Part shown: one piece after another, positions 1 through 64,000 of the stretch | Layout: every line of letters starts with the position of its first letter | Position numbering within the stretch: position 1 is the first letter of the stretch | Assembly (NCBI RefSeq): GCF_016097555.1 | Contig: NC_054704.1 | Coordinates: 50,219,437 to 50,283,436 of the forward strand | Direction: 5' to 3' | DNA: 64,000 bases | Source: Gigantopelta aegis | Taxonomy: Eukaryota; Mollusca; Gastropoda; Neomphalida; Peltospiridae | Translations under genes and position numbers: made by a program | Notes under the pieces: generated by a model | Database searches by the model: none | What the model was told of the DNA's origin: nothing | What the model saw: only the letters and a program-made list of their open reading frames with translations

Positions 1-793
1 CAAACACTGTCATAATCCAGTTAGTCAACCTCAATATATTTTAGTTTTGACACACAATAATAATTCTGTTAGTCAACCTCACTATCTTTTAGCCTTGACA
101 TTGTCATGATCCAGTTAGTCAACCTCATTGTCTTTTAGTCTTAACACTGTCATAATCATGTTAGTCAACCTCATTATCTTTTAGTCTTGACACTGTCATA
201 ATCACATTAGTCAACCTCATTATCTTTTAGTCTCGACACTGTCATAATCACATTAGTCAACCTCATTATCTTTTAGTCTTGGCACTGTCATAATCACATT
301 AGTCAACCTCATTGTCTTTTAGTCTCGATACTGTGTCATAATCACATTAGTAAACTTCATTATCTTTTAGTCTCGACACTATCATAATCACATTAGTCAA
401 CCTCATTATCTTTTAGTCTCGACACTGTCATAATCACATTAGTCAACCTCATTATCTTTTAGTCTCGACACTGTGTCATAATCACATTAGTCAACCTCAT
501 TATCTTTTAGTCTTGACACTGTGTCATAATCACATTAGTCAACCTCATTATCTTTTAGTCTTGACACTGTGTCATAATCACGTTAGTCAACCTTATTATC
601 TTTTAGTCTTGACACTGTCATAATCACATTAGTCAACCTCATTATCTTTTAGTCTTGACACTGTCATAATCACATTAGTCAACCTCATTATCTTTTAGTC
701 TTGACACTGTCATAATCCAGTTAGTCAACCTCATTATTTATAGGTTGACACTGTCATAATCTGGTTAGTCAACCTTATTATCTTTTAATGGTT
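1..793. repeat. 46-bp minisatellite, about 17 copies
   Basis: Tandem array with a unit of about 46 bp (48 bp where a GT doublet is duplicated), built around CATTAGTCAACCTCATTATC followed by TTTTAGTCTTGACACTGTCA. Copies in the middle are nearly identical and the edge copies diverge. It runs off the left edge of the window. No open frame is conserved through the copies, so I read it as noncoding, probably intronic or upstream of SMG8. Confidence 0.95.
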
Positions 794-2857
794 ATCTTCC
801 CATTTGTTACACGTCCCATTTGTTACACATCTTATAAGTAACGGTTGAGTGTACAGCCAATTCTATTCTTTCTACCTCGTAGGTAATAATGGAATTAACA
901 TGTATCAAGACATAAGAGAAACAACCTAAATGCATTTTAGTTTAATAAAATAACACATGTGAATGTTCCATCCGGCTTAACTCCACCTTGGTTATTGTTA
1001 CAAGTCCCACTATGAAATTCTATGAATTCTCCCTGGACACAGAATTGGAATGCAAACTGACTAACTTGAAGATGCGATTGCTTGCTTACTGCCCTGAAAT
1101 ATTTTACAGTTGTAGAAATACACAGCATTAATAAGTGACAGTGCACTGTCAGTACCAAAAGTACCCATATCTCACAATGCTTCTTCCTCCGAGGTTGTTA
1201 CTGGATCAACACATTTCACAATTCCAATACCTGTTGAATTCAGTATTTTAATTTTTGCATCCATTGTTGCCCTAAAATCATGAAATATAGAACATTTTTC
1301 ATCCATGGAGTACAAATATTAACATTTGGTGAATTTTTAAAGAAAATCTGTTGCCACATTCAAGTTTCATTTAGCTAAAAAGCACAAATGGCAGTATCTT
1401 AATAAACAGACGATTTTTTAATTAGTGTTTTGGTAAATTAGTAATGAAATATATTTGCCAAATTCAACTTTAATTCACATTTGGTAATTAGATGAGTGAC
1501 ATCTTAAACCCTGCTTGTACTCATCACACAGATACTGCCAAATATAGCCTATAACATGAAATGGTGGCCATCTTGAATTTCTCAAAACGCTCAATGATGA
1601 CTGAGGTTCATCAACCGGATTCTGAAATGGGACACCCTGGGTTACACAAATCAACAATAAAAGAAACTATATACAAAATTTCCAGATTCAGTTCAAAAAT
1701 GGCATTTAGCTGCCGAACGTAAATACCTATACAAAGATGTTTTAGTGAGTGTGTTGGATAGACAGCACCATCGTGATGTCACACTTTGCACACAGATCTA
1801 CATGTACACATACAGAAATTCTGCAGTTATTTCAGTTGGCAATGGAGCTTAGGTCGGACAAACACATATTGTTTTTCACTACTTTTAGTTCCATGTTACA
1901 GGTACCAACTGTTGAAGAAATTTGTACGAACATTGTATCACTGTGTTTTGTTTGGCTGTCTTAGTAGGAATTCTTCCGTATTGCAAGTCAGTGATTTCTT
2001 ATGATTTTTACCTAGGCAACTGATTATTTGATCACATGAATTATGTTTGCTTAACCAGTGAGTAACCTAATTGTAAGACATGTATACTTAGTCTACTGTT
2101 CTGGGCTCCATTTTACAAACTGATCTTAGTGCTAAGGTCACCTTAAGTTCATAACATAGTTAATTATGTACTTAAGGTGATCTTAGTACTAAGATTGTTT
2201 CATAACACAGGACCCAGTGGCCTAATTCACTAAACTCTCGCAACTTTGCGATCTCACAATGCAATGCTAGAAGACTGGCAAAGAGGATGCTTTGTTGTCT
2301 AGCAGAGCCTAAGAGACCTTTGTGAGTTAGGCCCCAGAACTATAGTGACATTCCATATGCATTTTATACAAATTAATTTTGCAAATGATATACTATATTT
2401 AAAGTGTCCAAAATCAGTCTTGAAAATGTTTTGAAATATTTAGTGATGTTAATTTTAAAAAGGTTCACGTGAAATATTGTGCCCTCAGGGGACAATATTT
2501 CAAAATCTTAGGTAACCGGAAGTCAGTTCACGTGAGTTTTACTTAGATAACCGATTGTTCAGTTATGTGAATATAGTTCTCGTAACCGATAAGTTAGGCC
2601 TACCTAATCCTAAAACACTTGAACTACGGTTCTGTGCTACATTGGTAGTTTAAATGTATTTAAAAACATAAACTGATTTTTACTTTCATTTCTGATATAT
2701 ATTTAATTTTTAATTTTAGAAAGTAATTGTTCACCACATAACCGATTGGCGGTTCTTGTGATTTTAAAGTTGCGTAACTGACATGCGAACAGAACAACAG
2801 TTCTCGTGAAATACTGTGCCCTGTGCTTTGATTGTATACTTTTGTGTGTTTTTTTAG
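794..2857. other. Gene-free stretch upstream of the first visible SMG8 exon
   Basis: AT-rich sequence with only short open frames that lack splice context or family resemblance. Since 2858 starts with a splice acceptor, at least the 3' part of this stretch is SMG8 intron. I could not find a preceding SMG8 exon here. Confidence 0.5.
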
Positions 2858-4688
2858 TTGCATCGCTTACCTGAAGATGGTGAAAATGATGAAAACAACC
2901 ACCTTCCGGTGATGACTCACTCTAGTCAGATCAAAACTAAAGCAGCCTGTAACTGTGGACAGAAGCAAGCCGATAAAGATGACCCATTTGATCACAAGGT
3001 ATACTACACTGTCATTCAATAAACTGAGGGGGAGGGATTTAACTCAGTTAGTTGAGTGCTCGCTTGAGGTGCTTGCGTCACAGGGTCGAACAAACTCGGT
3101 GGATTCATTCAGTTGATTGGGTTTTTCTCATTCCAGCCAGTGCACCAGAACTGAACAAAGTCCGTGGTATGTGCTTTCCTGTCTGTGGGAAAGTGTATAT
3201 AAAAGATCCCCTTCCGTATTAGGAAAAATGTAGTGGATTTCCCCTGATGACTACAAGTCAGAATAATTATATGTTTGACATTTAATAGCCAATGATTAAT
3301 TGATCCATGGGTTTCAGTGGTGTTAAACAAAGCAAACTTCAATAAACTGAATAAATGTCTTGTCTCTATACTGCACTGTGTTATGTATCAGGTGTCATAT
3401 AGCATCGACTTTTCACGTAATATCTTTGGTGGTTTAGTAAGCTAAAGTTTGTTATGTCTAATGACACCACTAAAGCACTGATTTATTTACTGGATGTCAG
3501 ACATTTGGTAATTTTGATACATAGTTTTAGAGAGGAAACCTGCTATGTCTTTTTCCATTAGTAGCAATGGATCTTTTATAATATGCACCATCCCACAGAC
3601 AGGATAGCACATACCACGACGTTTGATCACAAGGTATACCACACTGTCATTCAATAAACTGAGGGGGCGGGATTTAACTCAGTCGGTTGAGTGCTCACTT
3701 GAGGTGCTTGCGTTACAGGGTCGAACAAACTCGGTGGTGCTCTGGCTGGAACCAAAAATAGACCAATGGGTCCGCCAACTGGGATTGATCCTAAACAGAC
3801 CACACATCGGGCTAGTGCTTTACAACTGGGCTATGTCTCACCCCTAGGTTTAGTGAGATTAGTCCTCTTAACAAATACACAGCTAATCAAGCTATGTCAG
3901 GATTCTTACACCTCCTGGAAATCCTGGAATGTCCTTCAATTTTTTATTTTAAAATCCAGGCCTGGAATGTCCTAGAAAAAGCATTAAATTTTATTGTGTC
4001 CTGCAAATTTAGACCAAAAATTCAGTAGTAATTTTTTTTTGCATCTTTACTTTTGTTGTTCTCATAACAATTTGTTATAAAAAAAACATTTATTGATTGA
4101 ACATTTCATGTCCTGTAAAACAAAATAAAAAAATGTACTGGAAATGTCCTTGAATGTTATAGTTTTTGAAGTGTCAGAACCCTGTATGTGCGTCTACTAA
4201 TAAGAGTTATAGACACATAATATGTACATTTGTCAACACTGAATTACTGCGACTCTTCGGAATACGAGTGGATGGAAAATAAGCAACCTCAGCACCCAAT
4301 CCTTTGTTCCACAACTGTTAATTGGAGGTTGATCTTATTCTGATCTGAGAAGTGAGACTGATATGTGCTATTTTGTAGAATATTGAACTGCAATCAGCAA
4401 GCAAACAGAATAAAACGTATGTTGTTTTTCTTTTGCAGTATGCTAATTTTGGTTTCTACCAGACACTAGAGGAGTCATGCTGTGGGAAGCTGAAGCATGT
4501 TGAGTTTCCCGTTTTTAACCCGAGCACCAGCGACGTGAGAGCTGGACAAGTGTCCTCGACACCACACACAAAACTATCAGCAAGGGACAGCGGCAAGTTG
4601 GATATGACCGCCCCCATCACGTCCAGCCTCAGTTTGGCACTCAGTCTAGGTATGAGTGAATGTCTGTCTGTCTGACTGTCTGTCTGTG

Positions 4689-4719
<31 letters not shown>

Positions 4720-7700
4720 GTCTGTCTCTCTCTCTGTCTGTCTGTCTGTGTCTGCCCTGCCCTGCCCTGCCCTGCCCTGCCCTGCCCTGCCCTGCCCTGC
4801 CCTGCCCTGCCCTGCCCTGCCCTGCCCTTCCCTGCCCTGCCCTGCTGCACGGAATTCCATATGTCTGTCTGATGCTGTCACAACTGTACATTGCTGAGAA
4901 TGGAGTTTGAATGAAGGTCAATAGTGAGAAATTTGGTTTGAATCTCATAAGAAAAAAAGATTAAAATAATCTCTTCATGCATGTGGTTAAGATGTATGCA
5001 TTTCTATGCAGTAAATTCAAAGTATGTAGTAAAATTAAATTTCTTTGTCTCTAGGTCAGTCTGGCGGCAGTGACCTCTATGGACATAGAAGTCCGAGTAG
5101 TCCGAATCCAGAACAGAGTGAGATGCTAGAAACCAGCCAAACAGCCACAGTTACCGAATCAGTTATATCGGACACAGGTGAACTAGATTATAAAAAAATA
5201 TGTCCAGTAGCAACATGGGTTTTTAAAAAAAACTTCTTAGTTATTCTATGATGCCAAATTAAATCTGAAGCCATCCTTAAAAAATATGTGGATCACAGTA
5301 ACTCCACATACCATATCACTTTAAGTTAGCAGTTTTTAATTTTTTATTATTATTATTTTGAATATTGAATAATAGAATTATCGCTTGAAAAATAAATATT
5401 GAGTGGATAAGTCAAGTTACTAGCAAGTCATGCTTTACCAGATAAAGGTGTATGAAATTTGAAGACCCCCAACCACTATTGTCCGAACCAAATTGTTAAC
5501 AACTACAAAAATTTACTCTCCTACCTTTAATTGCCGTTAGATTTCCTCCAAAGTTTATCCAAACACCAATCATAAAAAACCCACTACAAATATACAGATT
5601 CCACACACGAGACTGCAACGATTTTGCCAATATTGTCTTTGCTGAGATTGCATAGGGAAAAATACATGCAGTTTTCTGCCGTCTGCCATGTTGCTTGTTT
5701 ATGGAATACTCTTCAAGAGGGGTGAAAGCCTCCAAAGTATGTGACACAATTACTGTGAAATCGATGATCTCTAGTGGTATCTTTAAAATAATAATAATAA
5801 TAATAATAATAAAAATTAATAATATGACGTCATCACGTTTGCTTTTATATCATAACAATAACATGTTATGATGTTGTTAGATTAAGTCCTATCCTTTCAC
5901 CCCTCTTGAAGAATATTCCATAAAAAGTCAAAATGGCAGCTAATACAAAATCACATGCTTTTTTCCCTATGCGCTCTCAGCGAAGTCGATATAGGTGACA
6001 TGGTTATCATCTGGTATGTGGAATCTGTGTCATTGTAATGGTTTTTTCAAGATTTGTGTCTGGACAAACTTTGGAGGAAATCTAACAGCAATTAAAGGTA
6101 GGAGAGTAATTTTTCGTAGTTGTTAACAATTTGGTTCGGACAATAAGGAATTAGAATGTTCAGGGCAAAGACAAAATTTTACCTTTAAAATTTTTATTAC
6201 AGTAGAAATTCTTCTGATTTATCCTCCCCTCCACCACCAATAAAGTGCCATTTCATATGCCTATATTTACAAATTATTATAAAAAATGTTTTTTTTTTTT
6301 TTTTTTATCAAACATTCATTACTAGTACTGACTAAACAAATTCCACGTATTAGAGAACTCTTAAATGAGCTGTGTCATACACCCACTTGCCTGCATTTGT
6401 CATTATTAGTCATATTCGTTTTGTATGAAGTAAGTCTAGACATTTAAAATCATAAATATTCAAATATTTTCAGAGATCCACCATTCAGCATTCCGTCAGC
6501 ACTCTACAACGGAGTACCTGCCCGGTATGATTCACTCAGAATCACCTGGAGGTCTTCTACCACTGTTTCCATCGTGGTCTTTATGCTGCATAGGGAAGTC
6601 AACTCTGTATTCACACATACATGGTATGGTATAAAAATCAGTTTTAAGATTAAATTAACAGGGCTTCTAGAATTTTGTAAAAATTCACTAGCCACGGGAT
6701 TGGTGATTTTAAAAATGTACTAGCCATGATTAAAAATTCAATAGCCCTACTTTAAATAAATACAATTTTACTAATAGTAATAATCAGATATGTCACTTAA
6801 AGAGGGAGGTTGAGCTTACAAATCAGATTGGGTGGAAAGAAGGGTCAGGATATTCACATTTACGAAATATGTAAATGCAGCATTTGACGAGGTTTTGTTT
6901 CCACTAGCTGTCGGGCTAGTTATAGTAATTATTTACTAGCCCAACACTGAATAGCGCTGTCCATGGGAGTGGGGCTACCATAATCTAGAAGCTCTGAAAT
7001 TATATAACTGAAAATACTGGAAAAACAGAAACATAGTGTAACAGTAATAATCTTTGAAGTTATCACACATATACCTATTATTTAACAAAATATGTCTCCT
7101 TCATTAATGCTTTTCTACAAGTGCAACTGGTCATTGGCAAAGTTTATTGTATTTGGGTATTATATTATATCAGTTTTTAATCAGTTTCAGTTATGAATTA
7201 ATTACTAAAAAGACACATTTTATAAAGTAGTCTTTATCATTCATGTATATTAACATGGTCACAAAGAAGAATACTGTAAGGTGATGATTCGAGGCTCCCC
7301 AACCCTGACATGACCTATTTTCTGAGGATAATAAACAATTTGAAACCCCCCCACAAAAAACCAACAGTTACAGTAATTTTGAGAATGTTATTCTGTGTTT
7401 AAGACTAGCTGGAGTCTGTTTAGGTTTGTTTTCTCTCTACTGGGTTTCTCATAGGTTTGTTATCATTTTGCCCATATTTTCTTTTATAGGTTTTGATTTA
7501 CCAGGATTTTTGGCTGGCAGTAATTTCTTGTTACCATGGGATATTACACTGCAAGCTGTGAAAGAAAAATGGCCGACAGTTGGGGAGACAGCCGGTAAAA
7601 AGGGACGACAACGAAGAGTTCCCCAAAAAGGTATGGTTCAACAATGTATGAGACTGCTTTTAAAATTTTGTTACATATCCGTTTCAGTTACATACAGAAA

Positions 7701-10410
7701 ATCATGATATTAAATGCAATCAAATTGGTGATGTGACAAATGCAACCAATGTATCGACACAATAATTACTTGATGCATTCAGTTTTCTGTTATCAATAAA
7801 ATATGAAAAAAGGACACCCAACAAAATAGATGTTTTAAAATGCAAGCACTGTTTTATATTGTTTTAATAGATAGTAATAATGTTAACATATAAGTAAAGA
7901 TATGTGTAAAAGAAGTGCTTTGTGAACAACAGTGGTCCATGAGTTAGTGTTGTACACATGAAGATAAATTATTAAAATATTAGAGTCCCAACGTGATCCG
8001 ATTTAGACAGATTTCACTGGACTATATTAGCTTCACATGGATCATTGCTATGCTAATTTGAGTAAGCTCCTCAATAAACTGTATAGCCATCAGCTGTTAG
8101 GATTGTACTAAAGATGGGTCGTATTATGGTATGGCGCTGTCCATCCGTCTGTTAACTTTTTCTTGTCCGGACCATATCTTGTATACAGATGCATACAGGA
8201 CCATCAAACCTCACTTGTAGGAACAACTTGGGATGGCGGTTTGTCACATACTATTACTGTGACCTACTTTTCATGGTCTACTGCATATAACAGTAACGTC
8301 CCACCCCTGCTTAGAATGAATTGACATGATTTCCTATTTTGATATAAAAGAATCATAATTTTGTTTAGAATAAGTTTACATGATTTCTTATTTTGAGATA
8401 AAAATTCACAATTTTGCTTAAAGAAGTGACTAATGTCGAGCGTTGATGTGTTTCAGAAATTGGTGAAGTGACAGTTCGAGCATTTCTAGGAATGGAGTAC
8501 GAATGTCCTCGAGGTCACAGGTTCTTCTGTAGTGGTCCCGAAAAGATCATCAAGGTGTCCAGTGCCAGCACCGTCAAGGTACAATTATTTAAAGTACAAT
8601 ATATTACATATATTACATATATTCTGTAATACTGTGTTTAACTAGTACCACAAGTCCACATTGTACAATTTAATGTTTGTAATTAGGAGAGGGCCTCGTA
8701 AGTTGGATAACTTGTGCCCAATCCTTTTGTATTAGGTACTTTAATAATAAAAAAAACATTTACGATAAAATCCTTAGCGTCAGTAGTTTTGGAGTAGTTT
8801 CCCTTGGCTTAGAATATTTTTGTTCATATTCATACACCAACTTGTATAGATTTTGTTTTGGTTTGTATGGGGTGCAGAAAGTTTAACTTTCTAGTCTGCC
8901 TGCCAATTACTAGTTTTACCCTGCCCCTGTCTTGATTTACCTGTTGTATCAATGATTCATGATGTTATATCCCTTGTTATTTTCTGTGCTGAAAATCTGA
9001 AGCTGTTAGTGTTTGAATGCTGGTTATTTTGTCATTTGATAGCTTCTGACATGGGGGAGGGCATTAAGCATACCAGACAGGGGAGAGTGCTGGAGCAAAA
9101 CCTCAAATTCGGGCAAAAAGTATACAGATATTCGGGCAAAATGTGCTAATCCCCGAGTCCTTTTTATCACGTAATTCCATCATTCTACCCTGTCCCTCTA
9201 CAATAATGGGAGCCCATACACTGATATGGGGTGTGAAGGAGGTCACAAAAAATTCAACTTGACATGGGTTCACAAAAAATTCAACTTGACATAATTCAGT
9301 TAATAACTATTTGGCTGGTCGTTGTAGTTTGAAGTAACTGGTATAGGTCACTTAAGTTTCTTACATATACATGTATTCACAAAATGTTAAGAAATTCACA
9401 CTATTACATATTTATTTATCAATGTTGTAACTTGAGTACATATTCTTCAGGACAATGCCACGAAGCTCTTATCGTTGGATATGCCACTATACTGTCCGTG
9501 TCATTGCAGGTAAGATGTCTTTGTGCATATTTATATGGCCACTTGAATACACGCATAATAATAAAAGGCACAAAGTTGTCTAAAATCACTAATTTCAGTT
9601 CTTCTAGCGTATACTTTTTCTGTTTTGCATATTATGCATTTTGAGCTACTAATAGCATACAGTGAACCAGAATTTTTTTGAATTTTGCCAAAGTTAATAA
9701 TTTAAGCAAGACATTTTAACTAATGTGTAAATTTAATGGTACAAAAGCTGTAATAACTGGAAGTATTTTACACTACCTTCAACTGTATTGTATGCTTTGT
9801 TTCTAACGTAACTTGAGAAATGATACGCAGCTATGACTCTTCTACATGGAGACACCATCTCTCAGTAATATTCAAGTTAGCTATGTGCTTTTTTTTAATT
9901 GTATTTTGGACATTACAAACATGGATGATGATGAGATGAATGGTGAAGCCGCAGTATTTCCATTTTGGTATGGGACTACTTGACAGGTCTGTACTCTACG
10001 CTTGTGTTAGCTATTTACCTAACTCTTGTTGTGTTTTATCACTGGAGTAATTAAGAAATTAAAAAAGAATTAATCTACTTTTAAAAACAATTTAATGAAA
10101 TATAAAACTGTTTTAAGTGATATTTAATTCATTTTAATATTTTTTTCAAGAAGCACAAAAGGCTACATTGCACAGTTGATGCGTGTTTACATAGTAACTC
10201 CAGAGAGTTCGGTGAAGATTATGCTGAAGCCCGTCGTCCAGCCATCCATATCGTCGAGTCCTCTGTTTGAACCAGGGAACGATGGTCCCCTTGAACTCTC
10301 ACAGGGAAGTGTGTGGGTGCTCAGGTTGCCGTATCCTTTCAAAACATTACCGAGGATATACGTCCTCAGGGTTCCAAACTTTTCTTGGGGAAATACAAAT
10401 CCTTTACCTT

Positions 10411-10457
<47 letters not shown>

Positions 10458-11570
10458 TATACTTGTGCCAGATTTATAGCCTTTCCTCTTAACCTCCCAT
10501 GGGCTTAATGAATACTGTTCAATAATTATTATTAATTTTAGACCAGCCCATCTAAATTTGCACCAAAATTGTATTATACTAATAATTTATATAGGTTAGG
10601 AACGTTAATATTTTTCTTTAAGGGCGCAGCCAAAATTTATAAACCCCAATTTTCCCCTTTTTTATACTTTTGGTGTTAATATTCAAAAATTCAAAATTGA
10701 CCGTATTTGTTAGGTTATCCCTATCCCGAGGCAGACCCCCGATCCTATCAGAGGTCGGACTCTGGATAGGCGTGTTCGAAACCATAGTTGTGTATGGACA
10801 CATTTTAAACCAGTTACTAAGCTAAGCTTGGTTAGTGGGTTTTTTCATATTTCATAATTGGTCAAAAACTTATGTAATGTCCTGTCTGGAGAAAACCCTT
10901 TTTTTGTACCCCTATCATATTAAAAAGTAACGGTCTCACTACATAGATGCCACTGTTATTGGAATCTATAATCAAACTTCAAATAAAGATTGCTACTAGA
11001 ACAAGTTGCCATTGGCACTAACAACCATTTCCAATATATTTTATCTTAATTTATTTTCACTCCAAAGTTGAGAATTTTTTGCCACACGATCCCATCTTGT
11101 AGAATCGGTCCTTACAGGTGATGTTAGATTCGGATTCATCCTGTCCAGCCTTTTCACTGGACACACATGTCCCAAAAAGGTAAATTCAAAATATTGCAAA
11201 ATCTAGTCCGATAACACCATTGGAAAATACAAATCATTTAAATTCTTTCCCAATTACTACAAATGAATATGTGGACCACAGTTAAGAACCATCGGTGAAT
11301 TCAGAGTCTGACCTGGAAGAGAATTGTGTAGTGAGACATACATATAAGCACACATTTACATCTTATGAAAATTATTATCAGAAATAGATTTTAAGCAAAG
11401 ATAGTGTTACGTATCTGAAAGAATGCTCTATAATCAATGCAGCACATTTTCCTTAACAGTCGAGTCATGTGTATCTGGGTGACAATGGCGTGTACACAAT
11501 GCCAACTGACCCACAGCATCTGCATGCCTGTCGTCTCCTCAAAGGAATGTTCTCATACAAAGAAGCTTGA
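2858..11570 (+). CDS. SMG8: SMG8, nonsense-mediated decay SMG1 kinase complex subunit (C-terminal part, 9 exons)
   Basis: Coding exons: 2858-2998, 4439-4649, 5055-5177, 6474-6623, 7490-7630, 8457-8578, 9451-9509, 10151-10330 and 11465-11570. They join in phase to 410 residues plus a TGA at 11568. Remembered vertebrate SMG8 aligns almost throughout: [13 protein letters not shown], then [56 protein letters not shown], the MPLY segment, and VWVLRLP leading to the terminal LLKGM. SMG8 binds SMG9 and the kinase SMG1, and its C-terminal region restrains SMG1 phosphorylation of UPF1 in mRNA surveillance. The family is about 990 residues long, so roughly the first 580 are encoded left of the window. 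All introns are GT-AG; the last is U12-type. Introns hold SINEs, a foldback element, a hAT-like MITE and a pentanucleotide array. The coding frame looks intact. Confidence 0.95.
3028..3355 (+). repeat. SINE, head type H3 with tail type B, in SMG8 intron
   Basis: The tRNA-like head GATTTAACTCAGTTAGTTGA (A box) is followed by a CAGGGTCGAAC B-box-like stretch. The shared central part follows (CCAGTGCACCA, TGTGCTTTCCTGTCTGTGGG, TATAAAAGATCCCC). The diverged B tail ends in GTGGTGTTAAACAAAGC. It starts only about 25 bp after the 5' splice site of the exon ending at 2998. Confidence 0.85.
3455..3848 (-). repeat. SINE (H1 head, B tail) interrupted by a copied SMG8 exon-intron junction
   Basis: Minus-strand SINE. 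The B tail region lies at 3470-3560, the central part at 3560-3625, and the head at 3738-3848 (reverse complement of the H1 A box near 3820). The central part stops at TTTGAT and resumes at TGGTGC. Between them lies a copy of 2987-3102 (see 3622-3737). Confidence 0.85.
3622..3737 (+). repeat. 116-bp duplicate of 2987-3102 including the SMG8 exon end and splice donor
   Basis: Both blocks are 116 bp long with about six mismatches (about 95% identity). The copy carries the last 12 bases of the exon ending at 2998, its GTATAC donor, and the first 75 bp of the neighbouring H3 SINE. It now sits inside another SINE. It is too short to be a working exon, but it adds a decoy 5' splice site. Confidence 0.9.
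4657..4845. repeat. TGTC and CCCTG microsatellites next to an SMG8 splice donor
   Basis: A (TGTC)n-rich tract (4657-4752) passes directly into about 18 units of CCCTG (4754-4845). It begins only 7 bases after the 5' splice site at 4650. The long open frames predicted on both strands here are artefacts of the repeats. Confidence 0.95.
5478..6147. mobile_element. Foldback element with about 250-bp inverted arms
   Basis: The left arm (5478-5730) begins ATTGTCCGAACCAAATTGTT. The right arm (about 5895-6147) is its reverse complement at an estimated 85% identity, with shared landmarks TAATTGC.GTTAGATTTCC and TCTTCAAGAGGGGTGAAAG. The spacer holds an (AAT)n run, a TGACGTCATCACGT stretch and a smaller palindrome near 5855. 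No transposase is visible. It lies within an SMG8 intron and would form a long hairpin in the pre-mRNA. The open frame 5496-5747 on the minus strand is part of the arm, not a gene. Confidence 0.9.
6641..6999. mobile_element. hAT-like MITE, copy 1
   Basis: Terminal inverted repeats CAGGGCTTCTAGA and TCTAGAAGCTCTG enclose about 330 bp of noncoding AT-rich DNA with the phrase ACTAGCCATG/ACTAGCCC repeated. A second copy lies at 23341-23664. The CAGGG start fits hAT-derived nonautonomous elements. The target-site duplication is not clear. Confidence 0.75.
8130..8300 (+). repeat. Dispersed repeat (family also at 17612-17900)
   Basis: Contains GTCCGGACCATATCTTGTAT, AGGACCATCAAACCTCACTT and GTTTGTCACATACTATTACT, which recur in reverse complement at 17612-17900. 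No ends or tail are obvious and it is noncoding. It lies in the SMG8 intron before exon 8457-8578. Confidence 0.8.
9080..9215 (+). repeat. Fragment of the ATTCGGGCA MITE family
   Basis: Shares GCTGGAGC.AAACCTCAAATTCGGGCAA, then ATATTCGGGCAA and a CATCATTCTACCCT stretch, with the fuller copy at 33556-33912; related pieces lie at 30031-30152 and 61012-61135. It ends with AATGGGAGCCCATACAC, matching the right terminus of that copy. Confidence 0.75.
10331..11464 (+). other. U12-type (minor spliceosome) intron in SMG8
   Basis: The donor at 10331 reads GTATCCTTTC, a full match to the U12 consensus RTATCCTTT. The branch site TTCCTTAAC at 11449-11457 matches the U12 branch consensus, 8 nt before the AG at 11463-11464. 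Only this acceptor keeps the frame and gives [17 protein letters not shown], which aligns without gaps to the vertebrate SMG8 C-terminus. The nearer AG at 11458-11459 lies too close to the branch point and shifts the frame. The intron contains a 48-base T run (10409-10456) and a D-tail SINE. Confidence 0.9.
10695..10805 (+). repeat. Short SINE with tail type D
   Basis: A GTTATCCCTATCCCGAGG start, then CAGAGGTCGGACTCTGGATA, then the D tail motif (TTCGAAACCATAGTTGTGTATGGAC, the reverse sense of CATATACCACTAGAGTTTCG). Related copies lie at 27130-27215, 34738-34846 and 41035-41150. Confidence 0.7.
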
Positions 11571-12115
11571 ACAAAGACTGACAAAATGATGCAGGAACCA
11601 TAGAAGCTGAGGAAGTTCTTGGCACCTCTGCACCCAGTTGAAAGTCTAAAAGACCGGTTCATGAGTGCATGCCATCACAACTGTCTAAATATCCACAGAG
11701 CTTTGTCTAGTATTGGTTTAGACGTGTCAAACCCGTCTTTCTAATGACGAAGTATGATTATTATCCTATGGAGTGGAAGTATAGAGTGGAAGTCCTTCTA
11801 TAGATGAAGCACCTAACAAACATCCTTTAGACCCTGCTTTGGGCAGAAATATAATTTGGAATTTGTTGATAGTTTTTTAATTCAGATTATATGGTTAAGA
11901 ATATACCCAAGTCTATCTTCAAAAAGAAAACATCTGTGAAACTATCATTACTCCATTTATGACTCCACTCAGTTCACACACTGAATAGCCTTATAACAGG
12001 GCTAGGCTCTGGCACTTGCCAAATTCAAATATCAAAAACAACTGGCAAATTTTATTTTTCTTTGGCAAAATTATTTTGATAATATAATAATAATTGATAT
12101 TTTGAGAGAAGGTAT
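11571..12115. other. Downstream flank of SMG8, no gene seen
   Basis: Presumed 3' UTR and flank of SMG8. I see no canonical AATAAA close to the stop; the nearest clear AATAAA motifs are near 13225 and 13424, so the polyadenylation site is not called. Confidence 0.5.
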
Positions 12116-12116
12116 A

Positions 12117-12272
12117 GAGAGTAATACATGTGTGGCCGGTTGATACCATTTATCACACAAGGAATTGTTTTAAAATGTATCCAACAAGCGAAAGCGAGTT
12201 TGATACATTGTTAAACGAGTTGTGAGATAAATGGTATCTAACGGACACGAATGTATTATTCTATTTCTTACA
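12117..12272. mobile_element. Double-hairpin MITE
   Basis: The outer arms (AATACATGTGTGGCCGGTTG, then ATACCATTTATCACAC, against GTGAGATAAATGGTATC and ACGAATGTATTATTC) enclose a second inner hairpin, ATGTATCCAACAAGCG / CGAGTTTGATACAT. Noncoding. It resembles the hairpin at 13704-13823 in architecture. Confidence 0.75.
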
Positions 12273-12639
12273 TATCCTCAAAAGCCAGGTTTTAAGCAAA
12301 TTTTAACATCTTTTTCGACTAAATGTTATTTATAGCCGTTGCACTTGTAGCTGACTTATGCGTCACAGACACATGAATGTCAGGTTAACTATATGTCACA
12401 GTCTAATCGATTTCCATTGTGTAGTTTTTTATTGGATGTATAGCATTAGTGACCTGGTCCTCACCTAGGAGCAGCCAGTCGTATGTCTTGAAATTGTTAA
12501 CACACGTGTTAACAACCATGTGTTACCAAAAGTAATGCATGGTGTTCTCACCATCGGGTGTGTAACAAAAATGTGTTTCTTCAGTTTTTGAAGTATGATT
12601 AATAATTTGGCGAAATGTTCTACTGAACCAGAGCTAGCC

Positions 12640-13700
12640 CTGAATAACATCAGGTTTGATAAAAAAAGATATTTGTGAACTCCCAACTGAAACGAGTAAA
12701 TTATGCAGAAAGACAAATTTAGAAAAAGAGAAACTAATAATAAGTCTGGATTTGAAGAACCCTAAAATAGTTGGGCAAAAGGAAACTTACAATCAGGTAT
12801 TCTCCTCCAACAATGGAAGCAGAAGAGAGAGATTTCTGAACAATTTGTTTTGAGGAGCCACAGGAATGTTATCGGATGTTTCACTGTCAGTATCTGTAAA
12901 CAAGATGATGGCTAAATTGTTATATTTACTGTTTTGGTATTAACAGAAGATAAGAGAATTATTAATGTTGGATATCAGAAGAGATTCCAAATTGTCTGAT
13001 TTGTCGGTCATTCATTTGATAAGCAAGAAACAAAATTACAAAACTGATGTGTTTTATTTATTTGTTTTAATAAGATAAAATTGTTGACGAATTAAAATAT
13101 TAAAACCATGTATTTGTATTCCATAACGATGGTTGTTGACACTTTTATTTAGGCTGTTCCTGAATTAATCACATGTGAAGGAAGGGGTAGGAAGAAAACT
13201 TTTTGTACACCCACAACATTCAAAATAAAAAATTATTTAATTCAGTTAGTTTTAGAGAAAAAAACGTGTCAAAGATCCATTGGTCATTAAATTAGATGTA
13301 CGCTGCCTACTGTCACCTATATAGATTAAACTCTGGACCAATCCTTACATGTTTCAACCACAGTTTTTATTACATACCTGTTCAATCTTACTATAGTGAT
13401 AGACATTTTGAAACCGTATAATAAATGTATTTTGTATCGCACATATGTGCGATATGGACCAGAACTTTTAAATAGGGAATTCCCTTTTTCTTTTTACTGC
13501 AGTTAGCACCTTTAATTTACTGACGTCATATATGATTTACAAATGACATCACATCGTATTTGAAACATTAAACAAGGATGCCACAGAGTAAGATTCTTAA
13601 CGTTAAGTAAATCCATTAAAGGAGTTTTGATCATAGATTTAACAAAGTATTGTTATGACTCTAAATTAAAAACCATTTCTGTAAAACATGAAAGAAGATA
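12640..13700. other. AT-rich stretch without a recognisable gene
   Basis: Only short open frames. A perfect 16-bp palindrome TCGCACATATGTGCGA lies near 13437. Nothing else is supported. Confidence 0.5.
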
Positions 13701-13703
13701 TGT

Positions 13704-13823
13704 AATAAATACAGAACTTCACATACTGTTTTTCTTCCTATTTATTGCACTCGTTTATTTTGCGAAAACTCGTGCAATAAATAGGAAGCGAAAACAACAT
13801 ATGTGAAGTTCTGTATATTTATT
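13704..13823. mobile_element. Hairpin MITE of about 120 bp
   Basis: Left arm AATACAGAACTTCACATA and CTTCCTATTTATTGCAC; right arm GTGCAATAAATAGGAAG and TATGTGAAGTTCTGTATATT; loop near 13755-13770 with GCGAAAACTCG. The arms are almost fully complementary. Confidence 0.85.
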
Positions 13824-14093
13824 CTGAAAGTTCATAGCAAGTGATAATTTAAAAAATGAAAGTAACCAAAAGTGGAAATTTAGAAGGCAAATGGGTCACA
13901 AAAATAATTTGAGGAATCACTGCCGATGGCTAGTGATAATTGCCAGTCAGCACCATACATATTTCTCTTTTTTTGCGGGGGTGGGGGGGGACAAAGTTTT
14001 AAGTCTTATTAGGCAAGTGAACCTTAATGTCAGCTTGGCATGGCCTGTTGCCATAATGAAAATGTATATTTGTTTTGGTTAAAGTTTACGATA

Positions 14094-14472
14094 CTATTGG
14101 CTATTGGTTTGTTTGCGGACACCAATAGAGCACATTGATTTATTAATCATAAGCTATTGGATGTCAAAAATTTGGTAATTCTGATATATAGTCTTAGAGA
14201 GGAACACGCTAGGTTTTTCGATTAGTAGCAGGTGATCTTTTACATGCACCATCTCACAGATAGCACATACCATGGCCTTTGAGATACGTGTTTACCATAG
14301 TTTGACACCCAACAGTCGATGTATTTTTTATACTGGGGTGTTGTTAAACATCGATCGACTGATATACATCTTGTGGTGCACTGGCTGGAACAAGAAATAG
14401 CCCAATGGATCACACCAACTGGGATTGATTCCAAACCGACCGCTTCGCCACTGGACTACATCCCACCCACAC
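14094..14472 (-). repeat. SINE (H1 head, B tail) carrying a nested repeat fragment
   Basis: The B tail region begins at 14118 (TAGAGCACATTGATTTATTA in reverse sense), the central part runs through GCACCATCTCACAGA, and the H1 head ends near 14470. It is split by 14284-14352. Confidence 0.9.
14284..14352 (+). repeat. Short retroposon fragment nested in the SINE at 14094-14472
   Basis: About 69 bp (TTTACCATAGTTTGACACCC to GGGGTGTTGTTAAAC). The same unit appears in reverse complement at 54384-54442 and partly at 18838-18880. The host SINE resumes immediately afterwards, so this insertion is younger. Confidence 0.75.
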
Positions 14473-14528
14473 AATAAAAATGTGCAGATAAAACATGTAA
14501 TCCAATGCATTTCTTTGTATTCATACTC

Positions 14529-14700
14529 GTGGGGCGGGATTTAGTTCAGTCGGTTAAGTGCTCGCCCGATCGAACCACCTCGGTGGATCCATTAAACTGA
14601 TTGGTTTTCTCTCTCGTTCCGACCTGTGCACCACAACTGGTCAAAGGTTGTGGAATGTGCTTTATCAGACTTCTCACATTGGTTTCTTCTACGTGGTGGA
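14529..14700 (+). repeat. 3'-incomplete SINE with head type H3
   Basis: GGCGGGATTTAGTTCAGTCG head, a CGATCGAACCACC B-box-like stretch, then GTGCACCACAACTGGTCAAA and GTTGTGGAATGTGCTTTATC. The remainder diverges. Confidence 0.75.
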
Positions 14701-15605
14701 CAACGATGTCCCAAATAATATTAGATATAATGAGTCGTCCATTGCAAAATTCAAAATTTAAGGCGGCTGGAAAACCTAAACTGAATGAAGTTCTAAATGA
14801 CCTTACCATCACATCACTTTCACTGGACTGAAGGTTAGTGAGTGGGAAGAAGATATTAAAAATATGTTAAATTAAATAGATTCTAACACAAAAGTATTTC
14901 AATTTATTATCCAAGAAACGTTTTAAAACCGATTAGGACAATTATTTGCTTCAGTGGTAAAATGAAATGTGTTTACAAGTACATTTTCCTAATTTGTTAA
15001 TGTGTTGACCATCTCTCCCAAACTACATACAAACTACACACAGCACATACTGTACAAACCAGCCTTTATAGACATATTATGCACATAGGTGTAATTTTTT
15101 AAAACATAATAAAGTAACAAAAAACATTTCAAAACAACTTTTAATAAATGATGTAAATTGAATGATATAACAGATTAAACAGAACATCAAATAAAGAAAT
15201 GAACAGTCACGGAAACACTGCTTTTCAAACCAACCAACCATTCGAACATTAATTATAGGGTATTGCCCATACCCAACATCATTATTTTTTTAATAGCACT
15301 GAAATAGAAACGTGAATAATTTATTTGAAACGACAACAAACACAATTGCATGTAAACAGAAATTAACAGAATCTGCCAAGTACAAAATTCATGGATGAAA
15401 TACATCCAGTAAGAACTATGGATGCAGTGAACATCTACTTCAGGTGTGAATCCATGGGAAGGGTGATGTGGTGCACCCCCTCCCCACCACCCCAAAGAAA
15501 TTTGAAGTGTGCCCCCTCAAAAAAAAAAATATCCAGTGTTTAGCAGATGAATACAAAGTCCATGCATTTACTGGTTTTTAGTGGGGAGGATGTATTTTGG
15601 TCATC

Positions 15606-15787
15606 TTCAGAGGCGGATCTAGGGGGACCCCCAGGAGCCCGGGCCCCCCTAAATTTTGCAATAGTTATAATTTTATTATATATTAATTTTAATTTACGAT
15701 CCCCCTCCAAACCTCCCCCAAAGTTTGCTTGGCATTCCACCTCATGTCACTGGGGCCCCCCTAAATGGATTTTCTGGATCCGCCAAT
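15606..15787. mobile_element. Short MITE with GGCGGATC termini
   Basis: The left end CAGAGGCGGATCTAGGGGGA and right end TTTTCTGGATCCGCCAATG are inverted repeats around about 150 bp with C-rich blocks (GCCCGGGCCCCCCT, GGGGCCCCCCTAAAT). Noncoding. Confidence 0.7.
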
Positions 15788-16137
15788 GATCTTAATATTT
15801 CTGTGGAAGATTACTATATAAATAATAGCTGTTCAAGTACTTTCGAATACTGTATGTGCCCTTTTCAAACATCACATCCTCTTCCTGAATACTAGATGTC
15901 TCCTTGTTAAATTGTGCACCCCTGCCTAAAAGTATCCTGCATCCAATCCTGTACTTACACAGATCTACACATGCAGAAGGCAACGTAAATAGTCGTGGTA
16001 AAAAAAAAAACCTAATTTTTTAAAATATGGTGTGTAACATACACTGAATAATGTTTGCAATATGATGAAATACTTTAATAGCTTGATAAATATTAAAATT
16101 GGTTGACCTATATGCTGAGGTAGGATCTCTTCAAATA

Positions 16138-17455
16138 TACACTTCAAAAAAAAAGAAACTTGAATGGTGATGCAAAAAATGCTATAAAACACAATTGTCA
16201 TAGTCAATGTTTGTACTGAAATGCAAAAGCGCAATCCTCAGAGAAGCATGTGCATCATGAAGTTTTGTAACTTTGCATGCCAAACCCTCAGTGGGGCATA
16301 AAAGGCCACATCAGCAGTGATTCAAACAGACCACATAACGACACTGTAGGTAATGCAATAATGCCAAGATTGACGTCTGCTCAACGCAATAATACCATTG
16401 GGAGGTTGCAAGCAGGGGCAACTCAACAAGCTGTGGCCAGGCTCTTTGGTGTCTCCAGATAGACCATCTCTGCTTTATGTGCATGGTACATCTCTCAAAT
16501 GACAGGCCAAGGTGAGTACATCCGGGTGTGTCATCTTCGAAATCGAACCAAAACAGCAATAACCACAGCGACACAAATCCTTGGACTACGCAGAATTTCT
16601 GACCAGACAGTTCATAATCGGCTGAGGGAGGCAGGAATTTTCCCTAGAAGACCAGTGCGACATAACGTTTTGACCCCACATTACTTAGCAGAGTGGTGCC
16701 AGCAGAGGGTGAGATGGACATGTGCCAGGTGGAGGACTGTTTTGTTCTCGGATGAGTTTCGTTTTCTCCTGTCACATGCTGATGAATGCACACGTGTCTA
16801 TAGACGTCGAGGGGAACATTATATTCCAAACTGCATGCAACAAGTTGACAGTTTTGGTGGTGGTAGTGTCATGGTGTGGAAAGGAATCCATCATGGTGGT
16901 ATGACAGCTCTTGTGCATATGGCAGGTGCACTGAAGGGCATTAGATGTCAAGATCCTGCAGCATCACGTCATTCCGCAAATGAACATCAATGGTGGAATG
17001 TTTCAGCATGACAATGCCAGACCACATGTTGCATGTGTTAGTTAGGAGTTTCTGCAGCGCCACAACATCCAGACATTACTTTGGCCTGCCCGTTCTATGG
17101 GATGCACTGGATCAGTGTGTGTGCTGGAGGAATCCACCACCCCAGACTCTTCCGCAACTTCTTACAGCACTGCAGCATGAGTGGCAGAACATTCCACAAC
17201 GTGTTTCGATTGCTTCCATGCGTCGCCGTTGTAAAGGACTCGTGCTGGTCATAACCGATACTGACATTTTGCCCACCTCTATGTCACACACATGCCTGTG
17301 TACATGTTTCAGGTGGATTCCCAGATATACTATTTTGGACATGTACAGAGTAATCCCCTTCCCATGGCGTCTTGATCTTTGGTTGCTTGTATCATGTCTA
17401 CCAGGTGTTTTTTTTTAATCTTGAAATTCAATGTTTCTTTTTTTTTGAAGAGTAT
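16138..17455 (+). mobile_element. Tc1-like DNA transposon (decayed)
   Basis: About 1.3 kb with roughly 25-bp terminal inverted repeats (CACTTCAAAAAAAAAGAAAC at the left, its complement GTTTCTTTTTTTTTGAAG at the right) flanked by TA on both sides. It contains the transposase relic 16361-17260. This is the size and target preference expected for Tc1/mariner elements. Confidence 0.9.
16361..17260 (+). pseudogene. Tc1-like transposase pseudogene
   Basis: Begins MPRLTSAQRNNTIGRLQAGA with an N-terminal helix-turn-helix (QAVARLFGVSR). An in-frame stop follows at 16460-16462. The frame then continues with YIRVCHLRNRTKT, LRRISDQTVHNRLREAGI and the first catalytic Asp in VLFSDEFRF (about 16740). GGGSVMVWKGI follows near 16860. 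Frame is lost around 16940-16990. The second Asp region, FQHDNARPHVAC, is visible near 17000-17035, and a C-terminal SMRRRC near 17218. The proline-rich block that usually carries the third acidic residue is degraded, so the copy cannot make active enzyme. Confidence 0.92.
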
Positions 17456-17611
17456 ACTTGTGTTATAATTACAGCAACACTTATTAAACAAGAGTACTGG
17501 TGAGGTACATGATACACCCGTTAGGAGTTTGTGGGAAAAACTATAGATATTAATGAATATGTTATGGGTATGGTTCAATTCTAATTATGTAAATATAGAC
17601 AAATTATTTGA

Positions 17612-17900
17612 TTTATTTGTATCACGGTGACCTAGTAATTGTATGTGACACACCACCATCCCAAGTTGTTCCTACATGTGACGTTTGATGGTCCTGTATG
17701 CAAGATATGATCCGGACAAGGATTTAGTGTTATGTGCAGTAGACCATAAAAAGTAGGTCACAGTGACCTAGTAATAGTATGCGACACACCGCCATACAAG
17801 TTGTTCCTACATGTGAGGTTTGATGGTCCTGTATGCAAGATATGGTCCAGACAAGATAAACTAACAGACGGAAGGATGGACGTCATACCATAATACGACC
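17612..17900 (-). repeat. Dispersed repeat, two tandem monomers (family of 8130-8300)
   Basis: Two head-to-tail monomers, each with CACGGTGACCTAGTAAT or CACAGTGACCTAGTAAT, CAAGTTGTTCCTACATGTGA and TTTGATGGTCCTGTATGCAA, of about 145 bp. They are reverse complement to 8130-8300. A (TG)n run follows at 17973-17998. Confidence 0.85.
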
Positions 17901-17999
17901 AGTCATAGACCGGCATATAAAAAATCATACTCGAGATATGTATTACATTTTTCCATAGCAATCAAAATCTTGGTGTGTGTGTGTGTGTGTGTGTGTGTT

Positions 18000-18780
18000 T
18001 ATGGCAAAAAGCATAAGGGGTGTATCACAGTAACTCATGTAATTAAATCACTGTGAAAGGAAACAACTAAAACACAGGAAATTCACTCTGCTACAATAAG
18101 ATACCCCAATTTCCAACAAGTGAGCATTTTTATCAGTTATAAAAGCAAAGGAATGTTTAATTACTAACTTGGTTCTGCAGACATCAAAACATATTGGAGA
18201 CTGTAAAACGAAGTATGGATACAGAAGAAATAATCCATGGTGAGTCAATTACCTTTCAAGCATCCACATTTTCAAGTACATTCTCCAACAAATTTTTCAT
18301 TAAAAATGTTAACATGATCGTCAAAATTAACTATTTTATACTTTTTAATGAAACTATTTACAGATTAACACAAAATAATAGTCCTTTCTGCCTTTTCTTG
18401 AACTATTTGGTCAGCAAGTTCAAAGCAGTGGATGGTTGGCGTTTATCATGATTGTGTTGTATTCTATCTGAATGCATTACTATCATTAGTATTAGGTTTA
18501 TAAAACTTAAATCGTATGTCCATTCAATGATGCGGATGTGTTGCCTCATGGGCTAATATGGCATACGTCATACTAATTTACAATGCACAAATTCAGTCAG
18601 TTGTGGGTTAAAATCCCCAATATGAAGTCTCAAAACTTTCAAATTGCATTGTTCACATATATGTAGATTCTTAAAACAATAATCTACAGTTATAACAATA
18701 GTGTGACATCACAGACATGAATTAAAAGTTGGCAAGCTTAGCCCTCTCAACTGATTTGAGTATTGCAATGTATAGTTTTG
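18000..18780. other. No recognisable gene
   Basis: AT-rich sequence. The open frame 18194-18451 shows no family resemblance and no supporting splice context. Confidence 0.4.
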
Positions 18781-18784
18781 AATG

Positions 18785-19040
18785 GGGTTGGTTCTAAGCT
18801 CAGTCAGTACAGAGACTACCTGAGAATGGATGAATGATGTTTAACAACACCCCAGTACCAAAAATACATTAGTTATGCAACCACTTTAGTCGATAGGATT
18901 GTCAGATACCAGGATCGAATCCCTCCACCCCCTGAAAAGCCATTCTCTGATTGGTCCCCCCCCCACCCCGTCTCAACCAGTCAAAAGTATGTGCTGTCCT
19001 GTCTGTGCATATAAAGGTTAACTTTATAAATAAAGCAAAG
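18785..19040. repeat. Mosaic of SINE fragments
   Basis: Contains a H3-like head start (TAAGCTCAGTCAGTACAGAG) and the short fragment TTTAACAACACCCCAGTACC. It also holds central SINE pieces (CCATTCTCTGATTGG, GTATGTGCTGTCCTGTCTGT). The order is scrambled, so it is probably several old insertions. Confidence 0.6.
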
Positions 19041-19049
19041 TTAAAACCA

Positions 19050-20525
19050 GACAAAAAATGTTTTGCCAACTTGTAGTCAAATATTAGGAGATGACATTAT
19101 GTAAATTTTCATTTCTAATGAAGGGCACTTCATTTATTCAATTTATTTAAAATATTGAAAATCGGATTATTCTGGCAATCATATTTAGATATTTTGAAGA
19201 AAACACACGTGAAAGCTACGAAAAATGTATACGATAAATTAATGGAAAATGCTATAGCAAAGTAGACATGGATCTATACGCATTGATTTAAAAAAAACAC
19301 CAAAAAAACAACAACCTCTTTGCTAATCAGGACACGAGTCTGGGTCGTTGACCAAAGAAATCATGTAGGAAACACCACGCCTGGTAACTTACTTGTAAGC
19401 GATGTTCAACAGCTGTTGGCGAAAATTAAACGGTTCCACCGACAGCATAAATGTTAGACACGTTCCCTTCATTCACTTTCATAAAATATAAACTAAACAC
19501 GAATAGGACAATTCCTTCCAATATAACTAAATGATCCGTAAAAATGCACTGCAGCTAGAAGAAATGACGTCATTTACAAAAAATCACCTGATTCAAATAA
19601 TAGTGAATGAACGTTTGCATTCTTACGCGACATAAGTATCAATGAAGTTTACACAAACAATACTACAGGCGTATTTAAAAAATAAATTCAGTTATGTATT
19701 GTTAAAGTATGCATATAAATTTAACCGTGGGATCATACAAAAGTGTGCACATCGTTTTTTCGGTTCATACTTGCATGAACCAAAAAATAATTGCGGTCAA
19801 TTCTTAAAACGACCCTAGAATAGTGACGTAATTCATAAGGATTTTCACCAACTGCAGTAGCAGCTAGTGATGTTCCAATGGCCAATTACAATTGAAACAT
19901 TGACTAGTGTGATGAGTGATTATAATATCCATAATCGACTGTTGTGAAAAATATTAACTATGACTGTTCCTACAGTTTATATGATGCAACTTTGGGTTTG
20001 CTTTCATGTGTGTATGAAAAAAACATGTACTGAAAATATTAAAGATAATTTAACAATTTGTTGGGGCCATTCTGGTGAACATGACAATAGGTGCAGTCCT
20101 AGTAATTAAAATCCTTTTTGACAGTCATACAATTCTAACCAATTGTACTAATCAGAAGTTGATTGGTTGGTACAAATTGATTATAACCAATGATAGATCA
20201 TGAAATTCAAAATAATTTCCAACACTAGTGGTAAGGAATAAAGTTAGAATAATATGACTTTATATGCATGTGGATTAGACCGGCATCACAGTAATTTTAT
20301 TTTCAGAATATTTTTTAAACTGACTGAAAACCTTCTGCCAGTAACACTGAAAATTTCAGTTGTTGTCCTTTAGATTACAAAGTTTAACAGCCCAGGGCTT
20401 TGGATTGCACTATTTTTGGCACAACAGGGTTTTTTTGTGTTCTGAGCACAGCGAGATCTTGTTAATCAAATTAAAGCTTAACATTTACATGGGCCAAAGG
20501 TCAACTTGTTTGAACTTTAGTTTGG
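19050..20525. other. No recognisable gene
   Basis: AT-rich, with a few palindromic octamers such as ATGACGTCAT near 19565. Lies downstream of the zinc-finger gene on its strand. Open frames are short and unconvincing. Confidence 0.4.
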
Positions 20526-20530
20526 CATAC

Positions 20531-20808
20531 CTATTAGTTGGCATACTTATTTTGGGCATATTTATCGCCTCGACTTAATTCAATCTAAAGGCTGACAATC
20601 ACCAGCACCTTTAGTTATTTTTTATGACGTCATAGACTGATAGTTTTTCTATTAAACTAAAAGTAAAAAACTTTATTTGGGCACACCTATAGTTGGCTTC
20701 TTATTTTAGGCACGTTTAACGCCTTGAGTTTAATGCAATCTAAAGGCCTACAATTATCAGCACCGTGAGTTATTTTTATGACGTCATACATGGTTTTTCT
20801 ATTAAATT
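20531..20808. repeat. Direct duplication of about 125 bp in the 3' flank of the zinc-finger gene
   Basis: 20531-20655 and 20683-20808 share TTATTTT.GGCA, TTTAA, CAATCTAAAGGC, ATCA(C)CAGCACC, TTATGACGTCATA and TTTTTCTATTAAA at about 80% identity with a 152-bp offset. Each copy contains a perfect TGACGTCA octamer. Confidence 0.85.
20672..20677 (-). terminator. Candidate polyadenylation signal AATAAA for the zinc-finger gene
   Basis: Minus-strand AATAAA about 170 nt after the stop codon at 20847. It is the first canonical hexamer downstream of that gene. Confidence 0.5.
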
Positions 20809-20846
20809 ACACTAACAAATGTTAGCCAGCGCTTTGACCCTGTGAC

Positions 20847-23800
20847 TTAGAGTGTCTTCACCGTAACTTCGATCTCTGGATGATCTTGGCAGTGACTGAG
20901 AAAGTTTTCTATGAGTAAGAACTTCTTGCCACACACCGTGCACGATATGCCTTCCTGCTCATCGTTCAGCTGTAACGTCTGGCAAACGGAGACATCGTTT
21001 TCACTGTTGTGGCCCGTTTCGTACTGGATGACCGCCTGCATGGTGTCGGCCGCTACCAAAGCTTCCAGATTGACTGGGTTCTGCAGCTGTACTTGTCCCA
21101 AGACATGAATCTGTGGAACATCGCTGCCAGACACCGGAGGGGTTTTGAAGTGTTCTGCTAGTTCCCCCGTACTGTTAAGACCTTCGGGCTCTTCGAGCTT
21201 CACTACAGCGTGGCTGCTGGTGTGATTTTCCAAATCGATCGCACTCTCGAAACCAATGTCGCAAAACGAGCACACGTATTCTGTACCTTCGTGGACTAGA
21301 GCATGGCTGTCATAGTCACCTCTGTTTGTGAAGAGCTTTCCACACTTGGGACACTTGTACATGAGGACAGTGGTCGACAGGACGGATCCGTCGTCGACGT
21401 GGCACTGCATGTGTTCCTTCGCACTCTCTTCACTGGGGAAGGTCAAGTCGCAGACGACACACTCCAACGGCTTGTCGTGACAACGCTCATGCGCACGCAA
21501 CTCCTGCAAGGTTGCGAACAGCTTGTCACACCTGCCACAGTTCAACGGAACCTTCTGGTTCGGATGGATGCTGCGATGGGTCACCAGCTCCTCTTGCGAC
21601 TTGAATATCTTCTCGCAGTGCATGCATCTGAACGTGGTGTCTTCCGCGTGGCTCTTGTAATGGTCGTCCAGCTCGATCATGTGAAAGAAGCCCATGTTAC
21701 AGTGGACACAGACGAACACTTTAGAGCTGGTCCGGCCAAAGTGGAGCCGCATGTGTGAGCTGTACGTATCTTTAGTGAGCCACCAGCGTTCGCAGACTTC
21801 GCACTGGTAGGGACCCTCGTTGTGGTCCTTCACGTGCTTGCGCATCGCGCTCGCGGTCGGGTACACCTTGTGACAGGTAGGACACTGCTGTTCTCTCACG
21901 GTGCAGTGAACCGTGGACAGGTGGCGTTGTAACCGCGACGATGAAGCAAAGGCTTTGCTGCAGACACTACACACGTGAGATTTCGGTTTGATGCGCTTCT
22001 TATTCGTCGACGAACCTTGGTCGCTGTAGTGCCGCTTCATGTGTCGGTTCAGCTGGTATTTCGAGTAGAGTCTCCTGCCGCACATATCACAAACGAAAGG
22101 TTTCAGGCCAGCATGAGCCAACATGTGAATGTCCAGTGCAATGGCTGTGGTGTAGACCTTCTCGCAGAGTTTACATACAAACTCCTCGCGTTGTTTTGTG
22201 TGTACCTTCCGGTGCTGTTTCAGAAACACTATACTCCCAAAATGTTTACCGCAGAGGTCACAAACATGCTGCTTTTCTGAATGTCTCCGAAGTACATGAT
22301 TCTGAAACACAAAGGTCATAATTAGTTAACATGAAAGAAATCAGAAAGTGCAAATTATGTAAATGTTGATAAAATGAATACATTTTTAATCTTTAGAATG
22401 GTAATAGCATTCAATTTAGGTGGATTTCAGTAATATCAATTATCATAAAGTGGCGTCACATAAATAAATTGCAGGTACATGTTAACAAAAAATTTGCCCC
22501 CACCCCCTTCAATAATCTTCTGGTTAAATATGTATTTGCTGACAGGTTTCTTCATGTAGTCATTAATATGTGAACTTTTGTTATCAGGGAGCTAAAAATA
22601 GATCGATATAAAGGTATTTAACGTCAGACATAGGATTGTTGTTGAATTACAGCGGAAATCTTTTACTACCATTTGGTAGGCAGAACTTGTACAATACCGA
22701 CATAGATTGGTCTCGGACGGTTAGAGCTCACGATAACCGTCCAAATGCAGGTCCAGCTCTCTTACCATCAAGAGTACTCGAGCTACTATCCAAAACAATT
22801 TTTAACGGTTATTAAAAAGAGCAGTCAGAGGAGTAAGCCATTAAAACTTGCACTGGGTGGGTACCGAGGTGGAAACCAGTACAAGTTAAGGTCTATGCCG
22901 TAACCACTATGCTTGTAATTTCCACAACAAAGAGCACGTGTATGTATCTACCACTGGGTCTCTAAAACTGCTAATACAACATGGAGTGGGATCAACTCTT
23001 ACTCAGATGTAGTTAAAAGAATCATTCCCACTACCAGCTGCATTATAGCATTACCTTTCTTAGTACCAACTGGTTAGTACTAATCAAGAAATATTAAACT
23101 CTTTTTAAAAAAACAAAAAAACAAAACAAAAACTACCACCTCTAAATTCAACCCACAAATCATTCAATTAATTTTGGGTATAAATGAAAGGAATGCTGGT
23201 TTTAAAAGACCTCAGCACATTTTTAACAAGCTATTTAATTATTGGTCAAGTATAAGGCGACTGCAACATTTCAACATGAGTCTAGACAGTGAGCAAGTTG
23301 CTCATGGTCTACTACAGAATAATAGCAAAGGATACCGTTTTAGGGCTTCTAGATTTTTTATAAAAACCACTAGCCATGACATCAGTGATTAAATTTAGCC
23401 CTACTTTACTTTAAGTTTATACAATTTTACTAAATAATAGTAATAATCAGATATGTCACCTAAAGAAGGAGATAGAGCTTAAAAACACTAACATTGGGGG
23501 TTGGGTGGGGGCAGGATATTCATATTTACAAAACAGACCTTTGACTTTTTTCCTTTTGTTTTTTTCACTAGCCATCGAGCATGGCAATAGTAGTTATTTA
23601 CTAGCCCAACATTGAATATCACTAGCCATTGGAGTGGGGCTATCATAATCTAGAAGCCCTGGCTAATTCTTCCCTCTGTTGTTAGCGAATGATCAATCTT
23701 GTGTCTCTTTTAACAAAAATTAAACCCATCATTTAAAATACACATCAATTCTGTAACAGAAAAGTAATATCTCAAATTTATGAATATATAATATTTTCTT

Positions 23801-25228
23801 TTAGTCTGGACTACAGTCTGGAAAGAAGACTATAATACCACACAAATTGAATAAAAAGATCTATAGTAATAAATTCTAGAGATTAGCATGAACCAGAGTT
23901 CTGACGAGATATTTTATTATAAGCATAAGCCCTTGATATCAGCGTGGAAATACCTTAAGACCTGATCGTTCAGTAAAGGCTCTGGGACACTGGTTGCACT
24001 GGAAAGGTCGTGTTCCTGTATGGGTCAGCAGGTGGCGGTTTAAATTAGCCAAGCAGCGCAGCACTTTCCCACAAGATTCACATTTAAATGTTCTTTTTTG
24101 TCTCTTTCTTCTAGATAAGCCTTTTGACAACTTATCCGTGGCACCTTTCTTGTGTGTCCCCACTTCGTTATTCCCATCGTCTTTCTTTGCGGGGGACGGT
24201 TCTTGAAGAGACATCTTATGGACCTGTCGAAGATGTGTCACATAGCTGGCCTTCCATCGGAAACGACTGCCACATTCCTCACACTGATGTGGCTTTTCCT
24301 TCGTGTGCATCCGATTGTGTCGCATAAAGTCACCGACATCACGGAACTTTTTTGAGCAAAATTTACAAGTGCGAACTCTTTTGGGGGAATCGACAGGCAA
24401 GGGGCTAAGTCGGTCAGTACATTTACAGTCAGTCTCATTACAAACATTACAGCACCGGTCTTCAGAATCGTGGAGATCAAGGGTTTTACTCTGTTCTGAC
24501 GGGGACATTTCTTCATCTGAAGTACGTTCACTTGGTTCTAAAATCGCATTAGATGAGACGACACCTTTTTTACCACTGCATCGGTCAACTGTTGACTGAT
24601 CTGTAATACTGTGTGCCTCATCATCAATTGCATCTACTTCTTTTGTCCGACGAGTTGGAGATTTGTGTTTACTCACATCTTTAGACTTCCTGCCACTCTT
24701 GCTTTTAGCACTGGAAGAAAACGACAATTTTTTCTTAAGTGCCAATCGTTTACTTGTTCGAGGTGTCAATAGCGGTCCCTTTCCACTGACAGCCGATTCT
24801 TTTTCCAAGTTGTTTTGAACCTCTTTGGACGTGCTATCGTCAGTGTTAACTTTGGGAACATAAACGTGTTTATCTTCAACAGAAGTCTCATTTCCAGCAA
24901 CACCACCACTGTCGGTATCACAGTCCTGCGAGTCATCACTTATCCCAGAACTCAAATATCTACTTGTTTCGCAACTGTCGTCATGCAACATGTTGGTGTG
25001 ATCTTCCCGTAGGTCAAGTCTTACATCAAACACTGGCAATGCTTCCAGACAGGTGCCCTCCGTCTGTGTGCTGGCTTCTGTTCGTGGACACAGAAACAGA
25101 AGCATAATTCTGTCCAGCTCGCTCATGTTCAGCATGGTCTGAGTGGAGACCTCCTTGCAGCCGTGATTCACAGATTTACCATCAGCTCCCTTCCCAGAAG
25201 CCGATGAACCCCTGGTGGTCATCTTCAT
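20847..25228 (-). CDS. C2H2 zinc-finger protein, about 909 residues, 17 fingers
   Basis: Two coding exons on the minus strand, 25228-23954 (425 codons) and 22301-20847 (484 codons plus stop), joined in phase 0 by a GT-AG intron (donor AAG|GTATTT, acceptor TTTCAG|AAT). The ATG at 25228 has an in-frame TGA 9 bases upstream. Residues 1-285 are acidic and Ser-rich with basic patches and an isolated Cys cluster (CCNVCNETDCKC). Fingers start near residue 288. Three lie in exon 1, one is split by the intron (FQCNQCPRAF..SGLK|NHVLRRH), and 13 follow in exon 2, nearly all C-x2-C-x12-H-x3/4-H. A basic stretch SRRKRQKR near 370 looks like a nuclear localisation signal. Few canonical TGEKP linkers are present. 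No KRAB, SCAN or ZAD domain is visible. Probably a nuclear DNA-binding regulator; I do not recognise a one-to-one orthologue. Exon 2 is more GC-rich than its surroundings. Confidence 0.93.
22622..22925 (-). repeat. Probable SINE of another family in the zinc-finger gene intron
   Basis: On the minus strand, a tRNA-like start (TAGTGGTTACGGCATAGACC, then GGTTTCCACCTCGGTACC as B box) runs to a CGTTAAATACCTTTATATCG tail. No second copy in the window. Confidence 0.55.
23341..23664. mobile_element. hAT-like MITE, copy 2
   Basis: Same element as 6641-6999: AGGGCTTCTAGATTTT at the left, ATAATCTAGAAGCCCTGG at the right, with shared AATAATCAGATATGTCAC and TTATTTACTAGCCCAACA inside. It lies in the intron of the zinc-finger gene. 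Confidence 0.8.
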
Positions 25229-25281
25229 CTTTGATCAATCATTAACACAGCAACAAACTGCAACAAGAAAATAACACTTTA

Positions 25282-25530
25282 GGGGCGGGATGTAGTCCAG
25301 TGGTAAAGCGTTCGCTTGATGCATGGTCGGCTGTGGTATGTACTATCCTGTCTGTGGGATGGTACATATAAAAGATCCCTTGCTGCTAATCGAAAAGAGT
25401 AGCCCATGAAGTGGTGACAACAGGTTTCTTCTCAATATCTGTGTGGTCCTTAACCATATGTCTGACACCATGTAACCGAAAATAAAATGTGTTGAGTGCG
25501 TTGTTAAATAAACCATTTTTTTTCCTTTAC
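25282..25530 (+). repeat. SINE, head H1 with tail A, internally deleted
   Basis: Head GGCGGGATGTAGTCCAGTGG and tail ending GTTGTTAAATAAACC; about 75 bp between the head and the central GTGGTATGTACTATCC are missing. A 9-bp direct repeat AACACTTTA flanks it (25273 and 25531). It lies about 50 bp upstream of the zinc-finger start codon, in the likely 5' UTR or promoter. Confidence 0.88.
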
Positions 25531-25584
25531 AACACTTTAATAAGTGGAGGGGGAAAATTTTAAAAAAGAAAGAAAAAAGGTTGT

Positions 25585-26000
25585 TTTGTTTAACGACACC
25601 ACTAGAGTACATTGATTTATTAATCATCAGCTATTGGAAGGAAGGAAGGAAATGGTTTATTTAACAATGCACTCAACACATTTTATTTATGGTTATATGG
25701 CGTCGGACATATGGTTAAGGATCACAGATATTGAGGGAGGAAACCTGCTGTCGCCACTCCATGAGCCACTTTTTGATTAGCAGCAAGGGATTCAGCTATT
25801 GGATGTCAAACATTTGGTAATTTTGACATATAGTCTTAGAGAGGAAACCCGCTAACATTTTTCCATTTGGAGAAAGGGGTCTTTTACATGCACCATCCCA
25901 CAGACAGGATAGCACATACCATGGCCTTTGATATACCAGTCGTGGTGCACAGGCTAGAACATGAAATAGCCTAATGGGCCACCGACTGGGATCTTAAAAT
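25585..26000 (-). repeat. SINE (H1 head, B tail) with a nested SINE
   Basis: B tail at 25585 (TTTTGTTTAACGACACCACT reverse sense). After the nested insertion, the central part and head run from 25803 to about 26000. Confidence 0.9.
25638..25791 (-). repeat. 5'-truncated SINE (tail A) nested in another SINE
   Basis: Starts with an AAGGAAGGAAGG tail followed by TGGTTTATTTAACAATGCAC and stops in the middle of the central part (CAGCAAGGGAT). An 11-bp target duplication TCAGCTATTGG lies at 25627-25637 and 25792-25802. Confidence 0.95.
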
Positions 26001-26004
26001 TTAA

Positions 26005-26920
26005 AACTCTGGGTGAAAAAAAACCCCAGTAAATACAAGTACAATCTTAAAGAATATTTTTACTATCTGAGCATTTAGCATTACAGATCTTCCTGTTTTT
26101 ATCTTCCTGCTACACACCCTTTTTTAACTTACAAGTTTTGCTAACATCCAATCTGTATTCATTTAAATTTGCCATTACCAATCACTTTAATTTTCTGACA
26201 TGTTCATGAATGCGATATATTTGTTGTCTTGATATTTTAGGGAAGTATTACCTATATACATGTAATAACCATTGAAATAAGCAGCAGTCTGCATAACCTA
26301 CTAGAAGGTTACCGTACATGATATTGCTCAGTTGTAAACCATCAAGTTAGGAGTCAATTTTTATCATGAACGAAAATCTAGATTTTTACATAAATAATCA
26401 AAGTTATAACTAAGAGTGACAGTAATGCCATTTATTTGACTCTTTGTATGTTTGGGGGTTTACATTTAATTGCTATTGTCATGAATGAAAGTTTGTGCGT
26501 GTGTGTGTGTGTGACATTTTAATTTTTAATCCATAAACAGTTATGGGTAGAAGTGACAGAACCCTAGTACGAAGTGGTTTGTATGTATCCAAGTATGAAC
26601 TGATTGAGTAAGAAACAATGTAAATATGGGATTTTGAGAGGAGTCTGGGATCCTGTGGCTAAAAAATAATTGTTGGACTTTCTGGCTTGGGAAACCAGTC
26701 TTGAATAGGAATAATTTCCATGATTTCATGATGCCATAATATGTCTATTTTTTCTTTCCAAGAGTGAAAATTTAGTCTCGATAACCCACTCATGAATATC
26801 AATGGTCTGTTTAAATTCAAGCATCAGGGAATGACACTAGTGGAGGTTCACTGTATTGTATACGGAAGAAGAGAAACAGTTTTAAATGCTGGCATTGAGT
26901 TTCGATATATACCATATATA
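26005..26920. other. No recognisable gene
   Basis: AT-rich flank upstream of the zinc-finger gene on its strand, with a short (TG)n run near 26497. May hold 5' UTR or promoter sequence, but nothing specific can be supported. Confidence 0.4.
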
Positions 26921-26924
26921 TATG

Positions 26925-27016
26925 CCCCAGAATTGGCCACTGGCGAAGTCTTGAGACCGAGTCCAGGGTGAGCATGACTGAACCTTCGGGATATGGGCAC
27001 GTAAAAAAACCAGAAG
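26925..27016 (+). repeat. Probable SINE fragment
   Basis: GAAGTCTTGAGACCGAGTCC, then GAACCTTCGGGATATGGGCA, then CGTAAAA: a tail-like end related to the C and D types. Confidence 0.45.
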
Positions 27017-27113
27017 AAGAGTTCCCTTCCATTCCATATATTATATATATATATTGATGTGTATAAGCCGAGTTTTCAAGTCCATTCAATTCTCACAAGA
27101 AGAAATCCTGTGA

Positions 27114-28181
27114 TGATGATGATAACTTGTTTAACGTGCCCATATACCACTAGAGTTTCGAACACGCCCATCCCGAGTCCGACCCCCGATAAGATCGGTG
27201 ACCTGACTCGGGATGGAGGGGTAGAGTTGAAAATGGGCAGAATTTCGAAAATAGCAATTAGTAAAAAAGTTAATAGAATAAATTTAAAAAAAAAAGAAAA
27301 AAAAGTTACAAGCCAAAAATAAAAAGAATTGACTGCTCGGCTGAATATTTATATAATTTGGAGCATTTTAGAAGGACAGTCCAAAATTAAATAAGAGAAA
27401 GAAGAGAGGATCGGACTATTTAATAATAAAAAAAGAGAGTAATTTCGACATAAACTTTTGAACACAGATCTAAAAGTTTAAAGTCCGATCGATATGTCCA
27501 CGATATGGCCGATTGGGTGCACAGCTTATAGGGACGAGATGGGTTGCATCCCGTCAAGAAAACACCTAGATTGACAGCCGATAGACATTGAAGGTGTAGT
27601 GCTGTGCTGAAATACAGATCTTGAGAAGCCGGATCCGTCTGAACGAGAGAGAGTATCAGACTAGGGTATAGTCCAGTCGTCATGGGTTGGTATAGTGGTG
27701 CAGACGGGCTCGACTCCGGAGGATACGAGATGGTATCACTATAAAGCAAAGTAAAGTCTAGAAAAGAGTAGTAGGGGCCGACCCCGCTTCCTATTTCTTC
27801 TTAGAGTGGGGCGGTCAATCTTCCAACCCGTCTAGGACAGGCTCGGACATGTAGAGACTAAACGCGAACAACCGTGGCGTTCTGCAGAATGGCCGTCATA
27901 CGAGTCACGAAAAAACAAGTCAACATAGTCAGATGGAGAAATGACATGGAGGTGAGGAATCTCGCTAAAAAAGAATCCAACCTGGTGGTGCAGACTGTCG
28001 AAACGAGAAGCGTTCCAGCATTCAATCAGTTCCAATGGCCGCATACATCCCAGTAGAAAACTTCATTTCGCTGACAAAAACAACGAAATGAAGGATTCCC
28101 AAGTCGAGCACACGAAAGCATGTGCAATGTGCACCAGCAAAACAAACACATCTTACCGCGTAGAGCTCCAGACTGGGAATC
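27114..28181 (-). mobile_element. 1.07-kb noncoding retroposon with 12-bp target duplication
   Basis: Flanked by perfect GAAATCCTGTGA repeats at 27102-27113 and 28182-28193. The minus-strand 3' end carries the D tail (GGTATATGGGCACGTTAAAC) and a (TCA)n simple-repeat tail, as in the short D SINEs. The other 900 bp are unlike them, GC-moderate and without a conserved protein; the longest open frame (27420-27749, minus) shows no family motif. Tail and target duplication point to LINE-mediated insertion. Confidence 0.8.
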
Positions 28182-28194
28182 GAAATCCTGTGAG

Positions 28195-29740
28195 ACATTA
28201 ATAAGACTTAAAGTGAGTAAGTTTTTATGATCATATAAGAATTAAAAAAACCGTAACCTCTGTTATTTCATTTGGATTTTTACAGGAAACGCTCTAGCTT
28301 GAGAAAATGGTGAAAAACATGCATTGACAACTAAAACTTTGTTGTGAACGAAGCATTGATCACGGTACCGAAAACAAGTCTTAACTGATATGTACAGGAA
28401 CTGACCAAACATTTACGCCTATTTTTGTGTGCAATTTAGAAAACAATCAGCTCAAAAATTAATAACTTGTAGTAGTCAATTCCCCATTTAAATGGATGAG
28501 GTGTAATTTCAGGGTGGATGGGAAATTTTGCTAGGCAAGATTCATCTACTTTACTAAGAACACCATGGTTTTTTTTAATTAAAATTAGTGGTATAATAAT
28601 AAACTGTGTTCATATTTTAGCTTTCACACATTTACATCACTGACCAATGAAAAAATTGCATAGTTTGCATTTTGATCTTGTTAATTTCGGTACTTCATGT
28701 TAATTAGTACCCGTTAAACGTAAATTTTGCGATTCAGTGTCTGATGTATGTTGTGATACTCTAAATATGTGGGTGGTTCAACATCTTTTTGTTAAATACA
28801 GAACGTTTGTGCGTGTAATGTGTTACGATAAAAATGAAACGTCCATGTCGATACTGTTCCGGTTTTAAGACTCGCCCTTTACGTAACAAGGAAATTAGCT
28901 TAAAACAACTTGTTTATGGAAAACTTAAAAATATGTGTTCCGCATATTTTAATCAAACAAACCTTGATCATGTAGTATGTATTTCTTTAGGTATTAAATA
29001 AAAGAAATGTATCTTTTTTTAACTTTTTATCGTCCAACAAACAAACCGGAAGCTAGAAAAACCGCGCGGGTCTAGCTAAACACCGATGTATAGCAATGTT
29101 ACCAATGAACCTATTCGGCTGTCACAAAAGTCCTGCAAGTACTGGGCAGCTGGATTTATAAATAATAAGTGACGAAAAACAAGGATATAATTGTATGATT
29201 GCAGACGAGTTTTAAAAAAGAAAGACCCCCCCCCCCCAAAAAAAAAAAAAAAAAAAAAAAAATAAAAAAAAACCCACCCCAACCAAACAAACAAAAAACA
29301 TGGAATCAAATATTTTTTACCCCGCCCAAAAAAACAAAAAACCCCATAAAAAAAACAAAACAAATACCAAAAAAATCCATAAAAACAACAAACAAACAAT
29401 ATCATTTCCATTCATTTACTTCTCATCCCTCCTTTAATGATTAATCAGTCATCAGCTATTGGATGTCAAACATTGTGACACTTAGGCCTAGTATAGTTTT
29501 CGAAGAACATACAACTTTAAATCTTTTAGATGTACTTTCCGAGTCATAACAGCACATATTACGGCATTTGATATCGAAATATTTAAACTTAAGTCATATA
29601 TATGCATAAACTGTCTTTGATTTGATATACTCGTAACATTTCTAGAGATTTTAATTGCTACCAGTTGTCGTTGCTACCGAAGATAAACAATTAACGTTAT
29701 GGTTTATTAATAGCACATGTGCAGCCTACTTCTGTAAATA
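28195..29740. other. No recognisable gene; A- and C-rich low complexity
   Basis: AT-rich sequence. 29225-29400 is a C/A-rich low-complexity block giving spurious open frames on both strands. A SINE B fragment (CATCAGCTATTGGATGTCAA) lies at 29443-29480. Confidence 0.5.
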
Positions 29741-29743
29741 CTG

Positions 29744-30016
29744 TACCGGCCTCGGTGGCACAGTGTGTAAGCCATCGGACTATAGGCTGGTAGGTACAGG
29801 GTTCGGATCCCGGTACCAGCTTCAATCCAGTGCGAGTTCTTAAGGGCTCAATTGGTAGGTGTAAGGCCAGTACACCCTCTTCTTTCTCACTAACCACCAA
29901 CTAACAACTAACCCACTGTCCTGGACAGACATCCCAAATAGCTGAGGAGTGTGCCCAGGACAGCGTGCTTGAACCTTAATTGGATATAAGCACGAAAATA
30001 AGTTGAAATGAAATGT
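29744..30016 (+). repeat. SINE, head H2-like with tail C
   Basis: Head CCGGCCTCGGTGGCACAGTG with B box GGGTTCGGATCCCGG; tail GAACCTTAATTGGATATAAG, then CACGAAAATAAGTTGAAATG. Confidence 0.9.
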
Positions 30017-30030
30017 AAAACTGAATAAAT

Positions 30031-30152
30031 GTAATCCAGATTCGGGCATTTCCGTTTTTTTGTGTGGTTTTTTGGGGAGGGGGGGGGGGCAAACATCAGC
30101 CTAACCCCACCCCCCACCCCGCCTTACAAAAAACGGGAGCCCGTACACCTGT
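30031..30152 (+). repeat. Fragment of the ATTCGGGCA MITE family with a G-run
   Basis: CCAGATTCGGGCATTTCCGT, a G-rich tract, and the terminus AACGGGAGCCCGTACACCTG. Confidence 0.7.
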
Positions 30153-30448
30153 GATAAAACACTTTTCTGATTTCGCGATGCAATGTACAGCGATTTCCGA
30201 GACAATGAAGAAGTTAAAACACGTATGTTTGTACGTGCTTGGGCAACTAATTTAATTTAATTTAACTTCTACCGCGATATCATATGCCTAATATGTTACA
30301 TCACTTAAACAATACTCGTTTAATGCAGTATAATTATAATCGGCCATAGAGTATAAAACAAATGTTACATTTCAAAACAATTAAGTAAACATGTAAAGAA
30401 ATCATTCCTATATGTTGTTGTTTTTCAACTTTTTCGATCTTATTTCCA

Positions 30449-30545
30449 ATTAAGGTTCAAACACGCTGTCCTGGGCACACACCTCAGCTATCTGGGCTGT
30501 CTATCCAGGAAAGTGTATTACTTAATAGTGCTTATAGTGAGAGAG
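30449..30545 (-). repeat. SINE tail C fragment
   Basis: Reverse complement of the C tail (CCAATTAAGGTTCAAACACG, then CTGTCCTGGGCACACACCTC). Confidence 0.75.
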
Positions 30546-30675
30546 AATAGGTTGTAGTGGTCTTACACCTAAAACTCCTTAGACGGTTAAGAAGAGAATT
30601 TTCTTTAAGTTTCTATATTTTTAGTATGTTGACATTGGTGGTATACATGTACTGTGGGTACCGTATGTACACATC

Positions 30676-30920
30676 TTTCGCTCCAGCCAGTGCACCACGA
30701 CTGGTACATCAAAGGCCGTGGTATGTGCTATCCTGTCTATGGAATGATGCATATACAAGATCCCTTGCTGCTGATCGGAAAGAGTAACCCACTGCGTGGC
30801 GGCAGCAGGTTTCCTCCCTGAATATCTGTGTGGTCCTTAACCATATGTCCGACGCCATATAACCGTAAATAAAATGTGTTGAGTGCGTCATTAAATAAAA
30901 CATTTCCTTCCTTCCTTCCG
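30676..30920 (+). repeat. 5'-truncated SINE with tail A
   Basis: Starts within the central part (TTCGCTCCAGCCAGTGCACC). The A tail TGTTGAGTGCGTCATTAAAT is followed by ACATTTCC and a (TTCC)n end. Confidence 0.92.
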
Positions 30921-30990
30921 TATGTACATGGACGTACGTATGACAAAAAAAGTATGTATGACAGTCCTAATGTCGACAACAAAAAAAAAA

Positions 30991-31229
30991 CCCAGCCTTG
31001 GTGGCATAGTGCTTAAGTCATTATACTTGAGACTGGTATAGGTGCTGGGTTCGCGTCCCAGTACCGGCTTTCACCCAGATAAGTTTAAACGGGTAGATGC
31101 AAGATCACTACACCGACACGGTCACTCACTAACAAGAAACCAACGACTCCTGTCTTGAGATTTGTACCCAGAATAGCGTGTCTGAACCTTAATTGGATGC
31201 AAGAGCGAAAATTAATTGAAATGAAATGA
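30991..31229 (+). repeat. SINE, head H2-like with tail C
   Basis: CCCAGCCTTGGTGGCATAGT head, GGGTTCGCGTCCCAG B box, C tail GAACCTTAATTGGATGCAAG. Second copy of the 29744 family. Confidence 0.88.
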
Positions 31230-31352
31230 ATCGGAAGAAGTAGGCCATTTGGAATTTATTACCATATTATGTTAGACAGTATAGCGTCTGCTAAAACACT
31301 TTGATGTTTTGTGTAGCTGCTACAATTAACCTACCTTTATTTTTGTACAGTG

Positions 31353-33261
31353 GTAAAGCGCTCGCTTAATGCGCGGTTGGGTTAAGACTGATCCCCGTCG
31401 GTGGGCTATTTCTCGTTCTAGCCGGTGCACCACGATTCGGGCGTGGGAGTCCAATATTTTGGACTCGTGGCCGTGGTATGTGCTATCCTGTCTGTAGATG
31501 GTAGATATAAAAGATCCCTTGCTACTTGTGACGGAACATGCTCTTATTTGTTTTGCCTGTTAATTGTTTTTAGAGGGCCGTGTGCGGCTTGGTTACGTAA
31601 TACCCCCGCGCGATGGTGGTCGAGCTGTTCCCAATATGCACTTAGACCAGGTGGGCACTTTGTTACGTAATACTTCCGCGCGACCGTACCCCCTAATACA
31701 CACCCAGACCAGGTGTGGAGGCCATGTGGCCAGTAGTTACGTAATATCTCCGCGAGTTCTGTTTTACGACCTTGTATTCCTAGCGGAATGGCGACAGCTA
31801 GTCTACCATCTAAGAAAAAATGCCGTCTTGGTCGCTGTGAAAATATCACATGATAGGGGGAGTACCGCGATGTGCCCCCAGGCGATATTCGGTTTTGTAA
31901 TAAATAGATAGGATTTCAGAGATATCGAGGAGAAACATTGGAAGGCTTCCGGGGAACGTGTCCGTTTGGACTGGTAAATATATTTTCTGCTCTGTTGTAT
32001 AACCTTGATGTGATTGATGTGACTTTAAATATTTTAATACTGTATTATACCAATATTATTTAGACAGTGTTTCCGATAATCTGACGAAGTAAATTGTAGG
32101 CTTCAGGGTGTACACTACCAAATCAAATCCCATAGACGACAATAGTAACATATACGGCTAAAACTCCTACCTGCAACGTATCAACCGACATAAACGCCAC
32201 GGATATAAATACTACCACCCCTTACACTTAAAGTGAATCAGAAAAAAATGGGGGTCAAGCTGCTCGTTTCTGAGATAACGGGTAGCGTCTATGACTACCC
32301 TAGTTTCGCACAAAATTTGAGTACTTTTTTTTACAGGTACCCCATACATGTTTCAAGCACAAGGCTACTTGACACATTGGTACTAGATGAAATAAAATTG
32401 CACATTTATTTTACCCAGATGAAACTATTATTTTTTACAACCAACACACTCACATTTATAACCAATCACAGGACTTGTGGTGTTCACTTCTCTATCAAAA
32501 GTTCGGTGCACCTCGAACTTTGACCCAGCCGGAAGTTATTTGGTATTGTACTACCTTCACTGTTCTAAAATTATTAAAGCTTAACCAGTCATCCTAGAGG
32601 ACCTAGGTAAACTGTATGTTATTGTCTTTATTGTGATAGGTACCAGTATTCATTCTGTATTACAAGGTTACTGAATGAGTAGTTAAGGGTTAATTAAAAA
32701 TTAACCAGTTAGGAATAGAGTTGTAATTCCTTTATTAATTAAGTTCCCCTGGCAGCGTTTCTCAATCATCACACGTGTGTGTGTGTTGTATCACGGTGAA
32801 GTGATTAGAATATTGTGTAAACTAGACACCTAGTGATTAACTAATTAAGTGATTAGTTCCGGGTTGTTATTATTATTGTTGTTGTAAGTAATTAACTGCG
32901 GCAAATATATTTGTTAGCGTAAGGTTAATACAGATTCCAAAGTGTATTGTGTTTTGTTGTGTTTTCTAGTGAACTAACGTGCTATATTATATATATATAT
33001 TATATAAGATCTTATCTCTGATTACCTAGAGACGAGCCACTCGGGTATTGGACTGCCCGATACAGAGAGATCTAATAGATATACAGTTAGGAGAGATATT
33101 TGGATAATCGTGTTTTACTCAGTTACGGGTATTATAGGATCCCCGTGACACTACTAATAGAAAAATGTAGCGGGTTTCCTCTCTAAGACTATATGTCAAA
33201 TGACCAAATTTATAAATCAATGTGCTCTAGTGATGTCGTTAAATAAAACAAACTTTAACTT
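31353..33261 (+). repeat. SINE (truncated H1 head, B tail) split by a solo LTR
   Basis: Runs from within the H1 A box to the tail GTCGTTAAATAAAACAAACT. It is flanked by a 17-bp duplication TTTATTTTTGTACAGTG (31336-31352 and 33262-33278). The inserted 31527-33150 separates TTGCTACT from AATAGAAAAATGTAGCGGG. A 30-bp palindromic block (GGAGTCCAATATTTTGGACT) near 31447 is an extra insertion related to 34013-34045. Confidence 0.95.
31527..33150. mobile_element. Solo LTR of an LTR retrotransposon (fossil)
   Basis: 1624 bp beginning TGTGACGG and ending CCGTGACA, with a 5-bp target duplication CTACT on each side, typical of integrase-mediated LTR insertion. It has no internal coding region or second LTR, so it is a recombined solo LTR. 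Its left third contains about three copies of a 70-75-bp unit starting TTACGTAATA, a promoter- or enhancer-like arrangement. The superfamily cannot be assigned from the LTR alone. It is younger than the SINE it splits. Confidence 0.8.
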
Positions 33262-33555
33262 TTTATTTTTGTACAGTGAACATTTCGGCAAAGTGGACAT
33301 TTCCGCGGATCGCAAAATTTGCGATAAATGTAGTCTCCCAGTTTGGAAAATATTTATACAAATTTTAAAAAGAAAATCTATAGTTATATAGTTTTGACAC
33401 TTTGTGTTTTTAAATGATTACAGAATTCTAAATATATTTTCTTATATTCTCCTTATTTATCTGTGCTTTATAACAGCTTCCATTGTGCCTATAAATTATG
33501 ATTATGACCTGGACGTCAGAGTCGCAGTGGCCTGACATTCCTATTGCACTCACCC

Positions 33556-33912
33556 CTATAAGCGTACGAGACGGGCGGGGGGGGGGGGGGGGGGGGGGGG
33601 GTGGGGGGAATAGCTGGGTTGGCAAGTCTCACCCTAGTGCTGGAGCGAAACCTCAAATTCGGGCAACAAAATATACAAGATATTCGGGAAAACGTGCTAA
33701 TCTGAGACCTTGTTACCATGTATTTCCATCATTCTACCCTCAAAATTTGTTGTAATCCATGTAAAATTGCATAGTGATTCATTTGCATCCCTATATAGCT
33801 ATTTGGTAGTAATGCTAATATGAATAAATGTTGTTATTTAGATTCGGGCATTTTTGTTTAATTCAGGTAAAAGCCCCACTCCTACAAAAATGGAAGCCCG
33901 TACGCCTATGCT
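33556..33912. mobile_element. MITE of the ATTCGGGCA family
   Basis: Left end AAGCGTACGAGACGGGC, then a run of more than 20 G. Right end ATGGAAGCCCGTACGCCTAT is partly inverted to it. The inside has CTCAAATTCGGGCAAC and ATTTAGATTCGGGCATTTTT. Related pieces lie at 9080, 30031 and 61012. Confidence 0.7.
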
Positions 33913-34012
33913 CACCCCTTACTCCCTAGCGCCTTTGTATTTCATTCCACGTTTTTAAACAAGTGGAAAAACAAGAAATCACGGGATGCTCCTAATATAT
34001 ATTATGTCTAGG

Positions 34013-34565
34013 GCCTCCACGAGTCCAAAATATTGGACTCCCGCGCCCGAGTACCCAACACTTAAACAAGATGATGATGAGATTAAGCCCAGTGGTAAAA
34101 CGTTCGCTTGATGCACGATCAGTCAGGGATCGATCCCCGTCAGTGGGCATATTAGGAATACAGTAAAATAGCAGTATGCATCTTAATTCCAGCGCTGAAC
34201 ATGGTTAAAGTTTGTTTTGCTTAACGACACCACTAGAGCACATTGATTCATTAATCGTCGGCTAATGGATGTCAACGCTGAGCATGGATGCCAAATCATG
34301 CCATTGTAGATTGCATTTAAAAACAGGTTGATATGTTCAGTGTTGTGACGGACGGACGGCCAGTTTAAAAAGAAACTAGAGCATGGTCATATAATTATTG
34401 TGTAAATTATATCATTGTTTATTTACTGCTGAAATTATTTTCCTACATTATCCACTGTATTATAGTTGATTATTATATTCTACCTTGTAGGCTACTAGAG
34501 TCCTGTGAATGGACTCGAGTCTTGCTAGACTCGGCACGTGCCCGAGTACTCGTGGATACCCTAAT
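34013..34565. mobile_element. Nonautonomous DNA element with ACGAGT termini, carrying SINE pieces
   Basis: Left end TCTAGGGCCTCCACGAGTCC and right end GTACTCGTGGATACCCTAAT are inverted repeats, each followed by GACTC-rich palindromic blocks. Inside lie a H1 SINE head (34082-34152) and a B tail piece (34203-34275). Similar termini are common in hAT-type MITEs. Confidence 0.6.
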
Positions 34566-34584
34566 TATGTCCCCGCCACCTGGC

Positions 34585-34712
34585 ATTAGTCGTAGGATCG
34601 ATTCTCATCGGTGGACCTATTTGATTGTTCTCGTTACAGTGCCCCACACCTGGTGAAATATGAAAGGCCGTGGCATGTGCCGTCTTGTTTCTAGGAAAGT
34701 GCATATAAATAA
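34585..34712 (+). repeat. SINE fragment (central part)
   Basis: GATCGATTCTCATCGGTGGA, then AAAGGCCGTGGCATGTGCCG, then GTGCATATAAATAACC. Confidence 0.7.
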
Positions 34713-34737
34713 CCGATCAGGATAGTTCATGTTGTTG

Positions 34738-34846
34738 TTGTTGTTGTTAATATTTTAACATGCTCATATACCACTAAGGCTTCGAGCATGTCTATCCCAA
34801 GTCCCGTCTCTGGATGCCAGAGGCCCGACTTGGGACAGATATAGTT
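34738..34846 (-). repeat. Short SINE with tail D and (GTT)n end
   Basis: (TTG)n, then TTTTAACATGCTCATATACC, CTATCCCAAGTCCCGTCTCT and GCCCGACTTGGGACAG. It is followed at 34867-34925 by an unrelated perfect-stem hairpin around AAAATTAGCTCTACTGG. Confidence 0.75.
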
Positions 34847-34949
34847 CATGTGGCGGTAATGGCAATCTGATTAAAATTAGCTCTACTGGTAATAGTAATT
34901 AACCAGTGGAGCTAATTTTAATTAAATTGCGGCAATGGGTTTATCCTCT

Positions 34950-35550
34950 TACTAAAAAGACCGTTTCGCAACTTGTAGTTATATATCTAATTTTATTAGT
35001 TTAAAATGCCCAAAGAGCCATTCAACTCAACAGTAATAATACTCATTTTATTCAAGACACAAGTATTTGAAACGTACGTACAGCTAACACGTTTTGTCAA
35101 TGCTGTTAAAATCAATCAGAAAAGAAGTGTGATTTTTTAAATTAATTTTTTTTTTTTTTTTGTGCGTCATAATTACTTTTTTTCTATTAGTTATTCTGCA
35201 TATATGTGTACCATTATGTTTGACAATTAACCAAATTTTAAATTTTTAATTACCTGGTGTTGAATGTTATAATCCTGGAAGTAATCCAAGTAGTCTATGG
35301 TCGAGGGTAACCGAGTGCCGACAGTAAGCCTATATTGAACTAGATTACACTTTGGCATGTTGTTCAAGATTTAATCTTTACATTTTAAAACTAAAATTAA
35401 TAAATACTTGAAGCCGGAAATCGCTTTTATACAACTTTAGGTAGTCTTTTTAAAATTGGTCACAACATTGAAAATATGTTACAATTATGCATTGGGATGG
35501 GGAGGGTCGGGATCGGGGGGGGGGGGGTTGTGATGGTGGGGTACTATACA
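34950..35550. other. No recognisable gene
   Basis: AT-rich sequence ending in G-runs near 35514. No supported coding region. Confidence 0.4.
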
Positions 35551-35552
35551 AT

Positions 35553-35650
35553 ACAGGTACAGAGGAAGCAAGTAGACATTGGGGGGATGCCCCCCCCCCA
35601 CCCCCACCCCCCACCCCCCAAACACACACCCCTGCTCCGCTGTGCCTGCA
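35553..35650. repeat. Fragment of a G/C-run MITE (family of 40421-40718)
   Basis: CAGAGGAAGCAAGTAGACAT leads into G and C runs, ending CCCTGCTCCGCTGTGCCTGC, which matches the inverted termini of the 40421 copy. Confidence 0.6.
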
Positions 35651-35974
35651 ATATATCATATTTACCGCTAAACCAGCGTCGTTTGTACACACTGCAGTTA
35701 ATCTCAACTAAATTTCAGTCAGGATTTATATTAAGAAGAAAATTCAACTTTCTGGAATGTTTTTTTAAAAAGCGTTCAAATTTTATATACACAGTATTCA
35801 AAACTGCGATCTGCGAGAGCAATAAGAATATTGCTGGTCATCAAAGGAAAATTGACTCCTGGAACATTAAAGTCAATCATTTATATAACTAAAAGTAAAA
35901 ATGGGTCAAGTTTGCCCTTGTTTTATATCGAATGTCGACAGATCAGACGTGAAGGGTAACTATCGACATCATGG

Positions 35975-36260
35975 CGGCTTCAACTCGGGGGGGGGGGGGG
36001 GGGGGGGGGGTCAGGGTAAGGACTCTATATCGATTTCTCTTCGCTCATTGACTACGAACAATCCTGACCTGGGCAGATATTTTAGAAAGCCCAGGACCTA
36101 TTTGTCTGTCGGTCGTTTGGTCTCTCTATATTTGTCTGCCTTTCTCTTTCTCTCTGTTCTCCGCTCTCTCTCTCTCTTTCTCTCTCTCGCTCTCTCGCTC
36201 TCTCTCTACATCATGCCCCCCGCACTGGATGTTGCAGACTAACAGTTTGTTTTGTTTTGA
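35975..36260. repeat. G-run and (TC)n microsatellite with a conserved mobile flank
   Basis: G homopolymer (about 35987-36010), then TC-rich sequence 36118-36210, then ATCATGCCCCCCGCACTGGA and TGTTGCAGACTAACAGTTTG. The last block is also found, inverted, beside the (GA)n array at 46850. Confidence 0.8.
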
Positions 36261-36954
36261 ATAGAAACAAAAGACGTGACGTATGGCCATGTCTATTTTC
36301 AGTGAATATACCCGTTAGCAAGACAACGTGAGTCTATGAAAGATACACAATTATAATGCAAACAATGATTTCATTTCGTTAAAGTGTTAAAAACGTTGTT
36401 TTACACTTATGTGATATTCATGATTTAGGTGTTGCTTCCTTTCTTGTTTTGCTTCATTTGTTTTCTCAAATCATAAACAATAAACTTGTCGTTAAAACAT
36501 ATGTTGAATTTAAATCTCGTAGTGACGCAAACTGTTTAGGTCGATGGTACCTGCATGTCCTCTTTACTATTTAGACTTAACAGTATATTCTATGGCAACA
36601 TATATGGCATTCTTGTTACAGGTATGGCAACAGATATGGCAATATTGTAACTTCTTTACAAACTCACTCGAATCTTTTTGTCCATCCTTTCGAGACAGTA
36701 TGTAACACATCAAACACAATAAATAAACTGGTCATTGTTATCAGAAAACACTGCTCTCTTTTGCACCATAATCGCGATGCCACATACGGTATTAATCTTA
36801 GTGAAGACGAAATGTAGATATAGTCTTCATCCTCCAGTAGCTACCTTTGTGTCAAACTGTCGAGCGTTTACTCTAGGGGAAAAAAAGAGAATGTGTTCTA
36901 GTAGCTCGTCCCAAAACAACTGCCAAAAAACATTAATCAAAAACACCTTTTACG

Positions 36955-37533
36955 TCAATCCATATAAATTCCATACGCCGTAGCGGTACAGAAGATGGTT
37001 TTGTTCTGGTAGGAGTACGTTGCATAGCTGTCGAACTTGGGCTCCCATGCACACCGACTCGTTACCATGACTCCCTGGTCCCTCTTCTCCCCGAGGATGA
37101 CTGTCACTATGATCTTGTACCTGTCCATACAGAGCTGCTTCGTCCGTTCCTTGATTTCATCCGTCAGGACCTGGCTCATCGTGGGCGCCATCTTGGCATT
37201 GTACTGGAACTCTTCGAGTCGTTCGTCCAGGGTGCACTTGAGAATATTGCGAACCGTGTGAGATTGAAACTTGGCGCTCGGTTCCATACGATAGGTAGGC
37301 TCGTAATTGATGGCCGGCTGGAAGGGCGATGTTTCGCGCTTGTCGGACTTTCCTAATTTCTTGGACGCTTTCTTAGTGGAAAGTATATTGCCCATTTGGA
37401 AGACGCTGCTTCTTCTGGAGTCCGCCACAGGGAACAGACTCTTTCTTCTGTCGTCTGGTGCTAGCGACATTGGATTCAGACCGACAGGAGATGGCGCATC
37501 CACAGACAGCATCAGAACCTTTTTGGTCGCCAT
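36955..37533 (-). CDS. Tctex1-type dynein light chain, paralogue 1 (192 aa)
   Basis: Single-exon frame, ATG at 37533, stop at 36957-36955. Residues about 77-192 form a Tctex1 domain: YEPTYRMEP, a helix region LDERLEEFQYN, LTDEIKERTKQL, DRYKIIVTVILGE, then the strands VMVTSRCAWEPKFDSYATYS and a final TATAYGIYMD. It is closest to the Tctex1-domain-containing group (DYNLT4/DYNLT5-like) as I remember it. Such proteins are light chains of cytoplasmic or axonemal dynein and link to the intermediate chain. The N-terminal 76 residues are Ser- and Lys/Arg-rich with RRKS (Ser32) and RRSS (Ser43). It lies head-to-head with paralogue 2, 4.4 kb away. No clear AATAAA was found close downstream. Confidence 0.93.
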   Translation of the reverse strand: MATKKVLMLSVDAPSPVGLNPMSLAPDDRRKSLFPVADSRRSSVFQMGNILSTKKASKKLGKSDKRETSPFQPAINYEPTYRMEPSAKFQSHTVRNILKCTLDERLEEFQYNAKMAPTMSQVLTDEIKERTKQLCMDRYKIIVTVILGEKRDQGVMVTSRCAWEPKFDSYATYSYQNKTIFCTATAYGIYMD

Positions 37534-38130
37534 TGTGGTCTTGTCACGACAGAATGATGTTCGAAAACTAACACACGTGATATGTTTTAAAACAGCTTAC
37601 TAATTACAGTGTCCACAAGCTGGAAAAGTAAATGTCATCTTCAAAACATGTTCTACGACAAACAACCACTTGGTGAAACAGTTATATATTTTTATAGAAA
37701 ATATGCAAAAATTGATGGCTTGGCACTTCAGCAGATACAAGAATGACTGGACACTCCAACAAAGATGGTTATAACTGGACACTCCAACAGATGGCTTAAA
37801 CACTCAAAAGGGTGCAGGAATCAAACGGAAAACATTTTCAAATTCGGCAGTTAACCTGTCTCTTGCGGAGATTTGTTGAGTTAAATGTATTGCATTATAA
37901 TGAACACAGTATTCCATGCAGTTGCGAATGACATAAGTGCGGTGACCCGTCTTACCCCAGTATTTAATGCGGTCCACGTTGCTCGCCGTCACAAAAAGAA
38001 TGGTCATTATAGTTGAGGCGATTATGAGTTCATAAACCTTCACCAAAATATGGTATTAGATTCCAACCCAGTTGAATCGTTCAACGTTAGTTTGTTCTCT
38101 CACCCGAATTTGCGTGAACTCTTGATCTTC
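37534..38130. other. 5' flank of Tctex1 paralogue 1
   Basis: Expected promoter and 5' UTR side of the gene ending at 37533. It holds two copies of TGGACACTCCAACA (about 37748 and 37777). I find no convincing RFX X-box or TATA element. Confidence 0.4.
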
Positions 38131-38154
38131 GCGACTTGAAGAGCATGATCTTTG

Positions 38155-38371
38155 ACCCAGAAAGTGAAGGTTTAGCAATGTACTCCTCAATATATCGAGA
38201 AAGGGAAAATCGTACTCCTCAAAATGTCGAGAAGGGGAAAATCGCACTCCTCAATATATCGAGAAGGGGAAAATCGTACTCAATATATCAAGAAGGGGAA
38301 AATCGTACTCCTCAAAATGTCGAGGAGGGGAATATCGCACTGCTTAAAATTTCGAGAAGGGGAAAATCGTA
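38155..38371. repeat. Minisatellite of about 33 bp, split by a transposon
   Basis: About six degenerate units of TCGAGAAGGGGAAAATCG plus TACTCCTCAAAATG. A last unit (CTCAAAATTTCGAGAAGGGG) resumes at about 39654 after the insertion 38372-39653. Confidence 0.9.
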
Positions 38372-39653
38372 TTACCGTAAAATGGGGTAATAAGGGACTG
38401 CCTGGTAATAAGGGACATTTTTCTGAAAAAAACCTTTCATTGCATATTTTCATTTTGTTTTGAAACAGAAGCAAAGCAACGGGTTTTTTTTAGTAAAGAC
38501 TAATGTGTTGTTGAAGAATACAAGGTAAATTGTTTATTCATTATTGCTTGTATGATGGGAGAGAGCAGATTGAAAAAATGTGCGAATTTCACGAAAACAT
38601 TATGTTGGTCAAAACTTTATCTGTCCAGGATTAGCCAAAAGAAGCATACAAGAAATCACCATTGCTAGAAGTAGTGAAACATACCAGATACATTTATATA
38701 AAATATCACAAGGATATGAGTATTTATTATGATAAAACAAAATTATCATTTTTAATTTCAGGTAAAAAGTGCTTCAACCTGGGGTAATAAGAGACAGTAG
38801 CTGGGTGCAAAACTTCGTAAAAAACATTCAAAAGTAGACATATTAGAGGCTGTGGGTGCTGTTAATAGTGGACTTTGAGTTTGAATGTACAAGGCGGCGA
38901 CTATGTCTTGTTCACTTACGATAATGAGATATATCCAGGTGTAATAACATTGATGAAGGATAGCAGATGCTCAATAAAAGCAATGGAGAAGAGTGGTGAG
39001 AATTGGAAGTGGCCCAAAACAACTGACATTTTATTCTATCCAATGGAGGACTTGAAACAAAAGATCGAAAAACCGAAGGAATTGTAAAGGGGTGTTATGG
39101 AAGTGAAGGAACTGAAGCTTGATTTTGCCTATAAGAAAGAAACTGTTGACATGTGTTACAATTGTTTAGATGACAAAAACTATTGTTAAAACATTTTATG
39201 TTGTATTTTAAACCATCCAAGATCTGGAGAACAGATTATTTTTATTTTTCTGTGATTAGTTCATTTTGTGCCAAAAGGTAGACCTCGCCGGGCTTACTCA
39301 GGTTTATTTAGGGCTCTGATTTATTTGTTTTCTATTGTTTTGTTGTGAAACATTATTAAATTTATTTTTTAAAATATGCTCTTTGTTCCTTGTAACCCCT
39401 ATTGCAGTTATAATAGGAACACCAACTAAAACCAATAGCAGTCCCTTATAACCCCATCCATGGGGTAATAAGGGACAGTCATTAGAAAAAATAAATACTT
39501 GGAGTTTAGATTTTGGAACATGGTATGAACTATTGGGAAATCTGACCAAGTAGTCACAAAATGGCATAGGACTTCCTCCCACATCAGTTAGATGTATTGA
39601 TATATTATAAGAAAAGTGTCGAAATCGTACCCTTATTACCCTATGTTACGGTT
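38372..39653. mobile_element. DNA transposon remnant with GGGTAATAAGGG termini
   Basis: Inverted termini ACCGTAAAATGGGGTAATAA at the left and the complement of ACCGTAACATAGGGTAATAA at the right. GGTAATAAGGGAC recurs subterminally (near 38386, 38404, 38781, 39466). It sits inside the minisatellite. The target duplication is unclear. It contains the short coding remnant 38875-39087. Confidence 0.8.
38875..39087 (+). pseudogene. C-terminal fragment of a pogo/Jerky-like transposase
   Basis: Open for 70 residues. GDYVLFTYDNEIYPGVI, then ENWKWPKTTDILFYPMEDL, then KIEKPKEL. This W-x-WP, D-x-x-FYP, I-x-x-P pattern resembles the small C-terminal module found after the DDE domain in pogo/Tigger/Jerky-like transposases, from memory. 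No DDE domain remains between the termini, so this is an internally deleted copy. Confidence 0.55.
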
Positions 39654-39747
39654 CTCAAAATTTCGAGAAGGGGAAAATCGCACACCTGAAACTAATCGGT
39701 ATTACTGAGAAGAGGTGAAACAAACATGATTAGGTGTCTCCAGTGAA

Positions 39748-39935
39748 AAGTTAAAGTTTGGTTTGTTTAACAACACCACTAGAACACACTGATTTATTAA
39801 TCATTGTATGTCAAACATTTGGTGTGTTAGACATATTGTTTTCCCCACAGACATGACAGGACATACCACCGCATTTGATATACCAGTCGTGTGGTACTGG
39901 TTGGGACAGGAAAAACCTCAATCAGAGAATGGGCC
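39748..39935 (-). repeat. SINE fragment (tail B, internally deleted)
   Basis: TTGTTTAACAACACCACTAG in reverse sense, CATTTGATATACCAGTCGTG, ending with the H3-type AATCAGAGAATGGG. Confidence 0.8.
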
Positions 39936-40110
39936 GTGTCTTCAGTGATAATGATTTATAACTTTAAATCTGCATTTGCTATTAGATGTATTGTCATTTA
40001 TTCTCTGACCAAAGTCAGAGGGAGCATGGAGGCCATTGTCTCCCAAATACACCTCTTTCTCCTACCACTCTCTATATCTACCTGTCGTTTCATAACATGA
40101 CTCATGAATG

Positions 40111-40230
40111 GTGTTGGTGCACCCCCCCCCCACCCCACCCCCCGCAATGTGGGTAAAAGCCTGGATACCCCAATGCATTTATTTCACACACACACACACA
40201 CACGCACGCACGTACGCACGCACGCACAAT
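40111..40230. repeat. C-rich and (CA)n/(CGCA)n simple repeats
   Basis: Low-complexity CCCCCCCCACCCC (about 40120-40145), then (CA)n to (CGCA)n at 40183-40227. Open frames crossing it are spurious. Confidence 0.9.
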
Positions 40231-40420
40231 ATTATATTTAAATTATATTTTCTCACAAATACAACAAGAGGCCGCAGTAAGCTAAACATTCCAGAAATAG
40301 TTTCTTTTAGCCGTTTCATATCACATGTATATTATTTTCCATTCAAATCGAACCTCTCGAAAATCCATGTTTGCACTTCAAAAGTAATATAGGCCTACAG
40401 CAAACTCCTACTATCGCGAA

Positions 40421-40718
40421 CAAGCACGGCAGAAGCAAGTAGACATGATTGGGGGGGGGGGGGGGGGGGGGGGGGAGTGACATAGATCGAGGGCGCAAAG
40501 CAAAGTGTCTAAGGGGTTCGGGGGGTATGCTACCCCGTAAAAGTTTGAAAACTAAATGTCCTGAAATGCAATTTTCTGCATTCTAGAAGTATAATTCCTC
40601 TCTGACTTAAGATTTTCTACCAATTTTATTTTTGATTCAGAATTATTGAGGGGTGGATGTGAGGTGTGTGTGCTAGAGTCCCACCCCTCCCGGCCCTTCT
40701 CTGCTCAGCCGTGCCTGG
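40421..40718. mobile_element. MITE with GCACGGC termini and a G-run
   Basis: Left end GCACGGCAGAAGCAAGTAGA, then a run of about 25 G; right end TCTCTGCTCAGCCGTGCCTG is inverted to it. A partial copy lies at 35553-35650. Confidence 0.65.
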
Positions 40719-41034
40719 TGAACTAAATGTTTCAAATGGCGCAAAACTCAATGCAGCGATCCAGAGGACATGATGTCGCTTAAACTGTTACTATATTGAG
40801 TTGTAGTTTCATTAACTATATACATATAATATTAGTTGCTCTTTCAAAATCGTGCGTTCTGTACTGTTATTTGATTCAATGTTTTCAAAGACGCTAATAT
40901 ATTATACATGTGTTCACAACACCTTAGTATTAAAGTCAGCAAAATGCAAAACAAGTCTTTAAAATACAAATATTTGCATAAGTTTGTTTAAATGACAATG
41001 TTATCATCCATAATACTTTGTAACCCCCACCCCA

Positions 41035-41150
41035 TTCCATTCCATTCCAATATTTATTTACATGCTCATATACCACAAGAGTTGCGAGCATGTCTGTCCC
41101 GAGTCCGATTTCTGGATAGCCAGTGACCTGACTCGGGACAGATCCCCCAC
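41035..41150 (-). repeat. Short SINE with tail D
   Basis: (ATTCC)n end, then TTACATGCTCATATACCACA, TGTCCCGAGTCCGATTTCTG and CCTGACTCGGGACAGAT. Confidence 0.8.
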
Positions 41151-41154
41151 CCCA

Positions 41155-41890
41155 GTCACATCTCTCTTTTTTTCTCACCACCTTTTATATTTGCTTGTCG
41201 CAAAAGAAATTATGGGTGCTATTTCCCAGTGAGGGTGTCCCCAATAAAATCCTGGTTCCGCTATGGAACAGCAGTGTCATGAGAGAAAATCCAAAATCTA
41301 TTAGCCAGCAGAGATGGACGACAGTGCACGCAGACTGCATCTTTATTCCAATTCCAACCCATACACAAGATAACAAGTCCCACCGATTCGTTCGTTTACT
41401 TGTTAGTATTTCCTTCAAAGAAAGCTGAGCTATGATGGATTCTAGATGATTAAGATATAAATAAAATATTAGTTATGAAGAGTAAATTAAAACAGTTGCA
41501 TATTGGGTTTTTTGATATCACTAACCTTAATGAACTTGGTCGTGGCGGGGATCGATCAGCGGCGATTGAGATAAGCGGTTTTTACGGAACATTTCACTGA
41601 GTCGATCTGATCATTGCTGTTTTACGGCTTTTAAACTAATCGCCTTTGTATGATTATTATCATTACAAGGTCATGGCATTTCAAGCAGACCATGGGCCCG
41701 CACTTAAACCAGACACCTGCGTCGAAACTGGCCAGAGAATGTGGTGTAAAATTTGGCACCGCTCCACGGTAGTCCTATCCTATGGCAGTATTGGTAAATG
41801 GTATTAGCGCCGTGACCAGCGTAGTTAATCAATCTTGATATATTAGTAAAAGTAGAAAAAATAACAATCAACTGCTTGGAGACAAATTCC
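41155..41890. other. 5' flank of Tctex1 paralogue 2
   Basis: Likely promoter side of the gene starting at 41903. I see no convincing TATA box or X-box, and the transcription start cannot be placed. Confidence 0.4.
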
Positions 41891-41902
41891 CTTGTGAGAA
41901 CA

Positions 41903-42493
41903 ATGGCGGGAAAGGAACCATTAGTGAGTGAGGCTGTCGGCCGCGTTTTGCTCACAGAAGTACCAGAAAAGGGCGAACTTCCCGAAAAAAGGAAAATGAG
42001 TGTGTTTCCAACAGCACATAAACGGCCGAGTATCGCGGCGTCGTTTTTGGGCGTTTTGGCCACGAGACGACTCTCGATGATGAAAAGGATGATGCCGAGG
42101 ATACAGGACTTGAGAAAAGAGAGCACGGGGATCCAGGTACACTACGAGCCGACGTACAGGCTGGAGCCCAAGGTGACATTCAGCGCCGCGAAGGCGGAGA
42201 GGATCCTCAAGGACGTCGTGGACGAGCGACTGGAAGGGCTGATATACAACGCCAAGGCGACGCCGTCACTCATACGCTATCTGTGTGAGGAGATCAAGGA
42301 TCGCGTGAAGGACTTGCACTACGATCGGTACAAGATCGTGGTGAACGTGACTATCAGCCAGAACACTGGCCAGTGCATCTTGGCCACAAGCAGGTGTGCG
42401 TGGGAGCCCAAGTACGACACCTTCGCCAGTTACTCATACAGCAACAAGGGCATCATGTGCTTCGCATCCGTGTATGGCGTCTACACTGACTGA
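41903..42493 (+). CDS. Tctex1-type dynein light chain, paralogue 2 (196 aa)
   Basis: Single-exon frame; the first ATG, at 41903 (ACAATGGCG), is a reasonable initiation context, and the stop TGA ends at 42493. Residues about 81-196 are the Tctex1 domain: YEPTYRLEP, VVDERLEGLIYN, LCEEIKDRVKDL, DRYKIVVNVTIS, ATSRCAWEPKYDTFASYS, ending ASVYGVYTD. The basic N-terminal region carries KRKMS (Ser33), KRPS (Ser43) and RRLS (Ser58). Codons in the domain are strongly G/C-ending compared with paralogues 1 and 3. It is transcribed divergently from paralogue 1. A 49-bp minisatellite starts directly after the stop codon. Function inferred from the family: dynein light chain, probably ciliary or flagellar. 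Confidence 0.94.
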   Translation: MAGKEPLVSEAVGRVLLTEVPEKGELPEKRKMSVFPTAHKRPSIAASFLGVLATRRLSMMKRMMPRIQDLRKESTGIQVHYEPTYRLEPKVTFSAAKAERILKDVVDERLEGLIYNAKATPSLIRYLCEEIKDRVKDLHYDRYKIVVNVTISQNTGQCILATSRCAWEPKYDTFASYSYSNKGIMCFASVYGVYTD

Positions 42494-42495
42494 AA

Positions 42496-43555
42496 ACCTA
42501 GCAGCAAAGGAATCCCGTTCTTTACTCAATTCTAATTATCTTAAACCTAGCAGCAAAGAAATCTTGTTCTTTACTCCATTCTAATGACCTTAAACCTAGC
42601 AGCAAAGGAATCGTGTTCTTTACTCCATTCTAACGACCTTAAATCTAGCAGCAAAGGAATCCCGTTCTTTACTCCATTCTAACGACCTTAAATCTAGCAG
42701 CAAAGGAATCCCGTTCTTTACTCCATTCTAACGACCTTAAACCTAGCAGCAAAGGAATCTCGTTCTTTACTCCATTTTAACGACCTTAAACCTAGCAGCA
42801 AAGGAATCCTGTTCTTTACTCCATTCTGACGACCTTAAACCTAGCAGCAAAGGAATCCTGTTCTTTACTCCATTCTAATTACCTTAAACCTAGCAGCAAA
42901 GGAATCCTGTTTTTTACTCCATTCTAACGACCTTAAACCTAGCAGCAAAGGAATCTTGTTTTTTACTCCATTCTAACGACTTTAAACCTAGCAGCAAAGG
43001 AATCTTGTTCTTTACTCCATTCTAACGACTTTAAACCATGCAACAAAGGAATCTTGTTTTTTACTCCATTCTAACGACTTTAAACCTAGCAGCAAAGGAA
43101 TCTTGTTTTTTTACTCCATTCTAACGACTTTAAACCATGCAACAAAGGAAGTTTGCTGTTTGCTCTCTTGTAAGGACTTTATACCAAGCTTCAAATGAAT
43201 TTTGTTGTTTACTCTCTTGTAAAAACTTTAAATCATGCAACACAGGACTTTTGTCGTTTGCTCTCTTGTAAAAACTTTAAATCATGCAACATGGGACTTT
43301 TGTCGTTTGCTCTTTTCAGACGACTTTAAATCATGCAGCAAAGGAATTGTGTTCTGTGCTCTTTTTTAACGACTTTAAACCATGCAACGAAGGAATTTTG
43401 TTGTTTACTCTCTTGTAAAGACTTTAAATGATACAACATAGGACTTTTGTCGTTTGCTCTCTTCTAACGACTTTAAACCATGCAACGAAGGAATTTTGTT
43501 GTTTCCTCCATTCTAACGACTTTTAGCCATATAATAGGAATTTGTTCTTCTCTTC
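42496..43555. repeat. 49-bp minisatellite abutting the Tctex1 paralogue 2 stop codon
   Basis: About 21 units of CCTAGCAGCAAAGGAATCCC then GTTCTTTACTCCATTCTAAC and GACCTTAAA. The first dozen are nearly identical; later ones (from about 43030) drift to ATGCAACAAAGGAATTTTGT forms. It starts within 3 bases of the TGA, so it is likely transcribed as 3' UTR. Confidence 0.97.
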
Positions 43556-43667
43556 TCGTCTAACGATTTTAAACTATCATTGCAACTAAAAGATATTGTT
43601 CTTCGCGTTTGTTTAAAAATTAAAAACCGACGGTATTATATGTTTAGTTGTTATAATTCAGATAAAG

Positions 43668-43673
43668 AATAAA
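43668..43673 (+). terminator. Candidate polyadenylation signal for Tctex1 paralogue 2
   Basis: AATAAA about 1.17 kb after the stop and about 110 bp beyond the minisatellite; I noticed no clear canonical hexamer nearer. Confidence 0.4.
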
Positions 43674-43679
43674 CAAAAC

Positions 43680-44575
43680 AAAACAAAAACCCACACACAG
43701 ACACAACAATAGATACTGGTTTTTTTTTTGTTATTACCAACTTGGAGCGTAAAACAGTAACTGTTAAGATTTGTCTAAAATTGAATGTGCTGATATTGTT
43801 TCGTAATATGATATCCACTGGCTTTAGTATATTGATAACCCGACACATTGCTATCTCGTCGACGAATGATTGATGTTATATGCAGTGACAACTTCTTTTA
43901 TTAAAATATAATATTGTTCATTGATTCCATCTCTTATGTGTTCAGTTTATATTGTGATTTTAATTAGTTTTTGTCCTAATTATAATGTATGTAATTAACT
44001 TGCGTACAACATACCACTGAAATATAATCTAGTCTTCAAAGGTAGGTACTAGGGACATGATATATATTAAATATTTCTTAACCATTTGCAATGATTTGGG
44101 AACACAACAATCGGAAAACACCAGCAGTTTGAGAGTGTGGAGGTGCAATTATGTGTTAATCACAAACCTATCAATGGACGGTGTATGTGAGTCTGTGCAT
44201 GCGTGTGCGTGCGTGTGCGTGACCTTCCGCCACCTATAAGAACATTAAAGCTATTCTGATCTTAAAATAGAAAAGGCCAAAACGACCACCTAATGTATGT
44301 ATTCAAGCATTTATAATTTCATAATGTTCTCTTTGAAATGTTCTCTTAAAAAGTCAGAGCGGAATAACACTTTGGTGAATTCAGAGAAATGAAGGATCAT
44401 CGAAAATGTGTTTCTATAAGTGGGTAAAAATTGTGTATAGACCTCACACCTCTATACCGAGTACATTGTTTTTACTTACGGCTATTAAGTGTCAAATATA
44501 CTTGGACTGGAATATTTTAAGTAAAATCTATTGTCGTCATACTAGTTACAGACAACTCTTATTTCCATTTTTTTA
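43680..44575. other. No recognisable gene
   Basis: AT-rich flank with a T/A-rich stretch at 43720 and a short GTGTGCGTGC tract near 44200. Nothing else is supported. Confidence 0.4.
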
Positions 44576-44579
44576 TTTG

Positions 44580-45440
44580 CATTTTCCCACAGAGAAAATA
44601 GCACACACCATGGCCTTTAATGCACTAGTCCGATGGTTAAAGTTTAGCGACACCATCGGCTATTGGTATGTTTGTTTTGTTTAACGACACCACTAGAACA
44701 CATTGAAGGAAATGTTTTATTTAACGACGCACTCAAGACATATCATTTACGGTTATATGGCGTCGGACATATGGTTAAGGACCACACAGATATTGAGGGA
44801 GGAAACCCGCTGTCGCCACTTCATGGGCTACTCTTTTCGATTAGCAGCAAGGGATCTTTTATATGCACCATCCCATAGACAGGATAGCACATACCACGGC
44901 CTTTGATGTACCAGTCGTGGTGCACTGGCTGGAGCGAGAAATAGCCCAATGGGCCCACTGACGGGGATCGATCCCAAACCGACCGCGCATCAAGCGAGCG
45001 CTTTACCACTGGGCTACATCTCGCCCCCAGAACACATTGATTTATTAATCATCGGCTATTGGATGTCAAATATTTGGTAATTTGCTCTTAGAGACGAAAC
45101 CCGCTACATTTTTCCATTATTAGCAAGTGATCTTTTATATTCACGCACCATCCCATAGACAGGATAGCACATAGCACGACCTTTGATATACTAATCGTGG
45201 TGTACTGGCTGGAACGCGAAATAGCCCAAGGGACCCACCGAGGGGGTTCGATCCTAAACCGGCCGCGCATCAGGCGAGCGCTTTGCCACTGGGCTACGTC
45301 CCGCCCCCTCGGCTAGTGGATGCCAGACATTTGGTAATTGTGGCTCGTAGTTTCCCGAGGAAACCTATAGACAGGATTGCACATACCACGGTTTTTGATA
45401 TACCAATCGTGCGGCACTAGTTGTCTGAGGGCGGTTGATC
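44580..45440 (-). repeat. Three-layer SINE nest
   Basis: The outermost B-tail SINE lies at 44636-44666 and resumes at 45309-45440. It is interrupted by a second H1/B SINE (44667-45308), with near-identical flanks TCGGCTATTGG / TCGGCTAGTGG. That SINE is itself interrupted by the H1/A SINE 44707-45028. A further B-SINE piece precedes it at 44585-44632. Confidence 0.9.
44707..45028 (-). repeat. Full-length SINE, head H1 with tail A
   Basis: 322 bp from the A tail (AGGAAATGTTTTATTTAACG) to the head (CTGGGCTACATCTCGCCCCC). Target duplication AGAACACATTGA at 44695-44706 and 45029-45040. Confidence 0.97.
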
Positions 45441-45519
45441 GTATGGGCGAAAGCTGTAGTGAATTAATATATGTTTTAAAATTTTCAACTGATTTTCGTG
45501 TTTATACTCTTATCTGGCC

Positions 45520-45895
45520 TTAAAGGGACATACCCTAGTTTTTAAATACAAAGGCGTATTTTGACTATTACAGCCATTTTTGATAACAGAAATCACACTT
45601 TACTTACATTTTATTGTTTAGATTATTCATTTCCGTACATTCGAAGTGTTTTTGGTCATCCTGGTGTTTTTAATATCACAAAATGCAATTCTCATACTTT
45701 TAAAAATGCACGAGCGTCTGAGAAGTAACAGCTATGGAGTCGAGTTTTAGTCTATTTTTAGAGGGTATTTCACTTTTAAAGTCTCAGACTAATGTTTCAC
45801 TCAATTGTAACTTTATCCAAATGTGTTACAGGTTTGTAGATTAACTAAACTTGGTGTTCATTTTCAAGCATTGAAACTAGGGTCGGTCCCTTTAG
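45520..45895. mobile_element. MITE of the TTAAAGGGACAT family
   Basis: Left TTAAAGGGACATACCCTAGT and right AAACTAGGGTCGGTCCCTTT are inverted; about 375 bp and noncoding. Relatives lie at 45948, 49823 and 59062. Confidence 0.85.
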
Positions 45896-45947
45896 CACAC
45901 AACAAGACGTAGCTATCTGTGACGAGTATCCACGACAGGATTCGGAG

Positions 45948-46230
45948 TTAAAGGGATTATCTCGAGTTTGCTGCCATTGTATGATGTTTTTACTAATAAC
46001 ATTTTGTAACAACTTAAATTACATACTAAATACAGATTCTTGTTTGGAATATCAGTCTCTGTATATTCAATGAGTTCATGACGATCGTCGTACTGTTTGT
46101 AAGCAGCCCAGACTGGATTTCGAAGTTCCCAATCATGTACGTACCCCCCCCCCCCCCCCCCCCAAACACATCTACTGGGAAATGAACAAACATTAGGACA
46201 ACCAGAAATACATTTAATAAACAGCTACTG
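45948..46230. mobile_element. Half copy of the TTAAAGGGACAT MITE family
   Basis: TTAAAGGGATTATCTCGAGT, TTGCTGCCATTGTATGATGT and ACATACTAAATACAGATTCT match the family's left half, and TTAGGACAACCAGAAATACA matches its right half. The right terminus is missing, and a run of about 17 C interrupts it at 46146. Confidence 0.75.
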
Positions 46231-46243
46231 ATACGTTATATAG

Positions 46244-46275
<32 letters not shown>
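46244..46275. repeat. (TA)n microsatellite
   Basis: About 16 TA units following the MITE. Confidence 0.95.
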
Positions 46276-46278
<3 letters not shown>

Positions 46279-46447
46279 ACATCTAATTATATATAATGGC
46301 TAAAAAGTCTGTGTTTGTCGGAGGGCGGAACGTAGCCCAGTGGTAAAGAGTACGCCTGATGCGCAGTTGGTCTAGTATCGATCCTCGTCGGTGGCCACAT
46401 TGGCCTATTTCTCATTCCAACCAGTGCACTACGACTGGTATATCAAA

Positions 46448-46495
46448 GAAAGAAAGAAAGAAATGTTTTATTTAACGACGCACTCAACACATTTT
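46448..46495 (-). repeat. 48-bp SINE insertion made of tail A only
   Basis: (GAAA)n followed by TGTTTTATTTAACGACGCAC and TCAACACATTTT only. A perfect 13-bp target duplication CTGGTATATCAAA lies at 46435-46447 and 46496-46508. Confidence 0.95.
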
Positions 46496-46604
46496 CTGGT
46501 ATATCAAAGGCCGTGGTATGTTCTATCCTGTCTGTGGGATGGTGCATATAAAAAAATCCCTTGCTGCTAATGGAAAAATGTAGCGGGTTTCCTCTATATG
46601 ACTG

Positions 46605-46719
46605 GAAGGAAATGTTTTATTTAACGACACACTCAACACATTTTATTTACGGTTATATGACATCGGACATAGGACAAAGGAAATCCACTGTCGCCACTTC
46701 ATGGGCTACTCTTTTTGAT
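46605..46719 (-). repeat. 5'-truncated SINE with tail A
   Basis: About 115 bp starting GAAGGAAATGTTTTATTTAA with an internal gap; flanks CTCTATATGACTG and CTCTATGACTG form an imperfect target duplication. Confidence 0.9.
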
Positions 46720-46849
46720 CTCTATGACTGTGTCAAAATGACGATACGTTTGACATCCAATAGCCGATGATTAATAAATCAATGTGCTCTAGTGGTGTCG
46801 TTAAACAAAACAAACTGTTAGTCTGCAACATCCAGTGCGGGGGGCATGA

Positions 46850-46851
46850 TG

Positions 46852-46942
<91 letters not shown>
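46850..46942. repeat. (GA)n microsatellite, about 46 units
   Basis: Follows directly on the SINE B tail and the block GTTAGTCTGCAACATCCAGT / GCGGGGGGCATGATG, which also borders the (TC)n tract at 36118-36210. Confidence 0.98.
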
Positions 46943-46944
<2 letters not shown>

Positions 46945-46991
46945 GTGAAGTGGCTGAATTACCGTTGAAACTCACTCTACACTTAAGATAA

Positions 46992-47368
46992 AGATGAAAT
47001 GTTTTATTTAACGACGCACTCAACACATGTTATTTACGGTTATATGGCGTCAGATATATGGTTAAGGACCACACAGAGTTTGAGAGGAAACCCGCTGTCG
47101 CCACTACATGGGCTACTCTTTCCGATTAGCAGCAAGGGATCTTTTATTTGCGCTTACCACAGGCAGGATAACACAAACCATGGCCTTTGTTGAATCAGTT
47201 ATGGATCACTGGTCGGTGTAAGTGGTTTACACCTACCCACTGAGCCTTGCGGAGCACTCACTCAGGGTTTGGAGTCGGTTTCTGGATTAAAAATCCCATG
47301 CCTCGACTGGGATCCGAACCTACCAGCCTGTAGACCGATGGCCTAACCACGACGCCACCGAGGCCGGT
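46992..47368 (-). repeat. Chimeric SINE, head H2 with tail A
   Basis: A tail (GAAATGTTTTATTTAACGAC) at the left and H2 head (complement of CCGGCCTCGGTGGCGTCGTG) at the right. Perfect target duplication CACTTAAGATAA at 46980-46991 and 47369-47380 shows the whole chimera inserted as one unit. Confidence 0.95.
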
Positions 47369-47394
47369 CACTTAAGATAAGGTCTACGGAAAAC

Positions 47395-47567
47395 GCCCAA
47401 CAAAAACTTGCTGTGGAAAAAAATAAAATCGAATACAAGTATAGTCCACAGCAAAAACAAAGTGTCGCGGCCAATTGCAGGGGTTGTAGACGGTACTGGG
47501 AAACGAACCCAGAACCTATCAGCTTTAAACGACATTCACTGATGACCACGACGCCACTGAACCCGTT
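47395..47567 (-). repeat. Related tRNA-like SINE head fragment
   Basis: Complement reads GGGTTCAGTGGCGTCGTGGT (A box) and GGTTCTGGGTTCGTTTCCCA (B box). The rest is unlike the other families. Confidence 0.6.
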
Positions 47568-47569
47568 CA

Positions 47570-48400
47570 TAAAGTGCATAATTATTAGTCCTCTGTTTTT
47601 TGTTGTGCAGACAACAATACACAATCAACATTCTTGACTCGGTAAAGTCACACCACCGACAGTTTATTACCTGCGTTACACAATACGACAACAAAATGAA
47701 ACCAATACCCACGTGGGAAGATTGCTCTGTGGATAATTTTCAAAAGGAAGGGGGTTTGCGTTTCTATTTTCAATACACCTCTCTCAGCTAGGTTAATTAC
47801 ACGCATTATTTAAAGGCTTAATAACTCATGCCAAAACGATAAAGCTGTTTTCACAACGTTAAAGAGCTGCTACTTGACCTCCATGTGGTATAAAAAACGA
47901 TTTTTACATAGTACAGTATATTTATGATTATTTGCAAGCCCTGCAATTGCCTACGACAATCGACAATGCTGCGGACTATATTCCGATTGTATTCGATTTG
48001 TTTTCTCACAGAATGGTTTTTGCCATAAACATTTTCTTAATTGCAAGGGTTGATTTATTTTAATTATTATTTTTTTAATTATTGATATCGATATGACAGA
48101 GATGATAATGCACTACGAATGAAGAATTTCCGTTCATTTATCTTAAAAGTATTTTTTGTTTAATCGGGCTTTTATTAACATTTTAAACTACGACTGCTAT
48201 GATAGTTAAGGTGTCTGTATCACAGGTGCTCGATTAACGGATGATAAAAATTAAAATACACTTTTCTTTTTGCCAAAATTCTGAAATTGTCAATAAAATA
48301 AATAAAAACCACAACTAAGCAAAATACTAGCGCATATAGTTACTACATGCACTTAGTAAAGTAACCGATAACCTGTGGTTGGAACGGGAAAAACAACGGC
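47570..48400. other. No recognisable gene
   Basis: AT-rich unique-looking sequence with short open frames only. Confidence 0.4.
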
Positions 48401-48404
48401 TCCA

Positions 48405-48610
48405 AAACGGTTATTGATCGGTGCTATGACCCATCATCTTTTCATTTGCAGCAAATGATCTTTTATATGCACTTTCCTACAGACAGGACAACACATATCA
48501 CGTCATTTGATACACCAGTCATGGTGCACTGGTTGGAACGGGATAAAACCCAATCAGAGAATGGTTCCAAGTACCTCAGGCGAGCACTCTACCGACTGAG
48601 CTAAACCTGC
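48405..48610 (-). repeat. SINE fragment with head H3
   Basis: Central part GATCTTTTATATGCACTTTC and ATCACGTCATTTGATACACC; head CTCTACCGACTGAGCTAAAC in reverse sense. Confidence 0.8.
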
Positions 48611-48674
48611 TAACAGATTCAAACATTCGAACTACAAAACCGTTGCTGCATTTGAAATCGTGTTCTTGTTCGAA

Positions 48675-49007
48675 GGAAGGAAGGAAGGAAATGTTTTATT
48701 TAACAACGCACTCAACACATTTTATTTACGGTTATATGGCGTCAGACATATGGTTAAGGACCACACATATACTGAGAGAGGAAACCCGCTGTCGCCATTT
48801 CATGGGCTACTCTTTTCGATTAGCAGCAAGGGATCTTTTATATGCACCATCCCAAAGACAGGGTAGTACATAACACGGCTTTTGTTACACCAGTTGTGGG
48901 GCACTGACTGAAACGAGAAATAGTCCAATGGGGCTACCGACGGGGATCGATCCTAAACCGACCGCGCATAAAGCGAGCGCTTTACCACTGGGCTACGTCC
49001 CGCCCCC
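48675..49007 (-). repeat. Full-length SINE, head H1 with tail A
   Basis: (GGAA)n tail end, TGTTTTATTTAACAACGCAC, to the head CCACTGGGCTACGTCCCGCC. Perfect target duplication GTTCTTGTTCGAA at 48662-48674 and 49008-49020. Confidence 0.97.
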
Positions 49008-49381
49008 GTTCTTGTTCGAAACAGAGACCAATGGATATCTGTGAGTAACAAAATGCCACTCGGAGCGGGGTGTGGGTAGCAGGAGCGCTATTGGCCTTCT
49101 GGGGACTGAAACTCAAGCTCGAAGAAGTCTGAAGATTTAGACACACTCAGATATTTTAACCGCTTCATCAACGATGGTCTTATTTAATTTTTACGTGTCA
49201 TCATTTCGCTAAAGTATAGCCAAAGAGGTCTAAAGCTCTGAGAGGATCTACAATTCTTGTTACAAAACGAAAGAGAACGCCAAGGTGCATCATGTTATTT
49301 TTTAATCTAACTTTGTAACTACGTCTGTAACGCTGCGATATAAAATATACTAATGCAACTGTCGCAGGTATTTGAGAATGA

Positions 49382-49790
49382 TGGACCGGCTTCGGTGGCG
49401 TCGTGGCAGGCCATCGGTCTACAGGCTGGTAGGTACTGGGTTCGGATCCCAGTCGAGGCATGGGATTTTTAATCCAGATACCGACTCCAAACCCTGAGTG
49501 AGTGCTCCGCAAGGCTCAATGGGTAGGTGTAAACCACTTGCACTGACCAGTGATCCATAACTGGTTCAACAAAGGCCATGGTTTATGCTATCCTGCCTGT
49601 GGGAAGCGCAAATAAAAGATCCCTTGCTGCCTGTCGTAAAAAGAGTAGCCTATGTGGCGACAGCGGGTTTCCTCTAAAAACAGTGTCAGAATGACCATAT
49701 GTTTGACGTCCAATAGCCGATGATAAGATATAAAATCAATGTGCTCTAGCGGCGTCGTTAAATAAAAAACAAACTTTAACTTTGAGAATG
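49382..49790 (+). repeat. Chimeric SINE, head H2 with tail B
   Basis: Head ACCGGCTTCGGTGGCGTCGT, B box GGGTTCGGATCCCAG; tail GTGCTCTAGCGGCGTCGTTA, then AACAAACTTTAAC. Target duplication TTTGAGAATGA at 49371-49381 and 49791-49801 shows single-unit insertion. Confidence 0.95.
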
Positions 49791-49822
49791 ACGATGCAGT
49801 TTATAGACGATCTTATATACAG

Positions 49823-50207
49823 TTAAAGGGACATTCCTGAGTTTGCTGCAATTTTTAAGATGTTATCGACTAACAGAGACTTTTTAACGATTGTAATTAC
49901 ATATCAAATACGTTTTTCTGCATAAAATATTAGTGGCTGTATATTAAACGTGTTTCTGATCGTTCTAATATTTGTACCAGTTTAAATTTCATTTTACTTC
50001 CTAAAATATAATTTTTTCGTACGTACGAAATTATTTGAAGACAAAATCCAGTTTGGGTTTTTTACAAATATTAAGACGACCAGAAACACACTGAATAAAC
50101 AGACACTTATATTGTAAACAAGAAAATATATTTAATATGTAAGTTTAATCGTAGAAATATTTTATTAGTCGAAAACATTGCAGTAAACTCAGGAATGTCC
50201 CTTTAAA
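49823..50207. mobile_element. Complete MITE of the TTAAAGGGACAT family
   Basis: Left TTAAAGGGACATTCCTGAGT plus TTGCTGCA; right TGCAGTAAACTCAGGAATGT plus CCCTTTAA. The subterminal parts are also inverted (TCTGATCGTTCTAATATTTG against CAAATATTAAGACGACCAGA), so the whole 385 bp can fold back. Confidence 0.92.
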
Positions 50208-50209
50208 GT

Positions 50210-51885
50210 TCAAATACGCGGACATGGGAACGAAACTCAGTTACCTGGGCAATCTAAACCAGCTACTTTTATTAATCTTCAGCAGCAAAAGGTATTTTGT
50301 ATTCATGTCCAAAATGGACAACATATCGTCTATGAAATTCATTCAACAGAACTTTATAGAGCAGCTAAAAATAAAATAATGACATTATGGTAAATGTTTC
50401 AATTGTTATTATTATAAAATATGGGTACAGCCAACATTGTTTTTTGGTGGGGGTGGGGGTGGGGGTAGATAGAATTCGGGAATTTAAAGAACATATACTA
50501 GTGTTGCTAAGGAGAGATCTTTATTGTTTATATGTTAAATAACAAAACTATGCAGTTGAAACAAAACAATTTATTATTGTAATAAAAAGAAGTGTCATAA
50601 CATCAAGGCGTAGGCCTACGTAAAACCTTTTTTTTTTTTTTTACAAATGCCGATATGAATTTCCAATTATATAATCACTATTATATTATGTTTAATGGAC
50701 CATGCATTCACAATTAACATCATTATCACAACTGTACCAAAATTATTTCTTTTTATTTTATTTATTTTGGATCCTGCACCCCGCCCTCGTTACCAAACGT
50801 AAAAATATTGAATTTGCAAAGGATATTTTTTAAACATTTGTTTTAATTTCAAAACATTAATCCCACCCCAGACCCTCAGCATATACCATTTGTTCGCTTG
50901 TAAAAATGTCGATAATTGTAAATGAGCCCTTACAAGCTATTATTGTTCACGCTTATCGAAATTTGTCTACATTACAGTGGTATACATTATTACTATATTA
51001 ATGAAATTATAATATTGAGTACATGTACTAACAAAAATAATGACGTAGTGCTTATATACAGTTAACGTCCAAGTACGCAATTATGGCCCATGTGAAATCT
51101 TTTTTCAAATACCGTTGAGAATTCGTAAGTTTAGAAACATTATCAGTTTTAAGTCTACAAACCATTGTTTTTCACGTTTATCCAAGAAACATAAAAACTG
51201 TAATTTGATTACTAATATATTTGAAGTTATATTTTTATAGATATGCAAAATTTTAGATAAACTACTATGTATAAAATATATATTTATATTATTTGTTTAA
51301 AAAAATATACAGATTGTTTACTCTTTGGTTTGTAATGTGTTTTTTTTTTTAAATACAAAATACCAGAGATTTGATAGAAACACTCTAAGAATAATAAATA
51401 AACAGTTTGAATAGTTTTCTATAATGATAAATAAATCGTAGTTTCTTATTCTCCAATTAACTCAAGAACTTCACATCTTCCAGGAAAAAGCAAGATTGTT
51501 AATTGATCCTGATAATGTTAATGAAAATACATACACAATTATATTCTTCAATGCGTAGTTCACGCTGGAAGCTAGTCGTTCTAAGAAGCAAACAAATTAT
51601 CATCGATCAACAAATTCACCGATTATTAGGTCTTCCACAGCTTAAAGTTTTACGTTCATCTGGTATTGAAAAATTGTTCCTTTTTTTTTCGAAACATGAC
51701 ACACGCTTGATGAATAGTTATTCTCAAGCAAAGTATTAGTTTACACAAAATTATCACTGACGATGCTTTAATCCTCTACGGCACACAGATATATTTTTCT
51801 TGCAATGATTTAGCCATCATCAGCTTTGACACCAATACGGGGTCGTACGCGTCTTACGATCATCTTTTGCGATTCCTCTTGAACA
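50210..51885. other. AT-rich gene-free stretch downstream of Tctex1 paralogue 3
   Basis: Short G-rich run near 50445 and T runs near 50630 and 51340. The open frame 51503-51739 (+) has no recognisable features; it lies close to the 3' end of paralogue 3 and is probably chance. Confidence 0.45.
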
Positions 51886-51888
51886 GAC

Positions 51889-52560
51889 CTATTCCAGATA
51901 CACCCCGAAGACGGTAGCTGTGCAGAAGATGTGACCGTTTTTGAACGTGTACGTGGCAAAATCGTCTACCCTAGGGTCCCAGGTACAGCGGCTGGTGACC
52001 ATCATCCCTTGTTGCATGTTCTGTCCAATGTGCACCTCGCAGATGATTCTGTAGCGGTCGAAATTCATCAACTTCACCTTGTCCTTAATCTCGTCTGACA
52101 GAACTTTACTTAGATTAGCGCACAACTTGGACCTGTAGGTGAACTTCTCCAGCCTGTTGTCTAGAACATTTTGTATCGCATCCTGGACTCTTTCCGATTG
52201 GAACTTCCGGTGCGGTTCCATACGATAGGTGGGTTCCTTTTTCACTGGGATCGTAACTCCCGAAAATCTGGAGGAGCCCTTTCGGCCAAATAGTCGAGTG
52301 GTTAGTCGCCTCGCCAAGCGCTTGGAGGCAAGAAGTCCTATGAGTGATGGTCCTGGAAGACTGGTCCGCAATCCTCCCGCGGTCATAAAGGTACTGGGTC
52401 TTCTGGCACCGTCCATGAGGTTACTAGGTCTTCTAGCACCATCCGTAAGGTTACTAGGTCGCCTGGAACCGTCGGTCGGTGAAAGCAACCCTTTGGCTAT
52501 GGACTTTCGCCTGTTCTCCGCAGGTGGTGTCAGTCCTAAATTAGATTCTTTTCGACTCAT
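51889..52560 (-). CDS. Tctex1-type dynein light chain, paralogue 3 (223 aa)
   Basis: Single-exon frame, ATG at 52560, stop at 51891-51889. Residues about 108-223 are the Tctex1 domain: KEPTYRMEP, VLDNRLEKFTYRSKL, LSDEIKDKVKLM, DRYRIICEVHIGQN, MVTSRCTWDPRVDDFATYT, ending TATVFGVYLE. The N-terminal region is longer than in its paralogues and includes three 10-residue repeats (DGxRRPSNLx, residues 30-59), plus RRKS at Ser20, followed by a basic, hydrophobic stretch (residues about 67-96). The repeat gives R-R-P-S at Ser36, Ser46 and Ser56. Light chain of dynein by family; ciliary role inferred. The domain is as diverged from paralogues 1 and 2 as they are from each other, so the duplications are old. 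Confidence 0.93.
   Translation of the reverse strand: MSRKESNLGLTPPAENRRKSIAKGLLSPTDGSRRPSNLTDGARRPSNLMDGARRPSTFMTAGGLRTSLPGPSLIGLLASKRLARRLTTRLFGRKGSSRFSGVTIPVKKEPTYRMEPHRKFQSERVQDAIQNVLDNRLEKFTYRSKLCANLSKVLSDEIKDKVKLMNFDRYRIICEVHIGQNMQQGMMVTSRCTWDPRVDDFATYTFKNGHIFCTATVFGVYLE
52384..52471 (-). repeat. In-frame 30-bp repeat in Tctex1 paralogue 3
   Basis: Three successive 30-bp units (each encoding DGxRRPS followed by three residues) keep the reading frame, so copy number may vary without breaking the protein. On the plus strand each unit shows AGGTTACTAGGTC or AGGTACTGGGTC. Confidence 0.85.
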
Positions 52561-52569
52561 CCTGATCTT

Positions 52570-53204
52570 GTGTCCACTACTCGTGATACTGATGTATTGA
52601 TTTCAAATGACGGCTGTGAATATAAATGTGTAAGTCAGACTGGTGCGGTACATGTACATTGGATTTATGACCGCTACAGTGCAAGACAGATCAACCTTTC
52701 CATGTCTGATATCGAAGGGGAAAAGACCATCCAATCGAACTAACGAATAAAACAACCTGTATCGTCGTCCCGTTGCCAGAAAGAAAATAAACCACGTGAC
52801 ATGTTTTTGAATGTTGTCCATGAATTCTAACAATAGATCTGGTTTATGGCTTACATACGTCTTTACAATATAGTTGAATAATAGGACAAAGAAATATCTA
52901 TAAAAGAGAAATAGAAACGTACACCGGACACCCTTATTGTAAGTGCGGGAGATCTGTATAGGCATGCGTATCTGTTTATCAGGCTTGTCTATATATGTTA
53001 CATCTTCTATAGTCTGTGTATAATTAGACGGCGTACTCCATTCAGCGAATCTGAATTAAAAGTATACATAAAAGAACTATTAAATCTTATATACCGTCCT
53101 TTGAGAAATGACAGTTGCACGACTTAAGGTTTCGAACACATATTTTATATACCGCAGACTTTAAGTCGGAATATTTTTCCTATACAATACTTTATTTTTG
53201 TGTT

Positions 53205-53238
<34 letters not shown>

Positions 53239-54160
53239 GGCCGTACCCTGATCAAAATCCTAGGGGGTGAGGGCACTACTTTTTATAAACAAATGAAACA
53301 CTACACAAATTAAACCCTGAGATGTGTATGCTATTTTCTAGAGTAAAAAAAGAGAAGAAAAAAAAAGATTCTCAGGGGGACAACTGGGTTTTTTTAAATA
53401 TTTTTTTTTTTTTTTTTTATTAAAATGTAAAGAGATGAACAACATGCATGTATGTGCCAGGAGTTAACATTCTAAATAAAATTTAGTCTTCTCAACATGT
53501 ATACATACACACGCACGCATGTTCACATTGAGCACACGCACGCACCAAACACGCACATGCACAGGACGCTCGCTCCAGTATGCGTATGTATCTGTATTTT
53601 CTGAATTCGGATAAGTCAAATTTAAAACTCATGAGCATAGGCTGAGAGGGGGATGGGGAGGGGGAGGGGGAGGTCGTGTGTGTTCGGACGAACCATATTT
53701 TTTTATATAGTGCAATATTAGGCTATTCATATAGGTTAGCATTGAAGATGTACAGCAAAGGGTCCGCTAGGTTCATATTCACTTAAGCACTACGTCCTTG
53801 AAACTAATGTATGTGTCAGCATGGTACTTGTAAGCTATATGCGTAACAACCATTAATTTAAATGGCTAATTTATCTGACACATTCAAAGCATACCCTTCA
53901 TTATTTATTTGATGTTTTCTCAAAACAGAAAGCTAATTTCCTGTTTCCCTCTGCATACTAAATATCGGGTTGTACAGGCTGCATAACAGAGAAGTAAACA
54001 AATTAATAGGTTTCATGTAACACGTTTTCTATTCAACGAGTTAAATAACTATGATTTGAATGCAGAACTTATGTGGTTGTATACGCGTAGCTATTTTAAT
54101 TATATTCATATTAATTCTTCTTTTTTTTCACTTACATTCATTTTCTTTCTCCATTTTTAT
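52570..54160. other. 5' flank of Tctex1 paralogue 3 and AT-rich DNA
   Basis: Likely promoter side of paralogue 3. The minus frame 52603-52965 (120 residues, hydrophobic, no known motif) overlaps this flank and is not convincing. (TA)n at 53205-53235 is followed by a palindrome CAGGGCCGTACCCTG. Simple T and A runs lie near 53350-53420. Confidence 0.4.
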
Positions 54161-54162
54161 CG

Positions 54163-54297
54163 GGGGGGGGGGGGGGGTACATGTATTTTTATTTTATTTT
54201 ATTTGAATCAGAAATAGAGAAAAAGATAGACAGAGACAAACAGACAGAAAGACAATGACAGATAGAAAGAGCGAGCGAATTATTGCGAAATAACGTC

Positions 54298-54369
<72 letters not shown>

Positions 54370-54440
54370 TGAATGAATGAATGAATGTTTAACGACACCC
54401 CAGCACGAAAAATACATCGGCTATTGGGTGTCAAACTATG

Positions 54441-54522
<82 letters not shown>
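54163..54522. repeat. G-run and two (GA)n arrays with a SINE-tail fragment between them
   Basis: G run 54162-54177. (GA)n 54301-54363, (AATG)n 54364-54387, then a fragment TTTAACGACACCCCAGCACG through GTGTCAAACTATGG (54388-54442), then (GA)n 54443-54522. The fragment matches 14284-14352 in reverse complement. Confidence 0.95.
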
Positions 54523-54527
<5 letters not shown>

Positions 54528-54529
54528 GG

Positions 54530-55360
54530 GAGGGGGGGAAGAAGAATGGATTGGTGGTCATATTTATAGTAAACTTGTTTTGCATTTTATTAATAGCGTT
54601 ATGAATTACATTACATCGCCATTGTACTGTCAATTTTCGTCTATCTACGGCAGGGAAGATTTCATTAATATATCTGACGATTTCTAGTTTTGAAATTTAA
54701 TTTAAAATTCTTCCGTCTTGAAACACAAATTCCTGAACTCAAATTATAACTTGTTGGTTTTTTTTTTAAATATCGAATTAAGTGTATCTTCAATATCGAC
54801 GAAATCCAACAGAGTATGGTATGAGAAAAAAAACGTGGATTTATTTTTCTCTTTGTTGAAAGAAAATTGTGATTTATCTATCTGTTGAAATGAGTAACGC
54901 TGCTCAAAACTTGTTCATGCGTGATCATCCGTGACTGAACTCTAAGACGGGTATTTTATGGCGAAACATGCAGGTCTCAAGTCTTACGAACAAAACACTA
55001 TTCAAAACGAGGAAATTCTTTTCAGCTCTGTAGATCTATGTTCTTTTGTGGAGTGTTGTATGGATATAGCATAGCGCAAGTTTTGCACCTTCGTAATGTA
55101 TGTTCAGACAAAAGGTCAGGGGATTATGAATCAAACTGAATTAAATTATTCTTAACTGGGTAGAATGGAAATAGCTAAATCTATATTTTTATTTTTATTA
55201 TAATCCCATTTGGTTCATCATCAAAACATTTCAATTAAATATCACTTGAATGCGTATAGATGTAAAACCATGTGCAGGTTGAATGTATATATCTATATTA
55301 GATATGTACATTTGTGTAGTTGTTCATTTTCTGTTCGTGTTTTTAGCTTCCTATATGACG
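54530..55360. other. No recognisable gene
   Basis: AT-rich sequence left of the long-terminus element; nothing supported. Confidence 0.4.
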
Positions 55361-55362
55361 TA

Positions 55363-58300
55363 TAGTAGGGACGAAAGCAATACAAAAAACTGAGAGTTCG
55401 TTACCATGCTTGTGAAAGTTACTTATTTAACACATTCCTATAGATTTTGACCCAAGGAACACGAATCCGAAGATACCACAAAATATTTTCCCCAAATAAG
55501 GCCAGTTTCAATGACCTTGAAAGGTCATGAGAGGTCAAGTAGGGCAAAAACCTAAATCGGTAACGGATAGTCATAAAAAGGCAATGTTGGTGTCAAATGA
55601 AAGCTTTCATCAAACCAAAACACTTCTATTCCAAATAGTAAATTGACAGGGTCAACAATGTGACCTCCAGAGGTCAATAAAGAGATCAATAGGGTTTTTT
55701 TGGTAAAAATACAGACTCCAAACTATGATGTTGACCGTGTATAATGTCAAATGAAAGCTCTCATCAAACCATAGCACTCAATGCAAAACACTTTTATTCC
55801 AGGATGTATCTTGATAGGAACATGCTGAAGTGAACCCAACTTTCACATTCTGGATGCTCATCATGAAGTATCAGTAGTTAGTGCTGGTGTTCGTACGAGC
55901 TCACAGGCAGCGTAATTTTCGGCTATTCGTGGAGACCCTGAAGGCTCTGGTTGGGACTTTCTTTGCCATGGACCACCACAACTATGCTTGATGGCTTCCC
56001 GTCTTCATCGCTGATCTTGAGTCACTGCCATCCTCTGGTCTAGTAGAGTTTGAGGGTAATGGAAACTGGACCATCAGCCGCACTATGAACAGGTTCTCTG
56101 CCATCGCCATAGATCACACCCATGAACAGAACAACAAACTGGTGAAAGGGGTAAGTGGCATTATCGGAATAACAGAAGATCCTACATCACTGGCAAAATG
56201 GGTCCTGATCGGCCCAGCTCTAGCCCATCTGGTGGATGATTTCCAGGAAAATGACCATGACACAGATGAACTTCGTCCACATCATGAAGAGGGCAAATCC
56301 TCCCACTTGCGTTTCTTGAGGCATGTCCAGAATATGTCTGACTTCATTCTTCAAGTGTGAAATCCCTTCTAGGAGGAAGAAAAGGAATTGGTGTCACTAC
56401 ATGGGTGTGTGTCCTTGTCAGTATCATCATCTGAAGCTGTCCAACAAATTGACAAACTTGGACGATCTCAGTATGAAGATTATAACGAGACCGTATTGGA
56501 AAACCGAACACATAACCTTCAGACGCCAATCAAAAAGAACAAACTGATTTTTTTCAAACAGGTTAAACAACGCAAAACAGCAACCCAGACAAAAACTATC
56601 TCATTTCAAAGATCATACGTCGTTGTATGGTCATTTGTTTGTATCATTGCACACACGTCAAGGAAACCTAAGCCTCTTCTTTCAACATGCGTCTGTAATC
56701 CCTCCTTCTGTCATGAAGACAACAAATGACAAGGCTGCACTGTACCACTGCATCATCGAAGCAGATTCTGCAAAAGGACCAGGCACCTTAGAGCAAACGG
56801 CCGAGCTCCCTCCAACAGGCTACAATGCAATAATCATCGATGGTGGGCCCTCATTCACACGATGCCACCAAAACCATCATGCTCGACATTTGACGACTAT
56901 GTGGCTACTGTCTTCTGTCCTCGCCTCCACGTTGAACTCAAAGCCTGTGATCACCTTGATGTCATATGGGGCAGATATTTTCCCAAAAGAATCAAAGGTA
57001 GCACACGTAACAAGAGAGCAGATGGAGATGCAAAGATTCCCTAAGGCAAGAAAACCTGGGGAAAGTTTCTGGCAGATTCGTCAAACAAGGAAGAACTGTT
57101 TGAGTTTCTGTCCAGTGAGGCAATTAAAAACCAATATTCCGACAGCAATGATGTATACTTGACATCTGGTGCCAAGGTTGTACATATCGGGCCTGGTGAT
57201 GAAATGATAGAACCTTCGAACCACGAGGAAGCAGACACCAGCATAGTGGTACACATAATCGACGCACTTCTCATCAGGACTGGCGACACCGACGTATTCA
57301 TCATCCTCTTGGGTCAGTTCTGTCGTTTCCATTCCATAAATCCAAACCTAAACTTGTGGATTCCATTCGGTGGTGGAAAGCATCAGCAAATGCTTTACAT
57401 CAATCGACTCCATCAGAGCATTGGCCAAGAACGCTGCCCTGCATTGCCGATGTTCCATGCCATGTCAGGTTGTGATACTACGAGTGGACTGAAAATTTTG
57501 TGAAGATCTCACAGCACCCCTTCCAGGTTTTGTCAGGTCATGACTTCGCTTCCGTGGAGGAGATCGTGTGTCGACTCTACGACAACACATCGACTACGTC
57601 TGAGGTCAATGTTCTGAGAATTCCACTAACACAGGACGCATTAATGCTTCACCTTAGACGAGCTGTGCACCAGGCATCAATCTGGTACAGAAGTCATCAG
57701 CCAGTGCTCCCAGAAGAGGACCCATGTTCTTTCGGCTGGCAAGAATCCAACAACAACCTAACGCCCAGGTGGACCTCGCATGGCACGGCCACTGAAGTGT
57801 TCAAAATGACAGTAAAATGTGGTTGCCGTAAACCCTGTACCGCCCCCTGCTCTTGCAAAAAAGAACATCTTGACTGTACACCACTGTACAAATGTCCCTG
57901 CTTAAAGTGATCTAGAGGCCACATAGTTAACCACAAGACATTTAACCAGCAGCAAGTTGTTTTGAGGAGTGCTTTCATTTAACACCATAAGCGACCATCC
58001 TAAAGCCGCTGCTTGATGTTCTCGAACTTTTGACCTTGCATGACCTTTCATGACCTATAAGGGTCAAACGGTTGATAGCACTACTTATACTCTGAAGTGT
58101 AAGTGTTTTGTTTTGATGAGAGCTTTCATTTGACACCATACACGATCATTATAGTATCATCTTTTGGGGTATTGTTGTTTTTACCAAAAACAACCCTTAT
58201 TGACCTTTATTGACCCCTAGAAGCCACGTTGTTAACCCTATCAATTTACATCACTGAATAAAGTTCTTTGGTTTTGACAAGAGCTTTCATTTGACACCAA

Positions 58301-58518
58301 TATGACCTTTGTATGACAATCCATTACTGATATAGTTTTTGTTTTTTAACCCTATTTGACCTCTTATGACCTTTCAAGGTCACCAAAACTGACCTTATTC
58401 GGGGTCAAATTTTTGTGGCACCTTTAGATATTTGTTCCTTGGGTCAAGTCCTATGAGATCCCATTGAAAAAGTAACTTTCACAAGCATGGTAACGAACTG
58501 GTTGTTTCGATCCCACTA
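55363..58518. mobile_element. 3.2-kb element with about 450-bp inverted termini and a nuclease-like relic
   Basis: The left arm starts TAGTAGGGACGAAA; the right arm ends TTTCGATCCCACTA. Both then contain the complementary AGTTCGTTACCATGCTTGTG, AAAGTTAC, GACCCAAGGAAC, and GACCTTGAAAGGTCAT. The arms are roughly 55363-55815 and 58070-58518. Each arm repeats the motif GTGTCAAATGAAAGC(T/A)(C/T)T two or three times (GAAAGCTTTC palindrome), which may be protein binding sites. A short TA-like target duplication is possible but not certain. I do not recognise the class: it has no visible DDE transposase, reverse transcriptase or capsid gene. Confidence 0.85.
55900..57910 (+). pseudogene. Relic of an uncharacterised transposon-borne protein with PIN/FEN1-like motifs
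   Basis: Several open stretches in different frames, broken in about four places, resemble a large uncharacterised protein family that I remember as multi-copy in molluscan, cnidarian and fish genomes. Its hallmark NRFSAIAIDHTHEQNNKLVK and GVSGIIGITEDP lie at 56085-56190. Visible motifs: IIIDGG (Asp at about 56839), HEEADT (57222-57239), GDTDVFIILL (from 57285) and PMFHAMSGCDTTS (about 57450-57490). It ends in a Cys cluster CGCRKPCTAPCSCKK, then CPCLK (57817-57910). The spaced acidic motifs D, EEAD and DTD are like those of PIN/FEN1-type nucleases; that assignment is inference. Confidence 0.75.
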
Positions 58519-58534
58519 GTAATAATAGCACTTG

Positions 58535-58593
58535 TTGAACATATCTATCTATCTATCTATCTATCTAATATTGTCTGTCTGTCCGACTGTCTG

Positions 58594-58635
<42 letters not shown>

Positions 58636-58790
58636 AATCATTATATCTATCATTTATTATATCTACCTACCTACCTACCTACCTACCTACCTACCTACCT
58701 ACCTACCTACCTACCTACCTGCCTGCCTGTCTGCCTGTCTGTCGGTCTCTCTACCTATCTATCTATCTATCTATCTATATGTGTTTATCT
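58535..58790. repeat. (ATCT)n, (ACCT)n and (TGTC)n microsatellites
   Basis: Compound tetranucleotide tract beginning just after the right end of the 55363-58518 element. The 94-residue open frame across it is an artefact. Confidence 0.97.
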
Positions 58791-58855
58791 TTTCAAATTT
58801 GTTTTCTTTAAATTAATTTATTGATTACCTACACTTATTTATTTCAACTGACTTT

Positions 58856-58857
<2 letters not shown>

Positions 58858-58892
<35 letters not shown>
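58858..58892. repeat. T homopolymer, about 35 bases
   Basis: Uninterrupted T run. Confidence 0.97.
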
Positions 58893-58895
<3 letters not shown>

Positions 58896-59061
58896 CATTT
58901 TCTTTAAAGGTATTGTTCCTTTTTTGTTTATTTAGAAACAATTTTTTTCTGTGGATTTATAATTTATATGTCGTTAGTAGGGCCTATTAAACCCTGATAC
59001 TATTGTCGTATACATGTTCTGTGATAGCAGGATACATTTAGTATATAGTATATAATATAAT

Positions 59062-59338
59062 TTTTAAAGGATCTGTTCTGAGGCTGCTGCCATTGTATGT
59101 TTCCATCTATTATAGTGTTCTTGACCCAAAATTACATATTGAAAGTTTTTGTTTAACAACACCACTAGAGCATATTGATTTATTAATCATCGGCTACTGG
59201 ATGTCAAACAAATGGTCATTTTGACACAGTCATAGAGAGGAAGCAAGATAATGTATTAGTATTGTATATGTAATTTTAGCCTTCAAAAAAGCTCTAAGTG
59301 GTAGTCGAAAACATGTTACAACAGCAAACTCAGGGTAG
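59062..59338. mobile_element. MITE of the TTAAAGGGACAT family split by a SINE fragment
   Basis: Left AAAGGATCTGTTCTGAGGCT plus GCTGCCATTGTATGTTTCC; right GTTACAACAGCAAACTCAGG plus GTAGTTCC. A B-tail SINE piece (59148-59250, minus) is inserted in the middle. Confidence 0.8.
59148..59250 (-). repeat. 5'-truncated SINE with tail B
   Basis: GTTTTTGTTTAACAACACCA through GGATGTCAAACAAATGGTCA, ending GTCATAGAGAGGAAGC. Confidence 0.88.
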
Positions 59339-59339
59339 T

Positions 59340-61005
59340 TCCGTTAATATACGAGTATACGCATATTGACCCACTCACGCTTCAACAGTCCCACCCGTTC
59401 CTCTATACACACTGATATTTTTAAAATGTAAAGACGAAATAAAATGTATTCGTATGGGGATGGGCAGGTGGAACGCTTGTCGCGATCTTAGCTGTCTTAT
59501 TAAATATTCCTATTCTAAAATTTCAGTTTAACCTGCTTGTTTAAATGAAATTAATTCATTTAATTTTTAATGTTTTACAACACTCCAGCATTAAAAGAAC
59601 ACCATAAATCAGCTGTGTTAAATCAAGGTAAATAATAAACACACAAATTATCAAATTATCAGTAAAACACTGTATTACAAACACCCTACGAACGAGTCTC
59701 GTTAATGAAAAACACAATAATGTATATCTTACCAAAAATAAAATCTTCGAAATTACAAAAACAATTTAAGCGTATGGTCAAACCATGGAAATACTAGTAG
59801 TATATGGAGCTGATAAAATAAATTTAATCGTTGCACTGATCATTCAATCAATGCAAAGCAACAAACATTTCACAGATGCTTACAGAACCATTGAAATGTT
59901 TTGTTGTTGGGTTTTTCGTACGAAATGCAGAAGGCCTCAGACCACAATTAATTTCGCTATATGTTTCTATATAGCCTTAGTGGCTATAACATTTTTATTA
60001 ATATCAGCAGGCCCGTGAAGTTTTGTATGTACCTTTGCCTGCATGGGGGACACACACCCTGAAAAGGACAACCCCTGTTGTCCAGCTCTTTCTCCCAGCA
60101 TATTGGTTTAAACAGACACACCCTCTAAACCAGGCCGGAGTACACCCATTTTACACAAAAAGCACTACTTTTGCATGGGCCGGAATTACCACAAACAAGT
60201 CTTCAATGTCAACAAGTTACACATGTTTACAAACTACATGCTATCCCCTGTCACTTCAGTCAAACAGTTGCCACTTCATAGCTGTCTGCCATGAAATAAT
60301 CACAGTCAAACAGCAGACTACTTGCGCGGTGAAACTTCCGGATTTTGGACAACCAAATGGGAAGATAACTGTAATCTGAGGCCAGAAGACTGTGCTATGT
60401 TCGCCATTCTCAAGAAAAACCATGAGAATGCCGTCTCTACCGCACCATGATGAGAAACAGTCTTCGCATAGACTTGGTGGCTAAGTGAAACCTATGTGCA
60501 CTGATCCGTTGACGCGTATCAGTCAAGTGTTCGATATTCTATTCTCAAACCCGACAAATATACTGGTACTATTATTGTCACCCGTTTGTAGGGTAACCAA
60601 GGAATTAACCCACATATCCCGTGATCCCTTACGATCCGTGATTTACAGTGTCTCCCAACCTCTTCAGACGTCAAGTCAAACGAATTGTTTTTCTAAAGAA
60701 AACGCTTGTTAGCGCCCGATGAAGGGCGGTCCTTTTCTTCGCCATACCTCATTAATCGATTTGCAGTGGATTTTTATGACAAAAGCTGACAGAATATCAT
60801 TTCCTTTAAGCGGTTTTGTATGGATGTTGGCATTTCCTTCGATTTGTCGCTCATTAAGTGCAGGGGTTTTATGTTGTTGTTTTTTTGTTGTTGTTTTTTT
60901 GGGGGTTTTTTATGATCACTTAAAATATTGATTGTGAAAATAATTCTATAACTTTTATTTGTTTCTCAGTTAGGGCTGTTCCAGATCTATGAGCTTCTCA
61001 TAAGC
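59340..61005. other. No supported gene; one unidentified open frame
   Basis: AT-rich sequence. The plus frame 60023-60379 (118 residues, rich in Thr, Pro and Ser, several Cys) has a locally higher GC content but no motif I recognise. It could be a decayed coding fragment. A T/G-rich stretch follows at 60870-60910. Confidence 0.4.
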
Positions 61006-61011
61006 TTCGAA

Positions 61012-61135
61012 AGCAGGGATGGGACGCATAAGTGTACGAGGCAGTGGGCAGAGGGGCAACTGTTCCTCCAGGGCTGGAGCAAAACTTTAAATTCGGGCCA
61101 AAAAAGATAGTGACATTCGGGCAAACTGAGTTTGT
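61012..61135 (+). repeat. Fragment of the ATTCGGGCA MITE family
   Basis: CATAAGTGTACGAGGCAGTG left end, GGGCTGGAGCAAAACTTTAA, ATTCGGGCC and ACATTCGGGCAAACTGA, as in 33556-33912. Confidence 0.75.
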
Positions 61136-61229
61136 CTACATTTCATTATATACTGTAATAATATGTGTTTGAAACTCCGAATAAAAAAATGAATAATAAT
61201 AATAATAAAAAAGAAGAATTTGTTTGTTA

Positions 61230-62039
61230 CAATATGTTATGTTCGCATCGCTGGTTTAAATTGCAGTTTATTCTAATTATTTATTGTTCAGGTCGCATTG
61301 TTGACTTCTGTTAGGCCTCCATTTTGTTCAGTTCTCATTATCGGTTTCTGTTACATTTTGTTGAGTTCTTATTATTTGGTTCTGATATAATTTATCCAGT
61401 TCTCATTATTGATTTTTGTTAAGCTACGTAGTTCATTTCTTATTGTTGGTTTATGCTAGGTTTTTTTTTTTATCAGTTTTAATTATTAATTTGTGTTACA
61501 ATTACATTCTTATTATTTCTTTCTGCTATAGTTCAATTATAATTTCTTTCTGTTAAGAACGTGTTCAGTTTTTAATAGTGATTGATCTTACACTTTGTTC
61601 AGTTTAATTTTAATTTTTTAAATTTTTTATTTATTATTATTGTCATCATCATTATTTTAAGTTCGTGATTGATTTCTGTTACAGTTTGTTCATTTTAAAT
61701 ACCTAGGTTGTTATAACAAGCTATGTTCGTATTACTGGTTTATATTGCAGTTTGTTCAATTCTCTTTATTGCTCACTTCGTATTGTTGACTTCTGTTACA
61801 TGTTCAATTTTTATTATTTGTTTCTGTTATAATTTGTCCAGTTCTCATTATTGAGTGTTAGTAGTTCAGTTAATATTGCTGGTTTCTACTAGTTTTTCAG
61901 TTTTTATTATTAATAATTGTTTTTACAGTTAAGTTCTCATTTTTTCTTTCTGTTACAGTTCAATTATCATTTCTGTTTTCATTATTGATTGGTCTTATAA
62001 TTTATTTAGTTGTCATTTTTGTTCATTTATTTATTTATT

Positions 62040-62102
<63 letters not shown>

Positions 62103-62324
62103 TTAAGTGTTCGTGATTATTTTCTTTTTAGTTCGCTTCACTGGTTTTTGTAAGTTAAGTCAGTAATAATTATTTTTGGTTACAATATGCTCTGTTTGCA
62201 TTGTTCAGTTCTCATTGATTTTCTTCAGTTTGTTCAGTTCTCAATTTACCTCATTGGTTTCAGTTAGTTTGTTCAGTTCTCATTATTGATTTTTGTTACA
62301 GTTTGTTTTATTCTCAATTTACAC

Positions 62325-62325
<1 letters not shown>
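61230..62325. repeat. Degenerate AT-rich tandem repeat
   Basis: About 25-30 irregular units built on TTTGTTCAGTTCTCATTATT followed by GGTTTCTGTTACA, spacing 35-50 bp with much drift. It contains an (ATT)n run at about 62030-62105. Confidence 0.8.

Positions 62326-62326
<1 letters not shown>

Positions 62327-62411
<85 letters not shown>
62327..62411. repeat. (TC)n microsatellite, about 42 units
   Basis: Perfect or near-perfect TC run; open frames of alternating Ser/Leu across it are artefacts. Confidence 0.98.
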
Positions 62412-62413
<2 letters not shown>

Positions 62414-62492
62414 GTTTGTTCATTTCGCATTGTGTAACAATTTGTTTTGTTATGTCTTCTTTTTTTTTTATTGCTTTAATGCTGATGTCGAT

Positions 62493-62701
62493 GGGCCCGT
62501 TGAGCTATTTCTCGTTCCAGCCAGTGCACCACGACTGGTATATAAAAGGTCGTGGTATGTGCTATCCTGTCTATGAGATGATGCATATAAAAGATCCCTT
62601 GCTACTAATGGGAATATGTAGCGGGTCAGTGTTTCTGCCATAAAGAAACTTTTGGGTATGGCGCTATATAATTGAATGCAACCACAGTCTACAGGCGGTA
62701 T

Positions 62702-62736
<35 letters not shown>

Positions 62737-62996
62737 AAGAAAATGGGTTAAGTTTAGGGTCAGGGTTAAGAAAAATAAACGGTAATGATATGGATAATTA
62801 AGTTTGTTGAAAGGTTAACTTAAAAAATAAAATCTGCCAATAATTTGGGTATGACGACATACCCATTTTACCCTCTGGCAGAAACCCAGAGGTTTCCTCT
62901 CTATGACTGTGTCAAAATGACTATATATTTGACATCCAATAGCCGATGAATAATAAATCAATGTGCTCTAGTGGTATCGTTAAACAAAAACAAATT
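62493..62996 (+). repeat. 5'-truncated SINE with tail B split by a MITE
   Basis: GAGCTATTTCTCGTTCCAGC to ATATGTAGCGGGT, then, after the insertion, GGTTTCCTCTCTATGACTGT to the tail GTATCGTTAAACAAAAACAA. Confidence 0.93.
62627..62890. mobile_element. MITE with TTTCTGCCA termini and a G-run
   Basis: Left CAGTGTTTCTGCCATAAAG and right CTCTGGCAGAAACCCAGA are inverted; the 264-bp inside has a 33-base G run (62702-62734) and GGGTATGGCG / CGACATACCC inverted blocks. It splits the SINE at GCGGGT|TTCC. Target duplication probably GGT, uncertain. Confidence 0.85.
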
Positions 62997-62999
62997 TTA

Positions 63000-64000
63000 T
63001 TGCTGACGTGGTGCTTTATGTAGTTCTGTTTTCGTTTTTGCCTGTCGTCTATTTTCAGTACATATATTATGATTTATTGAAGACTTCAAAGATGGAATTG
63101 TTGCAGAGAAGAAGAAGAACAAGAAGAAACGAAGGGATGAAGAACATAGCATCTATATAACATTTCTGGTTTGTATTTACTATGCGGTTCATCTACTGTT
63201 GTCTCTAATTTTGTTTATCTTCTGGGGTTTTTTCCTTTTTATTATTGTTTTTCAATTGTTAAATTCTCATTAAGATATAGTTCGATATATCTGCTGTTAA
63301 TCTAAATCCAGTTTAACAACAGATATGTTGGGTTAATTAGCATATTCATGTCTTCAGCCGTGTAATATTCTGTTTTTTTAATCGGGGAGACAAAATATGC
63401 TCTTTCATAAAAAAAAAACTTAAAAAAAAAAACTTCACTGACGCAAATCATTCCCTATTTTGTTAGCCATATTATAAATATCCAGCATTTCAATCTGAGA
63501 TGGCGATTAGTTTTAAAACAGCATATTTTTGGGCATTGTCACAAACACCTTTTTTGACAAATAATAACAGCTATACTTCGGACCGTAACTTATAATATTA
63601 TGTACAAATGGTTTTTGTTTAAAAAAGTTAAAGCTTATGCTGACATATATTAAATATTAAAAATATAAGTAACTATTATTCTGGTAAATATTTACAATTT
63701 GAAACACGATACAATTACAAGTTTTTTTGTTTTTTTTTATTTAAATGAGTTCCCCTCCCCTACTTCTTCTTTTGAGAGTTTTGACTAATTCTTTATTAAT
63801 ACAATAATACCATTAATCAAACACACTAATATTTTAACACAATATCAAAAACAGAAGAAGAAAAAAAAGGATACATATTTATTACATATTTATTAGTAGA
63901 CGTTAAAATAAACGAGTTCTCGCTGAACAGAGCTTGACATCACGAAAATGTAAACGTGAAACGACGATCGAAAGGTTAAAGTTGAAAATGAGTGTTTACA
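63000..64000. other. No recognisable gene at the right edge
   Basis: AT-rich sequence with an AAGAAG-rich patch near 63110 and T/A runs near 63410 and 63720. A short frame starting at 63104 is Arg-rich and ends after 20 codons. Nothing further is supported. Confidence 0.4.

Follow-up and report, generated by a model that had tools for sequence, protein, structure and literature searches.

The element at positions 55363-58518 of the window (the whole 64-kb stretch of Gigantopelta aegis DNA that was analysed) is, with a probability of roughly three in four, a defective, internally deleted cut-and-paste DNA transposon of the AcademX lineage in the Academ superfamily, to which it is matched by published descriptions. 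The family has inverted ends and 3-bp target-site duplications, its ends are linked to one protein, two halves of that protein lie in a single open reading frame, and deletion derivatives occur. In this single genome, a 152-aa piece of the window copy's protein has 150 scored matches out of 857 candidates, and this abundant protein family, for which none of the libraries used has a name, thus gains a probable place in a named transposon lineage.

Ends, arms and dispersed copies

The window copy is a damaged element of 3.16 kb whose ends are exact to the base. It begins with TAGTAGGG... at 55363 and ends with ...CCCACTA at 58518, and the same GTA flanks it at 55360..55362 and 58519..58521. The left terminal inverted arm (terminus TAGTAGGGACGA) occupies 55363..55818 (+), with an approximate inner edge, and the right arm occupies 58056..58518 (-), its inner edge likewise approximate; related subterminal repeats reach inward on the right to 57957. 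The arms are about 450 bp long and imperfect. Positions 55395-55778 pair in inverted orientation with 58102-58499 over 401 columns at 77% identity (E 2e-79), or, as separate pieces, over 156 nt at 79%, 136 nt at 77% and 47 nt at 87%. The original prediction of a foldback element with inverted arms of about 450 bp around a broken gene holds, down to exact ends and matching flanks.

Five ATGAAAGCTTTCAT-like sites lie in the element, two in the left arm and three on the right side, at spacings of 151-161 bp. The left arm carries ATGAAAGCTTTCAT itself at 55597..55610, the sole perfect GAAAGCTTTC palindrome of the five, and ATGAAAGCTCTCAT at 55751..55764. The right side carries a degenerate AGGAGTGCTTTCAT at 57965..57978, inside a 42-nt repeat, followed by ATGAGAGCTTTCAT at 58116..58129 and ACAAGAGCTTTCAT at 58277..58290. 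The short motif is weak alone because the same scan (at most three mismatches) finds 16 further sites in the rest of the 64-kb window. The longer repeats around the sites, a 34-nt pair in the left arm and a 42-nt triple on the right, are better evidence, and the repeated arm motifs noticed in the original prediction stand in this longer form.

AGGTCA/TGACCT hexamers are enriched in the arms (55512-55677 and 58201-58395). The window copy has five in its left 460 bp and six in its right 460 bp, against an expectation of about 0.2 and a maximum of 3 in 1000 base shuffles, and nine other copies measured have 0-6 on the left and 4-7 on the right. One pair is arranged AGGTCA-NNNN-AGGTCA, and we take the hexamers to resemble nuclear-receptor half-sites. 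Just past the right end of the element lie a tetranucleotide array (58542-58778) and a poly-T run (58853-58892).

Searches of the host genome (1.149 Gb, 5216 contigs) return at least 25 matches for the left arm, the nine next-best of which are 85-93% identical, and at least 27 for the right arm. Among the matches listed, these fall into 13 elements, the window copy and L009-L020. They represent 12 independent insertions, because the shared flanks of L009 and L010 suggest a single locus that was duplicated. Nine of the 12 can be read at both ends, and all nine have a 3-bp duplication: GTA in the window copy, TAG in L009/L010, TAT in L012, CAA in L013, AAA in L014, TAA in L015, TTA in L016 and ATA in both L018 and L019. 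The TAG duplication was read by eye; the scripted end call was CAC/TAG, with the left end placed one TAG early. One end is unreadable in L011, L017 and L020. The long-armed DNA transposon that had been proposed is thereby confirmed, and its target duplication, which the proposal left to be defined, is 3 bp. The probability that a host pseudogene simply lies between inverted repeats that arose by chance is negligible: nothing was found in favour of this reading, and it is refuted by the target duplications and by 13 dispersed copies that share the same ends.

All 13 arm-bearing copies contain part of the transposon protein in tblastn searches with P0001, the 1485-aa protein of an intact relative, as the query. 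Arms and protein family therefore belong together, as had been supposed. Nine copies (the window copy, L009, L010, L013, L014, L016, L018, L019 and L020) hold the 3' part of the gene, beginning at P0001 aa ~622 to 1244, and in the other four (L011, L012, L015 and L017) the same arms enclose the 5' half, which starts at aa 3-72 and ends at aa 716-752. A full-length gene with window-type arms occurs in none of the 13. L014 appears long (5.5 kb) because of unrelated inserted DNA; its 233-aa ORF (L014:3661-4359), the ORF seen in this longest arm-bearing copy, is apparently unrelated to the transposon protein and is probably part of another inserted element. The simplest reading of the two complementary deletion classes is that they are internal-deletion derivatives multiplied in trans, which is suggested because several copies share one deletion. 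The window copy is not able to move itself and presumably was multiplied in this way. L042, an open 503-codon nuclease part, is the closest open relative of the window family; within the 8 kb examined around it there is no left arm, and the right side is represented by 133 nt.

A broken gene and its two-part relative

The intact relative, L041, lies in the same genome and is about 5.4 kb long; its single ORF, 1485 aa from the first ATG (P0001), joins a transposase-like half and a FEN1/XPG-like nuclease half in one protein. Its termini are TAGTCAGGTGGC.../...GCCACCTGACTA, its terminal inverted repeats extend over 305 nt at 77%, and its duplication is TAA. Judged from L041, the autonomous form measures about 5.4 kb, has imperfect arms several hundred bp long and encodes a single protein of about 1485 aa. 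L195 and L196 form one family with ends TAGT...ACTA and duplications TAT and AGT, and L198 has ends TAGAC...GTCTA and duplication TAA (all read by eye). L050 has inverted repeats of 245 nt at 94%, and its ends do not resolve to the TAG...CTA/3-bp pattern. A 3-bp duplication is thus found in 13 of the 14 elements examined (nine of the arm family, L041, L195, L196 and L198); the fourteenth is L050.

A 3-bp duplication and a right end of CCCACTA would also suit a CACTA/EnSpm (CMC) element, with its CACTA-like 3' end. CACTA elements start with CACTA and end with TAGTG, however, and the orientation here is reversed (TAGT...ACTA). The right ends of the related families are CTGACTA, CTTACTA and GTCTA, and P0001 has no match to a CMC transposase in Pfam. 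Membership in this group is extremely unlikely and was rejected on the termini.

The broken gene of the window copy is the 3' part of the transposon protein. It runs through 55836..57907 (+) and matches P0001 aa 752-1484 in two pieces (tblastn E 2e-122), so the relic exceeds the length first given for it. The gene as first described is sound for this 3' part and amounts to half of a gene, since the full relative encodes both halves. The end of the transposase-like half (55836..56360, +) is recognisable by FVRAHRQRNF, NYA*WLPV and DHTHEQNNKLVKG, the last with a candidate catalytic E. The FEN1-like half follows on the same strand with IIIDGG, its first acidic strand (56830..56847, frame 1), HEEADT, the E/D pair (57222..57239, frame 0), GDTDVFIILL, the D-x-D pair (57282..57311, frame 0), LPMFHAMSGCDTTS, the last acidic motif (57444..57485), and a C-terminal Cys cluster (57818..57907, frame 2). 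IIIDGG, HEEADT, GDTDVFIILL and the Cys cluster had all been noticed before, and in this order. In a 12-row alignment four residues of HEEADT (H, the second E, D and T) and the two aspartates of DTD are invariant.

Stops, frameshifts and small deletions have damaged the gene. The window copy is without the first two D candidates of the upstream half, and the helix region that lies 3' of the last acidic motif in relatives is deleted. The nuclease of this copy should be dead, because G replaces the second nuclease D (VIWGRY) and a deletion has removed the region after GCDTTS. A single-sequence AlphaFold model of the window ORF at 57045-57503 is unusable (pLDDT 42.5).

Seven acidic positions of the FEN1 type are kept in this transposon family. 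In P0001 they are D1086, D1129, E1218, D1220, D1244, D1246 and D1307. Across a 23-row alignment, E1218, D1220, D1244 and D1246 are acidic in every row, D1129 in 20 of 20 rows, D1307 in 96% of 23 and D1086 in 94% of 17. The catalytic acids of human FEN1 are D34, D86, E158, E160, D179, D181 and D233. The family resembles FEN1/XPG/RAD2 nucleases in the order and comparable spacing of its seven conserved acids, and differs from them in having no Pfam XPG_I match and in carrying a transposase-like half and a Cys cluster in the same protein. GxGK follows GCD in 17 of 21 family rows (a count that leaves out one further regex hit, in L192, at the wrong place) and resembles the FEN1 helix motif (GxGxK). 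L042 departs from the majority in having SKGK at this site, and the corresponding region is deleted in the window copy.

Comparison by hhalign of the family profile (23 rows, 16 after the HH-suite filter) with 54 FEN1 proteins yields a path that places six of the seven acid columns on FEN1 catalytic residues, five on their exact counterparts and E1218 shifted to the next acid. Such coincidences number at most three in 200 column shuffles, at most four, reached once, in 200 block shuffles, and zero with the reversed profile. The score of 20.6 is not significant: 11 of the 200 column shuffles reach it, the reversed profile scores 28.9, and comparisons of FEN1 with five unrelated archaeal families give 15.7-19.6. 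When the profile is rotated circularly, five or six coincidences appear in 43 of 78 cases (six in 21); these rotations are not counted as a null because they leave the column order largely intact. An earlier profile of 12 rows gave no useful hhalign alignment. The proposal that the acidic motifs occupy FEN1/XPG catalytic positions is upheld by seven acids in order, six of them on the path; the profile comparison agrees in that path and falls short in its score and in the missing Pfam XPG_I match. The conserved acids point to the C-terminal half as a putative FEN1/XPG-like metal nuclease.

Pfam XPG_I has no match in the nuclease half of P0001, and of the 12 places that it hits in the genome none is among the 150 transposon places. 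Searches of P0001 against Pfam and NCBIfam, and of P0001 and A1 against PDB sequences, gave no DDE, PIN or XPG match. A PDB hit to Ika8 (E 7e-8) was rejected as a sum of roughly 10-bit matches to a repetitive chain, and weak Pfam, PHROGs and NCBIfam hits were rejected as chance, being below curated cut-offs wherever these are shown and differing between members. Viral and bacterial/archaeal collections yielded 11 pattern-matching stretches, none confirmed as a relative.

The upstream half of P0001 has its own conserved acids: D462/D465 (DNLD, then FHGT), D633 (DQP) and D844/E848 (DQTHE). DNxD and DQ are present in all four covering alignment rows and in the four 5'-half copies, and D(Q/H/L)xxE is kept in every row that covers the site, with the variant DLITE in L055. 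The last motif of L050 lies outside its aligned piece but can be read in the element. Because neither Pfam nor NCBIfam has a match in this half, we infer its identity as a DDE-type transposase from the conservation of the acids and from the Academ literature. Matches to the upstream half are listed at 89 places in the host genome (86 scored of 1416 candidates). Among the matches listed, 57 of these 89 places are followed within 4 kb, on the same strand, by a match to the nuclease half, and no place has a nuclease-half match that is arranged in any other order or lies on the opposite strand.

These copies bear on the original prediction of a PIN-like rather than a DDE enzyme, by which the PIN/FEN1-like nuclease half alone would cut and move the element. 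The window copy does hold mainly the nuclease half, and no library used recognises the upstream half as DDE, but L041 and the four same-arm copies carry an upstream half with conserved acids (DNxD, DQ; DxxxE), and upstream halves precede nuclease halves at the 57 places just described. The prediction is probably wrong on this point, and movement by the nuclease alone is very unlikely. With the conserved D...D...E candidates in its 5' half, the family has the appearance of a DDE transposase plus a nuclease.

Place among named transposons and proposed mechanism

AcademX elements have duplications of 3 or 4 bp and AcademH elements of 9 or 10 bp, lengths that the available text relates to the encoded nuclease (AcademX) and helicase (AcademH) (PMC10045372). 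Academ is placed among the superfamilies with a DDD/E transposase in the accessible part of a second source (PMC9587614), and curated bivalve Academ elements have a mean length of 5565 bp according to an excerpt of a third (PMC10294476). The window family is assigned to AcademX because L041 fits the duplication length, the nuclease and the element length printed in these excerpts and has a candidate for the DDD/E transposase. Its 3-bp duplication falls within the 3-4 bp range (PMC10045372, available text), its length of about 5.4 kb is close to the bivalve mean (PMC10294476, excerpt), its nuclease half shares an ORF with the upstream half, as judged by conserved acids, and P0001 has a half with D..D..E candidates in the place expected for a DDD/E transposase. 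The window copy differs as a 3.16-kb deletion derivative, and the comparison is one of descriptions rather than sequences. Since a nuclease and 3-4-bp duplications are already in print for AcademX (PMC10045372, available text), the earlier description of the element as the least described system in the window was overstated.

Membership being drawn from descriptions, this is most probably a new family within the already named AcademX group. The AcademX nuclease is presumably of the XPG type; none of the papers searched contains both AcademX and XPG.

AcademH belongs to the same superfamily and likewise has an accessory enzyme beside a DDD/E transposase. It differs in its helicase and its 9-10-bp duplications, against 3 bp here (PMC10045372, available text), and Pfam and NCBIfam find no helicase family in P0001; AcademH was rejected on duplication length and domain content. 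KolobokD, KolobokE and KolobokP resemble the present family in that an accessory nuclease accompanies a DDD/E transposase, but the nuclease folds described there are others, namely DEDDh, lambda-exonuclease-like and His-Me finger (PMC9587614, accessible part).

A fusion of a DDE-type transposase with a FEN1-like nuclease might instead define a separate, unnamed superfamily not closely related to Academ. Academ was compared by description, and the TAG...CTA termini were matched to no published terminus, both of which leave room for such a lineage. It is unlikely, given that the 3-bp duplications, the nuclease, the DDE-type candidate half and the 5.4-kb length fit what the available excerpts print for AcademX and Academ.

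For an AcademX element of this kind, the N-terminal half would act as the DDE-type transposase: it would recognise the arm repeats as its putative binding sites, cut the ends and insert the element with a 3-bp stagger. The accessory enzyme would be the C-terminal half, a FEN1/XPG-like metal nuclease whose probable task is to trim the 5' strand or flap, either at the ends after excision or at the insertion gap. More tentatively, and with low odds, one polypeptide might combine two metal-nuclease sites, a DDE site of the RNase H type and a seven-acid site of the FEN1 type, that both cut DNA in transposition (for example, the DDE site the 3' strand and the FEN1-like site the 5' strand or flap) and so set the 3-bp stagger. 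An accessory-nuclease role in DNA transposition could be tested on the intact relative L041.

Other features of the window

Three ORFs of the Tctex-1 family, at 36955-37596 (-), 41825-42493 (+) and 51889-52602 (-), match Pfam at E 1e-28 to 4e-28, have an EPTYRMEP-like stretch in common and probably form a local gene cluster. Two C2H2 zinc-finger ORFs occupy 20847-22325 (-) and 23939-25234 (-). The stretch at 16463-17418 (+) contains a Tc3-type helix-turn-helix (Pfam E 1e-4, below the curated cut-off) and is probably a broken Tc1/mariner-like transposase. Two tandem arrays are present, one of 21 copies of a 49-bp unit at 42494-43523 and one of 17 copies of a 46-bp unit at 4-787.
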